A stretch of DNA of 64,000 nucleotides from the NCBI RefSeq assembly GCF_030238365.1, contig NZ_JASSOT010000062.1:62001-126000 (forward strand), read 5' to 3'. Made by a program: the position numbers and the translations under genes. Shown piece after piece: positions 1 to 64,000 of the stretch. This DNA is from Lelliottia wanjuensis. GTDB taxonomy: Bacteria > Pseudomonadota > Gammaproteobacteria > Enterobacterales > Enterobacteriaceae. Numbering within the stretch: position 1 is the first letter of the stretch; every line of letters begins with the position of its first letter. The notes below the pieces were generated by a model. That model was not told the origin of the DNA. It did no database searches and was given only the letters and a program-made list of their open reading frames with translations.

Positions 1-1
1 G

Positions 2-478
2 GTGACCCGCTTTGATGATTTACTGCTCGGCGAAATTAACGCCGATGAACGCCTGGCGCGGGAAGATTTCATTATTCATCGTCGCGATGGCTTATTTGCC
101 TATAATCTTGCCGTGGTGGTGGACGATCATTTCCAGGGCGTGACGGAAATTGTGCGCGGCGCGGATTTGATTGAACCGACGGTGCGACAAATTTCCCTGT
201 ATCAGCACTTTGGCTGGCCGGTGCCGGATTATATTCATCTGCCGCTGGCGTTGAATGAACACGGGAATAAACTTTCAAAGCAGAATCACGCGCCGGCGCT
301 GCCTGACGGCGATCCGCGCCCTGTTTTGATCGACGCATTACGATTTCTAAACCAAAATGTAAACAATGAATGGCAGGATTTATCCGTTGAGGAATTGCTG
401 AAAAAAGCTGTCGAGGGCTGGTCGCTCTCCGCAGTGCCAAAAATCCAGCATTCTCAAATGCGTCTCGCTGAGCTATGA
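2..478 (+). CDS. gluQ: Glutamyl-Q tRNA(Asp) synthetase, 3' part (5' end outside window)
   Basis: This is the C-terminal 158 residues of GluQ-RS (YadB), the truncated glutamyl-tRNA synthetase paralogue. The enzyme activates glutamate and attaches it to the queuosine base at position 34 of tRNA(Asp). The visible part holds the end of the class I catalytic domain: [20 protein letters not shown], the tRNA-synthetase-like VRGADL segment, and KLSKQ, the KMSKS-equivalent loop. As expected for the family, no anticodon-binding domain follows. The reading frame is open from base 2, so the true start lies upstream of the window. The gene lies just upstream of pcnB, as in E. coli, but an ERIC element separates them. 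Confidence 0.95.
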
Positions 479-489
479 TTAGCCGCTTT

Positions 490-613
490 TTACACGAAGC
501 ATCCATGCTGCATCAAGGCGGCAACTGAGTGAATCGCTGGGAGTTTACACGTGTAAACGACCAGTGTGAGCGAAGGCAGCCAACGCAGAGGCAGCATGGA
601 GGATGACGTGTAA
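490..613. repeat. ERIC (IRU) element between gluQ and pcnB
   Basis: This is an imperfect palindrome of about 124 bases. Its outer ends are TTACACG and CGTGTAA. Inner arms ATCCATGCTGC and GCAGCATGGAGGAT nearly complement each other. The centre is a perfect 16-base palindrome at 543-558 (GTTTACACGTGTAAAC). The flanks GTGAATCGCTGGGAG and CCAGTGTGAGCG resemble the ERIC1R and ERIC2 consensus blocks, and the length is close to the usual 127 bases. ERIC elements are non-coding and are often transcribed as part of mRNA, so this one may fold in the gluQ-pcnB transcript. A T-run at 614-620 follows it and might help termination. Confidence 0.85.
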
Positions 614-644
614 TTTTTTTGTCCTATAAATGAAACACACTACC

Positions 645-657
645 GAGGTGTACTATT
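645..657 (+). promoter_or_regulatory. pcnB: pcnB ribosome binding site and AUU start codon
   Basis: GAGG at 645-648 lies six bases before ATT at 655-657. The ATT opens a frame continuous with pcnB and encodes the residues expected at the N-terminus of PcnB ([10 protein letters not shown] after the initiator). No ATG, GTG or TTG in that frame has a comparable site. E. coli pcnB is one of the very few genes known to start at AUU, which keeps poly(A) polymerase scarce. Confidence 0.85.
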
Positions 658-2055
658 TTTACTCGAGTCGCTAATTTTTGCCGTAAGGTGCTAAGCCGCG
701 ATGAGAGCGTAGCGAATGACGCTATTGCTCAATCCCATATGTCGGTTATTCCGCGTGAGCAGCACACTATTTCCCGCAAAGATATCAGTGAAAATGCCCT
801 CAAGGTGCTCTATCGTCTGAATAAAGCAGGCTACGAGGCCTATCTCGTGGGCGGCGGGGTTCGCGATTTACTGCTTGGCAAAAAACCAAAAGATTTTGAC
901 GTGACGACCAGCGCCACGCCGGAGCAGGTGCGTAAATTATTCCGCAACTGTCGTCTGGTAGGCCGTCGTTTCCGTCTTGCTCACGTGATGTTTGGGCCGG
1001 AAATTATCGAAGTGGCCACCTTCCGCGGTCACCACGAAGCTGGCGCTCCAACCGATCGCACCACTTCTCAGCGCGGCCAGAACGGCATGCTGCTGCGTGA
1101 CAACATCTTTGGTTCCATCGAAGAAGATGCCCAGCGTCGCGATTTCACCATCAACAGCCTTTACTACAGCGTGGCCGATTTCACGGTGCGTGATTTCGTC
1201 GGTGGCGTGCAGGATCTGAAAGAGGGCGTGATTCGCCTGATTGGTAATCCTGAGACGCGCTACCGCGAAGATCCGGTGCGCATGCTGCGCGCCGTGCGCT
1301 TTGCCGCCAAGCTGAATATGCAGATCAGTCCGGAAACGGCCGAGCCGATCCCGCGTCTGGCAACGCTCATCAACGACGTACCACCGGCGCGCCTGTTTGA
1401 AGAAGCGCTGAAAATGCTGCAGGCGGGTTATGGGTATGAAACCTATAAACTGCTGCGCGAAAACAGCCTCTTCCAGCCGCTGTTCCCGACCATCGTGCGC
1501 TACTTCACTGAAAGCGGTGACAGCCCGATGGAGCGCATCATCGCCCAGGTGCTGAAAAACACCGACACCCGCATTCATAACGATATGCGCGTGAACCCGG
1601 CGTTCCTGTTCGCGGCGATGTTCTGGTACCCGCTGCTCGAAACCGCGCAGAAGATTGCCCAGGAAAGCGGTCTGGCCTATTACGACGCCTTCGCGCTGGC
1701 CGCGAACGACGTGCTGGATGAAGCCTGCCGTACGCTGGCGATTCCTAAGCGCATCACCACCCTGGTTCGCGATATCTGGCAGCTGCAGCTGCGTATGTCT
1801 CGCCGTCAGGGCAAGCGCGCGTGGAAGCTGATGGAACATCCAAAATTCCGTGCGGCTTACGATCTGCTGGCGCTGCGCGCTGAGATCGAAAACAGCAAAG
1901 AGTTGCAAAGTCTGGCCCAGTGGTGGGGTGAATTCCAGGTGTCCGCGCCGCCGGAACAGAAAGGGATGCTCACCAATCTGGACGAAGAGCCAGAACCGCG
2001 TCGCCGTCATCGTCGCCCACGCAAGCGCGCACCGCGCCGCGAAGGCAGCGCATGA
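655..2055 (+). CDS. pcnB: Poly(A) polymerase I (AUU start)
   Basis: PcnB adds 3' poly(A) tails to RNAs, marking them for decay, and controls ColE1-type plasmid copy number. With the AUU start the protein is 466 residues. The nucleotidyltransferase core has [18 protein letters not shown] with Asp80 and Asp82 as metal ligands, and [11 protein letters not shown] follows. The RNA-binding and C-terminal region ends in a very basic tail ([14 protein letters not shown]). Starting instead at GTG 688 would drop 11 conserved residues and lose the Shine-Dalgarno spacing. The stop overlaps the folK start as ATGA, so the two are probably translationally coupled. An ERIC element lies just upstream. Confidence 0.96.
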
Positions 2056-2531
2056 CCCTCGCGTATATCGCCATCGGCAGCAATCTGGCCTCTCCGCTGG
2101 AGCAGGTCAACGCTGCCGTTCAGGCGTTAAGCGAGATCCCACAGAGCCGCCTGGTGGCGGTTTCTGCGTTTTACCGCACGCCGCCGCTCGGGCCGCAGGA
2201 TCAACCTGATTACCTGAACGCCGCCGTGGTGCTGGAAACGGCTCTCGATGCCGAAACCTTGCTGGATAACACCCAGCGCATTGAACTCCAGCAGGGCCGT
2301 CAGCGCAAAGCAGAACGCTGGGGACCGCGCACGCTGGATCTCGATATCATGCTGTTTGGCGATGAAGTGATTCATACAGAACGCCTGACGGTACCGCATT
2401 ACGACATGAAAAATCGCGGTTTTATGCTCTGGCCGCTGTTCGAAGTCGCCCCGCAGCTCACCTTCCCGACCGGCGAATCGCTCCAGGCGATTTTGCAGCA
2501 GCTCAACGCCGAAAAACCTGCCCTGTGGTAA
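2052..2531 (+). CDS. folK: 2-amino-4-hydroxy-6-hydroxymethyldihydropteridine pyrophosphokinase
   Basis: FolK transfers pyrophosphate from ATP to 6-hydroxymethyl-7,8-dihydropterin, the step before dihydropteroate synthase in folate synthesis. The product is 159 residues, the usual length. The start IAIGSNL is the family signature, and [14 protein letters not shown] carries the two magnesium-binding aspartates. [14 protein letters not shown] follows, where the family has a conserved HPxMxxRxFVLxPL-type motif. The ATG overlaps the pcnB stop by four bases. About 120 bases separate it from panB. Confidence 0.97.
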
Positions 2532-2653
2532 ACCCGCTTTTTCGCTGATTAACCCCAAAATATTTGCTGTTAATCGGTTGCCTAAAATCATTGTTCCACT
2601 GAATGTTACTGTTAGAATGCGCAAAGATTCGTTTTGGGCCATCAGGAAACATT

Positions 2654-3445
2654 ATGAAACCAACCACCATCGCCTTATTGCAGAAATGCAAACAGGAAAA
2701 AAGACGCTTCGCCACGATCACCGCCTATGACTACAGCTTTGCGAAGCTGTTTGCCGATGAAGGCATAAACGTCATGCTGGTCGGCGACTCGTTAGGGATG
2801 ACGGTACAAGGACATGATTCCACCCTGCCAGTGACGGTAGAAGAGATTGCTTATCACACCCGCGCCGTACGTCGCGGCGCGCCAAACTGCCTGCTGCTTT
2901 CCGATCTGCCTTTCATGGCCTATGCCACGCCAGAACAAGCCTTTGAAAACGCCGCCGCGGTGATGCGTGCGGGTGCCAATATGGTGAAAATCGAAGGCGG
3001 AGCCTGGCTGGTGGAAACCGTGAAAAAACTGACCGAGCGCGCCGTACCGGTGTGCGGCCACCTTGGGTTAACCCCGCAGTCGGTGAACATCTTCGGCGGG
3101 TATAAAGTTCAGGGTCGCGGCGAAGCAGGACAAACGCTGCTGGACGATGCCCTGGCCCTGGAAGCCGCCGGTGCGCAGCTGCTGGTGCTGGAGTGCGTGC
3201 CTGTAGAACTCGCTCAACGCGTCACCGAAGCGCTCTCCATTCCGGTGATCGGTATTGGCGCAGGCAACGTCACCGACGGGCAGATCCTCGTGATGCACGA
3301 CGCCTTCGGCATTACCGGCGGCCACATTCCTAAATTTGCGAAGAATTTCCTGAGCACCGCGGGCGACATGCGCGCTGCGGTCAGGCAGTATATTGCCGAC
3401 GTCGAATCCGGTGTTTACCCGGGTGAAGAACACAGTTTCCATTAA
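2654..3445 (+). CDS. panB: 3-methyl-2-oxobutanoate hydroxymethyltransferase
   Basis: PanB makes ketopantoate from alpha-ketoisovalerate and 5,10-methylenetetrahydrofolate, the first committed step of pantothenate synthesis. It is a 263-residue TIM barrel. Visible family features are [11 protein letters not shown], the metal-binding [25 protein letters not shown] and IGIGAG. An upstream in-frame GTG/ATG extension is possible, but ATG 2654 sits seven bases behind AGGAAA (2644-2649) and gives the family length. The gene is followed 11 bases later by panC, so the two form an operon. Confidence 0.97.
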
Positions 3446-3456
3446 GGAGTCTCGTT

Positions 3457-4311
3457 GTGCTAATCATTGAAACCCTGCCGCTGCTGCATCAGCACATTCG
3501 CCGCCTGCGTCAGGAAGGTAAACGTATCGCCCTGGTTCCGACCATGGGAAATCTGCATGACGGCCACATGAAACTGGTCGAAGAAGCCAAAGCCCGCGCC
3601 GATGTGGTGGTGGTATCGATCTTCGTGAACCCGATGCAGTTCGACCGCGCCGACGATCTGGCGCGCTACCCGCGCACGCTGCAGGAAGATTGCGAGAAGC
3701 TCAAAAAACACCACGTGGATTTCGTCTTCTCGCCTGCGCCTGCCGATATCTATCCGCAGGGCACCGAAGGTGCAACCTTTGTCGACGTCCCGGGCATTTC
3801 AACGATGCTCGAAGGGGCCAGCCGTCCGGGGCATTTCCGCGGTGTTTCGACCATCGTCAGCAAGCTCTTCAACCTGGTGCAGCCGGACGTCGCCTGTTTC
3901 GGCGAGAAAGATTTCCAGCAGTTGGCGCTGATCCGCAAAATGGTCGCCGACATGGGGTATGACATCGACATCGTCGGCGTGCCGATTGTGCGCGCCAAAG
4001 ACGGCCTGGCGCTCAGCTCCCGCAACGGCTATCTGACCGCTGACCAGCGCAAAATCGCACCGGGACTGAGCAAAGTGATGAACGCGATGGCGGAAAAGCT
4101 CAAAGCGAATGAGCTGACGGCGGAAGAGATTATCGCCATCGGCGAACAGGAGCTGAACGAGAAAGGGCTGCGTGCCGACGATGTGCAAATCCGCGATGCG
4201 GACACGCTGCTTGAGCTTTCAGACACCAGCAAACGCGCCGTGATTCTGGTTGCCGCGTGGCTTGGTCAGGCGCGTCTGATCGACAATAAAGTGGTTGAGC
4301 TGACGCAGTAG
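3457..4311 (+). CDS. panC: Pantothenate synthetase (pantoate--beta-alanine ligase)
   Basis: PanC joins pantoate and beta-alanine through a pantoyl-adenylate. The 284-residue protein shows [10 protein letters not shown], with the HIGH-type histidines at residues 34 and 37. [31 protein letters not shown] and the KMSKS-like ALSSRNGYL follow. Translation starts at GTG 3457 behind AAGGAG (3444-3449). It takes its substrates from PanB, via PanE or IlvC, and from PanD, whose gene lies just downstream. Confidence 0.97.
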
Positions 4312-4376
4312 ACAGCGACTAAAAATCGGGCAATACTGCGCTGATATTTGCCTGGGGAATGTTTCCCCCCACCCTG

Positions 4377-4396
4377 CCCTCTCCAGCCGGAGAGGG
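4377..4396. repeat. Short dispersed palindrome (CCCTCTCC/GGAGAGGG)
   Basis: CCCTCTCC (4377-4384) and GGAGAGGG (4389-4396) form a perfect eight-base stem with an AGCC loop, preceded by CACCCTG. A closely related copy preceded by CACCCCGG lies at 16821-16847. The copy here fills most of the panC-panD gap. E. coli K-12 has yadD in this gap, which is absent here. Confidence 0.7.
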
Positions 4397-4422
4397 ACTG
4401 CATGAAGAGTAAAGGTAACGTT

Positions 4423-4803
4423 ATGATTCGCACAATGCTGCAAGGTAAGCTTCACCGCGTCAAAGTGACGCAGGCAGACCTGCATTACGAAGGTTCCTGC
4501 GCGATTGACCAGGATTTCCTTGAGGCGGCGGGTATTCTCGAATACGAAGCCATTGATATTTACAACGTCACCAACGGCAAGCGCTTCTCGACCTATGCGA
4601 TTGCCGGTGAGCGCGGCTCGAAAATCATCTCCGTGAACGGCGCGGCGGCACACTGTGCGGACGTGGGGGATATCCTGATTATCGCCACCTACGTCACCAT
4701 GCCGGACGAGCAGGCGCGCAGCTGGCAGCCGAAAGTGGCCTATTTTGACGGCGACAACGAGATGAAACGTACCGCGAAAGCCGTACCGGTTCAGGTTGCC
4801 TGA
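4423..4803 (+). CDS. panD: Aspartate 1-decarboxylase proenzyme
   Basis: PanD decarboxylates L-aspartate to beta-alanine for PanC. It is made as a 126-residue proenzyme that cleaves itself between Gly24 and Ser25, within YEGSCAID, to create the pyruvoyl cofactor. The remaining sequence ([34 protein letters not shown]) matches the double-psi barrel family throughout. An upstream in-frame ATG at 4402 would add seven residues, but 4423 gives the family start [13 protein letters not shown]. Confidence 0.97.
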
Positions 4804-4804
4804 T

Positions 4805-6046
4805 TTACCCCTGCGGCTGATTGCTGATCAGCCGCGACATGGTCTCCAGCGAATCCGTTCTTAAGATATACAGGCGTTTCAGTAAGAACGGATTATCCCC
4901 CGGCTTTACCTTCCCTTTCACCGTCGTCACCGCCAGATGAAAACCGGCCTCGTTCGCCGCTTTCACCGCTTTGTCATCGTACCCGCCGAACGGATACGAG
5001 AGATAGAGCACGCGCGGGTTGAACTGCGCCAGCGCGCGGCGCGAACGTTCAAAATCAAACAGGATCACATGCGCGCTGCGGCTCAGCAAAATCGGATGTT
5101 TGTTGGCATCGACGCGGTGCAGGAAGTGGGTATGCGACTGGATATCAAACACATCCTGGATCTCTTTCAGCTCCGACACGCTCATAAACTGCAGTGATTT
5201 AGGGTCCCACTTCTGCGGGTGGCCTTTGATTCGCGACGAGATAATAAACGCCGTCGCTTTAAAACCATACTGCTTCAGAATCGGCCAGGCGTAGCGATTG
5301 ACCGACTTCAGACCATCGTCAAAGGTGATCACCACCGCCCGCGCGGGCAGGTTCATTTTATTGCGCACGTACCCTTCCAGCTGATACATGGTCAGCGTGG
5401 TATAGCCCTGATCGCGCAGCCAGGTCATCTGGTTGTTGAACGCACGGACGCTGGTGGTCGTGGAGGTATGGCGGAAACGGGTGTTCTCTTCGTCACGCAG
5501 GATATGGTGATAGGTGATCACCGGAATACCGTTATCTTCCTGAGCATCCAGGCTGCTGATCCACGCCAGGCGGTTCCCCATGCGGATTTGAAACCAGGTC
5601 TGGTTAAGCCTGTCTTTCAGCTTGCTGAGGATCGGATAGCGCAGGTTGGAACTGAGCGTGCCAAAGGGCGCGCTGCCGCTGTTAGGGGCGTTATAAACCG
5701 GGGTGTCTTTCCAGGTGATGAGATTTTGATTGCTGAGCGGCTTGTTGAGATCGCCCAGGCTGTCCTGAACGCGCTGCTTACCCTGCACCTTTTCCAGGTG
5801 GCCTTTGTCGATAAAACCGGTGCCAAAGCCGAAGCGAAATTCGTAGTAATCGGCTGCGGTAGGAACCACCGCAAGAATTTGCCCCGCGCGGACGTTGCCG
5901 ACGTTCACGACCTCGTTGCCCACCTGCGCCCAGATCGCCGCATCTTCAGTGGTTTGCATGTATTGAGCGGGCAAGCCTTGCTGGCTTAATAAACTGGCAG
6001 ATGCGCCGCCGGAGACCAGCAGCAACAGCAGGAAAAAAACGCGCAT
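4805..6046 (-). CDS. yadE: Polysaccharide deacetylase family protein YadE
   Basis: This is a predicted exported protein of 413 residues with a typical signal peptide ([17 protein letters not shown]). The N-terminal half resembles SH3-like wall-binding segments. The C-terminal half is a NodB-type carbohydrate esterase domain with VVITFDDG, which carries the metal and catalytic aspartates, and SHTHFLH, the histidine metal ligands. YPFGGYDD sits further on, a usual NodB loop. The substrate is not known. The start is uncertain: ATG 6052 or more upstream codons are possible, and none has a clear Shine-Dalgarno sequence. ATG 6046 places the signal peptide at the N-terminus. It converges on panD with one base between the stops. 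Confidence 0.9.
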
Positions 6047-6115
6047 AAACATGGGATTATTATCGACACAAAAAATCAGCCGCCATTGTAGCAAAAGCGA
6101 CATCAATACCAATGT

Positions 6116-6556
6116 TTAATTCTTATACAGATCGTGGAGCAGAACGAAAGGCGGGTTTTTCTGCTGCTGATGCCACAGACTGCTGACGCCGGGGATCTCC
6201 TGCCCGACCAGCGTGTCGCGGAACTCCGCGCTGCTCAGCGTCTCGCGCAGGGGAGACATCATCTCCAGCAACGCGTAGGTTATTCCGGAAATCACTTCGC
6301 AGTTTTCATGCTTGTGGCTCAACAACGCGGCGGCACGGTACGGCGCAGCGCCCGATTTGTCGGTGAGAAATATCACCCCTTCGCCGGTATCCGTCTGATG
6401 CAATGCATCACACATCATACGACTGAGCATATTAGTACTGAGGCCGCGCCAGTAATTCACCGCCCGACACTGCGGCAGCGGACCAAACTTCTTTTCCAGG
6501 CGATCAATCATTGCCTGGGCATCGTCATCATGACAGGTAATCACCCAACCCAGCAT
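6116..6556 (-). CDS. yadI: PTS EIIA component, mannose-family type (YadI)
   Basis: This 146-residue protein resembles the IIA domain of mannose-class phosphotransferase systems. MLGWVITCHDD places a histidine at residue 9, the usual phosphorylated position. GEGVIFLTDKSGAAPYRAAA is the central beta-alpha segment. No IIB, IIC or IID partner lies nearby, so it is an orphan component, as in E. coli, and its sugar or regulatory target is unknown. A good Shine-Dalgarno sequence (AGGAGAG) precedes the ATG. The gene is followed on the same strand by yadE. Confidence 0.93.
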   Translation of the reverse strand: MLGWVITCHDDDAQAMIDRLEKKFGPLPQCRAVNYWRGLSTNMLSRMMCDALHQTDTGEGVIFLTDKSGAAPYRAAALLSHKHENCEVISGITYALLEMMSPLRETLSSAEFRDTLVGQEIPGVSSLWHQQQKNPPFVLLHDLYKN

Positions 6557-6620
6557 AGCGTCTCTCCTATAGGGGAAAGTAGTTTAGCGGAGTGAAGGTT
6601 GATTTAGGGTGATAACTATC

Positions 6621-6656
6621 AAAGAAAAGGCCCCGGCAGACAGAGTACTGCCGGGG
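6621..6656 (-). terminator. Rho-independent terminator after yadH
   Basis: On the minus strand CCCCGGCA (6656-6649) pairs with TGCCGGGG (6638-6631), followed by CCTTTTCTTT. It lies eight bases past the yadH stop and ends the yadGH transcript. Confidence 0.85.
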
Positions 6657-6663
6657 ATAACAC

Positions 6664-7434
6664 TCAGGTGCGCAGTCCGCGTCCACGCTGGATCAGATAC
6701 CAGCAGAGGATGTAGAAGGCAATGATGAACACGCCGAGCACGATAACGGTGGTGAACAGCGGCACGTCGGTAATGCCGAGGAAGCCGAAGCGGAAGCCGC
6801 TGATCATGTACACAATCGGGTTCAGGTGCGACAGCGCCTGCCAGAATGGCGGCAGCAGCGTCAGAGAGTAGAACACCCCGCCGAGATAGGTCAGCGGCGT
6901 CAAAACGAAGGTCGGGATCAGGCTGATGTCATCGAAAGTGGTCGCGAAGACCGCATTCAGCAGACCAGCCAGCGAGAACAGGATCGCCGTCATCAGCAGC
7001 GTCACCGCCACGAACGTCCACGAGTGCACCTGGAACGGAACGAAGAACAGGGAAATCGCCGTCACCAGAATCCCAACCGCCAGCCCGCGCGCCACGCCGC
7101 CGCCGACATAACCGGCGATAATCACGTGCGTCGGCACCGGGGCCACCAGCAGCTCTTCGATGTTGCGCTGGAATTTAGCGCTGAAGAACGACGACGCCAC
7201 GTTGGCGTAGGCGTTGGTGATCACTGCCATCATGATCAGGCCCGGCACGATAAACTGCATGTAGGTAAAGCCATGCATTTCACCAATGCGGGAGCCAATC
7301 AGATTCCCGAAGATGATGAAATAGAGCGTCATGGTGATCACCGGCGGCACCAGGGTTTGCACCCAGATGCGCATAAAACGGTTGATCTCTTTGGCCCAGA
7401 TACTTTTTAGCGCCACCCAGTAAAGATGCATCAT
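6664..7434 (-). CDS. yadH: ABC transporter permease YadH
   Basis: This is an ABC-2 type permease of 256 residues with about six membrane segments. A conserved ABC-2 region lies around residues 85-120 (FFSAKFQRNIEELLVAPVP). The C-terminal LTPLTYLGGVFYSL and hydrophobic LNPIVYMISGFRFGF are typical of drug or polysaccharide exporters. It overlaps yadG by four bases, and the two form a complete exporter with one ATPase and one permease, each probably dimeric. The substrate is not established. Confidence 0.95.
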   Translation of the reverse strand: MMHLYWVALKSIWAKEINRFMRIWVQTLVPPVITMTLYFIIFGNLIGSRIGEMHGFTYMQFIVPGLIMMAVITNAYANVASSFFSAKFQRNIEELLVAPVPTHVIIAGYVGGGVARGLAVGILVTAISLFFVPFQVHSWTFVAVTLLMTAILFSLAGLLNAVFATTFDDISLIPTFVLTPLTYLGGVFYSLTLLPPFWQALSHLNPIVYMISGFRFGFLGITDVPLFTTVIVLGVFIIAFYILCWYLIQRGRGLRT

Positions 7435-8357
7435 GCCTGCTCTCCTTGTTTATCATGGACCAGCGAGACAAACAGTTCTTCCAGTCGGTTGGCTTTGTTA
7501 CGCATACTCAATACCTGAATGCCCTGCGCGCTCAGCTGCGCAAAGACGCTGTTAATGCCCTGCTCGCGCAGCACTTCGACTTCCAGCGTTGAGGTATCCA
7601 CCAGACGATACTGATAGCCCTCCAGCTTCGGCAGCGGGCTTTTCGCCGCCAGGTCGAGAATAAAGGTTTCGGATTTCAGCTTGGAGAGCAGGTTTTTCAT
7701 CGAGGTGTTTTCCACCAGCTCGCCGCGCTGAATGATACCGATATTGCGGCACAGCATTTCCGCCTCTTCCAGATAGTGGGTGGTCAGAATAATGGTCGTG
7801 CCTTTGTCGTTGAGATCCTTCAGGAAGCCCCACATCGAGCGGCGCAGTTCGATATCGACGCCCGCCGTCGGCTCATCGAGGATCAGCAGCTTTGGCTCGT
7901 GCATCAGGGCACGGGCGATCATCAGACGACGCTTCATCCCGCCGGAAAGCATCCGCGCACGTTCGCCACGTTTTTCCCACAGATCGAGCTGTTTGAGGTA
8001 CTTTTCGCTGCGCGCAATGGCATCCTGACGCTCCACGCCGTAGTAACCCGCCTGGTTAACCACAATCTGCTGCACGGTTTCAAACGGGTTGAAGTTAAAT
8101 TCCTGCGGCACCAGCCCCAGCTGACGCTTGGCGTTCACCACGTCTTTTTCGAGGTCATAACCAAACACCGCGACGCTGCCGGACGTTTTGTTCACCAGTG
8201 AACTGATGATGCCGATGGTGGTGGATTTCCCTGCGCCATTCGGCCCCAGCAGCGCGTAGAAATCCCCCGCTTCGACCTGCAGATCGATTCCACGCAGCGC
8301 CTGAACGCCGCCGGAATAGACTTTTTTAAGCTGCTTGAGCTCAAGTGCGATTGTCAT
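7431..8357 (-). CDS. yadG: ABC transporter ATP-binding protein YadG
   Basis: This is the ATPase partner of YadH, with 308 residues. Walker A is GPNGAGKST (residues 38-46), the signature is LSGGMKRRL, Walker B is LLILDEPTAGVD, and the H-loop is TTHYLEEAE. It belongs to the DrrA/NodI-like exporter subgroup, with a C-terminal extension beyond the nucleotide-binding domain. It is divergent from can, and the two share about 107 bases of promoter region. Confidence 0.95.
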   Translation of the reverse strand: MTIALELKQLKKVYSGGVQALRGIDLQVEAGDFYALLGPNGAGKSTTIGIISSLVNKTSGSVAVFGYDLEKDVVNAKRQLGLVPQEFNFNPFETVQQIVVNQAGYYGVERQDAIARSEKYLKQLDLWEKRGERARMLSGGMKRRLMIARALMHEPKLLILDEPTAGVDIELRRSMWGFLKDLNDKGTTIILTTHYLEEAEMLCRNIGIIQRGELVENTSMKNLLSKLKSETFILDLAAKSPLPKLEGYQYRLVDTSTLEVEVLREQGINSVFAQLSAQGIQVLSMRNKANRLEELFVSLVHDKQGEQA

Positions 8358-8464
8358 GAATTAAACTTACCTATAGTTCTGACACACGTTGTGTGGTTTC
8401 AATAAAAGTCGAGTTACCCTATATTAGCGCAACGCTATTACTCGGTTACAGGTCGTTAACCTCT

Positions 8465-9127
8465 ATGAATGACATAGATACACTCATCAGCAACAATGCA
8501 CTATGGTCAAAAATGCTGATAGAAGAGGACCCGGGATTTTTTGAGAAGCTGGCTAAAGCGCAGAACCCACGCTTTTTGTGGATTGGCTGCTCTGACAGCC
8601 GCGTCCCGGCGGAACGCCTGACAGGTCTTGATTCGGGTGAGCTGTTCGTTCACCGTAACGTTGCAAACCTGGTCATTCACACCGATCTCAATTGCCTTTC
8701 CGTCGTGCAGTACGCGGTGGACGTGCTGGAAGTGGAGCACATTATTATTTGCGGCCACTACGGCTGCGGTGGCGTGCAGGCGGCGGTCGAGAACCCGGAA
8801 CTGGGGTTGATCGATAACTGGCTGCTGCACATTCGCGATATCTGGTTCAAACATAGCTCACTGCTGGGCGAAATGCCGCAGGAGCGCCGCCTCGATACCC
8901 TTTGCGAGCTGAACGTGATGGAGCAGGTTTATAACCTGGGCCATTCGACCATCATGCAGTCGGCGTGGAAGCGCGGGCAGAAAGTGTCGGTTCACGGCTG
9001 GGCGTACGGAATTCACGACGGGTTGCTGCGTAACCTGGAAGTGACGGCCACCAACCGCGAAACCCTGGAGCAGCGCTATCGTTCCGGGATTGCCAACCTC
9101 AAACTCAAGCACGTTAACCACAAATAA
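8465..9127 (+). CDS. can: Beta-class carbonic anhydrase
   Basis: Can interconverts CO2 and bicarbonate in the cytoplasm, supplying bicarbonate for carboxylation reactions. The 220-residue protein has the zinc ligands Cys42, Asp44 (CSDSR), His98 and Cys101 (GHYGCGGV), the pattern of type II beta-carbonic anhydrases that are allosterically gated by bicarbonate. ATG 8465 was chosen because it gives the family length. In-frame codons from 8393 would add 24 residues unlike any homologue. It faces away from yadG and is followed by a BIME. Confidence 0.97.
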
Positions 9128-9138
9128 GCTGCAAAAAA

Positions 9139-9220
9139 GCCGGGTGGCGGCTTCGCCTTACCCGGCCTACGATTCACCGCTCACGCTTTTGTAGGCCCGG
9201 TAAGCGCAGCGCCACCGGGC
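9139..9220. repeat. BIME: two REP units in inverted orientation
   Basis: GCCGGGTGGCGGCTTCGCC...CCCGGCCTAC (9139-9170) is followed, after 20 bases, by its approximate inverse, GTAGGCCCGG...GCCACCGGGC (9191-9220). This is the classic enterobacterial REP pair. It sits between the convergent can and hpt genes, a usual site for such elements. Confidence 0.92.
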
Positions 9221-9231
9221 AAAACATAAGA

Positions 9232-9768
9232 CTACTCGTCCAGCAGAACCACTTTTCCAACATACGGCAGATGGCGATAGCGCTGTGCATAATCAATGCC
9301 GTAACCCACCACGAACTCATCCGGGATTGAGAAACCGACAAATTCAACCGGAACGTCCACTTCGCGACGCGTCGGTTTATCCAGAAGAGTACAAATCGCC
9401 AGAGATTTTGGTCCGCGTAGGCTCAGGATCTCGCGCACTTTAGAAAGGGTGTTACCGGAATCGATAATGTCTTCTACGATTAACACGTCCTTGCCGCGAA
9501 TGTCTTCGTCCAGGTCTTTCAGGATTTTCACATCACGGGTGGTCGACATCCCGCTGCCGTAGCTGGAGGCGGTCATGAAATCCACTTCATGGGACACCTG
9601 AACTTCACGGCACAGGTCTGCCATGAACATGAATGAGCCACGCAGCAGACCCACCAGCACCATATCGCTGCCGCTGTCCTGATAACGTTCGGTGATTTGA
9701 CGACCCAGTTCGGCGATACGCGCTTTGATCTCCGCTTCCGGGATCATCACTTCAACAGTATGTTTCAT
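9232..9768 (-). CDS. hpt: Hypoxanthine phosphoribosyltransferase
   Basis: Hpt salvages hypoxanthine, and less well guanine, to IMP or GMP using PRPP. The 178-residue protein has the type I PRTase PRPP loop [14 protein letters not shown], the flexible loop region SYGSGM, and [11 protein letters not shown] 9768 gives the standard start [14 protein letters not shown]. The upstream in-frame codons are not conserved in the family. It diverges from gcd, and a perfect CRP site lies between the two genes. Confidence 0.97.
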
Positions 9769-9896
9769 ATTACTAACCGTATGATTTAAAACCAATCTAT
9801 CACTGCGGATGCTGATACGTCCGGCAATGATTCACAAGTTCAGCAGTATACCAGCAAATGGATTGGCCTGGCGCATGAGTTACAAAAAGCTCATTT

Positions 9897-9912
9897 TGTG
9901 ATTCCGATCACA
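9897..9912. promoter_or_regulatory. CRP binding site shared by hpt and gcd
   Basis: TGTGA-TTCCGA-TCACA is an exact match to the CRP consensus half-sites with the correct six-base spacer. A TATAAT at 9925-9930 in the gcd direction puts the CRP site over the expected -35 region. That favours repression of gcd and allows activation of the divergent hpt. In E. coli cAMP-CRP is known to act on both genes. Confidence 0.85.
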
Positions 9913-9972
9913 CTTGTTAATACCTATAATTAATTGCTATCAAATAATTAACAAACTACAGAGTACTTTTCT

Positions 9973-12363
9973 ATGGCTGAAACAAAATCTCCACAGCCGC
10001 GTCTACTGGTAACGTTAACAGCCGCATTTGCCGCTTTCTGCGCGCTGTATCTGTTAGCCGGTGGCGTATGGCTGGTCGCGTTAGGCGGCTCCTGGTACTA
10101 CCCAATTGCGGGCCTGGTCATGGTTGGCGTGACTATCCTGCTGTTACGTCGTAAACGTTCCGCGCTGTGGCTTTACGCAGCATTACTGCTCGCGACGATG
10201 GTCTGGGGTGTCTGGGAGGTCGGCTTCGACTTCTGGGCGCTCACGCCCCGTAGCGACATCCTCGTCTTCTTTGGTGTCTGGCTGATTCTGCCGTTCGTCT
10301 GGCGTCGCCTGGTGGTGCCTTCTAACGGTGCCGTCGGTGGGCTGGTCGTTGTCCTGCTGATTACTGCTGGCATTCTGACCTGGGCCGGATTTAACGATCC
10401 GCAGGAAGTGAAAGGCACCCTGAGCGCCGATTCCACCCCTGCCGCCGCAATCTCTCAGGTGGCGGACGGTGACTGGCCGGCGTATGGCCGCAATCAGGAA
10501 GGACAACGTTACTCGCCGCTGAAGCAGATCAACGCCGACAACGTGAAAAACCTGAAAGAGGCCTGGACCTTCCGCACCGGCGATCTGAAGCAGCCGAACG
10601 ATCCGGGTGAACTGACCAACGAAGTCACGCCGATCAAAGTGGGCGACATGCTCTACCTGTGTACCGCTCACCAGCGTCTGTTCGCGCTGGATGCAGCGAC
10701 GGGCAAGGAGAAGTGGCACTTTGATCCGCAGCTGAACACCAATACCTCGTTCCAGCACGTGACCTGTCGCGGTGTCTCTTACCACGAAGCGCGCGCGGAA
10801 ACGGCCTCCCCGGAAGTGGTGGCTGACTGCCCTCGCCGTATCATTCTGCCGGTGAACGATGGCCGTCTGTTTGCGATCAACGCCGAAACCGGCAAGCTGT
10901 GCGAAACCTTTGCCAACAAAGGTATCCTCAACCTGCAGACCAATATGCCGGATACCACGCCGGGCCTGTATGAGCCGACGTCTCCGCCGATCATTACCGA
11001 TAAAACCATCGTTATTGCCGGGTCGGTCACGGATAACTTCTCTACCCGTGAAACCTCTGGCGTGATTCGTGGTTTCGACGTGAATACCGGGAAACTGCTG
11101 TGGGCCTTCGATCCGGGCGCGAAAGATCCAAACGCGATCCCGTCGGATGAACACACCTTTACCTTTAACTCCCCGAACTCCTGGGCACCGGCCGCGTATG
11201 ACGCGAAGCTGGATCTGGTCTATCTGCCGATGGGCGTGACCACGCCAGATATCTGGGGCGGAAACCGCACGCCAGAGCAGGAGCGTTACGCCAGCGCGAT
11301 TGTGGCGCTGAACGCCACGACCGGGAAACTGGCCTGGAGCTATCAAACCGTTCACCACGATCTGTGGGATATGGATATGCCGTCCCAGCCGACGCTGGCC
11401 GACATTACCGTCGACGGTAAAACGGTTCCGGTGATTTACGCTCCGGCAAAAACCGGCAACATCTTCGTGCTGGATCGTACTAACGGCAAACTGGTGGTTC
11501 CGGCTCCGGAAAAACCGGTCCCACAGGGTGCGGCGAAAGGCGACTATGTTTCTAAAACGCAGCCATTCTCTGACCTGAGCTTCCGTCCGAAGAAAGATCT
11601 GACAGGCGCGGACATGTGGGGCGCCACGATGTTCGACCAGCTGGTGTGCCGCGTAATGTTCCATCAGCTGCGCTATGAAGGCATCTTCACCCCGCCGTCT
11701 GAGCAGGGCACGCTGGTCTTCCCGGGTAACCTGGGGATGTTCGAGTGGGGCGGTATTTCCGTCGATCCAAACCGTCAGGTGGCGATTGCTAACCCGATGG
11801 CGCTGCCGTTTGTCTCGAAGCTGATCCCACGCGGTCCGGGCAACCCGATGGAGCAGCCGAAAGACGCGAAAGGCAGCGGTACCGAAGCCGGTATTCAGCC
11901 GCAGTATGGCGTGCCGTTTGGCGTGACGCTGAACCCGTTCCTGTCGCCGTTTGGTCTGCCGTGTAAACAGCCTGCGTGGGGATATATTTCCGCGCTGGAT
12001 CTGAAAACCAATCAGGTCGTGTGGAAAAAACGTATTGGCACACCGCAGGACAGCATGCCGTTCCCGATGCCGGTTCCGGTGCCGTTCAATATGGGGATGC
12101 CGATGCTCGGTGGCCCAATCTCTACCGCCGGTAACGTCCTGTTCATCGCCGCAACCGCAGATAACTACCTGCGCGCGTACAACATGACCAACGGTGAGAA
12201 ACTGTGGCAAGGCCGTCTGCCTGCAGGCGGACAGGCCACACCGATGACCTACGAAGTGAATGGCAAGCAGTACGTTGTCATCTCAGCGGGCGGTCACGGA
12301 TCGTTTGGCACCAAGATGGGCGATTATATTGTCGCGTATGCGTTGCCGGATGATGTGAAGTAA
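9973..12363 (+). CDS. gcd: Membrane-bound PQQ-dependent glucose dehydrogenase
   Basis: Gcd oxidises glucose to gluconolactone in the periplasm and passes electrons to ubiquinone. The 796-residue protein has about five membrane helices in the first 150 residues, then an eight-bladed PQQ propeller. Typical motifs include DWPAYGRNQEGQRYSPLKQI, FNSPNSWAPAAYD and HHDLWDMDMPSQPTL. The enzyme needs added or self-made PQQ; no pqq genes are in this window. It is preceded by a CRP site and a TATAAT, and followed by a strong terminator. Confidence 0.97.
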   Translation: MAETKSPQPRLLVTLTAAFAAFCALYLLAGGVWLVALGGSWYYPIAGLVMVGVTILLLRRKRSALWLYAALLLATMVWGVWEVGFDFWALTPRSDILVFFGVWLILPFVWRRLVVPSNGAVGGLVVVLLITAGILTWAGFNDPQEVKGTLSADSTPAAAISQVADGDWPAYGRNQEGQRYSPLKQINADNVKNLKEAWTFRTGDLKQPNDPGELTNEVTPIKVGDMLYLCTAHQRLFALDAATGKEKWHFDPQLNTNTSFQHVTCRGVSYHEARAETASPEVVADCPRRIILPVNDGRLFAINAETGKLCETFANKGILNLQTNMPDTTPGLYEPTSPPIITDKTIVIAGSVTDNFSTRETSGVIRGFDVNTGKLLWAFDPGAKDPNAIPSDEHTFTFNSPNSWAPAAYDAKLDLVYLPMGVTTPDIWGGNRTPEQERYASAIVALNATTGKLAWSYQTVHHDLWDMDMPSQPTLADITVDGKTVPVIYAPAKTGNIFVLDRTNGKLVVPAPEKPVPQGAAKGDYVSKTQPFSDLSFRPKKDLTGADMWGATMFDQLVCRVMFHQLRYEGIFTPPSEQGTLVFPGNLGMFEWGGISVDPNRQVAIANPMALPFVSKLIPRGPGNPMEQPKDAKGSGTEAGIQPQYGVPFGVTLNPFLSPFGLPCKQPAWGYISALDLKTNQVVWKKRIGTPQDSMPFPMPVPVPFNMGMPMLGGPISTAGNVLFIAATADNYLRAYNMTNGEKLWQGRLPAGGQATPMTYEVNGKQYVVISAGGHGSFGTKMGDYIVAYALPDDVK

Positions 12364-12368
12364 CAGCA

Positions 12369-12393
12369 AAACGGCAACCCGAGGTTGCCGTTT
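12369..12393 (+). terminator. Terminator after gcd
   Basis: AAACGGCAACC and GGTTGCCGTTT form a perfect 11-base stem with a three-base loop, six bases after the gcd stop. The T-run is short (TTT), but the adjoining REP at 12402-12433 is followed by seven T residues. Confidence 0.8.
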
Positions 12394-12401
12394 GTAGAAC
12401 C

Positions 12402-12433
12402 GTAGGCCGGGTAAGGCGCAGCCGCCACCCGGC
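12402..12433. repeat. Single REP unit between gcd and cueO
   Basis: GTAGGCCGGGTAAGGCGCAG...CCGCCACCCGGC matches the REP units at 9139-9220. It sits between convergent gcd and cueO, and the T7 at 12434-12440 overlaps the last codon and stop of cueO. Confidence 0.9.
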
Positions 12434-12438
12434 TTTTT

Positions 12439-14010
12439 TTACACCGTAAACCCGAGCATCATCCCCGTATCTTCATGTTCCAGCAGATGACAGTGCGCCA
12501 TATAGGCAAACTCCTTCGGCGCGTCATGCTCGAATTTCACCAGCACTTCGCTGACGCCCCCTTCCACCCGCACCGTATCTTTCCAGCCCGTACGATGCGC
12601 CGCAGGCGCCTGGCCGTTCTCGGACAAAATGCGGAACTGTGTACCGTGAATGTGGAACGGGTGCAGCATCATGTCACCCTCACCGGAAATCACCCAGCGC
12701 TCGTACTGCCCTTTTTGCGCCGCAAACATCGGGGTGTTCATATCGAAGGCCTGCCCGTTGATGCGGTTGGCGTTGTGGAAATCAAAACCTTTTCCGCCAC
12801 CGTGATTCATATGGCCCATGTTGCCCATCTTACCGTGATCCATGTTCATATGACCCATCGACTGCCCGTGGTGCATCCCGGCCATCGCCTGAGCGCCATA
12901 TTTATTCATCAGCGCCTGCATGCCCATCATGTCGAGCATCGGGTCCATCGACAGCTGCAGTTTACGCTGGGTGAGCCCGTCGAGGGACGGCAGCGCAGGC
13001 ACGGCAACGAGGGTGTCCGGCAGCGTGCCCGAGGCGGTGACCACCAGCGGCTGGATGCGCAGCACCGGGTGCGGCTTATCGAACGGCGCAACCGCCATCC
13101 CCATCTGGCTCACCGGGAGCGTGACGATGTCAAACGGCTTACCGTCGCTGATATCCACCAGCACTTCAAAACGCTCGCCCATCAGCATCGGCAGCTCACT
13201 GACTTTTACCGGCTCAGCCAATAGCCCGCCGTCGCTGGCCACCACGTACAGCGGGCGCTGGTCGCTGGCGGCAAAATTGAGAGATCGCGCGTTACAGCCG
13301 TTGAGCAGGCGCAGACGCAGCCAGCCTCTCGGCGCCGAATGCTGCGGGTAGATCGCCCCGTTGGTCAGGAGCGTGTCGCCAAACCAGCCGACCGCCGCGC
13401 TCATCACATCCAGCTGATAGTCAATCTGCCCGTCAGCGGTAAATTTCTTGTCCTGCACGATCACCGGCACATCGTCAATGCCCCACTGTTTCGGCAAGCG
13501 CAGCATTCGGCTCTCGTCGTCTTCAATCAGCACCAGACCCGCCAGCCCCATCGCCACCTGATGCCCGGTTTTACCGTGCTGATGCGGGTGGAACCAACAG
13601 GTTGCCGCGTGCTGATCCGGTGTAAAGGTCACCGTGCGCTCGCCGCCCGCTTTGATGACGCCCTGCGGGCCGCCGTCCACTTCACCGGGAACTTCCAGGC
13701 CGTGCCAGTGCAGCGTCGTCTCCTGGGCGAGGGTATTGTGAATATTCACCGTCACCTGTTTGCCGCGAGAGAGCTGCAGCGCAGGACCGAGCAAATTGCC
13801 GTTATATCCCCATGTCGTCGCCTGATGCGCGCCAAAGGCCGATTTTCCGGACTGTACGACAAGCTGAATGCGGCTGCGGGCGTCCGCCGTCAGTAAATTA
13901 GGGATCGGGAGCGCCGGTCTGTCGGCCGCAAATACCGCGCGGCTCCACAAAGGTAACGCGCTGGCAGCCCCGATGACGGCTGAATATTTCAAAAAATCAC
14001 GACGTTGCAT
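12439..14010 (-). CDS. cueO: Multicopper oxidase CueO
   Basis: CueO is a periplasmic laccase-like enzyme that oxidises Cu(I) to the less toxic Cu(II). The 523-residue protein starts with a twin-arginine signal, [10 protein letters not shown], ending near AVFA. Copper-site motifs are [30 protein letters not shown] and [14 protein letters not shown] methionine- and histidine-rich insert near residues 375-410 ([20 protein letters not shown]) is slightly longer than in E. coli and probably binds extra Cu(I). ATG 14010 lies six bases behind AAGGA. ATG 14016 would abut it. The promoter at 14045-14075 is CueR-like. Confidence 0.97.
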
Positions 14011-14044
14011 GTTCATTCCTTTTTTCCGTGCAGGCGATATTTTG

Positions 14045-14075
14045 AGCTTAAACCCTCCCCTAAGCGGAAGGTCAA
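14045..14075 (-). promoter_or_regulatory. CueR-dependent cueO promoter
   Basis: Read on the minus strand, -35 TTGACC (14075-14070) and -10 TAAGCT (14050-14045) are separated by 19 bases, the over-long spacer of MerR-family promoters. The spacer carries the dyad CCTTCC-N7-GGAGGG, like the CueR operators of copA and cueO in E. coli. Confidence 0.9.
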
Positions 14076-14155
14076 GTAAAGCCGCAATAATAAAGGTCGT
14101 CGCGCTGGTATCAAGTATGCTAACGTTTAATTTCCGTGACGCAGTGGTAGAAGCA

Positions 14156-14503
14156 ATGAAGACGTTTTTCAGGACAATTTTGTTCACAAGCCTGGTGGCG
14201 ATGAGTGCGAACAGTTATGCGCTGAGTGAAAACGAAGCGGAAGATATGGCCGATTTAACGGCAGTTTTTGTTTTCCTGAAAAACGATTGTGGATACCAGA
14301 ATTTACCCAACGGGCAGATTCGTCGCGCACTGGTCTTTTTTGCCCAGCAGAACCAATGGGATCTCAGCAACTACGATAGCTTTGACATGAAGGCGCTCGG
14401 TGAAGACAGCTACCGCGATTTAAGCGGCATTGGCATTCCTGTCGCGAAAAAATGCAAAGCGCTGGCCCGCGATTCGCTGAGCCTGCTCGCCTACGTGAAG
14501 TAA
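14156..14503 (+). CDS. yacC: PulS/OutS-family protein YacC
   Basis: This 115-residue exported protein has a signal peptide ([21 protein letters not shown]) cleaved near YALS. The mature part is almost identical to E. coli YacC ([20 protein letters not shown]), with two cysteines (DCGY and KKCKAL) that probably form a disulfide. The family resembles pilotins of type II secretion secretins, but no secretin gene is close by, so its client here is unknown. It diverges from cueO. Confidence 0.93.
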
Positions 14504-14619
14504 CCTTCCCGACGCCCCTTTGTTGCAATGATGACCGTGCATGCGCGGTCATTGTTGGCTATGATGTTGCGCCCATTTTGCGTGGGTGTAATGGATGTTA
14601 ACAAAGGAGGTATCAGCCT

Positions 14620-15489
14620 GTGACCGAGAAAACCCTATGGCACGAAACGCTGCATGACCAGTTTGGTCAGTACTTTGCCGTTGATAACGTGCTTTATCAT
14701 GAGAAAACCGATCATCAGGATCTGATCATTTTCGAAAACGCCGCGTTCGGGCGCGTCATGGCGCTGGACGGCGTGGTGCAAACCACCGAGCGCGATGAGT
14801 TTATCTATCACGAAATGATGACCCACGTGCCGCTGCTGGCGCACGGGCACGCGAAACACGTGCTGATTATCGGCGGCGGCGACGGCGCGATGCTGCGCGA
14901 AGTCTCCCGCCATAAAACCGTCGAAACCATCACCATGGTCGAGATCGACGCCGGTGTCGTCTCCTTCTGCCGCCAGTATCTGCCGAACCACAATGCGGGC
15001 AGCTACGACGATCCGCGCTTTACGCTGGTGATCGACGACGGCGTCAACTTCGTGAATCAGACCAGCCAGACCTTCGACGTGATCATCTCCGACTGCACCG
15101 ATCCCATTGGGCCGGGCGCGACGCTCTTCACCTCGTCCTTCTACGAAGGCTGCAAGCGCTGCCTGAACCCTGGCGGGATCTTCGTGGCGCAGAACGGCGT
15201 CTGCTTCCTTCAGCAGGACGAAGCCCTCGACAGCCACCGCAAGCTCAGCAGCTATTTTGGTGACGTGAGCTTCTACCAGGCGGCGATCCCGACCTATTAC
15301 GGCGGTATCATGACCTTCGCCTGGGCGACGGACAACGAGGCGCTGCGCCATCTCTCCACCGAGATTATCCAGGCGCGCTTCCATCAGGCAAACCTCATCT
15401 GCCGCTACTACAATCCGGCAGTGCACACGGCCGCTTTTGCCTTGCCACAATATCTGCAAGACGCGCTGTCCTCTAAGGGGGTGAACTAA
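14620..15489 (+). CDS. speE: Spermidine synthase (polyamine aminopropyltransferase)
   Basis: SpeE transfers an aminopropyl group from decarboxylated S-adenosylmethionine to putrescine, giving spermidine. The 289-residue protein has the Rossmann motif [39 protein letters not shown] and [12 protein letters not shown]. Translation begins at GTG 14620, nine bases after a very strong Shine-Dalgarno (AAAGGAGG, 14603-14610). speD follows one base after the stop, so substrate and enzyme are made from one transcript. Confidence 0.97.
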
Positions 15490-15490
15490 A

Positions 15491-16285
15491 TTGAAAAAGC
15501 TGAAACTGCATGGCTTTAACAACCTGACCAAAAGCCTGAGTTTTTGTATTTACGATATCTGCTACGTGAAAACAGCGGAGGAGCGCGATGGTTATATCGC
15601 CTATATCGATGAACTCTACAACGCCAACCGACTGACCGAGATCCTGTCAGAAACCTGCTCCATCATCGGGGCCAATATCCTGAACATTGCGCGTCAGGAC
15701 TATGAACCGCAGGGCGCGAGCGTCACGATCCTCGTGAGCGAAGAGCCGATTGATCCCAAGCTTATCGACCCGACTGAACACCCCGGCCCGCTGCCCGAAG
15801 CGGTGGTCGCCCATCTCGATAAGAGCCACATCTGCGTGCACACCTACCCCGAGAGTCACCCGGAAGGCGGGCTGTGTACTTTCCGCGCCGATATTGAAGT
15901 CTCCACCTGCGGCGTGATTTCTCCGCTCAACGCGCTGAATTATCTTATCCACCAACTGGAATCCGATATTGTCACCGTCGATTATCGCGTGCGTGGTTTC
16001 ACCCGTGATATCAACGGCATGAAACATTTTATCGACCATGAGATCAATTCGATTCAGAACTTTATGTCCGAGGATATGAAGGCGCTGTACGACATGATGG
16101 ACGTGAACGTGTACCAGGAAAACATCTTCCACACCAAGATGTTACTGAAGGAGTTCGACCTCCAGCACTACATGTTCCACACGAAGCCTGAAGATTTAAG
16201 CGAAGAAGAGCGGAAGACGATCACCGACCTGCTCTGGAAAGAGATGCGCGAAATCTACTACGGCCGCAATATTCCGGCCGTGTAA
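15491..16285 (+). CDS. speD: S-adenosylmethionine decarboxylase proenzyme
   Basis: SpeD makes decarboxylated SAM for SpeE. The 264-residue proenzyme cleaves between Lys111 and Ser112 in [13 protein letters not shown], the serine becoming the pyruvoyl group. [20 protein letters not shown] follows. It starts at TTG 15491, preceded by TAAGGGGGTGAAC at the end of speE, as in E. coli. The rare start may limit SpeD relative to SpeE. Confidence 0.97.
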
Positions 16286-16316
16286 AACGCGCGGGGAGCA
16301 AGGATGCTCCGCTGGT

Positions 16317-16679
16317 TTACTTCTGTTTCATAAAATCTCGGTACGCCGCCACCACCTGTAAAAAGTCCTCTACGCCGCACAGCGACAGGCTCTCTTCGTC
16401 GTAGTAGCTCATCCCCTCTTCCATCTCATCGCCGGAAAACTCGAGCTGATTGGCGCGAACCATCACCTCTTCGCCGTCCATCCAGAGGGTGTACTCGTGT
16501 CCGACGCGCTGCCAGGAGCGCTCGCTGCCTTTGACGGTCTGCGCAGCGTCTTCGACTTCATCGAGCAGGGCGAGATTTTCTTTCACTTCTTCGTTAAACC
16601 AGTGCCCGACCACTTCGTGGCCCATCGACATGCGCACTTTCACCACTCCGGTGATATCGCGCAGAAATTCGTAATCCAT
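16317..16679 (-). CDS. yacL: UPF0231 family protein YacL
   Basis: This is a 120-residue acidic cytoplasmic protein, close to E. coli YacL along its whole length ([40 protein letters not shown]). It has no catalytic motif I recognise and its function is unknown. It is convergent with speD, with 31 bases between the stops. Confidence 0.92.
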
Positions 16680-16765
16680 GGTGTTTTCCTCTGCAGAGCC
16701 ATGGCGTAATTATCGCAGATAGAGAGGAGATAAAAAGCGGGACGGGTGTCAGGAGTGGAAAATAA

Positions 16766-16795
16766 AAAACCCCGCGTTGAATAACGCGAGGTTTT
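16766..16795 (-). terminator. Terminator after acnB
   Basis: AAAACCCCGCGTT and AACGCGAGGTTTT form a 13-base stem with one mismatch and a four-base loop. On the minus strand it ends in TTTTTTATTTT, suited to ending the acnB transcript. Confidence 0.8.
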
Positions 16796-16820
16796 GGGGG
16801 CTGTGCGGTCTGGTGTCCTC

Positions 16821-16847
16821 ACCCCGGCCCTCTCCCACGGGAGAGGG
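16821..16847. repeat. Short dispersed palindrome, second copy
   Basis: ACCCCGGCCCTCTCCC-AC-GGGAGAGGG is a nine-base perfect stem (16828-16836 with 16839-16847). It shares the stem and the upstream CACCC with the copy at 4377-4396, so it is a small dispersed repeat family rather than a gene-specific hairpin. Confidence 0.75.
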
Positions 16848-16856
16848 AGAAGACAC

Positions 16857-19454
16857 TTATACCGCGGTCTGGAAGATCACGCCGTCCGCTTTCTCGGTGT
16901 ACTGAGAGAGCTTATCGAAGTTCAGATAGCGATAGGTATCCACCGCCGTCTTATCAACCTGAGCAACATAGGTCTGGTACTCTTCCGGCGTTGGGAGTTT
17001 GCCGATCAGCGCCGCAACCGCCGCCAGCTCCGCAGAGGCCAGGTAGACGTTCGCGCCGGTTCCTAAACGGTTCGGGAAGTTACGGGTTGAGGTGGAGACC
17101 ACGGTCGCACCGTCAGCCACGCGCGCCTGGTTACCCATACACAGGGAACAGCCAGGGATTTCGATGCGCGCACCGCTCTTACCAAACACGCTGTAGTAGC
17201 CTTCTTCCGTCAGCTGTGCCGCATCCATACGCGTTGGCGGAGCGACCCACAGACGGGTTGGCAGCTGGCCTTTATGGGTATCCAGCAGCTTACCGGCCGC
17301 ACGGAAGTGACCGATGTTGGTCATGCAAGAGCCGATGAACACTTCGTCGATCTTATCGCCCTGCACATCAGACAGCAGACGCGCATCGTCAGGATCGTTT
17401 GGTGCACACAGGATTGGCTCTTTGATGTCCGCCAGATCGATGTCGATCACCGCCGCGTATTCTGCGTCAGCATCGGCTTCGAGCAGCTGCGGATCGGCCA
17501 GCCATTTTTCCATGCCCTGCACGCGACGCTCCAGCGTACGACGATCGCCGTAACCTTCGGCAATCATCCACTTCAGCAGCACGATGTTAGAGGTGAGATA
17601 CTCAACGATCGGCTCCTGGTTCAGCTTGATGGTGCAGCCTGCCGCAGAACGCTCGGCGGACGCATCGGTCAGCTCAAACGCCTGCTCCACTTTCAGATCC
17701 GGCAGACCTTCGATCTCCAGAATGCGGCCAGAGAAGATGTTCTTCTTGCCTTTCTTCTCAACGGTCAGCAGACCCTGTTTGATCGCGTACAGCGGGATCG
17801 CATGTACCAGATCGCGCAGAGTGATGCCCGGCTGCATTTTGCCTTTGAAGCGCACCAGAACGGATTCCGGCATGTCCAGCGGCATCACGCCCGTCGCGGC
17901 AGCAAACGCCACCAGACCAGAACCGGCCGGGAAGGAGATGCCGATCGGGAAACGGGTATGGGAGTCACCACCGGTACCGACGGTATCCGGCAGCAGCATA
18001 CGGTTCAGCCAGGAGTGGATCACACCATCGCCCGGACGCAGGGAGACGCCGCCACGGTTCATGATGAAGTCTGGCAGAGTGTGGTGTGTGGTCACGTCAA
18101 CCGGCTTCGGATAGGCCGCCGTGTGGCAGAAGGACTGCATCACCAGGTCAGACGAGAAGCCCAGACACGCCAGGTCTTTCAGCTCATCACGGGTCATTGG
18201 ACCGGTGGTGTCCTGAGAACCGACGGAGGTCATTTTTGGCTCGCAGTACGCGCCCGGACGAACGCCGGTCACGCCGCATGCACGACCGACCATTTTCTGT
18301 GCCAGGGAGAAGCCGCGATTGCTCTCGGCCACGTCTTTCGCCTGACGGAACACATCGCTGTGCGGCAGACCGAGCGCTTCACGCGCTTTGGTGGTCAGGC
18401 CGCGACCGATGATCAGCGGGATACGGCCACCGGCGCGCACTTCGTCGATCAGCACGTCGGTTTTCAGCTCGAAGCTTGCCAGCAGTTCATTGGTTTCGTG
18501 GTTGCGGACTTCGCCTTTGAACGGATAAACGTCAATCACGTCACCCATGTTCAGGTTGTTGACGTCCACTTCGATCGGCAGTGCGCCCGCATCTTCCATA
18601 GTGTTGAAGAAGATCGGTGCGATTTTACCGCCAAGACACAGGCCGCCGCCGCGCTTGTTCGGCACATGAGGGATATCATCGCCCATGAACCACAGCACCG
18701 AGTTGGTCGCGGATTTACGCGAAGAGCCGGTCCCGACTACGTCACCGACGTAGGCCAGCGGGAAGCCTTTCTTATTTAACTCTTCGATCTGTTTGATCGG
18801 GCCAACGCTGCCCGGCTGATCCGGATGGATGCCTTCGCGGGCGTTTTTCAGCATCGCCAGAGCGTGCAGTGGGATATCCGGGCGAGACCAGGCATCCGGA
18901 GCCGGCGACAGGTCATCGGTGTTGGTTTCACCGGTCACTTTGAAGACGGTGACGGTAATTTTTTCGGCAAGCTGTGGACGGTTCAGGAACCATTCGGCAT
19001 CAGCCCAGGATTGCATCACCTGTTTTGCGTGACGGTTGCCGGCTTTGGCTTTCTCTTCCACATCGTAGAAGTTATCAAACATCAGCAGCGTCTGAGACAG
19101 CGCTTTGGCGGCAATCGGTGCCAGCGCGTCGCTATCCAGTGCATCAATTAACGGATGAATGTTGTAGCCGCCCTGCATGGTGCCGAGCAGTTCAATGGCT
19201 TTTTCAGGAGTGACCAGTGGGGAGGTGGCTTCGCCTTTGGCAACGGCAGCAAGGAATCCGGCTTTTACATACGCGGCTTCATCGACGCCAGGCGGAACGC
19301 GGTTGATCAACAGATCTAACAGGAATTCTTCTTCGCCCGCAGGCGGGTTCTTCAGCAGCTCGACGAGGCCGGCCATCTGGGTTGCATCTAAGGGTTTCGG
19401 TACAATTCCCTCGGCGGCACGTTCTGCTACGTGCTTACGGTATTCTTCTAGCAC
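16857..19454 (-). CDS. acnB: Bifunctional aconitate hydratase 2 / 2-methylisocitrate dehydratase
   Basis: AcnB is the main TCA-cycle aconitase, interconverting citrate and isocitrate. The apo-form also binds mRNA. The 865-residue protein has the N-terminal HEAT-like domain, the swivelling domain with [18 protein letters not shown], and the cluster cysteines in [11 protein letters not shown] and [11 protein letters not shown] 19454 follows AGGAG (about eight bases away) and gives exactly the family length. Upstream in-frame ATGs would add nine residues. The region upstream to yacH is unusually long. Confidence 0.97.
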
Positions 19455-19667
19455 GACGGTTCTCCTCGCTCTCATTGTCATATGCGGTCGGCGTTCTCTT
19501 CACGCTCCTGTGAGACAGCAGTTTGTAGGGTAAATGCCCGATACCGCGTCGGGCAGCATAGCAGGATTTCTGCACAGTGTTAATCCGTTTACAAAAAAGC
19601 AACATTAAATAGTTTGCTGAATCGTTAAGGATGGTATAGCGCGCAAAGAGAGGGATTTTTCGGGCAC

Positions 19668-19691
19668 AAAAAAACCGCCTTTCAGCGGTTT
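19668..19691 (-). terminator. Terminator of a minus-strand small transcript
   Basis: On the minus strand AAACCGC (19691-19685) and GCGGTTT (19678-19672) flank a six-base loop, followed by a T-run (T7 in total including the stem end). No annotated gene ends here, so it implies a short minus-strand RNA starting within about 150 bases. Confidence 0.7.
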
Positions 19692-19709
19692 AGTTGGTGC
19701 CTTGCGGTG

Positions 19710-19748
19710 GTAGCACACCGGGCTGGCAGGTTTTGCGGCAATCCCAAC
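19710..19748. repeat. Diverged repeat, copy A
   Basis: It contains, in order, GTAGCA (19710-19715), CACCGGGC (19716-19723) and GCGGCAATCCCAAC (19735-19748). The same three blocks occur in the same order and orientation in copy B at 19906-19962, with different spacing. Confidence 0.65.
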
Positions 19749-19892
19749 GTTTTGAATTTTGCTCTTTCATTTGGTGCTGTGCAAGTCCTGTTTTTCTTTT
19801 TGCGTAGCGCCTTCAGCTTTCAAATGAAAATCAAAGAAACATTATCTCCGCGCTTCTTCCTCGATACTTCATACGCTAATCTCCATTCCGGC

Positions 19893-20005
19893 CTGCTTCG
19901 CTGGTGTAGCAACCAGTCACCGGGCCCGGAAGCAGTTCCATAACCTACGCGGCAATTCCAACTTGCCTGGTTCTGCCTTTTCCGGTGAAGAAGGAACCCG
20001 CGTAG
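19893..20005 (+). promoter_or_regulatory. Structured leader of the small ORF
   Basis: There are two successive inverted repeats. CTGCTTC (19893-19899) pairs with GAAGCAG (19929-19935) and encloses CTGGT/ACCAG (19901-19905 and 19912-19916). CTACGCGG (19945-19952) pairs with CCGCGTAG (19998-20005), and inside it GGTTC (19969-19973) can pair with GAACC (19994-19998). The second stem ends six bases before the Shine-Dalgarno AAAGG (20012-20016). A CCTTT at 19976-19980 could mask that site. Confidence 0.55.
19906..19962. repeat. Diverged repeat, copy B
   Basis: It holds GTAGCA (19906-19911), CACCGGGC (19918-19925) and GCGGCAATTCCAAC (19949-19962), colinear with copy A. It lies within the plus-strand leader of the small ORF. 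Confidence 0.65.
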
Positions 20006-20026
20006 CCCTGCAAAGGAACGCACGCA

Positions 20027-20146
20027 ATGGAGATGCGATATATCTATGCGCTGATCGTTGTGACCGGTTTACTGCTGACGGCGCTGCATGGTGGCTGGAA
20101 TATTTCCGACATCACGGTGCTGTTGGTCGTCAATCTCGGCAACTAG
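20027..20146 (+). CDS. Candidate 39-residue hydrophobic small protein
   Basis: The ORF starts at ATG 20027, nine bases after AAAGGA (20012-20017). A second in-frame ATG lies two codons later. The peptide begins MEMRYIYALIVVTGLLLTAL, a good single membrane segment, then HGGWNISD and a second hydrophobic stretch ending VVNLGN. The stop is five bases before a very strong terminator. I do not recognise the sequence with confidence. Size, hydrophobicity, structured leader and a complementary minus-strand repeat suggest a type I toxin or an RNA-regulated small membrane protein. A leader peptide for attenuation is an alternative, but it has no amino-acid run and yacH starts 200 bases later. Confidence 0.5.
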   Translation: MEMRYIYALIVVTGLLLTALHGGWNISDITVLLVVNLGN

Positions 20147-20151
20147 CTGCT

Positions 20152-20175
20152 GGCCGCTCGCAAGAGCGGCCTTTT
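20152..20175 (+). terminator. Strong terminator after the small ORF
   Basis: GGCCGCTC and GAGCGGCC form a perfect eight-base GC-rich stem with a GCAA tetraloop, followed by TTTT. It ends the transcript of the 39-codon ORF before yacH. Confidence 0.85.
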
Positions 20176-20346
20176 GAATTTCCCACGCCTTTTTCCCCAT
20201 CGGATATAATTTGTGTAATAAATGCTCACACTCTTTATCAGGACACTTCCGCCGTTTCCCAACATTAATCAAAACGGCACAGCACGGGTGAATATACTCG
20301 CGGCAACAAGAACGCCCATCGACACTGCTTACGCTGGAGTCACACT

Positions 20347-21900
20347 ATGAAGTTGCCCTTTAAGCCACACCTTCTGGTCCTGCTGTGCAGTGCCGGGCTG
20401 TTAGCCGCATCCGGCGTGATGTTTGTGAAGAGCCGGGCTCCAGAGACGGTCTCAACACCACCGGTCGCGGCGGTGCCTCAGCCCGTCCCCCCACCGCCTG
20501 CACCGGTTGTTACCCCAACCTATACCGCCGCGCAGATCGATCAGTGGACAGCCCCTATCGCGCTCTATCCCGACGCGCTGCTCTCGCAAATCCTGATGGC
20601 CTCCACCTATCCGGCAAACGTGATTCAGGCCGCGCAGTGGTCGAAAGACAATCCTAAAATGCAGGGCGACGCAGCCATTCAGGCGGTGAGCAATCAGCCG
20701 TGGGACCCGAGCGTCAAATCCCTGGTCGCCTTTCCTCAGCTGATGTCACTGATGGGTGAAAACCCGCCGTGGATACAGAGTCTCGGCGATGCGTTTCTGG
20801 CGCAGCCTAAGGATGTGATGGATTCCGTTCAGCGTCTGCGTCAACTGGCTCAGCAGACAGGCGCGCTGCAGTCCACGCCGCAGCAGACGGTCACCAGTGT
20901 GAAGAAAGCGGAACCGGCTGCCAGCACGACATCCGGCTCAACCGCGACCACCACCACGGCCACCACAACCAGCCCGACGGTTATCAAAATCGAATCTGCC
21001 GATCCGCAGGTGGTTTACGTCCCGACCTATAACCCCAACACAGTCTATGGCACCTGGCCAAGCACCAGCTATCCACCGGTCTACCTTCCCCCTTCCCCGG
21101 GCGAGCAGTTTACCGACAGCCTGGTAAAAGGCCTCGGCTTTAGCCTCGGAGTCGCCACCACCTACGCGATATTCAGTAATATCGACTGGGACGACGACGA
21201 TCACCACCATGACCACGATGATTATGACCACCACAACGGCGGCTATAACCGCAACGGCGATAACAACATCAACATCAACGTGGATAACTTCAATAAAATC
21301 AGCGGGCAGCGCCTGACGGATAACAACCGCACCTGGCAGCATAATCCTGCCTATCGTGAGGGGGTTCCGTATCCGAATAATCAGCTCAATAACCGTTTCC
21401 ACTCGACGAACAGCGCGACGGGCCTGAGTGCCACGCAGCAAAAACCGGTTAACCGCGACAGTCAGCGCCAGGCGGCACTGGCTCAGGTTCAGCAATCCAC
21501 CGGGAAAAACCTTTCGCAAACCCAGCGTCCGGCAACGAAAGACGCTCAGCGTCAGGCGGCCAACAATCAGCTGAAGCAGATTTCCGAGCGCAATAACTAT
21601 CGCGGGTACGACACCAACAAGCCACAGACCACGCAGCGCGCGAATAACAGAGCCCAGCGCGATAACCATCAGAATCTGTCCCAGCGGCAGGAGCGACCGA
21701 CTACGCAACCCGTTCGCCAGCGAAATACGCAACCGCGGGCCAATGCCTTAAGCGGCAACGATAGCCGGTCAGGCAACTGGCAGGCGCAGCAGCAGCGCGG
21801 CGCGCAGAGCCGTCAGTTCACCGCGCAACACCAGAACCGTCAGCAGCCGCGGCAAATGCCAGCGGGCCGCACTGAACACCGTGAATTCCGCCACCGCTAA
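20347..21900 (+). CDS. yacH: DUF3300 family protein YacH
   Basis: This is a predicted envelope protein of 517 residues with an N-terminal hydrophobic signal or anchor (HLLVLLCSAGLLAASGVMF), then a proline-rich linker. The DUF3300 region spans about residues 60-270 (WTAPIALYPDALLSQILMAS, WDPSVKSLVAFPQ, VYVPTYNPNTVYG). An acidic and histidine-rich patch near residues 279-297 (DWDDDDHHHDHDDYDHH) may bind metal. The C-terminal 200 residues are low-complexity, rich in Gln, Asn and Arg, and probably disordered. It is about 100 residues shorter than E. coli YacH as I remember it. The function is unknown. It is followed 10 bases later by a DUF2950 gene. Confidence 0.9.
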   Translation: MKLPFKPHLLVLLCSAGLLAASGVMFVKSRAPETVSTPPVAAVPQPVPPPPAPVVTPTYTAAQIDQWTAPIALYPDALLSQILMASTYPANVIQAAQWSKDNPKMQGDAAIQAVSNQPWDPSVKSLVAFPQLMSLMGENPPWIQSLGDAFLAQPKDVMDSVQRLRQLAQQTGALQSTPQQTVTSVKKAEPAASTTSGSTATTTTATTTSPTVIKIESADPQVVYVPTYNPNTVYGTWPSTSYPPVYLPPSPGEQFTDSLVKGLGFSLGVATTYAIFSNIDWDDDDHHHDHDDYDHHNGGYNRNGDNNININVDNFNKISGQRLTDNNRTWQHNPAYREGVPYPNNQLNNRFHSTNSATGLSATQQKPVNRDSQRQAALAQVQQSTGKNLSQTQRPATKDAQRQAANNQLKQISERNNYRGYDTNKPQTTQRANNRAQRDNHQNLSQRQERPTTQPVRQRNTQPRANALSGNDSRSGNWQAQQQRGAQSRQFTAQHQNRQQPRQMPAGRTEHREFRHR

Positions 21901-21910
21901 GGGCATCAAA

Positions 21911-22705
21911 ATGAAAAAGAAATTACTCAGTGGAATGATGCTGCTTATGGTCTCCACTTTTGCCCTCGCGCAGCAGGAGTTCGCTACACCGGACGAAGCA
22001 ACCAGCGCCCTGGCGAAGGCCATCAGCACACAAAACGAAGGCGAGATGAAAAACCTGCTCGGCGATGACTGGCGTGATTTTTTGCCGCCGGAGGGCGTCG
22101 ACCCTGACGCAGTTGATCGTTTTCTGCGTGACTGGCAGGTCAGCCATCACACGGTCATCAATGGCGATATCGCGCATTTGAACGTGGGCGATAGCGACTG
22201 GCAACTTCCGATCCCCGTCGTGAAGCGCGAGGCTGGCTGGCAGTTTGATATGAAAAAGGCCGCCGAGGAGATCCTGACGCGCGAGATTGGCCGCAACGAA
22301 CTCGCCGCCATTGAAGCCCTTCATGCCTATGTCGATGCGCAGCAAAGCTATTTCTTGCTCAATCATCAATACGCGAAAAAGGTGATTAGCTCAGAAGGGA
22401 AAAAAGACGGCCTGTACTGGCCAGCCGCTCCCGGTGAAGCGCCAAGCCCGCTCGGTCCGGCGTTCAGCCCACCGGTGCCGGGGACCGGGTATCACGGCTA
22501 CCAGTTCCGGATCCTGCCGGATAACGAGAGTGGCTTTGCAATGATCGCCTGGCCCGTCAGCTATGGTCAGACCGGCGTCATGAGTTTTATGGTGAACGGT
22601 GAAGACAAGGTGTATCAGACGGATCTCGGCAGCGAGTCGCAGAAGAAGGCGCAGGAGATAAAGGCTTATCAGCCGGATAAAGCGTGGCAGCCCGTCACTC
22701 CATAA
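21911..22705 (+). CDS. DUF2950 family exported protein
   Basis: This 264-residue protein has a clear signal peptide (MKKKLLSGMMLLMVSTFALA, cleaved before QQEF). DUF2950 hallmarks are the N-terminal F-A-TPDEATSALAKAI segment, WQFDMKKAAEEILTREIGRNE, the central DGLYWP and the C-terminal GYQFRILP with MSFMVN. The biochemical role is unknown. DUF3300 and DUF2950 genes are often neighbours, and the 10-base spacing here indicates an operon. It is absent from E. coli K-12 at this place. It ends at a strong terminator shared with lpd. Confidence 0.9.
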   Translation: MKKKLLSGMMLLMVSTFALAQQEFATPDEATSALAKAISTQNEGEMKNLLGDDWRDFLPPEGVDPDAVDRFLRDWQVSHHTVINGDIAHLNVGDSDWQLPIPVVKREAGWQFDMKKAAEEILTREIGRNELAAIEALHAYVDAQQSYFLLNHQYAKKVISSEGKKDGLYWPAAPGEAPSPLGPAFSPPVPGTGYHGYQFRILPDNESGFAMIAWPVSYGQTGVMSFMVNGEDKVYQTDLGSESQKKAQEIKAYQPDKAWQPVTP

Positions 22706-22710
22706 TAAAA

Positions 22711-22736
22711 AAAGCCGCTCAGTTGAGCGGCTTTTT
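22711..22736. terminator. Bidirectional terminator between the DUF2950 gene and lpd
   Basis: AAAGCCGCTC-AGTT-GAGCGGCTTTTT has a perfect stem of 10 bases, with an A-run before it and a T-run after it, so it can end both converging transcripts. Confidence 0.92.
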
Positions 22737-22749
22737 CATATTCAGAAGA

Positions 22750-24174
22750 TTACTTCTTCTTGGCTTTCGCGTTCGGCAGGTCGGTGATGCTACCTTCAAA
22801 CACTTCTGCCGCCAGGCCCACGGACTCGTGCAGAGTCGGGTGTGCGTGGATGGTCAGCGCGATGTCTTCAGCGTCACAGCCCATTTCGATAGCCAGACCG
22901 ATCTCACCCAGCAGCTCGCCGCCGTTGGTGCCGACAATCGCGCCACCGATCACACGGTGAGTCTCTTTGTCGAAGATCAGTTTGGTCACGCCATCGGCGC
23001 AGTCGGAAGCGATCGCACGGCCAGAAGCAGCCCACGGGAAGGTGGCGGTTTCGTAGCTGATGCCTTTCTCTTTCGCTTCTTTCTCGGTCAGACCTACCCA
23101 GGCAACTTCTGGCTCGGTGTAAGCGATCGATGGGATCACTTTCGGGTCGAAGTAGTGCTTCATGCCCGCGATAACTTCAGCGGCAACGTGGCCTTCGTGA
23201 ACACCTTTGTGTGCCAGCATTGGCTGACCGACGATATCGCCGATGGCAAAGATGTGCGGCACGTTGGTGCGCAGCTGTTTGTCGACACGGATAAAGCCAC
23301 GGTCGTCCACTTCAACGCCCGCCGCGCCTGCATCCAGGTTTTTGCCGTTCGGTACACGACCGATAGCGACCAGCACCGCGTCGTAACGCTGCGCTTCAGC
23401 AGGGGCTTTTTTGCCTTCCATGGAAACGTAAATACCGTCTTCTTTCGCTTCAACGGCAGTCACTTTGGTTTCCAGCATCAGGTTGAATTTCTTGCTGATG
23501 CGTTTGGTGAAGACTTTCACGATGTCTTTATCGGCAGCCGGGATAACCTGGTCGAACATTTCAACCACGTCAATCTCTGAACCCAGCGCATGGTAAACGG
23601 TACCCATTTCCAGACCGATGATACCGCCACCCATAACCAGCAGGCGTTTTGGAACGGTTTTCAGTTCCAGAGCGTCGGTGGAATCCCACACGCGTGGATC
23701 TTCATGCGGAATGAATGGCAGTTCGATCGGACGGGAGCCCGCCGCGATAATCGCGTTGTCGAAGTTGATCACGGTTTTACCGTTTTCACCTTCCACTTCC
23801 AGGGTGTTAGCCCCGGTGAATTTACCCAGACCGTTGACCACTTTCACTTTACGGCCTTTAGCCATGCCAGCCAGACCGCCGGTCAGCTGAGTGATCACTT
23901 TCTCTTTCCAGGTACGAATCTTGTCGATATCGGTTTTCGGCTCGCCGAAGACGATACCGTGGTCAGCCAGTGCTTTGGCTTCTTCGATAACTTTTGCTAC
24001 GTGCAGCAGTGCTTTAGAAGGGATACAGCCGACGTTCAGACAAACACCACCGAGGGTGTTGTAACGTTCTACGATAACGGTTTCCAGACCTAAATCAGCG
24101 CAACGGAAGGCAGCAGAGTAACCTGCCGGGCCTGCCCCAAGTACCACGACCTGAGTTTTGATTTCAGTACTCAT
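22750..24174 (-). CDS. lpd: Dihydrolipoamide dehydrogenase (E3)
   Basis: Lpd reoxidises dihydrolipoyl groups of the pyruvate and 2-oxoglutarate dehydrogenases and of the glycine cleavage system, passing electrons through FAD to NAD+. The 474-residue protein has the FAD motif VVVLGAGPAGYSA, redox cysteines Cys45 and Cys50 in GGVCLNVGCIPSK, the NAD motif LLVMGGGIIGLEMG, and the C-terminal HAHPTLHES with the catalytic histidine. ATG 24174 is preferred over 24177 because AAGAGG lies too close to the latter. It is last in the pdh operon. The 200-base gap from aceF, with a terminator, allows a separate lpd promoter as in E. coli. Confidence 0.97.
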   Translation of the reverse strand: MSTEIKTQVVVLGAGPAGYSAAFRCADLGLETVIVERYNTLGGVCLNVGCIPSKALLHVAKVIEEAKALADHGIVFGEPKTDIDKIRTWKEKVITQLTGGLAGMAKGRKVKVVNGLGKFTGANTLEVEGENGKTVINFDNAIIAAGSRPIELPFIPHEDPRVWDSTDALELKTVPKRLLVMGGGIIGLEMGTVYHALGSEIDVVEMFDQVIPAADKDIVKVFTKRISKKFNLMLETKVTAVEAKEDGIYVSMEGKKAPAEAQRYDAVLVAIGRVPNGKNLDAGAAGVEVDDRGFIRVDKQLRTNVPHIFAIGDIVGQPMLAHKGVHEGHVAAEVIAGMKHYFDPKVIPSIAYTEPEVAWVGLTEKEAKEKGISYETATFPWAASGRAIASDCADGVTKLIFDKETHRVIGGAIVGTNGGELLGEIGLAIEMGCDAEDIALTIHAHPTLHESVGLAAEVFEGSITDLPNAKAKKK

Positions 24175-24343
24175 CATGACCTCTTATTGATTTCCGGCGG
24201 TCCAGGTACTTGTCGCCCTTCATCCACCGGGACGTTCTATCCGCCCGTATTTTACAAAATTGTTAACAATTTTGAAACAACAAACGGCTCATGAATTCTT
24301 GTCTTTACCCATAACCTCACAATTATCATGAGATTACAAGACA

Positions 24344-24369
24344 AAAAGCCGGCCGACTGGCCGGCTTTT
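24344..24369 (-). terminator. Terminator between aceF and lpd
   Basis: On the minus strand AAAAGCCGGCC and GGCCGGCTTTT form a perfect 11-base stem with a four-base loop, ending in CTTTTTGT. It lies four bases after the aceF stop and probably lets only part of transcription reach lpd. Confidence 0.9.
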
Positions 24370-24373
24370 GCGA

Positions 24374-26263
24374 TTACATCACCAGGCGGCGAATATCGCT
24401 CAGGGTGTTGTTGATGATGGTAATGAAGCGAGCACCATCAGCACCGTCGATCACGCGGTGGTCGAAGGAGAGAGAGATTGGCATCATCAGACGCGGCACA
24501 AACTCTTTACCATTCCACACCGGTTCCATCGCGGACTTGGACACACCGAGGATCGCCACTTCCGGCGCGTTAACAATCGGCGCGAAGTGGGTGGTACCCA
24601 GGCCGCCGATGCTGGAGATAGTGAAGCAACCGCCCTGCATTTCGCCGGCTGTCAGCTTACCATCACGCGCTTTCTTGGAAATTACCGTCAGTTCACGGGA
24701 CAGCTCAGTGATGCTCTTCTTGTTCACGTCTTTGAAGACCGGAACAACCAGACCATTTGGCGTATCAACCGCAACACCAATGTTGATGTATTTCTTCAGC
24801 GTCAGACGCTGTGCATCTTCAGACAGAGAGCTGTTGAAACGTGGCATCTGCTCAAGGGCTGCCGCAACCGCTTTCATGATGAAGACCACTGGGGTGAATT
24901 TCACGTCCAGTTTACGTTTCTCAGCTTCGGCGTTCTGCTGTTTACGGAACGCTTCCAGATCGGTGATATCGGTTTTGTCGAAGTGCGTAACGTGCGGGAT
25001 CATCACCCAGTTACGGCTCAGGTTGGCACCAGAGATTTTCTGGATACGGCCCAGTTCCACTTCTTCGATTTCACCAAACTTGCTGAAGTCCACTTTCGGC
25101 CATGGCAGCATGCCCGGGATACCGCCGCCGGTAGCAGCAGTTGGTGCCGCTTCAGCGCGTTTCACCGCTTCTTTCACGTAAGTCTGAACGTCTTCGCGCA
25201 GGATACGACCCTTACGGCCTGTCCCTTTCACTTTCGCCAGATTCACACCGAATTCGCGCGCCAGGCGACGAATCAGTGGGGTGGCGTGAACGTACGCGTC
25301 GTTCTCAGCAAACTCAGATTTGCCTTCGGCTTTCGCAGCCGGTGCCGCTGCTTTTGCAGCAGGGGCCGGAGCGGCAGCAGCAGGTGCTGGAGCAGCAGCC
25401 GGAGCCGCGGCAGGCGCAGCGCCTTCCACTTCGAAGACCATGATCAGAGAGCCGGTGGACACTTTGTCACCGGTGCTGATTTTAATATCTTTCACGGTAC
25501 CTGCGAACGGAGCCGGGACTTCCATAGAGGCTTTGTCGCCTTCTACGGTGATCAGTGACTGCTCAGCGGCAACTTTGTCGCCCACTTTCACCATCACTTC
25601 AGTCACTTCAACTTCGTCACCGCCGATATCCGGAACGTTAACGTCTTTCGCGCCAGAGGCTGCTGGTGCAGCCGCGGCCGCCGGAGCAGCTGCCTGTGCT
25701 GGAGCCGCAGCAGGTGCAGCACCCGCCACTTCGAAGACCATAATCAGGGAGCCGGTAGACACTTTGTCGCCGGTGTTGATTTTGATCTCTTTAACGACGC
25801 CCGCGAACGGAGCCGGGACTTCCATAGAGGCTTTGTCGCCTTCTACGGTGATCAGGGATTGTTCAGCGGCAACGGTGTCGCCCACTTTCACCATGATCTC
25901 AGTCACTTCGACTTCGTCACCGCCGATGTCTGGCACGTTGACGTCTTTTGCAGCCGCAGCTGCTGGTGCAGCTGCCGGAGCCGCTGCTTCTTTCTTCTCT
26001 TCCTGCGCAGGTGCAGCAGCTGCTGCACCGTCGGCGGAATCGAAAATCATGATCAGTTTGCCAGTCTCGGTTTTGTCGCCAACAGAGACTTTGATCTCTT
26101 TAACGATGCCAGCCTGAGGAGACGGGACTTCCATAGAGGCTTTGTCGCCTTCTACGGTGATCAGCGACTGTTCAGCTTCAACTTTGTCGCCTACTTTGAC
26201 CAGGATCTCGGTGATTTCAACTTCATCAGCCCCGATGTCCGGTACATTGATTTCGATAGCCAT
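24374..26263 (-). CDS. aceF: Dihydrolipoyl acetyltransferase (E2) with three lipoyl domains
   Basis: AceF is the core of the pyruvate dehydrogenase complex, carrying the acetyl group on lipoyl-lysine and passing it to CoA. The 629-residue protein has three lipoyl domains with lysines at 41, 144 and 244 (each in GDKASMEVP), joined by Ala/Pro-rich linkers. The E3-binding domain is near residues 324-364 ([15 protein letters not shown]). The catalytic domain carries His602 in [10 protein letters not shown]. Domains two and three are exactly 300 bases apart and nearly identical in DNA. The start follows GAGG, 14 bases downstream of aceE. Confidence 0.98.
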
Positions 26264-26277
26264 TATTCTTTTACCTC

Positions 26278-28941
26278 TTACGCCAGACGCGGGTTAACTT
26301 TATCTGCATCGATGTTGAATTTGGTAATTGCTTCCGCAACCACTTTCTTATCGATTTCGCCACGTTTAGCCAGTTCGCCCAGCGCTGCTACGACCACATA
26401 AGAAGAGTCAACTTCGAAGTGGTGACGCAGGTTTTCGCGGCTGTCAGAGCGACCGAAGCCGTCGGTACCCAGTACGCGGTAATCATCAGCCGGTACGTAA
26501 GTACGAACCTGCTCGGCGAACAGTTTCATATAGTCAGTCGATGCCACTGCCGGTGCGTCGTTCATCACCTGAGCGATGTACGGTACGCGTGGAGTTTCCA
26601 TCGGGTGCAGCATGTTCCAGCGCTCACAATCCTGGCCATCACGCGCCAGTTCCGTGAAGGAGGTCACGCTGTACACGTCGGAGCCAACGCCGTAGTCGTT
26701 CGCCAGGATCTGCGCTGCTTCACGAACGTGACGCAGGATAGAACCGGAGCCCAGCAGCTGAACTTTACCTTTGCTACCCGCGATGGTTTCGAGTTTGTAG
26801 ATACCTTTACGGATACCTTCCTCGGCACCTGCTGGCATAGCCGGCATGTGGTAGTTTTCGTTCAGAGTGGTGATGTAGTAGTAAACGTTCTCTTGCGCTT
26901 CACCGTACATACGTACCAGACCGTCATGCATGATGACTGCCACTTCGTACGCGTAAGACGGGTCATAAGAGATACAGTTCGGGATAGTCAGAGACTGAAT
27001 GTGGCTGTGACCATCTTCGTGCTGCAGACCTTCACCGTTCAGGGTTGTACGACCGGAAGTACCACCGACCAGGAAGCCGCGAGCCTGTTGGTCGCCAGCC
27101 TGCCAGCACAGGTCACCGATACGCTGGAAACCGAACATCGAGTAGTAGATGTAGAACGGAATCATCGGCAGGTTGTTGGTGCTGTAAGAGGTCGCAGCAG
27201 CCAGCCAGGATGCGCCTGCGCCCAGCTCGTTGATCCCTTCCTGCAGAATCTGGCCTTTCTCGTCTTCTTTGTAGTAAGCAACCTGCTCACGGTCCTGCGG
27301 GGTGTACTGCTGGCCGTTCGGGCTGTAAATACCGATCTGACGGAACAGACCTTCCATACCGAAGGTACGCGCTTCATCGGCGATGATTGGAACCAGACGA
27401 TCTTTGATCGACTTGTTTTTCAGCATCACGTTCAGGGCACGAACGAAAGCGATAGTGGTAGAGATCTCTTTGTTCTGCTCTTCCAGCAGCTGGGAGAAGT
27501 CTTCCAGAACCGGCAGTTCCAGTTTCTCAGTGAAGTTCACCTGACGGGACGGCAGGTAGCCGTTCAGTTTCTGACGCTGTGCGTGCAGGTACGTGTGTTC
27601 TTCAGAGCCTTCCGGGAAGGTGATGTAAGAGAGGTTTTCAACCTGCTCGTCGGTGACAGGAACGTTGAAACGGTCGCGGATATAACGCACGCCGTCCATG
27701 TTCATTTTCTTCACCTGGTGAGCAATGTTTTTACCTTCGGCGGTGTCACCCATGCCATAACCTTTGATGGTATGTGCCAGGATAACTGTTGCTTTGCCTT
27801 TGGTGTCTTGTGCGTTTTTCAGTGCTGCGTAGACTTTCTTCGGATCGTGGCCGCCACGGTTCAGAGCCCAGATCTGATCGTCAGACCAGTCTGCAACCAG
27901 CGCTGCGGTTTCAGGGTATTTACCGAAGAAGTGTTCACGAACGTAAGCACCGTTTTTGGATTTGAAGGTCTGATAGTCGCCGTCAACGGTTTCGTTCATC
28001 AGCTGGATCAGTTTACCGCTGGTGTCTTTACGCAGCAGCTCATCCCAACGACCGCCCCACATCACTTTAACCACGTTCCAGCCAGCACCGCTGAAGATGC
28101 CTTCCAGTTCGTTGATGATCTTGCCGTTGCCGGTTACCGGACCATCCAGACGCTGCAGGTTACAGTTGATGATGAAGCACAGGTTGTCCAGTTTCTCACG
28201 GGTGGCGATGGTGATCGCACCTTTAGATTCTGGCTCATCCATCTCGCCGTCACCGAGGAAGGCGTAAACGGTCTGCTGGGAGGTATCTTTCAGGCCACGG
28301 TGTTCCAGATATTTCAGGAATTTAGCCTGGTAAATAGCACCGATTGGACCCAGACCCATAGATACGGTCGGGAACTGCCAGAATTCAGGCATCAGTTTAG
28401 GGTGCGGGTAAGAGGAGAGACCTTTACCGTGAACTTCCTGACGGAAGTTGTTCATCTGCTCTTCAGTCAGACGACCTTCCAGGAACGCACGTGCGTATAC
28501 GCCCGGAGAGATGTGGCCCTGGAAGTACACCAGGTCGCCGCCGTCTTTCTCGGTGCGTGCGCGGAAGAAGTGGTTGAAGCACACTTCGTATACGGTCGCA
28601 GAAGACTGGAAGGAAGCCATGTGGCCGCCCAGCTCCAGGTCTTTCTTGGATGCGCGCAGAACGGTCATGATCGCGTTCCAGCGAATTGCAGAACGGATAC
28701 GACGTTCCAGATCCAGATTGCCCGGGTATTCCGGTTCGTCTTCGACGGCAATCGTGTTTACGTAGTTGCTAGCCCCTGCACCTGAGGCTACTTTCACGCC
28801 ACCTTTACGGGCTTCTGAAAGCAGCTGATCAATCAGATACTGAGCGCGCTCAACACCTTCTTCACGGATGACCGATTCGATCGCCTGTAGCCAGTCGCGA
28901 GTTTCGATCGGATCCACGTCATTTTGGAGACGTTCTGACAT
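26278..28941 (-). CDS. aceE: Pyruvate dehydrogenase E1 (homodimeric)
   Basis: AceE decarboxylates pyruvate using thiamine diphosphate and acetylates the lipoyl groups of AceF. The 887-residue length is standard. N-terminal [20 protein letters not shown] binds E2. The ThDP motif [20 protein letters not shown] ends in [18 protein letters not shown] and EDGHSHIQS are the active-site loops. It lies between pdhR (123 bases upstream) and aceF. It is probably transcribed from the PdhR-controlled promoter upstream of pdhR and from an internal one. Confidence 0.98.
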
Positions 28942-29064
28942 GGGGGTATTCCTTATCTATCTAATACGTTGATTTGTCTGGAACCTGTCCCATTGTGCTC
29001 TCAACAAAGAACACAATAAGACAGGTTCTGCGTTTAGTTGCCGCGCTCTAAAAATGCCAGGCGC

Positions 29065-29829
29065 TTAATCCTTTCGTTGCTGTATGCGGCGCAGTGAACG
29101 TTCTCGACGACTCTGTTCACGGCTGCGGTCCAGCAAGATTTCCTCAATGAAAGCCAGGTGACGGTGAGACGCTTCACGCGCCTGCTCCGGTTCCCCGGCC
29201 ATTATCGCCTCGAAAACTCGGGTGCGATGGTTGCTGACCAACGGGAGCATTTCCCGGCGGGCGTACAACAATTCAAAATTTTGTCGAACATTCTGGGCCA
29301 GCATCGGCTCCATGCAGCGTAGCAGATGGAGCAGCACCACATTGTGCGCCGCTTCGGTGACGGCAATTTGATACTGGACGACGGCATCGGACTCAGCGTC
29401 GAGATCGCCTGACTGCTGGGCCCGTTCAATGGCCTGATGAAGCTCGCGAATACGTTCACGATCTTCATCATTGCTGCGCAGGGCCGCGTAATAAGCCGCG
29501 ATACCTTCAAGCGCGTGACGGGTTTCAAGCAGGTCAAACTGGGATTCTGGGTGGTCAGAAAGAAGCTCTACCAGCGGATCGCTGAAGCTCTGCCACAGGC
29601 TGTTTTGCACAAAAGTTCCGCCGCCCTGACGACGAAGCAGCAAGCCCTTCGCTTCGAGACGTTGAATCGCCTCACGCAGAGAGGGACGGGAAACGTCGAA
29701 CTGTTTAGCCAGTTCGCGTTCAGGCGGGAGTTTTTCACCGGGGCGCAGAGTCCCTTCGAGGATTAAAAACTCCAGCTGCTGCTCTATCACATCCGATAGT
29801 TTTGGTTGGCGAATTTTGCTGTAGGCCAT
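29065..29829 (-). CDS. pdhR: Pyruvate-responsive repressor PdhR
   Basis: PdhR is a GntR-family (FadR subgroup) regulator of 254 residues. The winged helix-turn-helix is at about residues 7-75 ([20 protein letters not shown] and GGGTFV). The C-terminal all-helical effector domain is the FCD type. It represses the pdh operon and other respiratory genes until pyruvate binds. A perfect operator lies 33 bases upstream of its start, consistent with autoregulation. Confidence 0.97.
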
Positions 29830-29861
29830 ATTCCCTGTCTTACGCCTTTTTGCCCGGAGTC

Positions 29862-29878
29862 AATTGGTCTTACCAATT
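29862..29878. promoter_or_regulatory. PdhR operator
   Basis: AATTGGT-CTT-ACCAATT is a perfect 17-base dyad and a full match to the known PdhR consensus (ATTGGTnnnACCAAT). It sits 33 bases before the pdhR ATG, where it would block the operon promoter. Confidence 0.93.
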
Positions 29879-30092
29879 TCATGTTCGTATCGCTAAAGTA
29901 ACAAAGTATTCACCTTCTGTCCATATTGGTTTTGATTGAAATCAGTAAACCCTGCACATTTTAACAACCTTACAGAAATAACGTTTCAGAAATGTAACTT
30001 TGCACAAATGAACTGGTTACCACTAAAGAGGGTGTTTTAACCTTATTGAAACGAGGGGATTTGCAATCTGAAGCGATTCAACAAGGTAAATA

Positions 30093-30149
30093 ATGAAAAT
30101 TCGCCCACTTATGGAGCATTTTTATTCTATAGATGGGTTACGGGAGTGA
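30093..30149 (+). CDS. Possible 18-codon ORF upstream of aroP
   Basis: ATG AAA ATT CGC opens an 18-residue ORF (MKIRPLMEHFYSIDGLRE) five bases behind AAGGT. It lies in the 537-base pdhR-aroP gap, 217 bases before aroP. There is no hydrophobic segment and no amino-acid run apart from single aromatic residues. It might be a short leader peptide or chance. I do not recognise it. Confidence 0.25.
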   Translation: MKIRPLMEHFYSIDGLRE

Positions 30150-30229
30150 AGCGGACGTATTTACAAATGCTTTCTTTTTATTCAAGCGATCGACATCCCT
30201 TCATAAAGCAGGTGCATTCGGGTCCGCTT
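30149..30229. other. Long-range inverted repeat in the aroP upstream region
   Basis: AAGCGGAC (30149-30156) and GTCCGCTT (30222-30229) are perfect complements 65 bases apart. They begin at the stop of the 18-codon ORF. This could fold the aroP leader if transcription starts upstream of 30149. Otherwise the gap holds AT-rich promoter DNA with no further ORF. Confidence 0.4.
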
Positions 30230-30283
30230 ACCACTATTCTGGCGTCAACGGAAGTCACCCCCGCTTTTTTCGGTCAACTTCAC

Positions 30284-30301
30284 CGTAAAGAAAAAAATAC
30301 A
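30284..30301 (+). promoter_or_regulatory. Possible weak TyrR box before aroP
   Basis: CGTAAA-N6-AATACA resembles the TyrR consensus TGTAAA-N6-TTTACA, with one mismatch in the left half and two in the right half. E. coli aroP is repressed by TyrR from boxes in this region. The match is modest. Confidence 0.35.
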
Positions 30302-30366
30302 GAAAATGGACTTTCATAATTACACACGCCCGAGCGTGAACATAACAACCACACACGAGGTTTCAA

Positions 30367-31737
30367 ATGGAAGCTCAACAGCATGGCGATCAGCTAAAGC
30401 GCGGCCTTAAAAACCGCCATATACAGCTCATCGCGTTGGGTGGCGCTATCGGTACCGGCCTGTTTCTGGGCAGCGCATCCGTCATTCAGTCGGCAGGTCC
30501 GGGGATTATTCTGGGTTACGCCATCGCGGGCTTTATTGCCTTCCTTATTATGCGCCAGCTCGGCGAAATGGTGGTTGAAGAGCCAGTAGCGGGCTCCTTC
30601 AGCCACTTTGCCTATAAATACTGGGGCAGCTTTGCCGGTTTCGCCTCAGGCTGGAACTACTGGGTACTGTACGTTCTGGTTGCCATGGCGGAACTGACCG
30701 CCGTCGGTAAGTACATTCAGTTCTGGTATCCGGAGATCCCAACCTGGGCATCGGCCGCGGCCTTCTTCGTGATCATCAACGCCATCAACCTCACCAACGT
30801 CAAAGTGTTCGGTGAGATGGAGTTCTGGTTTGCGATTATCAAAGTGATCGCGGTTGTGGCGATGATCATCTTCGGCGGCTGGCTGCTGTTCAGCGGCAAC
30901 GGCGGCCCGCAGGCGACCGTGCGCAACCTGTGGGAGCAAGGCGGGTTCCTGCCTCACGGCATGACCGGTCTGGTAATGATGATGGCGATCATTATGTTCT
31001 CGTTCGGTGGGCTGGAGCTGGTCGGGATTACCGCCGCAGAAGCCGATAACCCTGAGCAGAGCATCCCGAAAGCCACCAACCAGGTTATCTACCGTATTCT
31101 GATCTTCTATGTGGGTTCGCTGGCGGTCCTGCTCTCCCTGCTGCCGTGGACACGCGTCACCGCTGACACCAGCCCGTTCGTGCTGATCTTCCATGAGCTG
31201 GGCGATACCTTCGTGGCTAACGCGCTCAACATCGTGGTACTGACGGCGGCGCTGTCTGTCTATAACAGCTGCGTCTACTGCAACAGCCGTATGCTGTTCG
31301 GTCTGGCTCAGCAGGGCAACGCGCCAAAAGCGCTGCTGAACGTCGATAAACGCGGCGTGCCGGTGAACTCCATTATGGTCTCCGCCGTGGTGACTGCCCT
31401 GTGCGTACTGATCAACTACCTGGCACCGGAATCGGCATTTGGTCTGCTGATGGCGCTGGTGGTATCCGCACTGGTGATTAACTGGGCGATGATCAGCCTG
31501 GCGCACATTAAGTTCCGTCGCGCCAAGCAGAAGCAAGGTGTGAAAACCCGCTTCCCTGCCCTGTTCTATCCGCTGGGCAACTGGGTATGCCTGATCTTTA
31601 TGGCAGCGGTGCTGGTCATCATGCTGATCACACCGGGTATGGCGATCTCCGTCTATCTGATCCCCGTGTGGATTTTGATTCTCGGCGTGGGCTATCTGTT
31701 CAAACAGAAAAATGCCAAAACCGTAAAAGCGCATTAA
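30367..31737 (+). CDS. aroP: Aromatic amino acid permease AroP
   Basis: AroP imports phenylalanine, tyrosine and tryptophan with protons. The 456-residue protein has about 12 membrane helices and the AAT-family start LKNRHIQLIALGGAIGTGLF, then SAGPGIILGYAIAGF and the conserved GGLELVGITAAEADNPEQSI. E. coli AroP is almost the same length. It diverges from pdhR. In E. coli it adjoins ampE, but here two sugar genes lie between. Confidence 0.95.
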   Translation: MEAQQHGDQLKRGLKNRHIQLIALGGAIGTGLFLGSASVIQSAGPGIILGYAIAGFIAFLIMRQLGEMVVEEPVAGSFSHFAYKYWGSFAGFASGWNYWVLYVLVAMAELTAVGKYIQFWYPEIPTWASAAAFFVIINAINLTNVKVFGEMEFWFAIIKVIAVVAMIIFGGWLLFSGNGGPQATVRNLWEQGGFLPHGMTGLVMMMAIIMFSFGGLELVGITAAEADNPEQSIPKATNQVIYRILIFYVGSLAVLLSLLPWTRVTADTSPFVLIFHELGDTFVANALNIVVLTAALSVYNSCVYCNSRMLFGLAQQGNAPKALLNVDKRGVPVNSIMVSAVVTALCVLINYLAPESAFGLLMALVVSALVINWAMISLAHIKFRRAKQKQGVKTRFPALFYPLGNWVCLIFMAAVLVIMLITPGMAISVYLIPVWILILGVGYLFKQKNAKTVKAH

Positions 31738-31746
31738 TCCCGTCTC

Positions 31747-31773
31747 GCTCTGTGCCCGACTGCGGCACAGAGC
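31747..31773 (+). terminator. Hairpin after aroP
   Basis: GCTCTGTGCC and GGCACAGAGC form a perfect 10-base stem with a seven-base loop, nine bases after the aroP stop. There is no T-run, so it may act as an RNA 3' end stabiliser or weak terminator. Confidence 0.55.
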
Positions 31774-31898
31774 GTGTTACCTGCCTCACAAATTCTCACC
31801 CACAGCCATTTCATCCATATCACCGCCCTTATCCTGCAACGCATATATTCCTTCGCCAGCGAATAATTCTCTCCATACCGAAACTCGGAGAGCTGTCG

Positions 31899-33296
31899 AT
31901 GGATAACAATAAACTGTCTGTAAAAGAAAAGATCGGCTATGGCATGGGCGACGCGGGATGCAACATCATCTTTGGCGCCATTATGTTGTTTGTTAACTAT
32001 TTTTATACGGATATCTTCGGCCTGGCCCCCGCGCTGGTCGGGGTGTTGTTACTCTCAGTTCGCGTGATTGACGCCATCACCGACCCGATCATGGGCGCGA
32101 TCGCTGACCGTACCCGCAGTAAATATGGCCGATTTCGTCCATGGTTGCTGTGGATTGCGTTCCCCTATGCTCTGTTCAGTATTCTGATGTTCACCACGCC
32201 GGAGTGGACTTACAACAGCAAAGTTATCTATGCGTTTGTCACCTACTTCCTGCTGTCACTCACCTATACCGCCATCAACATCCCTTACTGCTCGCTGGGT
32301 GGTGTGATCACCAACGATCCAAAAGAGCGTGTGGCCTGTCAGTCGTATCGCTTTGTGATGGTCGGGATTGCGACGCTGCTGCTCTCGTTAACGCTGCTGC
32401 CGATGGTGGAGTTTTTTGGTGGCGACGACAAAGCCAAAGGCTACCAGATGGCGATGACCGTGCTGGCGCTGATTGGCACCTGCATGTTCCTGTTTAGTTT
32501 CTCAACCGTACGGGAACGTATTCGCCCGGCGGTACAAACCAATGATGAACTGAAAAACGATCTGAAAGACGTGTGGAAGAACGATCAGTGGGTGCGCATC
32601 CTGCTGCTGACCCTGTGCAACGTCTGCCCTGGCTTTATCCGCATGGCGGCGACTATGTACTACGTCACCTGGGTGATGGGGCAAAGCACCCATTTCGCCA
32701 CCCTGTTTATCAGCCTCGGCGTGGTGGGCATGATGCTCGGCAGCATTCTCGCTAAAACCCTGACCGACCGCTGGTGCAAGCTGAAAGTGTTCTTCTGGAC
32801 CAACATCGCGCTGGCCATTTTCTCCAGCGCGTTCTACTTCTTCGACCCGAAAGCCACCACCACCATCGTGGTGCTCTACTTCCTGCTCAACGTCCTGCAT
32901 CAGATCCCGTCCCCGCTGCACTGGTCCCTGATGGCCGACGTGGACGACTACGGCGAGTGGAAAACCGGGAAGCGCATCACCGGGATCAGCTTCTCCGGCA
33001 ACATTTTCTTCCTCAAACTGGGGCTGGCGATCGCCGGGGCGATGGTCGGATTCCTGCTCTCCTGGTACGGCTACGACGCGGGTGCTAAGGCGCAAAGCGC
33101 CGACGCCATCAACGGCATCGTCCTGCTGTTTACCATCATACCGGGCGTTGGCTATTTGATTACCGCAGGTGTGGTGCGTCTGCTGAAAGTAGACCGTGAC
33201 CTGATGAAACAGATTCAGGAAGACCTGGAGAAACGCCGCATGAACTATCGCGAGCTGAATGACTATCAGGAACTCAAAGCCGCTGAAACCAAATAA
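31899..33296 (+). CDS. GPH-family sugar cation symporter
   Basis: This 465-residue transporter has 12 predicted membrane segments of the glycoside-pentoside-hexuronide group, related to YagG, XynP and YicJ. Signature stretches are KIGYGMGDAGCN, DAITDPIMGAIADRTRSKYG followed by RFRPW, and the C-terminal DDYGEWKTGKRITGI. ATG 31899 was chosen because it starts this core. The open frame upstream reads into aroP DNA in another frame. A GH43 enzyme follows 10 bases later, so it probably imports a xyloside or arabinoside oligomer. No regulator gene is adjacent. Confidence 0.9.
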   Translation: MDNNKLSVKEKIGYGMGDAGCNIIFGAIMLFVNYFYTDIFGLAPALVGVLLLSVRVIDAITDPIMGAIADRTRSKYGRFRPWLLWIAFPYALFSILMFTTPEWTYNSKVIYAFVTYFLLSLTYTAINIPYCSLGGVITNDPKERVACQSYRFVMVGIATLLLSLTLLPMVEFFGGDDKAKGYQMAMTVLALIGTCMFLFSFSTVRERIRPAVQTNDELKNDLKDVWKNDQWVRILLLTLCNVCPGFIRMAATMYYVTWVMGQSTHFATLFISLGVVGMMLGSILAKTLTDRWCKLKVFFWTNIALAIFSSAFYFFDPKATTTIVVLYFLLNVLHQIPSPLHWSLMADVDDYGEWKTGKRITGISFSGNIFFLKLGLAIAGAMVGFLLSWYGYDAGAKAQSADAINGIVLLFTIIPGVGYLITAGVVRLLKVDRDLMKQIQEDLEKRRMNYRELNDYQELKAAETK

Positions 33297-33306
33297 GGAA
33301 AGCCCA

Positions 33307-34257
33307 ATGCGTGACTGGCCCAATCCCTTTATCGAACAACGTGCCGACCCGTTTATTCTGCATCACGAAGGGCTGTATTACTTCATCGCCTCAGTGCCCG
33401 AGTACGACAGGCTGGCGATCCGCCGCGCCGATTCGCTGGAGGGGTTGCGCAGCGCCGAAGAGGTGGTGGTCTGGCGAAAACCCGAGGCCGGCCCGATGAG
33501 CGAACTGATCTGGGCACCGGAACTGCATCACATCGACGGCAAATGGATCATTTACTTTGCCGCCGCGCACACTCAAGCGCTCGATGGGCTGAATATGTTC
33601 CAGCACCGGATGTTCGCCCTGGAGTGTGCCGACAGCGATCCGCTAAGCGGGAAATGGGTCGAGAAAGGGCAAATCGTCACGCCGTTCGATACTTTTGCGC
33701 TCGATGCCACCACTTTCGTTCATCAGGGTAAGCGCTGGTATCTGTGGGCGCAAAAAGCGCCGGATATCTCAGGCAACTCGAATCTCTATCTGTGTGAAAT
33801 GGAAAACCCGTGGACGCTTAAAGGCGAGCCAGTGATGCTCAGCAAACCGGAGTATGACTGGGAGTGCCGCGGGTTCTGGGTCAACGAAGGCCCGGCAGTG
33901 CTGGAGCACGGCGACAGGCTGTTTATCAGCTACTCCGCCAGCGCGACGGATGAGAACTACTGTATGGGGCTGCTGTGGATTGATAAAAGCGCCGATCCGC
34001 GCGTCGCGGCCAACTGGCATAAATCACCGCGCCCAGTGTTTACCACCAGCTATGAAAATCGTCAGTATGGGCCGGGGCATAACAGCTTTACGCAGACGCC
34101 GGACGGGGAAGATGTGCTGGTGTATCACGCGCGCAATTACACCGAAATCGAGGGCGACCCGCTGTACGATCCGAACCGTCACACCCGCCTGAAAGTCGTG
34201 CGCTGGAAAGAAAACGGGATGCCCGATTTTGGCATCCCGCCTGCAGATACATATTGA
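33307..34257 (+). CDS. Glycoside hydrolase family 43 enzyme
   Basis: This 316-residue protein has no signal peptide, so it should act in the cytoplasm. It has the GH43 five-bladed propeller acids: Asp14 in QRADPFIL (base), Asp133 in FALDATTF (pKa modulator) and Glu194 in WVNEGPAVLE (acid). WAPELHHIDGKWIIYFAA is another family hallmark. GH43 enzymes are mostly beta-xylosidases or alpha-L-arabinofuranosidases, and sequence alone does not decide which. It forms a two-gene operon with the GPH transporter that feeds it. The pair interrupts the aroP-ampE order found in E. coli. Confidence 0.9.
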   Translation: MRDWPNPFIEQRADPFILHHEGLYYFIASVPEYDRLAIRRADSLEGLRSAEEVVVWRKPEAGPMSELIWAPELHHIDGKWIIYFAAAHTQALDGLNMFQHRMFALECADSDPLSGKWVEKGQIVTPFDTFALDATTFVHQGKRWYLWAQKAPDISGNSNLYLCEMENPWTLKGEPVMLSKPEYDWECRGFWVNEGPAVLEHGDRLFISYSASATDENYCMGLLWIDKSADPRVAANWHKSPRPVFTTSYENRQYGPGHNSFTQTPDGEDVLVYHARNYTEIEGDPLYDPNRHTRLKVVRWKENGMPDFGIPPADTY

Positions 34258-34275
34258 GGAATGCGGTGCGCTGGC

Positions 34276-35126
34276 TTACACCAGCGTGCCGTAAATCGTC
34301 AGCAACGCTACCAGAACTACAATCACAAAAGAGGTTTTCTTCGCCATCGACACCGCCGCTTTCGGGGTTTCGACTTTGTCCGTATGCGGCTCGCGTGCCA
34401 GTGAGAACTGCGCCAGACGCGTCAGCACCTGATACTGCGAAGTGTGCCTATCCGCCAGGGAAGCAAACCACGCCGGTAGCGCCTTCTCGCCGTGACCAAT
34501 CAGGGCATACACCACGCCAACCAGGCGCACCGGCAGCCAGTCCAGCACGTGTAAAATCGCGTCGATGCCTGACAGCAGACGTTCGTGCGGCGTCAGATAG
34601 CGCGCCAGCCAGGTCTGCCAGGCGCGTAAGAAAGCGTAGCCCATCAGGAACACCGGCCCCAGTGGGCCGCCCACCACAAACCAGAATAGCGGCGCGAGGT
34701 AATAGCGGAAGTTAATCCACAGCAGCGCGTTTTGCAGCTCGCGCAGATAATCGCGCTCGTTGCAGTCCGGCGGAACGCCGTGGATCAGCGTCAGCTCGCT
34801 CGCCATCGCGCCGCGCGCGTGGCTATCGTCGCGGGATGCGGCTTTCAGATAGGCATGGTAGTGCAACCGTACCTTTCCCGCACCGATGCACAGCACCCCC
34901 AGCAGGATCCACACCACCAGCAGCGGCACGTTGAAAAACAGGCCATGCAGCGCACGCAGCAGCAGGAACACCACGCCCATCACCACGGCGGTCATCAGGA
35001 GAGTGCGCAGCATCGAGAAATGTTTAATCCGACGGAAGACCACTTCCATCCGGTGATCCAAATGCCAGTGCTCGCCCAGTTTAAACAACCGTTCAGCGAT
35101 CATCACCAGCAGCATGGTAAACAACG

Positions 35127-35130
<4 letters not shown>
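34276..35130 (-). CDS. ampE: Inner membrane protein AmpE
   Basis: AmpE is a 284-residue membrane protein with about four helices and a conserved cytoplasmic region, [20 protein letters not shown]. Homologues belong to the CobD/CbiB-like group. It has been described as a signalling partner of AmpD, though beta-lactamase induction depends mainly on AmpD. Its start overlaps the ampD stop by four bases (ATGA). It converges on the GH43 gene. Confidence 0.95.
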
Positions 35131-36671
<1,541 letters not shown>

Positions 36672-36681
36672 TACAGGTTTA

Positions 36682-36709
36682 TTCCTCCTCTTCTACGGGA
36701 GAGGAGGAA
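36682..36709 (+). terminator. Hairpin after nadC
   Basis: TTCCTCCTCT and AGAGGAGGAA form a perfect 10-base stem with an eight-base loop, 11 bases after the nadC stop. There is no T-run. It may be a variant of the small palindrome at 4377 and 16828, or a weak terminator. Confidence 0.5.
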
Positions 36710-36722
36710 CTTCGCACGCGTT

Positions 36723-36738
36723 TACGACGCGCCTCGCA
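36723..36738 (+). promoter_or_regulatory. CRP-S-like site upstream of ppdD
   Basis: TACGA-N6-TCGCA differs by one base from the CRP-S consensus TGCGA-N6-TCGCA. It lies 126 bases before the ppdD ATG. CRP-S sites need both CRP and Sxy, and E. coli ppdD belongs to the Sxy-dependent competence regulon. Confidence 0.6.
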
Positions 36739-36863
36739 AAGTGTTAATGCAGCAATGCAACCGCTTTAAAATCCTCTGAACCACCCTTCACGATCCTTTT
36801 TTCGCTCCTCGTGTTTATCTCTTCGCGCTGCCACAGTGGCGTCACGAAACTCAAGGAGCTGAC

Positions 36864-37301
36864 ATGAACAGACAACAAGGATTTACCCTCATAGAGCTAA
36901 TGGTCGTCATTGGCATTATCGCGATTCTCAGCGCCATCGGCGTGCCTGCGTACCAGAACTATCTGCGCAAAGCCGCGCTGACGGATATGCTGCAAACCTT
37001 TGTCCCCTATCGCACGGCCATTGAACTTTGCGCACTTGAGCACGGCGGTGTCGATACCTGCGACGGTGGAACCAACGGCATTCGCTCTCCAACGACCACG
37101 CGCTATGTCTCTGCGATGAGCGTTGCCAAAGGTGTGGTGGCACTGACAGGCCAGGAGAGCCTGAACGGTCTGGAAGTGGTGCTGGCACCGGTCTGGAGCG
37201 ACGGGGACGGCATCACCGGCTGGACGCGCGACTGCACTATCGCTAATGACAGCGCGTTAAAACAGGCGTGCGAAGACGTTTTCCGCTTCGATAACAAATA
37301 G
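36864..37301 (+). CDS. ppdD: Prepilin peptidase-dependent major pilin
   Basis: This is a type IV pilin of 145 residues. The short leader MNRQQG is cut before Phe7, giving FTLIELMVVIGIIAIL with the conserved Glu at position 5 of the mature protein. Two cysteine pairs (IELCALEHGGVDTC and RDCTIANDSALKQAC) probably form disulfides in the globular head. It heads the ppdD-hofB-hofC operon for the pilus used in DNA uptake and adhesion in related species. The site at 36723 suggests CRP/Sxy control. Confidence 0.96.
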   Translation: MNRQQGFTLIELMVVIGIIAILSAIGVPAYQNYLRKAALTDMLQTFVPYRTAIELCALEHGGVDTCDGGTNGIRSPTTTRYVSAMSVAKGVVALTGQESLNGLEVVLAPVWSDGDGITGWTRDCTIANDSALKQACEDVFRFDNK

Positions 37302-37312
37302 AGGTGCTGACC

Positions 37313-38698
37313 ATGAATACAGAGCAACTGACTCTGCTTTGCCAGCGCCATCATGCGCTGCTATTAGGCAGCAACGATGAGACGATCAACATTGCCGTGG
37401 TGGACACACCGGCATCACAGATGATGGAAGCCCTGCGCTTCGCCACGCAAAAGCGGATTGATATTGAGTGCTGGTCGAAAGAGCGGATGGAGAAGCATCA
37501 GCAGGCGTCATCCCAATCCTCTTTACCGGTCACCACTCTGGTAACGAGTTCAGCGGTCGATATTCTCAACCGGACGCTTTTGCAGGCCCTCAGCCAGCGC
37601 GCCTCAGATATCCACGTCGAACCCGCGGGTGAGACCTGGCAAATCCGTTTGCGTATCGACGGCGTGCTGTACCCGCAGCCGCCCTTAACGGCTGCGGTGG
37701 CGACCACGCTGATCGCCCGCCTGAAGGTATTGGGGGAGCTGGATATCGCCGAGCGCCGTTTGCCGCAGGACGGGCAGTTTACCGTTGAACTGGCGGGCAA
37801 CTCCGTCTCGTTTCGTATCGCAACGCTCCCCTGCCGAGGAGGCGAAAAAATCGTTCTGCGCTTACTGCACCAGGTGCAACAGGCGCTGGAACTGGATGCC
37901 TTAGGCATGACGGAGGCCCAGCGCGCACTGTTTGCCGATGCGCTTCATCAGCCGCAGGGGCTTTTACTGGTGACCGGCCCGACCGGCAGCGGGAAAACCG
38001 TCACGCTCTATAGCGCGCTGCAGGCCCGTAACGATCAGGACGTGAATATTTGCAGCGTCGAAGATCCGATTGAAATCCCCCTTGCCGGGCTGAATCAGAC
38101 GCAGATCAACCCGCGCGCCGGTCTGTCCTTTCAAAGCGTGCTTCGGGCACTTTTGCGCCAGGATCCGGACATCATCATGGTGGGCGAGATCCGCGATGGT
38201 GAAACGGCTGAGATCGCCATCAACGCTGCGCAGACCGGGCATCTGGTGCTCTCAACGTTGCATACCAACTCCACCACCGAAACGCTGATCCGCTTACAGC
38301 AGATGGGCGTAGCCCGCTGGATGGTCTCCTCAGCCCTGACGCTGGTGATTGCCCAGAGGTTGGTCCGCCGCCTGTGCCCGCACTGCCGAAAAGAGACTGA
38401 CCAAAGGATAACGCTTCCAGAGACTGTCTGGCCGCGTGAGCTTCCTCACTGGCAGCCGGCAGGATGCGATCGCTGTTATCACGGCTTTTATGGCCGCGTC
38501 GCCCTGTTTGAAGTGCTCTCGGTGAACAGCGACATCCGCCAGGCCATTGCCAGCGGCGCGTCGATTGAACAAATTGACCACACTGCACGGCGCACCGGGA
38601 TGACCACGCTCTTTGAACACGGCTGCCTGACCGTTGAGCAAGGTCATACCACCATGGAGGAGATCGTTCGCGTGCTGGGGCTACCGGATGGCTGCTAA
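37313..38698 (+). CDS. hofB: Type IV pilus assembly ATPase HofB (GspE/PilB family)
   Basis: HofB powers pilin polymerisation. The 461-residue protein has Walker A GPTGSGKT, an Asp box near NICSVEDPIE, Walker B-type DIIMVGEIRDGETAEIA, the His box STLHTNSTTETLIRL, and a zinc-binding tetracysteine (CPHC...CDRC). The N-terminal domain is shorter than in PilB, as in E. coli HofB. ATG 37313 matches the homologue start. It overlaps hofC by 11 bases. Confidence 0.95.
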   Translation: MNTEQLTLLCQRHHALLLGSNDETINIAVVDTPASQMMEALRFATQKRIDIECWSKERMEKHQQASSQSSLPVTTLVTSSAVDILNRTLLQALSQRASDIHVEPAGETWQIRLRIDGVLYPQPPLTAAVATTLIARLKVLGELDIAERRLPQDGQFTVELAGNSVSFRIATLPCRGGEKIVLRLLHQVQQALELDALGMTEAQRALFADALHQPQGLLLVTGPTGSGKTVTLYSALQARNDQDVNICSVEDPIEIPLAGLNQTQINPRAGLSFQSVLRALLRQDPDIIMVGEIRDGETAEIAINAAQTGHLVLSTLHTNSTTETLIRLQQMGVARWMVSSALTLVIAQRLVRRLCPHCRKETDQRITLPETVWPRELPHWQPAGCDRCYHGFYGRVALFEVLSVNSDIRQAIASGASIEQIDHTARRTGMTTLFEHGCLTVEQGHTTMEEIVRVLGLPDGC

Positions 38699-39884
38699 CC
38701 ATCTCTGGCGCTGGCGGGCTTTGACGTTAGAGGGAGAGCTCCAGCAGGGCACCCTTTGGGCAGTCGATCGGGAGGCGGCCTTGAGTCTGTTGTCCGGTAA
38801 AGCACTCTGTCCGCTGGCACTCTCGCGCAGTCTGATGCTCCCGAAATGGCAGCCGCAGCACTGCTATGAGCTTTTCCGCCAGCTTGCCGCCCTGCTTCAG
38901 GCAGGGCTCACGCTCGCTTACAGCCTGCAAATGCTGGCCGAGCAACATCCTGTCAAGCAATGGCAGGCGCTACTGTCGAGTCTTGCGGAAGATCTCAGCG
39001 CAGGCTGCGCGTTCTCCGATGCCCTGAAAAAATGGCCAGAGGTTTTTTCTCCGCTGTATGTCTCAATGATGAAAACCGGAGAGCTGACCGGAAAACTGGA
39101 AGAGTGCTGCCGCCAGCTGGCGCAGCAGCAAAAATCTCAGCAGCAACTGAGTGCGAAGGTGAAAAAAGCCCTGCGTTACCCGGCGATCATCCTGACCCTG
39201 GCCGCTGTCGTGGTGCTGACGATGGTCACACTCGTATTACCGGAATTTGCGGGTATCTATAAAACCTTTAATACGCCTCTTCCGCTGCTGACGCGCTGGG
39301 TGATGGAGTTTGCGGATTTTATTCGTCAGCACATTATTGGGCTGGTTTTCGTCATGCTCTTTCCATTCATCGCACTACGCAGCGTGCGGCAACATGCGGG
39401 ATGGCAGCGCTTTAGCCAGCGCAGGGTATTGAGTTTGCCAGTCATGGGGGCGCTTGTCCGCGGGCAGAAATTGAGTCAAATCTACACCGTCCTCTCCCTG
39501 ACGCAGCAGGCGGGTATCGCCTTTTTACAAGGACTAGAGAGTGCACAGGAATCCGTCGAGGGCCTGTTCTGGAAAGAGGTGCTGCGGGATATCAGGGAGC
39601 GCGTAGTGCAAGGTGCCCCCATCTGGTCATCTCTGAGTGAGGCGAGGATCTTCACGCCATTGTGTATTCAACTGGTCCGAACAGGGGAGGTTTCCGGTGC
39701 GCTGGACACGATGCTCGCGAATCTGGCGCGTCATCATAATGAGCAGACATTTCAGCACGCGGATAATCTGGCGTCGCTGTTAGAGCCGCTGCTGTTAATT
39801 GTGACAGGTGTGATTATCGGAACGCTGGTGGTGGCGATGTATCTGCCGATTTTCCATTTGGGGGATGCGATGAGTGCGGGATAA
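38688..39884 (+). CDS. hofC: Type IV pilus inner membrane platform protein HofC (GspF/PilC family)
   Basis: HofC anchors the assembly ATPase at the inner membrane. The 398-residue protein has two repeated GspF domains (LFRQLAALLQAGLTLAYSLQ near residue 65 and a second around residue 270), each followed by hydrophobic segments (IILTLAAVVVLTMVTLVLP and LLLIVTGVIIGTLVVAMYLP). Its start lies inside the end of hofB, indicating coupling. It converges on guaC. The remaining pilus genes (hofMNOPQ) are not in the window. Confidence 0.95.
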   Translation: MAANHLWRWRALTLEGELQQGTLWAVDREAALSLLSGKALCPLALSRSLMLPKWQPQHCYELFRQLAALLQAGLTLAYSLQMLAEQHPVKQWQALLSSLAEDLSAGCAFSDALKKWPEVFSPLYVSMMKTGELTGKLEECCRQLAQQQKSQQQLSAKVKKALRYPAIILTLAAVVVLTMVTLVLPEFAGIYKTFNTPLPLLTRWVMEFADFIRQHIIGLVFVMLFPFIALRSVRQHAGWQRFSQRRVLSLPVMGALVRGQKLSQIYTVLSLTQQAGIAFLQGLESAQESVEGLFWKEVLRDIRERVVQGAPIWSSLSEARIFTPLCIQLVRTGEVSGALDTMLANLARHHNEQTFQHADNLASLLEPLLLIVTGVIIGTLVVAMYLPIFHLGDAMSAG

Positions 39885-39908
39885 CGCTGGCGCACGGGTG
39901 CGCCAGCG
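39885..39908. terminator. Hairpin between convergent hofC and guaC
   Basis: CGCTGGCGCA and TGCGCCAGCG form a perfect 10-base stem with a four-base loop. It overlaps the hofC end by none of its bases and precedes the guaC stop by nine. No T-run is present on either strand, so termination would be weak. Confidence 0.5.
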
Positions 39909-39917
39909 GGAGAGCGA

Positions 39918-40961
39918 TTACAGGCTATTGAAAACGCGGTTTTCCTGTTCCTGAACGCGGATAAACGTCGTACGTTTAGTCAGCTCTTTCAGGCGCGATG
40001 CGCCGACGTAGGTGCATGCAGAACGCAGGCCACCCAGAACATCGCGAGCGGTGTTCTCAACCGGGCCGCGCAGCGCCAGTTTCACGGTTTTGCCCTCGGC
40101 TGCGCGATACTGCGCCACGCCGCCAACATGGCGATTCATAGCGGATTCAGAGCTCATGCCGTAGAACAGCATGAATTTCTCGCCGTTTTCTTCAACCACC
40201 GTGCCGCCGCTCTCTTCGTGACCGGCCAGCATACCGCCCAGCATCACGAAATCTGCGCCGCCACCAAAGGCTTTCGCCACATCGCCCGGCATGGTGCAGC
40301 CACCGTCGCTGATGATCTGACCGCCCAGACCGTGCGCCGCATCGGCACACTCGATCACGGCGGAAAGCTGCGGATAACCGACACCCGTTTTCACACGCGT
40401 GGTGCAAACTGAACCTGGGCCGATACCGACTTTGACGATATCCGCGCCGGACAGAATCAGCTCTTCACACATCTCGCCGGTCACAACGTTACCCGCGATG
40501 ATGGTTTTGGTCGGCCAGGCCGCACGCGCTTTGCTGACGAACTGCACGAAGTGTTCGGAATAGCCGTTCGCCACGTCGATGCAGACAAAATTGAACTCAG
40601 GGTTCGCGACCAGGATTTGTTTGGTTTTTTCGAAATCCGCATCGGATGTACCGGTCGATACCATGATGTGTTTCTTTACATCATCGGATGCAGAAGCGGC
40701 AAATGCGCTCCACTCTTCGATACTGTAGTGTTTGTGCACGGCAGTCAGAATATCGAATTTCGCCAGCGCCGTTGCCATCGCAAAGGTACCCACGGTATCC
40801 ATATTGGCAGCGATCACAGGCACGCCAGACCAGGTCTGACCGGAGTGTTTAAAGGTGAATTGACGTTCGAGTTCAACGTCTGAGCGGCTTTTCAGCGTAG
40901 AGCGTTTAGGGCGGATAAGAACGTCTTTGAAACCTAACTTCAGATCTTCTTCGATACGCAT
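39918..40961 (-). CDS. guaC: GMP reductase
   Basis: GuaC deaminates GMP reductively to IMP with NADPH, returning guanine nucleotides to the adenine branch. The 347-residue protein has the catalytic Cys186 in [12 protein letters not shown] and the nucleotide loops [19 protein letters not shown] and GMSSES. It lacks the CBS domains of IMP dehydrogenase, so it is the reductase. It is divergent from coaE across 228 bases in which no further feature was assigned. Confidence 0.97.
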
Positions 40962-41189
40962 GTGCGGATTCCTGGGGTTAGAGGCAAATATATTAAAAGC
41001 ACAACTCCAGTGACGCTATCATACGCACTAATACCTGCTCCGCAAGACTGCGATTTTCTCTTTTTTTACGCTACAATCCTATAAATTTACCTGGTCAAAA
41101 GCGGGTAAACAGAGTTAACCATTCGCTAGTGTAAGTTTACTTTCTAACCAGCTGATTTTAAAAATGAATAATTCCCAGGATTTGGTTTA

Positions 41190-41810
41190 ATGGGGTACAT
41201 CGTTGCGTTAACGGGCGGTATCGGCAGTGGCAAAAGCACCGTGGCTGACGCTTTTTCTCGCTTAGGTATCGCGATTATTGATGCGGATATTATTGCCCGT
41301 CAGGTGGTAGAGCCTCATACACCCGGTCTTCATGCTATCGCCGCGCATTTCGGACAGAGCGTGATCAACGCCGATGGCACGCTGAACAGGCGTCTGCTGC
41401 GCGAGCGTATATTTTCACAGCCGGCGGAAAAAGCCTGGCTCAACGCCCTCCTGCACCCCATGATTCACCAGGAAACTCAGCGCCAGATCGCCGGGTCCAC
41501 ATCGCCTTATGTTCTCTGGGTTGTTCCCTTGCTCGTTGAAAATCAGCTTCAGCATAAGGCGGATCGTATTCTGGTGATTGATGTGTCGCCTGAAACACAG
41601 CTTCAGCGAACGATGCTGCGCGATAATGTCTCCCGCGAGCACGCTGAACAGATTCTTGCTGCGCAGGCAACGCGTGAAGCGCGCCTTGCCGTCGCAGATG
41701 ATGTTATTGATAATGATGGCGCACCCGACCGCATTGCCTCGGATGTCGCCCGCCTGCACGCCCAATATCTGACCTACGCCGCGCAGGCCGTAGCACAGGA
41801 AAAACCATAA
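41190..41810 (+). CDS. coaE: Dephospho-CoA kinase
   Basis: CoaE phosphorylates the 3'-hydroxyl of dephospho-CoA, the last step of CoA synthesis, and so depends on the pantothenate made by panBCD earlier in the window. The 206-residue protein has the P-loop [11 protein letters not shown] at its start, [17 protein letters not shown] and DNDG near the C-terminus. The stop and the zapD start overlap as TAATG. Confidence 0.97.
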
Positions 41811-42553
41811 TGAATACGCACATCCTTTTTGAGCACCCGCTCAATGAAAAAATGCGCACCTGGTTGCGCATCGAATTTCTCGTTCAGCAGATGTCGCATC
41901 ACCGTCCTATCGCCGATCACGCTACCGCACTGCATTTTTTTCGCAACGTCGGCGATCTGCTGGATGTCATTGAGCGCGGTGATGTCCGCACCGAGTTATT
42001 GAAAGAGCTTGAGCGTCAGCAGCGTAAATTGCAGGGATGGGCGGAAGTCCCGGGCGTCGATCAGAGCCGGATTGACTCCCTGCGTCTGCAGTTGAAACAA
42101 AGCAGCACAGTTCTGATGGCCGCACCTCGCGTGGGGCAGTTTCTGCGTGAAGATCGCCTGATTGCCCTGGTACGCCAACGTCTGAGTATTCCGGGCGGCT
42201 GCTGCAGCTTTGACCTGCCGACGCTGCACATGTGGCTGCACATGCAGCAAGAACAGCGTGATGCGCAGGTGAACAACTGGATGGAAAGCCTGGAGCCGAT
42301 GAACCAGGCGCTGACGCTGATCCTCGATCTCGTGCGCCACTCATCACCGTTTCGTAAGCAAACCAGCCTTAACGGTTTCTACCAGGATAATGGCGACGAT
42401 GCCGATCTGCTGCGCCTGAACCTGTCGCTCAGCGATCAGCTCTATCCGCAGATTTCCGGGCATAAAAGCCGTTTCGCGATTCGCTTTATGCCGCTGGATA
42501 GTGAGAATGGCACCGTGCCAGAACGTCTCGATTTTGAACTGGCTTGCTGCTGA
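41810..42553 (+). CDS. zapD: Cell division protein ZapD
   Basis: ZapD is a cytoplasmic protein that crosslinks and bundles FtsZ filaments at the division ring. The 247-residue protein matches E. coli YacF throughout: [18 protein letters not shown] at the N-terminal helical domain, and the C-terminal beta domain ending [11 protein letters not shown]. It partners the FtsZ encoded near 48 kb, whose C-terminal tail it binds. It sits between coaE and yacG in one operon. Confidence 0.96.
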
Positions 42554-42562
42554 GGAGTATTG

Positions 42563-42757
42563 ATGTCTGAAATTATTACCGTAAACTGCCCGACCTGCGG
42601 CAAAGCCGTTGTCTGGGGAGAGATCAGCCCGTTTCGCCCGTTTTGCTGCAAACGCTGCCAGCTGATCGATCTGGGAGAGTGGGCGGCAGAAGAGAAACGC
42701 ATCCCGAGCGCGGGCGATCTGTCCGATAGCGATGACTGGAGCGAAGAGCAACAGTAA
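42563..42757 (+). CDS. yacG: DNA gyrase inhibitor YacG
   Basis: YacG is a 64-residue zinc protein that binds GyrB and inhibits gyrase. Zinc ligands are Cys9 and Cys12 (NCPTCGK) and Cys28 and Cys32 (FCCKRC); Cys29 is an extra cysteine where E. coli has serine. The acidic C-terminal tail ([11 protein letters not shown]) is the part that contacts GyrB in E. coli. ATG 42563 follows GAGGAG. It is last in the coaE-zapD-yacG operon and converges on mutT. Confidence 0.95.
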
Positions 42758-42789
42758 CGCGATATCCGTTGTGCCTGCTGGCAACGTGC

Positions 42790-43191
42790 TTAGCAGGCCT
42801 TCAGTTCCTGAGTCAATTTTGTAATCACCGGTTCATTGGCAGGCGGGAATTTATCGGCGTCCAGCGCCTCCAGCTCAACCCAATTTCCAGGCTGCCCTTC
42901 TTTGCCCCACGGCTCACCTTCCCAGCGTTCAACCATCCAGAACCACAGCGTGATGTGCCTGTCCGGGAATTGATATTCGAGCTTATCGAACAGTCTCGGT
43001 TCCAGCGCAGTAATTCCCACCTCTTCCTGCAGCTCTCGTACCAGCGCCTGTTCCGGCGTTTCTCCTGATTCGATTTTACCGCCAGGAAATTCCCACTTAT
43101 TGGCCATGTGGGCATCCGCGGCGCGCTGAGTAATAAAGATTTGATTTTGCGGGTTACGAATAATCCCGACAGCGATTTGCAGTACTTTCAT
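42790..43191 (-). CDS. mutT: 8-oxo-dGTP diphosphatase MutT
   Basis: MutT hydrolyses 8-oxo-dGTP to the monophosphate, preventing A-to-C transversions. The 133-residue protein has a complete Nudix box from [17 protein letters not shown] to LQEEVGI. ATG 43191 gives the standard [13 protein letters not shown] start. The frame extends upstream over the secA-mutT terminator, which would be unusual for coding sequence. It lies downstream of secA on the same strand. Confidence 0.96.
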
Positions 43192-43205
43192 ATTGTGACT
43201 TCCAT

Positions 43206-43233
43206 AAAAAAGGCGCAGAAATCTGCGCCTTTT
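43206..43233 (-). terminator. Terminator after secA
   Basis: AGGCGCAGA and TCTGCGCCT form a perfect nine-base stem, flanked by an A-run and TTT on the plus strand, so the minus-strand RNA ends in CCTTTTTTATGG. It lies between secA and mutT. Confidence 0.85.
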
Positions 43234-43250
43234 CGATTGGTGATACGTGT

Positions 43251-45956
43251 TTAGCTCAGACGGCCGTGACACGCTTTGTATTTTTTACCGGAACCGCATG
43301 GGCACGGATCGTTACGACCCACTTTGCGATCGCCCGTCTGGGCTGCGATCGCCGCGGCGGCTTCGTCTTCATCGGTCTGATGGCTCAGCTGTTGCATCTG
43401 CGCCAGACGCTCAGCTTCTTCACGACGCTGCTGCTCCATCGCTTCCACTTCTTCCGGCATACGCACCTGAACTTTGCTCAGGGTACTGATCACTTCGTAT
43501 TTCAGTGACTCCAGCATAGACGCGAACATCGCGAAGGATTCACGTTTGTATTCCTGCTTAGGATCTTTCTGCGCATAGCCACGCAGGTGGATACCCTGAC
43601 GCAGGTAGTCCATCGCTGCCAGGTGCTCTTTCCACAGGGAGTCCAGAGTCTGCAGCATGACGCCTTTCTCGAAGTGACGCATCATCTCAACGCCAACCAC
43701 TTCTTCCTTCTGCTTGTAAACAGCAACCGCAGTTTCCAGAATACGTTCGCGCAGCGTCTCTTCGTGCAGCTCTGGCTCTTTGTCCAGCCACTCTTTGATC
43801 GGCAGTTCGAGATCGAAGTCGTTTTTCAGGCGTTCCTGCAGGCCTTCAACATCCCACATCTCTTCCAGAGACTGCGGCGGAATGTGCGCATCGATGGTCA
43901 CTTTGAACACATCTTCGCGAATGCTGTTGATGGTTTCGCTCACGTCGGACACGTCCAGCAGTTCGTTACGCTGGGAGTAGATCGCGCGACGCTGATCGTT
44001 AGCTACGTCATCATATTCAAGCAGTTGCTTACGGATATCGAAGTTGCGGCTTTCCACTTTACGCTGGGCGTTGGCAATCGCTTTGGTCACCCATGGGTGC
44101 TCAATCGCTTCGCCTGGTTTCATCCCCAGTTTGCGCATCATGCCGGACACGCGGTCAGAGGCGAAGATACGCATCAGGGCATCTTCCATCGACAGGTAGA
44201 AGCGGGAAGAACCGGCATCACCCTGACGACCCGCACGACCACGAAGCTGGTTATCGATACGACGAGATTCGTGACGCTCGGTACCGATAATGTGCAGACC
44301 GCCAGACGCCAGAACCGCGTCGTGACGTACCTGCCAGTCGGCTTTGATCTGCGCAATTTGTTCTGGAGTTGGGTTTTCCAGCTCGGCGATTTCGGCCTGC
44401 CAGCTACCACCCAGCATAATATCGGTACCACGACCCGCCATGTTGGTGGCGATGGTCACTGCCGCCGGATAACCGGCCTGAGCAACGATATCCGCTTCTT
44501 TGGCGTGGAATTTGGCGTTCAGCACGTTGTGCTTGATGCCCGCTTTATCCAGCTCGTGAGAAACCACTTCGGATTTCTCGATGGAAATTGTACCCACCAG
44601 CACCGGCTGACCTGCAGCGGTACGCTCGCGGATATCTTCGATGATTGCCTGGATTTTTTCCGCTTCGGTCATGTACACCAGATCCGGCATGTCTTTACGG
44701 ATCATTGGACGGTTAGTCGGAACGACGACGGTATCCAGTTTGTAGATAGAGCTGAATTCGAACGCTTCGGTATCCGCTGTACCGGTCATGCCCGCCAGTT
44801 TTTCATACAGACGGAAGTAGTTCTGGAAGGTGATAGAAGCCAGCGTCTGGTTTTCGTTCTGGATATCCACGCCTTCTTTGGCTTCCACAGCCTGGTGCAG
44901 ACCATCGGACCAGCGGCGGCCCTGCATGGTACGGCCGGTGTGTTCATCAACGATGATAACTTCGCCGTCTTTCACGATGTAATCCACATCGCGGGTGAAC
45001 AGCACGTGAGCGCGCAGCGCTGCGGTTACGTGGTGCATCAGCATGATGTTGGTTGGGGAGTAGAGTGACTCGCCCTCTTCCATGATGCCCTGCTCAACCA
45101 GCAGCTCTTCGATCTGCACCAGACCGCGTTCGGTCAGGTTAACCTGACGCGCTTTTTCGTCCACGGAGAAGTGACCTTCTCCCTGGAAGGTATCGGAGTC
45201 TTCTTTTTCCTGACGGATCAGGTGCGGAATGATTTTGTCGACTTTGCGGTACATCTCGGAGCTGTCTTCAGCCGGGCCAGAGATGATAAGCGGGGTACGA
45301 GCTTCATCGATGAGGATTGAGTCGACCTCATCCACCAGCGCGTAGTGCAGTTTGCGCTGTACGCGCTCTTCCGGGCTAAACGCCATGTTGTCGCGCAGAT
45401 AGTCAAAACCGTATTCGTTGTTGGTGCCGTAGGTGATGTCCGCGCCGTAAGCTTCGCGCTTGGCCGGAGCAGGCAGGCCAGACATGTTGATACCCACGGA
45501 CATACCGAGGAATTCGAACAGTGGACGGTTGTTTTCGGCGTCACGCTGCGCCAGATAGTCGTTGACGGTGACGACGTGAACGCCTTTACCGGTCAGTGCG
45601 TTGAGGTACGCAGGCAGCGTTGCGGTCAGGGTTTTACCTTCACCCGTACGCATTTCTGCGATGCAGCGTTCGTTCAGAACCATACCGCCGAGCAGCTGAA
45701 CGTCGAAGTGACGCATCCCGAATACGCGTTTACTCGCTTCGCGAACCACGGCGAAGGCTTCCGGGATCAGGCTTTCCAGAGTTGCACCTTTTGCCAGACG
45801 CTCACGGAATTCACCGGTTTTCGCTTTCAGTTCGTCATCGGAGAGTTTTTCCATCTCCGGTTCCATACCGTTGATGACGGTGACCGCTTTGCGCATGCGG
45901 CGCAGGGTACGATCGTTACGACTACCGAAAACTTTGGTTAATAACTTGATTAGCAT
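43251..45956 (-). CDS. secA: Protein translocase motor ATPase SecA
   Basis: SecA drives preproteins through SecYEG. The 901-residue protein has Walker A MRTGEGKT, the DEAD-type [20 protein letters not shown], the second motor domain with [13 protein letters not shown] and [16 protein letters not shown], and the C-terminal zinc segment [14 protein letters not shown] that binds SecB. Its expression is governed by the upstream secM, whose stalled translation opens the secA ribosome binding site. The secM stop is 60 bases before the ATG. Confidence 0.98.
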
Positions 45957-46016
45957 AATAAATTCTCACACGCCCCATCATGGGCAGATAAATTAAGGTA
46001 TCGAAAAACAGTTAAT

Positions 46017-46520
46017 TTAGCTGAGGCGTTGTGGCCCGGCGCGGATACCCTGCACCTGGCTTATCCATGCAGAAACCGAGAAGGCGGCGTGTGGAATGAA
46101 AGCGATATTCGTCATCTGACGAACGATGACCGGCGGTTTGCTCTCCTGCGTCAGCAGGGCATTGAGCGTATCCAGCAGAGCGAGATGTTGCGCCTGAACC
46201 GGGAGCGACTCTTCCACGACAGGCACAGCCTGTGGAGCCATGGCGAAAGAGAGGTGACGGATAACAGTGCGGATAGCATGCTGATGCCAGTAATCGACGG
46301 TAAAGTTAGGACGGCGACTGGCTTCCAGCAGCGCGAGGTTCGTGAAATTAACCCGCGTGGAAAGATCGTGCTTGGCCGTGGTGGTGTTCGCGGGCGTTGC
46401 CGCTTCTGCGCTATGGCTGAGTACAGGCAAGCCGAAGCTCGCCGCAACCATCCCTAATAAGAGATGCGGCCAGAAGTAACGTCTGCCAAATTGTCGCCAG
46501 CGCGTTAGAATTCCGCTCAC
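46017..46520 (-). CDS. secM: Secretion monitor SecM
   Basis: SecM is an exported regulatory peptide of 167 residues. It has a long signal sequence (about residues 1-40, with [22 protein letters not shown]) and a C-terminal arrest sequence. When export is slow, ribosomes stall near its end and unmask the secA start. When SecA is active, pulling releases the stall. It is three residues shorter than E. coli SecM as I recall it. The central part is diverged, as is normal for the family. It sits between lpxC and secA. Confidence 0.95.
46032..46082 (-). promoter_or_regulatory. secM: SecM ribosome arrest sequence
   Basis: Residues 147-163 read [17 protein letters not shown]. All critical arrest residues (Phe147, Trp152, Ile153, Gly158, Ile159, Arg160, Ala161, Gly162, Pro163) are kept. 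The E. coli sequence FSTPVWISQAQGIRAGP differs only at known tolerant positions. Confidence 0.93.
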
Positions 46521-46721
46521 CTAATCCACCATCGTATGCAGGCCCGTACAGGCATGCGTTCAGATACTATTTAGCGCACAGATATTATCACTAAAGCGAT
46601 AATTCAGCAGCAGGAATGACAGATTGCCACGGGTAAAAACGGTCAAGAATGCAGCGAACGCGCGCACATTCTGTGCTTAGCGGGCAATTATCATGCGGGG
46701 AAGAAATTCAGAAGTGCAAAA

Positions 46722-46772
46722 ACAAAAACGACTGGTCTTCCTGGCCGGAGAGAGTACCAGGTCAACCAGTCG
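46722..46772 (-). terminator. Terminator after lpxC
   Basis: On the minus strand CGACTGGT and ACCAGTCG enclose a nested CCTGG/CCAGG hairpin, followed by TTTTTG. It lies 23 bases past the lpxC stop and separates the dcw transcript from secM-secA. The rest of the 275-base lpxC-secM gap should contain the secM promoter. Confidence 0.8.
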
Positions 46773-46795
46773 ATTTTACGATACGGAATGAACCG

Positions 46796-47734
<939 letters not shown>

Positions 47735-47814
47735 TTATCCAACCGAGAGTGTATATCACTAACGGTGGGCCAGTTTAGCACAAAGAGCGAAAATCCCCAA
47801 ATTCCAGCCAATTC

Positions 47815-48966
47815 TTAGTCAGCTTGCTTACGCAGGAACGCTGGGATATCCAGATAATCTGGTTCTTTCGCAGTTTGCGGCGTATTGTCGTTAACCACTT
47901 TCGCGGCCGGTTTTTGCTCCTGCGTCAGCGGCGCCATGCCGTGCTGCTGGTAGCGATCCATCACCGGCTGCTGAGTCTGTTTGTTGGTGACCAGGGTGAT
48001 CTCAGGACGTTTGTCCATGCCGATACCGGTCGCCACAACAGTCACACGCAGTTCATCGTTCATTTCCGGATCAAGGGAAGTACCGATCACCACAGTAGCA
48101 TTATCAGAAGCGAATGCGCGAATGGTGTTACCTACTGTTTCAAATTCGTCCAGACGCAGATCGAAGCCAGCGGTAATGTTGACCAGCACGCCGCGTGCGC
48201 CAGACAGATCGATGTCTTCCAGCAGTGGAGAAGAGATCGCCATTTCAGCGGCTTCTTCTGCACGGTCTTCACCGCTCGCCACGCCAGAGCCCATCATCGC
48301 ATAGCCCATTTCGGACATCACGGTGCGGACGTCCGCGAAGTCGACGTTCATCAGACCCGGACGAGTAATCAGCTCAGCGATACCCTGAACCGCGCCTTTC
48401 AACACGTCGTTCGCTGCGCCAAACGCGTCCAGCAGGGAGATACCGCGACCCAGCACTTTCAGCAGTTTGTCATTCGGGATAGTAATCAGAGAGTCCACGT
48501 GTTTGGACAGCTCAGTGATACCCTGCTCCGCGAATGCCATACGCTTCTTGCCTTCAAAGTTGAAAGGCTTAGTCACGACAGCAACGGTCAGAATACCTAA
48601 ATCTTTTGCCACTTCAGCCACGACTGGCGCAGCACCTGTACCGGTACCGCCGCCCATGCCCGCTGCGATAAACACCATATCGGCGCCATCGAGTGCAGCA
48701 CGCAATGCTTCACGGTCTTCTTCAGCCGCATTGCGACCGACTTCCGGGTTAGCCCCAGCGCCCAGACCTTTGGTGATACCACCACCGATCTGAATGGTCT
48801 GGCCTACCGCCGTCTTTCGCAGGGCCTGAGCGTCGGTGTTAACAGCGAAGAACTCAACACCTTCGATGCGCTCACGCACCATATGCTCGACAGCGTTACC
48901 GCCGCCGCCACCGACGCCGATGACTTTAATCACCGCGTCGTTGGTTAATTCCATTGGTTCAAACAT
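47815..48966 (-). CDS. ftsZ: Cell division GTPase FtsZ
   Basis: FtsZ polymerises into the division ring. The 383-residue protein has the tubulin signature [10 protein letters not shown], the synergy T7 loop NVDFADVR, and the conserved C-terminal peptide [14 protein letters not shown], which binds FtsA, ZipA, ZapD and MinC. The linker before it is short and Gln-rich. It follows ftsA after 111 bases; ftsZ in E. coli is driven largely by promoters within the upstream ddlB-ftsQA genes. Confidence 0.98.
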
Positions 48967-49077
48967 GGTTTCTCTCCGTTTTTACACTTCATCATTCTGC
49001 CTGCCTGGGCATAGTGAATGATTCCGCGTATGTGCCTGTCGCCTGAGACCGCTAATTCTCTCCGGTCTCTTTAAAAA

Positions 49078-50334
49078 TTAAAATTCTTTTCTCAGCCAGG
49101 AATTGAGTCGTTTGACCCAGGAACCGACCGACGTACGTTTTTCGACTTCTGCTTCACCACTCAAGTGGGACTCTTTCCCGTAATGCAGCAGGCCCACGGC
49201 CGTTGAATAATACGGCTCCTGAGCGTAATCCGTTAAACCGGTAATATTCAGCGGCGCACCAATACGCACTTGCGTATGGAACACGCGCTGGGCACAGGCA
49301 GCGAGACCTTCAATTTGCGCTGCACCACCGGTTAAGACAATCCCCGCCGCAAGATGGTGTTTCACACCCTGCTGACGAAGCTGTTCCTGTAACTGTAAAA
49401 TCTCTTCGTTGACCAGGTTAAGCAGCTCGGTGTAACGCGGCTCAATCACCTCGGCCAACGTCTGGCGCTGCAGACTGCGCGGCGGACGACCGCCCACGCT
49501 TGGCACTTCAACGCTCTCGTCTTTGCCGACGATGGAGCCTAATGCACAACCATGGCGCACTTTAATGGCCTCTGCATCGCTCGGAGGCGTACCAAAGGCA
49601 TAAGCGATATCGCTGGTCACCACATTCCCGGCGTATGGGATCACTTTGGTGTGACGCAATGCACCGCCCGTATACACGGCCATGTCCATTGTACCACCAC
49701 CGATATCAACCACACAGACGCCCAGTTCACGTTCGTCTTCGGTCAGCACCGAGTAGCTTGCTGCCAGTCCTGCAAAAATAAGTTGGTCAACTTTCAGGCC
49801 ACAACGTTCAACGGCTTTAACGATGTTTTTCGCCATATCGTTGTGACATGTGATCAGGTGCACTTTTGCCTGCATACGCACGCCGGAAAGGCCGACCGGG
49901 TTTTTGATACCCTCTTGATAGTCGATCGCATATTCCTGCGGGATCACGTGCAGTACACGATGTTCATCGCGCACGCGCACGGATTTAGCCGTGTGCACAA
50001 CGTTTTCAACGTCTTCCTGCGTCACTTCCTCTTCGGAAATCGGCACCATCCCGATTTCGTTCTGGCAGCTAATGTGCTTACCAGAGAGGGCCAGATAGAC
50101 GGAGGAAATCTGGCAATCTGCCATTAATTCTGCCTGATCGATGGCGCGCTGTACGCATTTCACCACCGACTCGAGGTCGTTTACCCCACCTTTATCCATA
50201 CCACGGGACGGGCAACTGCCCACGCCAATGATATTGACCATACCGTCGGGCAGAACTTCCCCTACTAAAGCGGCAACCTTAGCGGTGCCAATCTCCAGTC
50301 CAACTACCAGTTTTCTGTCCGTCGCCTTGATCAT
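49078..50334 (-). CDS. ftsA: Cell division protein FtsA
   Basis: FtsA is an actin-like ATPase that tethers FtsZ to the membrane. The 418-residue protein has [16 protein letters not shown] (phosphate-1), [14 protein letters not shown] (phosphate-2) and [11 protein letters not shown] (adenosine loop). The C-terminal amphipathic helix is [14 protein letters not shown]. Its ATG overlaps the ftsQ stop (ATGA). Confidence 0.98.
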
Positions 50335-51173
50335 TGTTGTTCTGCCTGTACCTGTGCCTGATTCTGTTGCTGATTAGGTTCCTCAACCGGAGCCGGTACC
50401 CAACCGACTGCTGCGCCTGAGTCATAGCGCAAATCAACGTAGCTTATCCGTTTGCCGTCGGTCTGCGCCTGCTGCTGTAAAACGGGGTACAGTTCTACAA
50501 AACGCGCCAAACGCTTCATCGTGTCGCCGCGGCCGAGATTGAGCTTAATCCCATTCGTTAACGTCAGCTGCCATGAACGGCGCGCTGTCATTGCCGCGTC
50601 TTTTAACGCAAATCTGTCCTTAGCCAGCACCTGACCCATTTCGCGAAAACCTTGTAGCACTTCGTTTTCGCTGCCTTCCGGGCCAGACAACATCGGTAAA
50701 CTTTGCTTGCTGACACGATCGGCCGGGACGCTGAACGAATTTCCGTCTACGTCGACCATATGCTGATCATTCCAACGCGCAATGGGCACATATTCAACCA
50801 GATGAATCTTCAATTCATCAGGCCATTGCTTTCTGACGCTCGCCTGTTTTATCCACGGCAGACGTTCAATCTGGCTCTGGATAATGTTGACGTCCTGGGT
50901 CATGAAGGTTCCAGGCGATCCCAGCGCCAGGATCGACTGGCGAATATCATCGTTACGCGTGTAGTGACGCTCGCCGGTGACCACCAGTTTTGACAGCGGC
51001 AACCGTTGCGCATCTTCCATCCAGCCCAACACCATCCAGCCGCTGATAAACACGGTACACAGCACACCCAGCAGGAACAAAATCCCTGCAAGACGCGTTC
51101 CATTACTCCGACCCGAAGAAGAATATTCCTCTTCTTCTTCGCGGTTGCGCGTGTTCAGTGCAGCCTGAGACAT
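50331..51173 (-). CDS. ftsQ: Cell division protein FtsQ
   Basis: FtsQ is a bitopic membrane protein of the divisome that bridges early and late proteins with FtsB and FtsL. The 280-residue protein has a cytoplasmic tail, one membrane helix ([21 protein letters not shown]), a POTRA domain ([19 protein letters not shown]) and a beta domain. The Gln-rich C-terminal tail is slightly longer than in E. coli. It begins one base after the ddlB stop. Confidence 0.97.
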
Positions 51174-51174
51174 A

Positions 51175-52095
51175 TCAGTTCGCCTGGTCCAGAATACGGA
51201 CGACTAGCTGCGAGAAGCTCATGCCCGCCTGACGCGCCGCCATCGGCACCAGGCTGTGGCTGGTCATACCCGGAGAGGTATTGGCTTCCAGCAGATAAAA
51301 TTCACCGTCGCTGTCCTGCATCACGTCGATACGTCCCCAACCACGACAACCTAAAACAGTCCAGGCTTTGAGCACCAGGTCCTGTAAATCTGATTCACGT
51401 TCTGCTTCCAGACCACTTGGACAGAAATATTGCGTCTCATCAGAGAGATACTTCGCTTCATAATCATAGAAGGTTCCAGCGGGTTGGATGCGAATTGACG
51501 GCAAAATTTCTTCACCGAGCATCGCCACGGTAAATTCCGGACCGCTGAGCCATTTTTCAATCAGAACTTCTTCATCGTGTTGAAAAGCCAAAGCTAACGC
51601 CGATGTTAAATCACCAGCTTGTTCAACTTTGGACATACCAACACTTGAACCTTCACGGCTCGGTTTTACAATAACGGGTAAACCCAGCTCTGCAATGCGT
51701 GCATTGACGCTCTCGTCGAGGCCCATTTCGAACTCACGGCGGGTCAGCGCAACCCACGGCGCAACGGGTAAACCCGCCCCCTGCCACAACAATTTGCTGC
51801 GCAGTTTGTCCATTGAAATCGCGGAGGCCATCACACCGCTGCCGGTGTAAGGCAAACCGATCAAATCCAACAGCCCTTGCAGGGTGCCATCTTCGCCGCC
51901 GCGCCCGTGCAGCGCGATAAAGACTTTATCGAAGCCCATCTCTTTCAGACGCGTGACGTCCGTCTCTTTTGGATCCACCGGGTAGGCGTCGACACCACCT
52001 TCGCGCAGACCCGCCAGCACGGCGGCACCGGAGTTCAGGGAAACATCGCGCTCAGCAGAGGTTCCACCGAAGAGGACCGCAATCTTATCAGCCAT
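51175..52095 (-). CDS. ddlB: D-alanine--D-alanine ligase B
   Basis: DdlB makes D-Ala-D-Ala for the peptidoglycan stem. The 306-residue ATP-grasp enzyme has [43 protein letters not shown] and [17 protein letters not shown] 52095 was chosen because GAGG lies nine bases before it. ATG 52104 would directly abut that Shine-Dalgarno. It overlaps the end of murC by eight bases. Confidence 0.96.
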
Positions 52096-53563
52096 TGCGT
52101 TCATCCTCTGAGGTTTGCGGCTTCAGTTTGATTTGCGCTAAGTTACGGGCGATTTTGCCGATATTTCCCGCGCCCTGAATCAGGATCAAATCGTTACCGG
52201 TCAGGACAGGTGCCAGAATTTCAGCAGCTTGCGCTGGATCGGAGACCAGAATCGGGTCTACCTTACCGCGTCCACGGATAGTCCGACACAAAGATCGACT
52301 GTCTGCGCCCGGAATCGGAGTTTCACCCGCTGAATAAACATCCAGCATCAGCAGCGTATCCACCTGCGACAGCACGCTGGCGAAGTCGTCATACAGGTCG
52401 CGGGTACGCGTGTAGCGGTGTGGCTGGAAGACCATCACCAGATTTTTATCCGGCCAGCCCGCACGTGCCGCTTTGATGGTCGCATCCACTTCAGTTGGGT
52501 GGTGACCGTAATCATCCACCAGCATCGCGGTGCCCGCTTTGCCGTTGACTGGCTCGAGCGGGAATTCACCGAGGAAGTCGAAACGACGCCCGGTGCCCTG
52601 GAAACCTTCCAGCGCGCGTAAAATATCGTCGTCTTCAATGCCTTCTTCAGTGGCAACCGCCACCGCAGCCGCCGCGTTGAGCGCATTGTGGCGGCCCGGC
52701 GCGTTCAGCGTCACACGCAGCGGGGCTTTATCCTGACGGACCAGGGTGAAATGCCCCTGCGCACCCAGTTGGGTATAGTCTTCCACACGCACGTCAGCAT
52801 CTTCGCTGAAACCGTAAGTGGTAATCTGACGACCCACGCGCGGCAGCAGTTCGCGAATCACCGGATCGTCCACACACATCACCGCACGACCATAAAACGG
52901 CAAATTGTGCAGGAAATTAATAAACGTCTGCTTTAAATTTTCGAAGTCGCCCTGGTAGGTATCCATGTGGTCGGCTTCGATGTTGGTGACAATCGCCACC
53001 ATCGGCTGCAGATGCAGGAACGACGCGTCGCTCTCATCGGCTTCCGCTATCAGGTAACGGCTATGGCCGAGACGGGCATGCACGCCCGCCGCTTTTACCA
53101 GGCCACCGTTGACGAAGGTCGGATCCAGACCCGCTTCGGCATAAATGCTCGAGACCATCGCCGTGGTCGTCGTTTTGCCGTGCGTACCCGCTACGGCGAT
53201 ACCGTGACGAAAACGCATCAGCTCGGCCAGCATCTCCGCGCGGCGGATCACCGGGATACGCGCTTCGTGCGCGGCAACAATTTCCGGGTTATCGGCAGAG
53301 ATCGCGCTGGAGACCACAACAACGCTCGCATCCAGTACGTTTTCAGGACGATGGTTGAAATAGATGGTCGCCCCAAGCGACGCCAACTGTTGCGTGACAG
53401 GGTTCGGCGCCAGATCGGAACCGCTGATCTGGTAACCTTCGTTCGCTAAGACTTCGGCAATACCGCCCATACCTGCGCCGCCGATGCCAACGAAGTGAAT
53501 GTGCCGGACGCGACGCATCTCGGGCACGATTGAACGCAGTTTCGCCAGTTGTTGTGTATTCAT
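52088..53563 (-). CDS. murC: UDP-N-acetylmuramate--L-alanine ligase
   Basis: MurC adds the first amino acid, L-alanine, to UDP-MurNAc. The 491-residue protein has the UDP-binding [17 protein letters not shown], the ATP loop [11 protein letters not shown], and the ligase-family [14 protein letters not shown]. It is separated from murG by 58 bases, one of the few non-overlapping junctions in the cluster. Confidence 0.98.
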
Positions 53564-53621
53564 TCTCTAACCGCCATCGATACTTCTCAAAATTCGTGCA
53601 ACGCAAAACGCGCTACAAGGG

Positions 53622-54686
53622 TTAAGCCTTTGCTGCCAGGCTCACTTCATTTGCCACCCGCTCGGTCGCATCCGGAATCGCCGTCGCGCGCGCGCGTTCG
53701 GCCATCTCCAGCAGCGTCGCCCGGTTCCAGCCCGCGAGGGTGGAAGCGACGGCGTCGGCGGTAAACTGTGGCTGCTCAAAAATTTTGGCGGCACCGGCTT
53801 TCTCAAGCGGTAACGCATTCCAGTACTGCTGTCGGTCTTTGTGCTGGAAAGGCACAAATACCGCTGGCAAACCCGCAGCGGCAATTTCACTGACCGTCAG
53901 CGCACCGGAACGACACACCACGACATCGGCCCAGGCATAGGCTGCCGCCATGTCGTCAATAAATTCAGTGACTTTATGCTGCGGCTGACCCGCCCCGGCA
54001 TAAGCCTGTTCAACCGTTTGCTGCGCGCCCTTCCCGCTCTGATGCCAGATCGTGACGCTGTCGCCGAGCTTTGCGGCTACCTGCGGAAGGGTCTGGTTCA
54101 GGATCCGTGCGCCCTGCGAGCCACCAACGACCAGCACCCGAACCGGGCCTTCGCGCCCGATCAGACGCTCCTGCGGCAACGGTAACGCCAGCACATCAAC
54201 GCGCACCGGGTTGCCCACCACGTCCGCTTTTGGAAACGCACCGGGGAAGGCCTGCATCACTTTGGTGGCAATTTTTGCCAGCCATTTGTTGGTCAACCCG
54301 GCGATACCGTTCTGCTCGTGCAGCACAACCGGAATGCCCAGCGACCAGGCCGCCAGTCCACCAGGACCGGAAACGTAACCGCCCATACCCAGTACCGCAT
54401 CAGGTTTAAAGCGCTTCATGATCGCGCGCGCCTGACGCCAGGCGTTGAAGATGCGGACCGGAGCCAGCAGCTGCGCTTTGATGCCTTTGCCGCGCAAACC
54501 TGAAATCCGAATAAAGTCGATCTCGATACCGTGCTTCGGCACCAGATCGGCTTCCATGCGATCGGCGGTTCCCAGCCAGCGCACTTGCCAGCCTTGATCC
54601 ATTAAATGGTGCGCAACCGCGAGCCCCGGGAAAACATGTCCGCCGGTACCGCCCGCCATCACCATTAACCGCTTCGGTTGATTCAT
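53622..54686 (-). CDS. murG: Lipid II synthase MurG (N-acetylglucosaminyltransferase)
   Basis: MurG transfers GlcNAc from UDP-GlcNAc to lipid I, giving lipid II, on the cytoplasmic face of the inner membrane. The 354-residue GT-B protein has glycine-rich loops [17 protein letters not shown] and [13 protein letters not shown], then [13 protein letters not shown] and the UDP-binding [20 protein letters not shown]. It overlaps ftsW by four bases. Confidence 0.98.
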
Positions 54687-55927
54687 CGTGAACCTCGTGT
54701 AAACGCCTGGGCTTTTTCCAGACGCGTCTCATAATCTATGCGTAACAAGAACATAATCGCTGTCGACATAATCAACAGACTCGAACCACCGTAACTGATC
54801 AGCGGCAACGTCAGGCCCTTCGTCGGCAACATACCCGCTGCCGCGCCAACGTTCACCAATGCCTGGAAGCTAAACCAGATACCAATTGAGCAGGCCAGGA
54901 AACCTGAGAAGCGGTGATCGATTTCCAGCGCTTTTCGGCCAATCGACATGGCGCGGAAAGCGACGAAGAATACCATTAAAAGTGCCAGTACCACACCGAT
55001 ATAACCCAGTTCTTCCCCAATAATGGAGAAGATGAAGTCGGTGTGTGCCTCCGGCAGATACTCCAGTTTTTGCACTGAATTGCCCAGCCCCTGGCCCCAG
55101 ACCTCGCCTCGGCCAAAGGCCATCAGCGACTGAGTCAGCTGATAACCGCTGCCGAACGGATCTTCCCAAGGGTTCCAGAAAGAGGTCACACGGCGAATAC
55201 GATACGGCTCGGCGAGGATCAGCAGAACCACGGCCGAGATGCCCATCCCGATAATCGCGATGAACTGCCACAGCTTCGCGCCCGCCAGGAACAGCATCGC
55301 CAGCGTGGTGACAAACAGTACCACCACCGTACCGAGGTCCGGCTGCGCCAGCAGAAGAACCGCCAGCACCAGAATCACGCCCATCGGTTTTAAGAAGCCG
55401 CGCAGGTTATTTCGGACTTCATCGACCTTGCGCACCAGGTAGTTGGCGAGATAGCAGAACAGCGACAGCTTGGTAAATTCCGCAGGCTGAATACGCAGCG
55501 GACCAAAAGCGATCCAGCGCGATGCCCCGTTCACCGAGCTCCCCACCACCAGCACGATCAGCAGCATAATGATGGAGGCAATCAGCATCGCGGTACTGTG
55601 GCGCTGCCAGAACTCCATCGGCAGACGCAGCGTGATCATCGCCAGACAGAACGCGAGGATGATGTACAAACCATCACGCTTGGCGAACAGGAAAGGATCG
55701 TTCGCCAGACGCTGCCCGACAGGCATCGAAGCCGAAGTCACCATGATGAAACCGACCGCCGCCAGGCCCAGGGTGAACCACAGCAGCGCACGGTCGTACA
55801 TCACGAGGCTATCGGAATCTTTATCCCGCGAGCCCATCACCCAGCCTTTCAGCGCCGCAAACAGCCAGCCGAAGATACGCGATCCCGGCATACGCGGCAT
55901 TCTCAGGCGAGGGAGAGATAAACGCAT
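54683..55927 (-). CDS. ftsW: Septal peptidoglycan polymerase FtsW
   Basis: FtsW is a SEDS glycosyltransferase that polymerises lipid II at the septum together with FtsI. The 414-residue protein has 10 predicted helices. SEDS motifs include [50 protein letters not shown] with the catalytic Asp, and [12 protein letters not shown]. It shares one base with the murD stop. Confidence 0.97.
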
Positions 55928-57243
55928 CAGCCTAACTCCCTCGCGAGGCGGGTAAAGAGATCACCACGCTGTTCGAAATTCTTAAACTGGTCGAGGCTGG
56001 CGCAGGCAGGAGACAGCAGCACCATATCGCCCGCTTTAACCAGAGGCGCGATCTGACGGATAGCCTGTTCCATGGTTTCGGTTTGCTGAGCTATCTCAGG
56101 GCGCAGTTCTGCCAGCTCAGCGCCGTCACGACCAAAGCAGTACAGGCGAATGTTATCGCCCGTCAGATACTGTTTCAGGGAGGAGAAATCGGCCGATTTG
56201 CCGTCGCCACCGAGCAACAGGTAGAGCGTGCCATCCACGCGCAGGCCGTTCAGCGCCGCTTCGGTGCTGCCCACGTTGGTGGCTTTTGAGTCGTTAATCC
56301 AGCGCACACCGTTGTGTTCCAGCGCCAGCTGGAAGCGGTGCGCCAGACCGGTAAAGGTGGTCAGGGCTTTCAGGCTGGTCGCACGCGGTAAGCCTGCCGC
56401 ATCCGCCAGCGCCAGCGCCGCCAGGGCATTGGTGTAGTTGTGTTGGCCGGAAAGTTTCATCTCTTTCACGTTCAGCACTTTCTCGCCTTTCACCCGCAGC
56501 CAGGTTTCGCCCTGCTGATGATTCAGGTGATAGTCACCCATATTCACGCCAAAGCTGATGCAACGCTCGTCCGCGCCACGCACCGGCATGGTCAACGCAT
56601 CGTCCGCGTTCACCACACACACTTTTGCGTTTTCATAGACGCGCAGTTTGGCCGCGCGATATTGCTGCAGACCAAACGGGTAGCGATCCATATGATCTTC
56701 CGTCACGTTCAGGATCGTGGCGGCCACGGCCTGCAGACTGGAGGTGGTTTCCAGCTGGAAGCTGGAGAGTTCAAGCACATACAGCTCGCGAGCCGGATCG
56801 AGCAGCATCAACGCTGGCAGGCCGATATTGCCGCCAACGCCGACGTTCACGCCCGCCGCTTTTGCCATGTCGCCGACCAGCGTCGTGACGGTGCTTTTTC
56901 CGTTAGAGCCGGTAATCGCTACGATCGGGGCCTGCGCTTCGCGGCAAAACAGTTCGATATCGCCGACAATCTCAACGCCCGCGTCCGCCGCCGCGTTTAA
57001 GGACGGATGCGCCAGCGCCATTCCAGGGCTTGCGACAATCAGATCGGCGGCAAGCAGCCAGGCATCATTCAGACCACCAAGGTGGCGTTCAACCTGTTCT
57101 GGCAACTTGTCCAGACCAGGCGGAGAAACACGCGTATCCATCACACGCGGCGTGACGCCGCGCCCGAGGAAAAAGTCCACGCAGGACAGGCCCGTAAGGC
57201 CTAACCCGATGACAACGACTTTTTTACCCTGGTAATCTGCCAT
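55927..57243 (-). CDS. murD: UDP-N-acetylmuramoyl-L-alanine--D-glutamate ligase
   Basis: MurD adds D-glutamate. The 438-residue protein has the ATP loop [14 protein letters not shown], the N-terminal UDP-binding [17 protein letters not shown], and the C-terminal [15 protein letters not shown] and [12 protein letters not shown]. It starts two bases after the mraY stop and is followed directly by ftsW. Confidence 0.98.
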
Positions 57244-57245
57244 GA

Positions 57246-58328
57246 TTAACGTACCTTCAGCGTGGCCAGGCCAATCAGGACCAGCATCAGCGAAATAATC
57301 CAGAAGCGCACAATCACGCGCGGTTCCGGCCAGCCTTTCAGTTCATAGTGATGGTGAATCGGTGCCATACGGAAGATGCGCTGACCGCGCAGCTTGAAGG
57401 AGCCGACCTGCAAAATCACGGAAAGGGTTTCAACCACAAACACGCCGCCCATGATCACCAGCAGGAACTCCTGACGCAGCAGCACGGCGATAATGCCGAG
57501 CGCGCCGCCCAGCGCCAGCGAGCCGACGTCGCCCATAAAGACCTGCGCCGGATAGGTGTTGAACCACAGGAAGCCCAGCCCCGCGCCGACAATCGCCGTA
57601 CAGACGATCACCAGCTCACCGGCGTGGCGCAGATAGGGAATATGCAGATAGCTGGCAAAGTTCATGTTACCGCTCGCCCACGCCACCAGCGCAAAACCAC
57701 CGGCCACAAAGACGGTTGGCATAATCGCCAGGCCATCCAGACCATCGGTCAGGTTCACGGCGTTGCCGGTACCGACAATCACGAAGTAGGCCAGCAGGAT
57801 GTAGAACAGCCCCAGCTGAGGCATCACGTCTTTGAAGAACGGCACCACCAGCTCGGTCGCCGGAGTGTCTTTCCCTGCAAGGTAGAGCGCAAAGGCCACG
57901 CCGAGGGCAATCACCGACATCCAGAAGTATTTCCAGCGCGCAATCAGGCCCTTGGTGTCTTTACGCACGACTTTGCGATAGTCATCGACAAAACCGATAA
58001 TGCCGTAGCCGATCAGCACGGTCAGTACGCACCAGACGTACGGGTTAGAGGGATACGCCCACAGCAGAACCGAGACGACAATGGCGGTCAGGATCATGAT
58101 CCCGCCCATGGTTGGCGTACCGCGTTTGCTGAAGTGCGATTCCGGACCGTCGTTACGCACAACCTGACCAAAGGAGAGCTTTTGCAGACGGGCGATCATG
58201 CGCGGGCCCATCCACAGAGAGATGAACAGCGCGGTCAGCAGGCTGACGATGGCGCGAAACGTCAAATAGGAAAAGACGTTAAAGCCTGAATAATATTTGA
58301 CCAAATGTTCAGCCAGCCAAACTAACAT
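57246..58328 (-). CDS. mraY: Phospho-N-acetylmuramoyl-pentapeptide transferase
   Basis: MraY transfers phospho-MurNAc-pentapeptide to undecaprenyl phosphate, forming lipid I. The 360-residue membrane protein has 10 predicted helices and the catalytic motifs [36 protein letters not shown] and [12 protein letters not shown]. It overlaps murF by seven bases. Confidence 0.98.
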
Positions 58329-59680
58329 GTTCCGTTCTCCTGTAATGCGTGCACAACCTCTTCCATGGCGGCACTACGTGAACCTTTCACTAAAACCGTC
58401 ACAATTTGGTGTTCTTCTACCAGTGTTTTAAGGCGCGTAATCAGCGCCGATTTATCAGCGAAATGTTCACCGACGCCACTCGCCTGGCTAATCGCCTGGC
58501 TCAAGGTTCCGGCGCTCAATACTCGATCAATTCCTGAAGCTTTCGCCGCTTCGCCGACCTGGATATGACAGGCTTCGCTCTCAACACCCAGCTCAGCCAT
58601 GTCGCCCACGACCATCACGCGATAACCCGGCATCTCAGACAGCACCTGCACGGCGGCAGTCATCGAGCCGACGTTGGCGTTGTAGGAGTCATCCAGCAGC
58701 AGTTTGTTTTCTGCCAGCTGAACCGGGAACAGACGCCCCGGCACCGCTTTCAGATTCGCCAGACCCGCTTTGATCGCCTCGTGCGTGGCGCCGACCGCCA
58801 TCGACAGCGCGGCCGCCGCCAGGGCGTTCGCGATATTGTGGCGACCCGGCAGCGGGAGTAACACGTCCACACCGCCCGTCGGGGTTTGCAGCGTAAATTC
58901 GGTGCCGTGCGAGGTCACGTGGATATTGGTCGCGGTGAAATCGCTGTTGGCCGCATTTGGCGAGAAGCGCCAGGTTTTGCGCGCGCCAATCACCTCTTTC
59001 CAGTTCAGCCAGTCGTTGTTATCGGCATTCATGATGGCGATGCCGTCTGTCGACAGACCGGTGTAAATCTCACCTTTGGCTTTTGCCACGCCTTCCAGCG
59101 AGCCAAAACCTTCAAGATGTGCGGCGGCGAGGTTATTGACTAACGCCGCTTCCGGACGCGTCAGGCCGACGGTCCAGGCAATTTCGCCCTGGTGGTTGGC
59201 GCCTAATTCAATCACGGCGTAGTCGTATTCTTTGGTCAGACGCAGGAGCGTCATCGGCACGCCGATATCGTTATTCAGATTGCCCGCCGTGTAGAGGGTG
59301 TTCCCGCACTGGCTCAGAATGGCCGCGGTCATCTCTTTCACGGAGGTTTTGCCGGAAGAACCGGTCAGCGCGACCACGCGCGCCGGAACCTGCTGACGCA
59401 CCCAGGCCGCCAGCTCACCAAACGCCAGACGGGTGTCTTTCACCACAATCTGCGGCAGGTCGATATCAAGCTTACGGCTCACCAGCAGTGCGCCCGCGCC
59501 GTTTGCTTTCGCCTGATCGGCAAAATCGTGCGCGTCAAAGCGCTCGCCTTTCAGCGCCACAAACAGACAGCCCGCGGTGATTTTGCGAGTGTCAGTCGTG
59601 ACGGCATCAATAGTCAGATCCTGACCCTGCAGCTCGCCCTTGAGCACAGAGGCAGCCTGGCTTAGCGTTAAGCTAATCAT
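58322..59680 (-). CDS. murF: UDP-MurNAc-tripeptide--D-alanyl-D-alanine ligase
   Basis: MurF adds the D-Ala-D-Ala made by DdlB. The 452-residue protein has the ATP loop [23 protein letters not shown], and the ligase motif [14 protein letters not shown], then [10 protein letters not shown]. It overlaps the murE stop by four bases. Confidence 0.98.
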
Positions 59681-61164
59681 GCCACCACTCCCAGCAGACG
59701 TGCCGCGGTGACGCGGTCGGAATAGTCGAGACGACGCGCGCCGACAATCTGGTAATCTTCGTGGCCTTTACCGGCCAGCAGCACCACGTCATTCTCTTTG
59801 GCCTGCATGATGGTGTTCGTCACCGCTTCTGCGCGGCCTTCCATCACACGCGCATGCCCGGCATCGAGCATACCTGCGAGAATATCGTTGATGATCGCGC
59901 GCGGCTCTTCGGTACGCGGGTTGTCATCGGTGACAACCGGGATATCGGCGAACTCCTCGGCAATCGCTCCCATAAGTGGGCGCTTACCTTTGTCGCGATC
60001 GCCGCCGCAGCCGAAGACGCACCACAGTTTACCGGTGCAGTGCAGACGTGCCGCCTGCAGCGCTTTTTCCAGCGCGTCCGGAGTGTGGGCATAATCAACG
60101 ACGACCGTCGGTTTGCCCGGTGCGGTAAACACTTCCATACGGCCACAAACGGGTTGCAGACGCGCGGCGGTTTTCAGCAGATCGGCCAGCGGATAGCCCA
60201 GCGCCAGCAACGTGGCCAGCGCCAGCAGCAGGTTGCTGACGTTAAACGCGCCCATCAGGCGGCTTTCAATTTCGCCTTCGCCCCAGGAGGAGTCAAAGCG
60301 GATCGTCGCCCCGCTGTCGTGATAATTCACGTCCGTCGCCTTCAGCCAGCGGCCATGGCAGTTCGGATTAATATGGTCTTCCATCGACACGGCAACCGCA
60401 TCCGGCAGCTTCGCCAGCCAGCGGCGGCCCACTTCGTCGTCGGCGTTCACAATCGCCTGACCGCAGTGGTGAGTGGAGTACAGCAGCCATTTCGCGGCTT
60501 CGTAGCTTTCCATGTCGCCGTGATAGTCGAGGTGATCGCGGCTCAGGTTGGTAAACACCGATGCGGCAAATTTCAGCGCGGCCACACGGTGCTGGACCAG
60601 GCCGTGAGAAGAGACTTCCATCGCGGCAAAGGTCGCGCCCTGCCCTGCCAGACCGGCAAGCACATGCTGCACGTCGACTGCAGAGCCGGTGGTGTTTTCC
60701 GTCGGGTTCACTTTACCCAGCAAACCGTTGCCGACGGTACCCATCACCGCGCTGGTTTCACCCAGCAGCTCGGCCCACTGCGCCATCAACTGCGTGGTGG
60801 TGGTTTTACCGTTGGTGCCCGTCACGCCAACCAGACGCAGCTGATCGGACGGCTCATCGTAAAAACGTCCCGCCAGAGCGGAAAGGCGTTCATTCAACTG
60901 GCTGAGATAGATGACCGGCACGCCGTGAATTTCACGCACTTCGCCATCGGTTGCTTCATCTTTTGCCTCAGCAATAATGGCAGCTACACCTTGCGCTATC
61001 GCCTGCGGGATATACCGACGCCCGTCCGCCTGATGACCGACTACTGCTACAAAAAGATCGCCCGACGCAGCCACACGGCTGTCGAGTACCATCTCTCGCA
61101 GTGCTCGCGCGGGCAGCGTTTGCACCCACGGAGCAAGAAGGTCGCGCAAATTACGATCTGCCAC
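59677..61164 (-). CDS. murE: UDP-MurNAc-L-Ala-D-Glu--meso-diaminopimelate ligase
   Basis: MurE adds the third residue. The motif DNPRTEEP marks the meso-diaminopimelate type, as expected in Gram-negative bacteria. The 495-residue protein has the ATP loop [43 protein letters not shown] and [10 protein letters not shown]. It overlaps ftsI by 14 bases. Confidence 0.98.
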
Positions 61165-62917
61165 CTGTTCCCTCGCCTTGATTAGTTACAAATTCATTTT
61201 TATCGCCCGTGTCCAGCGCATCAGGCTCGATGTTCATGGTACGCAGAACACCGCCCATGATGGCACCGAACACTGGCGCGGAGACGGCGCCGCCGTAGTA
61301 TTTACCCGCCTGTGGATCGTTAATGACGACCACCAGCGCAAAACGCGGATTACTGGCAGGCGCGACGCCTGCGGTATAAGCAATGTATTTGTTGATGTAG
61401 CGGCCATCTGGCCCCACTTTTTTCGCGGTACCGGTTTTAATCGCGATGCGATAGCCCTTGATGGCGGCTTTGACGCCACCGCCGCCCGGCAGGGCGACGC
61501 TCTCCATCATGTGCACGACGGTACGTACGGTGGCTTCCGGGAAGATACGCTCGCCGGGAACCGGTGGATCAACTTTGGTAATCGACAGCGGGCGATAGAC
61601 GCCATAGCTGCCAATCGTTGCGTAGACTCGCGCTAACTGTAACGGCGTTACCATTAGCCCGTAGCCGAAAGAGAAGGTGGCCCTCTCTATGTCAGACCAC
61701 CGTTGTTTTTGAGGATATAAGCCACTGCGTTCTCCGACCAACCCCAAATTGGTCGCCTTTCCTAGCCCAAAACGTGAGTAAGTCTCTACTAACGCTGAGG
61801 ACGGCATCGCTAACGCCAGCTTAGAAACACCGACGTTACTCGACTTCTGCAAAACCCCGGTGAGGGTCAATTCGCTGTAACGCGCCACGTCTTTGATTTC
61901 GTGACCGTTAATTCGGTAAGGGATCGTATTCAGAACGGTATTTTCGTTGACGATGCCGCGCTGCAGGGCGGTCATCACCACCATCGGTTTGACGGTCGAA
62001 CCGGGTTCGAAGACGTCGGTGATGGTACGGTTACGCATCACATCTTTCTGCGTCCCCGTCAGGTTGTTCGGGTTGTAGGACGGGCTGTTCGCCATCGCCA
62101 GTACTTCACCGGTGCTGACATCCACCAGCACGGCACTGCCGGATTCGGCTTTGTTGAACGCTACGGCATTGTTCAGCTCGCGATACACCAGCGCCTGCAG
62201 ACGTTCGTCGATACTCAGGGCCAGGTTATGCGCGGCCTGGCTGTCGGTTGAGGAGATATCCTCGATGACACGCCCGTAGCGGTCTTTACGCACCACACGT
62301 TCGCCCGGCTGGCCCGTCAGCCATTTATCAAAGCTTTTTTCGACCCCTTCGATCCCCTGACTATCGACGTTAGTGAAGCCAATGAGGTGAGCGGTCACTT
62401 CTCCCGACGGGTAATAACGGCGTGACTCTTCACGCAGATGAATGCCCGGCAGTTTCAATTTTTTGATGTAGTCGGCCATGTCAGGGTTAACCTGACGCGC
62501 CAGATAGATAAAGCGCCCTTTCGGGTTAGCGTTCACGCGCGCCGCCATCTGGTCGAGAGGCATTTTCAGCGCATCGGCCAGCGCCTTCCAGCGGTTATCG
62601 AGGGTCACGCCGCCAGCATCGTGGAGCTCTTTCGGATCGGCCCAGATCGCTTTCACCGGCACACTCACCGCCAGTGGACGACCGGAACGATCGGTGATCA
62701 GACCGCGCGATGTTGCCACTTCCTGCACGCGCAGGGAACGCATGTCACCCTGGCGCACCAGCATGTCAGGAGCGATGATCTGCAACCACGCCGCACGGCC
62801 CAGCAGGAACACCAGCGCCAGTAAAATACAGCCACAAAGCAACGCAAAACGCCAACTGACAAAGTTGGCCTGTTCTTCCTGACGTTTCGGTTTTTGCGTT
62901 TTCGCCGCTGCTCTCAT
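61151..62917 (-). CDS. ftsI: Septal peptidoglycan transpeptidase FtsI (PBP3)
   Basis: FtsI crosslinks septal peptidoglycan with FtsW. The 588-residue protein has a short cytoplasmic tail, one helix ([21 protein letters not shown]), the pedestal domain, and the penicillin-binding motifs SxxK in [12 protein letters not shown] in KSSNVG and KTGT in AIKTGTAKK. The C-terminal segment after VVVIND is the part trimmed by Prc in E. coli. It starts 15 bases after ftsL. Beta-lactams such as aztreonam target it. Confidence 0.98.
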
Positions 62918-62932
62918 GCGTCGCGTGTTCCC

Positions 62933-63298
62933 TTATTTTTGTACTACGATATTTTCCTGAGAAGGATCAACATGCTGCAGCTGCAGCTTTTCCGTTGCGA
63001 TCCGTTCAACCCGGCTGTGATCGCCGAGCGCGTTTTCTTCAAGAATCAGGTTTCGCCATTCGATATCCAGCGCATCGCGTTCGAGCACCATCTGCTCGCG
63101 CTGCGCGGTTAATAAACGGGTATGGTGCGCGGTGGTCACCACCGTCACAGCCGTCACAATGATGCAAATGAACAGGCAGAGTGGCAGCTTCCCAAACCGC
63201 AAGAGATCGTCGCCGATCACGCCAGGCAAGGCATGGCGCTCGTTGCTTCCTAACGATCCTTTAACCTTGCTTAAGGTCTCTGTCACTCTGCTGATCAT
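62933..63298 (-). CDS. ftsL: Cell division protein FtsL
   Basis: FtsL is a bitopic protein that forms a coiled coil with FtsB and activates FtsWI. The 121-residue protein has one membrane helix ([21 protein letters not shown]) and a periplasmic coiled coil ([20 protein letters not shown]). Its ATG overlaps the rsmH stop as ATGA. Confidence 0.97.
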
Positions 63299-64000
63299 GC
63301 GTTCGTCCTCTCTGCGATACGCAGCACTGAACTACGGGCACGTGGATTCTCTGCCACCTCTTCTTCGCCCGGCATCAACTTGCCTAATACTCGCAACTGA
63401 CGGCCGCCCAGCTTCCTGAGTTGTTCTTCCGTCATCGGCAGCCCAGCTGGCACTTGAGGACCGCGGCTTTGCTCACGCATAAAGCGCTTCACAATACGGT
63501 CTTCCAGCGAGTGGAAGCTGATGATGGATAACCGCCCACCTGGGGCCAGCACGCCGAGCGAGCTTTTTAGCGCCTGCTCTATCTCCTCCAGTTCACTGTT
63601 CACCCAGATGCGCACCGCCTGGAAGGTACGGGTCGCGGGATGTTTGAATTTGTCTTTGACCGGCGTTGCCGCGGTCACGACCTCTGCCAGCTCTTTGGTG
63701 CGGGTCATCGGTTCAATGCGATTACGCTCCACGATGCCGCGGGCAATACGTTTGCCGAAACGCTCTTCGCCGAAGGTTTTGATCACCCAGGCAATGTCGG
63801 CTTCGTCAGCGGTTTGCAGCCATTCGGCAGCAGACTGGCCGCGGGTCGGGTCCATACGCATGTCCAGCGGACCGTCGCGCATAAAGGAAAAACCGCGCTC
63901 TGCGTCATCAAGCTGGGGTGAAGAGACGCCAAGATCGAGAAGGATTCCGTCGATCTTGCCCGTCAGGCCGCGCTCGGCGACATAATCCGCCAGCGCAGAG
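63295..64000 (-). CDS. rsmH: 16S rRNA (cytosine1402-N4)-methyltransferase, C-terminal part
   Basis: RsmH methylates N4 of C1402 in 16S rRNA. The gene runs off the window. The 234 codons present correspond to roughly three quarters of the usual 313-residue protein. The frame continues past the internal ATG at 63882 to the edge (upstream residues include [20 protein letters not shown]). Visible motifs include [50 protein letters not shown] and the C-terminal [15 protein letters not shown]. It is normally second in the dcw cluster after mraZ. Confidence 0.97.

Follow-up and report, generated by a model that had tools for sequence, protein, structure and literature searches.

A probable, diverged timPR-like toxin-antitoxin module between acnB and yacH in Lelliottia wanjuensis and its relatives, with repeated joint change of the predicted antidote RNA and its target

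The gap between acnB and yacH in Lelliottia wanjuensis was analysed within a stretch of 64,000 nucleotides (contig NZ_JASSOT010000062.1, positions 62,001 to 126,000, forward strand; from here on referred to as the window) and holds two divergent units inside two outward-facing hairpins. In window coordinates the locus is made up of the following features:

16857-19481, minus strand: acnB, one flank of the module-bearing gap
19668-19749, minus strand: predicted timR-like antitoxin RNA gene, its 5' end placed from promoter-like boxes
19672-19691, minus strand: timR terminator-like hairpin, seen again in aligned relatives
19735-19748, minus strand: predicted TimR seed (core of repeat copy A), from seed-target co-variation and a shuffle test
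19756-19784, minus strand: timR promoter-like boxes TTGCAC-17-CAAAAT, weak, found by eye and missed by the scan
19888-20175, plus strand: predicted extent of the timP-like mRNA (Rfam RF00126, ryfA model positions 1-296)
19949-19962, plus strand: predicted TimR target (core of repeat copy B), from seed-target co-variation and a shuffle test
20013-20017, plus strand: Shine-Dalgarno sequence AAGGA, partly inside the less well kept hairpin SL4
20027-20146, plus strand: timP-like ORF of 39 codons, pN/pS 0.25 across 23 relatives
20152-20171, plus strand: timP terminator-like hairpin, seen again in aligned relatives
20347-21900, plus strand: yacH, the other flank of the gap

Re-reading of the coordinates bore out the 39-codon ORF with its ribosome binding site described in the initial annotation, and the two opposed terminator-like hairpins are likewise present. 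A consensus terminator scan gave 2 hairpins against a shuffle mean of 1.7, which alone is not above chance, but both hairpins recur among aligned relatives, the timR one being interrupted in locus L107 (genome G005) by an insert of ~1.4 kb that leaves the seed and timP in place. Only a short T-tract follows the timP hairpin, TTTT here and TTCT in many relatives. No sigma-70 promoter was found for either the timP-like or the timR-like gene by a consensus scan of the locus; on the timP side a weak promoter-like box, TAATCT at 19877 on the plus strand, was identified by eye.

The ORF is coding and under purifying selection, and the conservation of its frame among relatives was checked over 23 ORFs, each taken whole in the coding test. 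The pN/pS value was 0.25 in frame compared with 2.89 and 1.35 in the two shifted frames, which are interrupted by stops in 23/23 and 13/23 ORFs respectively, and the variable columns at the three codon positions numbered 8, 7 and 19. The N-terminal half of the peptide is hydrophobic, with a mean hydropathy of 2.12 over residues 5-19. Searches of the peptide against Pfam, NCBIfam and PADLOC gave no match, tblastn against plasmids and phages gave none at E 0.01, and the NCBIfam model NF040796 (toxic_TimP) did not match the 39 residues at E up to 10, while in a control E. coli TimP scored 80.5 bits with the NCBIfam TimP model.

A permissive Rfam scan of positions 19480-20350 aligned RF00126 (ryfA) to 19888-20175 on the plus strand over all 296 model positions (40.8 bits, E 8e-9), which is half of the curated gathering score of 80; other weak Rfam matches at the locus (MIR1514, isrK and three more) were taken as chance. 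The acnB-yacH locus holds the single ryfA match in the whole Lelliottia wanjuensis genome. ryfA is described as the messenger that encodes TimP; in Salmonella this inner-membrane peptide is toxic, and a divergent RNA, TimR, represses it (PMC7667032). Among the further diverged loci 0/19 reached the gathering score of RF00126, but a bridging locus, L153, does reach it with 167.7 bits; its peptide matches the profile built from the new peptides (E 9.3e-7) as well as the NCBIfam TimP model (E 7.1e-10, 39 bits, cut-off 45). Since L153 matches both, the new peptides and TimP are linked by homology, beyond mere likeness. The Lelliottia locus lies below the curated thresholds of both models and was therefore filed as a diverged variant, homologous to timPR and timPR-like in its predicted working. 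Taken together, it is very probable from these comparisons that the acnB-yacH locus is a chromosomal type I toxin-antitoxin module, homologous to timPR and working like timPR. The type I layout proposed in the initial annotation is thus supported by the conserved coding frame, the divergent antisense gene and the co-variation of antitoxin and target. The peptide had not been recognised there as any of the toxins listed (zorO, shoB, tisB and dinQ), and this part was refined to a diverged timPR/ryfA, a family that had not been named.

In zorO/orzO and tisB/istR-1, as here, a divergent antitoxin RNA has limited complementarity to the toxin leader. The likeness lies in the layout; the acnB-yacH locus itself matches ryfA. 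zorO is also mentioned in PMC5333039, and tisB in PMC11228461. With timP/TimR of Salmonella Typhimurium, as described in PMC7667032 and PMC11228461, it shares a small hydrophobic peptide, a predicted antisense RNA that is divergent and followed by a terminator-like hairpin, a TimR 5' end complementary to the 5' UTR ~50 nt before the Shine-Dalgarno sequence and a predicted 7-bp pseudoknot between SL1 and SL3. It differs in its site (in E. coli, timP sits between sseA and sseB), in a complementarity of 14 bases rather than the 18 given for Salmonella, in a peptide too diverged for the NCBIfam TimP model and in a specificity loop that varies from species to species. As far as literature searches show, what is new is the acnB-yacH position, this subfamily and the way in which matched antitoxin-target types turn over; no description of an acnB-yacH timPR was found in the literature searched, and the words acnB and yacH occur 0 times in the available text of PMC7667032.

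The predicted leader keeps the anatomy of published timP, with SL1, an SL2 whose loop bears the TimR target, SL3 and the 7-bp pseudoknot:

19893-19935, plus strand: SL1, stems 19893-19899/19929-19935 and 19901-19905/19912-19916
19918-19924, plus strand: pseudoknot strand CACCGGG in SL1, paired in 99.6% of cells (40 leaders)
19945-20005, plus strand: outer stem CTACGC/GCGTAG around SL2 and SL3, 95.8% of cells paired, 3/6 pairs changed on both sides
19951-19967, plus strand: SL2, made up of GGCAA, the variable loop 19956-19962 and TTGCC
19969-19998, plus strand: SL3, stem 19969-19973/19994-19998
19981-19987, plus strand: pseudoknot partner TCCGGTG in the SL3 loop, one G-U in this genome

Over 40 leaders this scheme (SL1, SL2, SL3, outer stem and the 7-bp SL1-SL3 pseudoknot) was paired in 98.6% of cells, compared with 24.6-50.7% in slid controls, a share biased towards the scheme because it was drawn with the published timP leader in mind. 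Covariation in the leader, which the initial annotation had named as a check, came to 7 both-side pair changes against 2.4 in shuffles, the number of further pair types not being above shuffles. In the pseudoknot 5/7 pairs are invariant across the 40 leaders, with a change from C-G to U-A in 3/20 rows of a wider set, and since its pairs are mostly invariant its covariation is thin. SL4, over the Shine-Dalgarno sequence, is kept less well than the rest of the leader (84.1% of cells paired). Against this scheme, an unconstrained fold of the whole RNA, allowing no pseudoknot (z -3.34), formed the outer stem and lacked SL2 as drawn.

When analysing the genus sample, the acnB start was found and the acnB-yacH gap read in 61/61 genomes, of which 24 carry the module, 16 carry remnants (counted at the threshold used, some of only 22 bases) and 21 have no detected trace. 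The 24 consist of 23 with the module ORF plus L107, whose ORF was recognised in the alignment, and one of two identical conspecific copies was omitted from them to give the 23 modules compared. With stricter filters ryfA found the module in only 8/24 carrier genomes. ryfA copies above the gathering score lie elsewhere in 39/61 genomes, including 17 of the 24 carriers, with none in the Lelliottia wanjuensis genome; simple peptide and repeat finders, which missed many classic loci, were used only in a survey of 30 of these copies and for the paralogue duplexes. Neither sseA nor sseB was found within 1.5 kb of the 30 copies (L032-L061, 0/30), while both were found in the E. coli control, for which the ryfA search used the RNA alone as a wider query matches IS66 in the flank. 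A blastn search with the module against E. coli genomes gave no match at E 1e-5. An exact 22-base piece of the leader was present in named records of five Enterobacter species, Lelliottia, Leclercia and Huaxiibacter (8 stretches), and in the family the peptide profile matched 26/392 genomes from 12/154 genera, acnB being in the fetched flank for 21/28 matches; a TimP relative, L152, lies on a contig ending close by.

Among the 16 remnants, when inspected by eye, seven lack the ORF and retain the hairpin and seed of timR (L075, L078, L081, L091, L109, L121 and L122) and another, L085, consists of an SL1 piece and the timP hairpin, while no ORF without copy A was found among the gaps read. This asymmetry of loss fits a toxin and its antidote, the numbers being small and not independent. 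In L075 (genome G078) the module has lost its ORF to a deletion that starts where the leader ends and reaches into the terminator, and both places share CGCTCGCAA, exactly or almost.

By analogy with Salmonella, the plus-strand RNA would be a timP-like mRNA whose hydrophobic product of 39 residues is probably a toxic inner-membrane peptide. The SL1-SL3 arrangement is essential for timP translation there (PMC11228461), and the leader at acnB-yacH probably depends on its pseudoknot to be translated, its Shine-Dalgarno sequence being partly hidden; the minus-strand RNA would be TimR, its 5' end pairing with the SL2 loop, disturbing the pseudoknot and blocking translation. We infer toxicity, membrane location, pseudoknot-dependent translation and repression by TimR from Salmonella timPR. 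That the plus-strand RNA is instead mainly regulatory (RyfA), or encodes a non-toxic membrane modulator, with TimR as a regulator and toxicity as an effect of overexpression, appears unlikely. Such a role would agree with the Salmonella timR deletion, in which TimP is made with no loss of growth (PMC7667032), with work in E. coli and Shigella regarding RyfA as a regulatory RNA (PMC13188913, PMC5333039) and with a leader and loop that are kept as well as the ORF, but it is opposed by the purifying selection on the reading frame and, in small numbers, by the seven remnants with a timR seed and no ORF, the reverse not being seen.

The distribution, with the module in 24/61 genomes and remnants in 16, is also what a decaying selfish relic with no present function would leave. 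This is improbable, as frame, leader and seed-target match are all kept in 23 distinct modules.

The 14-base core repeat proposed initially stood up well; the cores of copies A and B are identical at 13/14 positions and 0/150 dinucleotide shuffles reached 13 (best 12, in 6). The shorter colinear blocks TAGCA and CACCGGG given with it are present too, but the CACCGGG of copy A, kept in 21/23 relatives, sits in TimR's own predicted hairpin, so that it may or may not take part in the pairing. As CCCGGTG in TimR (window 19716-19722) it has the letters of the SL3 pseudoknot strand in most relatives and could pair with SL1, although it forms a stem when TimR is folded by itself. In that fold the TimR 5' end is predicted to be partly paired, a point against the proposed reading.

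Across the 23 modules the predicted duplex of TimR with its own timP had a mean of -27.3 compared with -18.8 kcal/mol for crossed pairs, and 0/10,000 permutations matched the observed sum of own pairs, in agreement with the earlier proposal of a minus-strand RNA complementary to the leader of the small ORF. In 10/23 cases a TimR paired better with another locus than with its own, usually one of the same type, where types I-III are labels assigned in this analysis from the seed letters; the means were -27.3 for own, -24.1 for same-type (128) and -17.0 kcal/mol for other-type pairs (378). A seed-target match of useful length was present in 46/48 loci, the two without (L151 and L153) having a misplaced anchor or being partial. 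Within the first 14 bases of 18 distinct pairs, 16/16 seed-target differences keep a G-U pair, and 7 mismatches all lie at positions 15-16. In a wider set of 30 distinct pairs from 40 loci, which omits L151, L153 and six loci with another SL2 stem, the 12-base core showed 14 tolerant and 2 breaking differences, while uncropped matches (39 distinct) showed 18 tolerant and 13 non-tolerant ones, most of the latter outside the core. The 14-base repeat is therefore the predicted antitoxin seed and target, and the predicted pairing site is the SL2 loop, ~50 nt 5' of the Shine-Dalgarno sequence as for Salmonella TimR (PMC11228461).

Copies A and B are direct repeats ~200 bp apart, identical in several loci, and could have been kept alike by homogenisation of the DNA (gene conversion) or by recent duplication with no RNA pairing. 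This is very improbable, since the one-way, G-U-keeping excess (16/16 over 14 bases, 14/16 in the 12-base core) argues for RNA pairing on the predicted strands and the flanks of the repeats are unlike outside the core. The copies co-vary between species and are therefore not a low-complexity match. A role as leader peptide or as attenuator for yacH, or in the control of acnB, is scarcely credible even with the module upstream of yacH on the same strand, as a hairpin intervenes before yacH and 37/61 genomes have the gap without the module.

Within the timPR-like module the antidote RNA and its target site appear to have undergone repeated joint changes between related species. Mapped onto an acnB tree of 23 genomes, specificity type switches 11 times, close to the shuffled mean of 12.3 and as low in 47/200 shuffles, so that type is decoupled from descent. 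Five sister pairs differ in type; their ORFs are 90-98% and their timR bodies 92-98% alike, while the intergenic spacer is 47-57% alike in four pairs and 81% in the fifth, and own pairing exceeded crossed pairing in 10/10 comparisons. Locus L106 combines the outer parts of L089/L100 with the centre of L096. From the five pairs, this mosaic and the preference for own partners, both halves therefore seem to move together with the promoters and SL1. Spacer identity averages 71% for same-type and 56% for different-type pairs; same-type spacers are also loose (62% in the sisters G011/G020), so a part of the contrast is drift. We infer an exchange of cassettes between species from these alignments.

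A published precedent for loop specificity exists in the two copies of Shigella dysenteriae, ryfA1/ryfB1 and ryfA2/ryfB2, which carry a variable region within the pairing site and where RyfB1 lowers RyfA1 and not RyfA2 (PMC5333039). Unlike those near-identical siblings in one place of one species, the acnB-yacH modules comprise many types across species in a distant subfamily. It is possible, and is put forward tentatively, that specificity types are exchangeable at the acnB-yacH timPR. Recombination would then move the seed and the SL2 loop, as the ends of a central cassette, in matched form between species, leaving the ORF and the TimR body in place, and variants of related species would recognise each other poorly; an orphan TimR could then be immunity against an incoming timP of the same type, and selection for rare types would drive the turnover.

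These loci widen the known range of a toxin-antitoxin family that has received little study, adding a further chromosomal site and sequences missed by the RNA and protein models tried. They provide naturally occurring antitoxin-target pairs, both matched and mismatched, and so make two questions testable in a laboratory strain: how the specificity of an RNA antitoxin that targets a loop is determined, and for what reason a toxin-antitoxin pair on the chromosome switches specificity so often.

Both an acnB-yacH module and a further copy are present in 17 genomes, and in 11 of these the TimR of the site gave -29.5 to -35.4 with the leader of its own locus compared with -17.7 to -27.8 kcal/mol with the other timP; cross pairing is thus weaker and not negligible, and duplex energies were rejected as proof that paralogues do not cross-react. 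Genome G271 holds two tandem timPR modules (L141 and L158), separated by 526 bases, whose peptides are identical and whose SL2 loops differ; each TimR favours its own partner (-30.8 and -25.6 compared with -13.9 and -19.7). Genome G373 has, close to each other, two copies of another timP subfamily (L155 and L159), which do not adjoin acnB and showed no own-partner preference by duplex energy; a pseudoknot pair in them is changed on both sides. Elsewhere in the window Rfam placed the sRNA tp2 at 28945-29057 on the plus strand (109.8 bits) and the sRNA STnc40 at 43206-43275 on the minus strand (68.7 bits).
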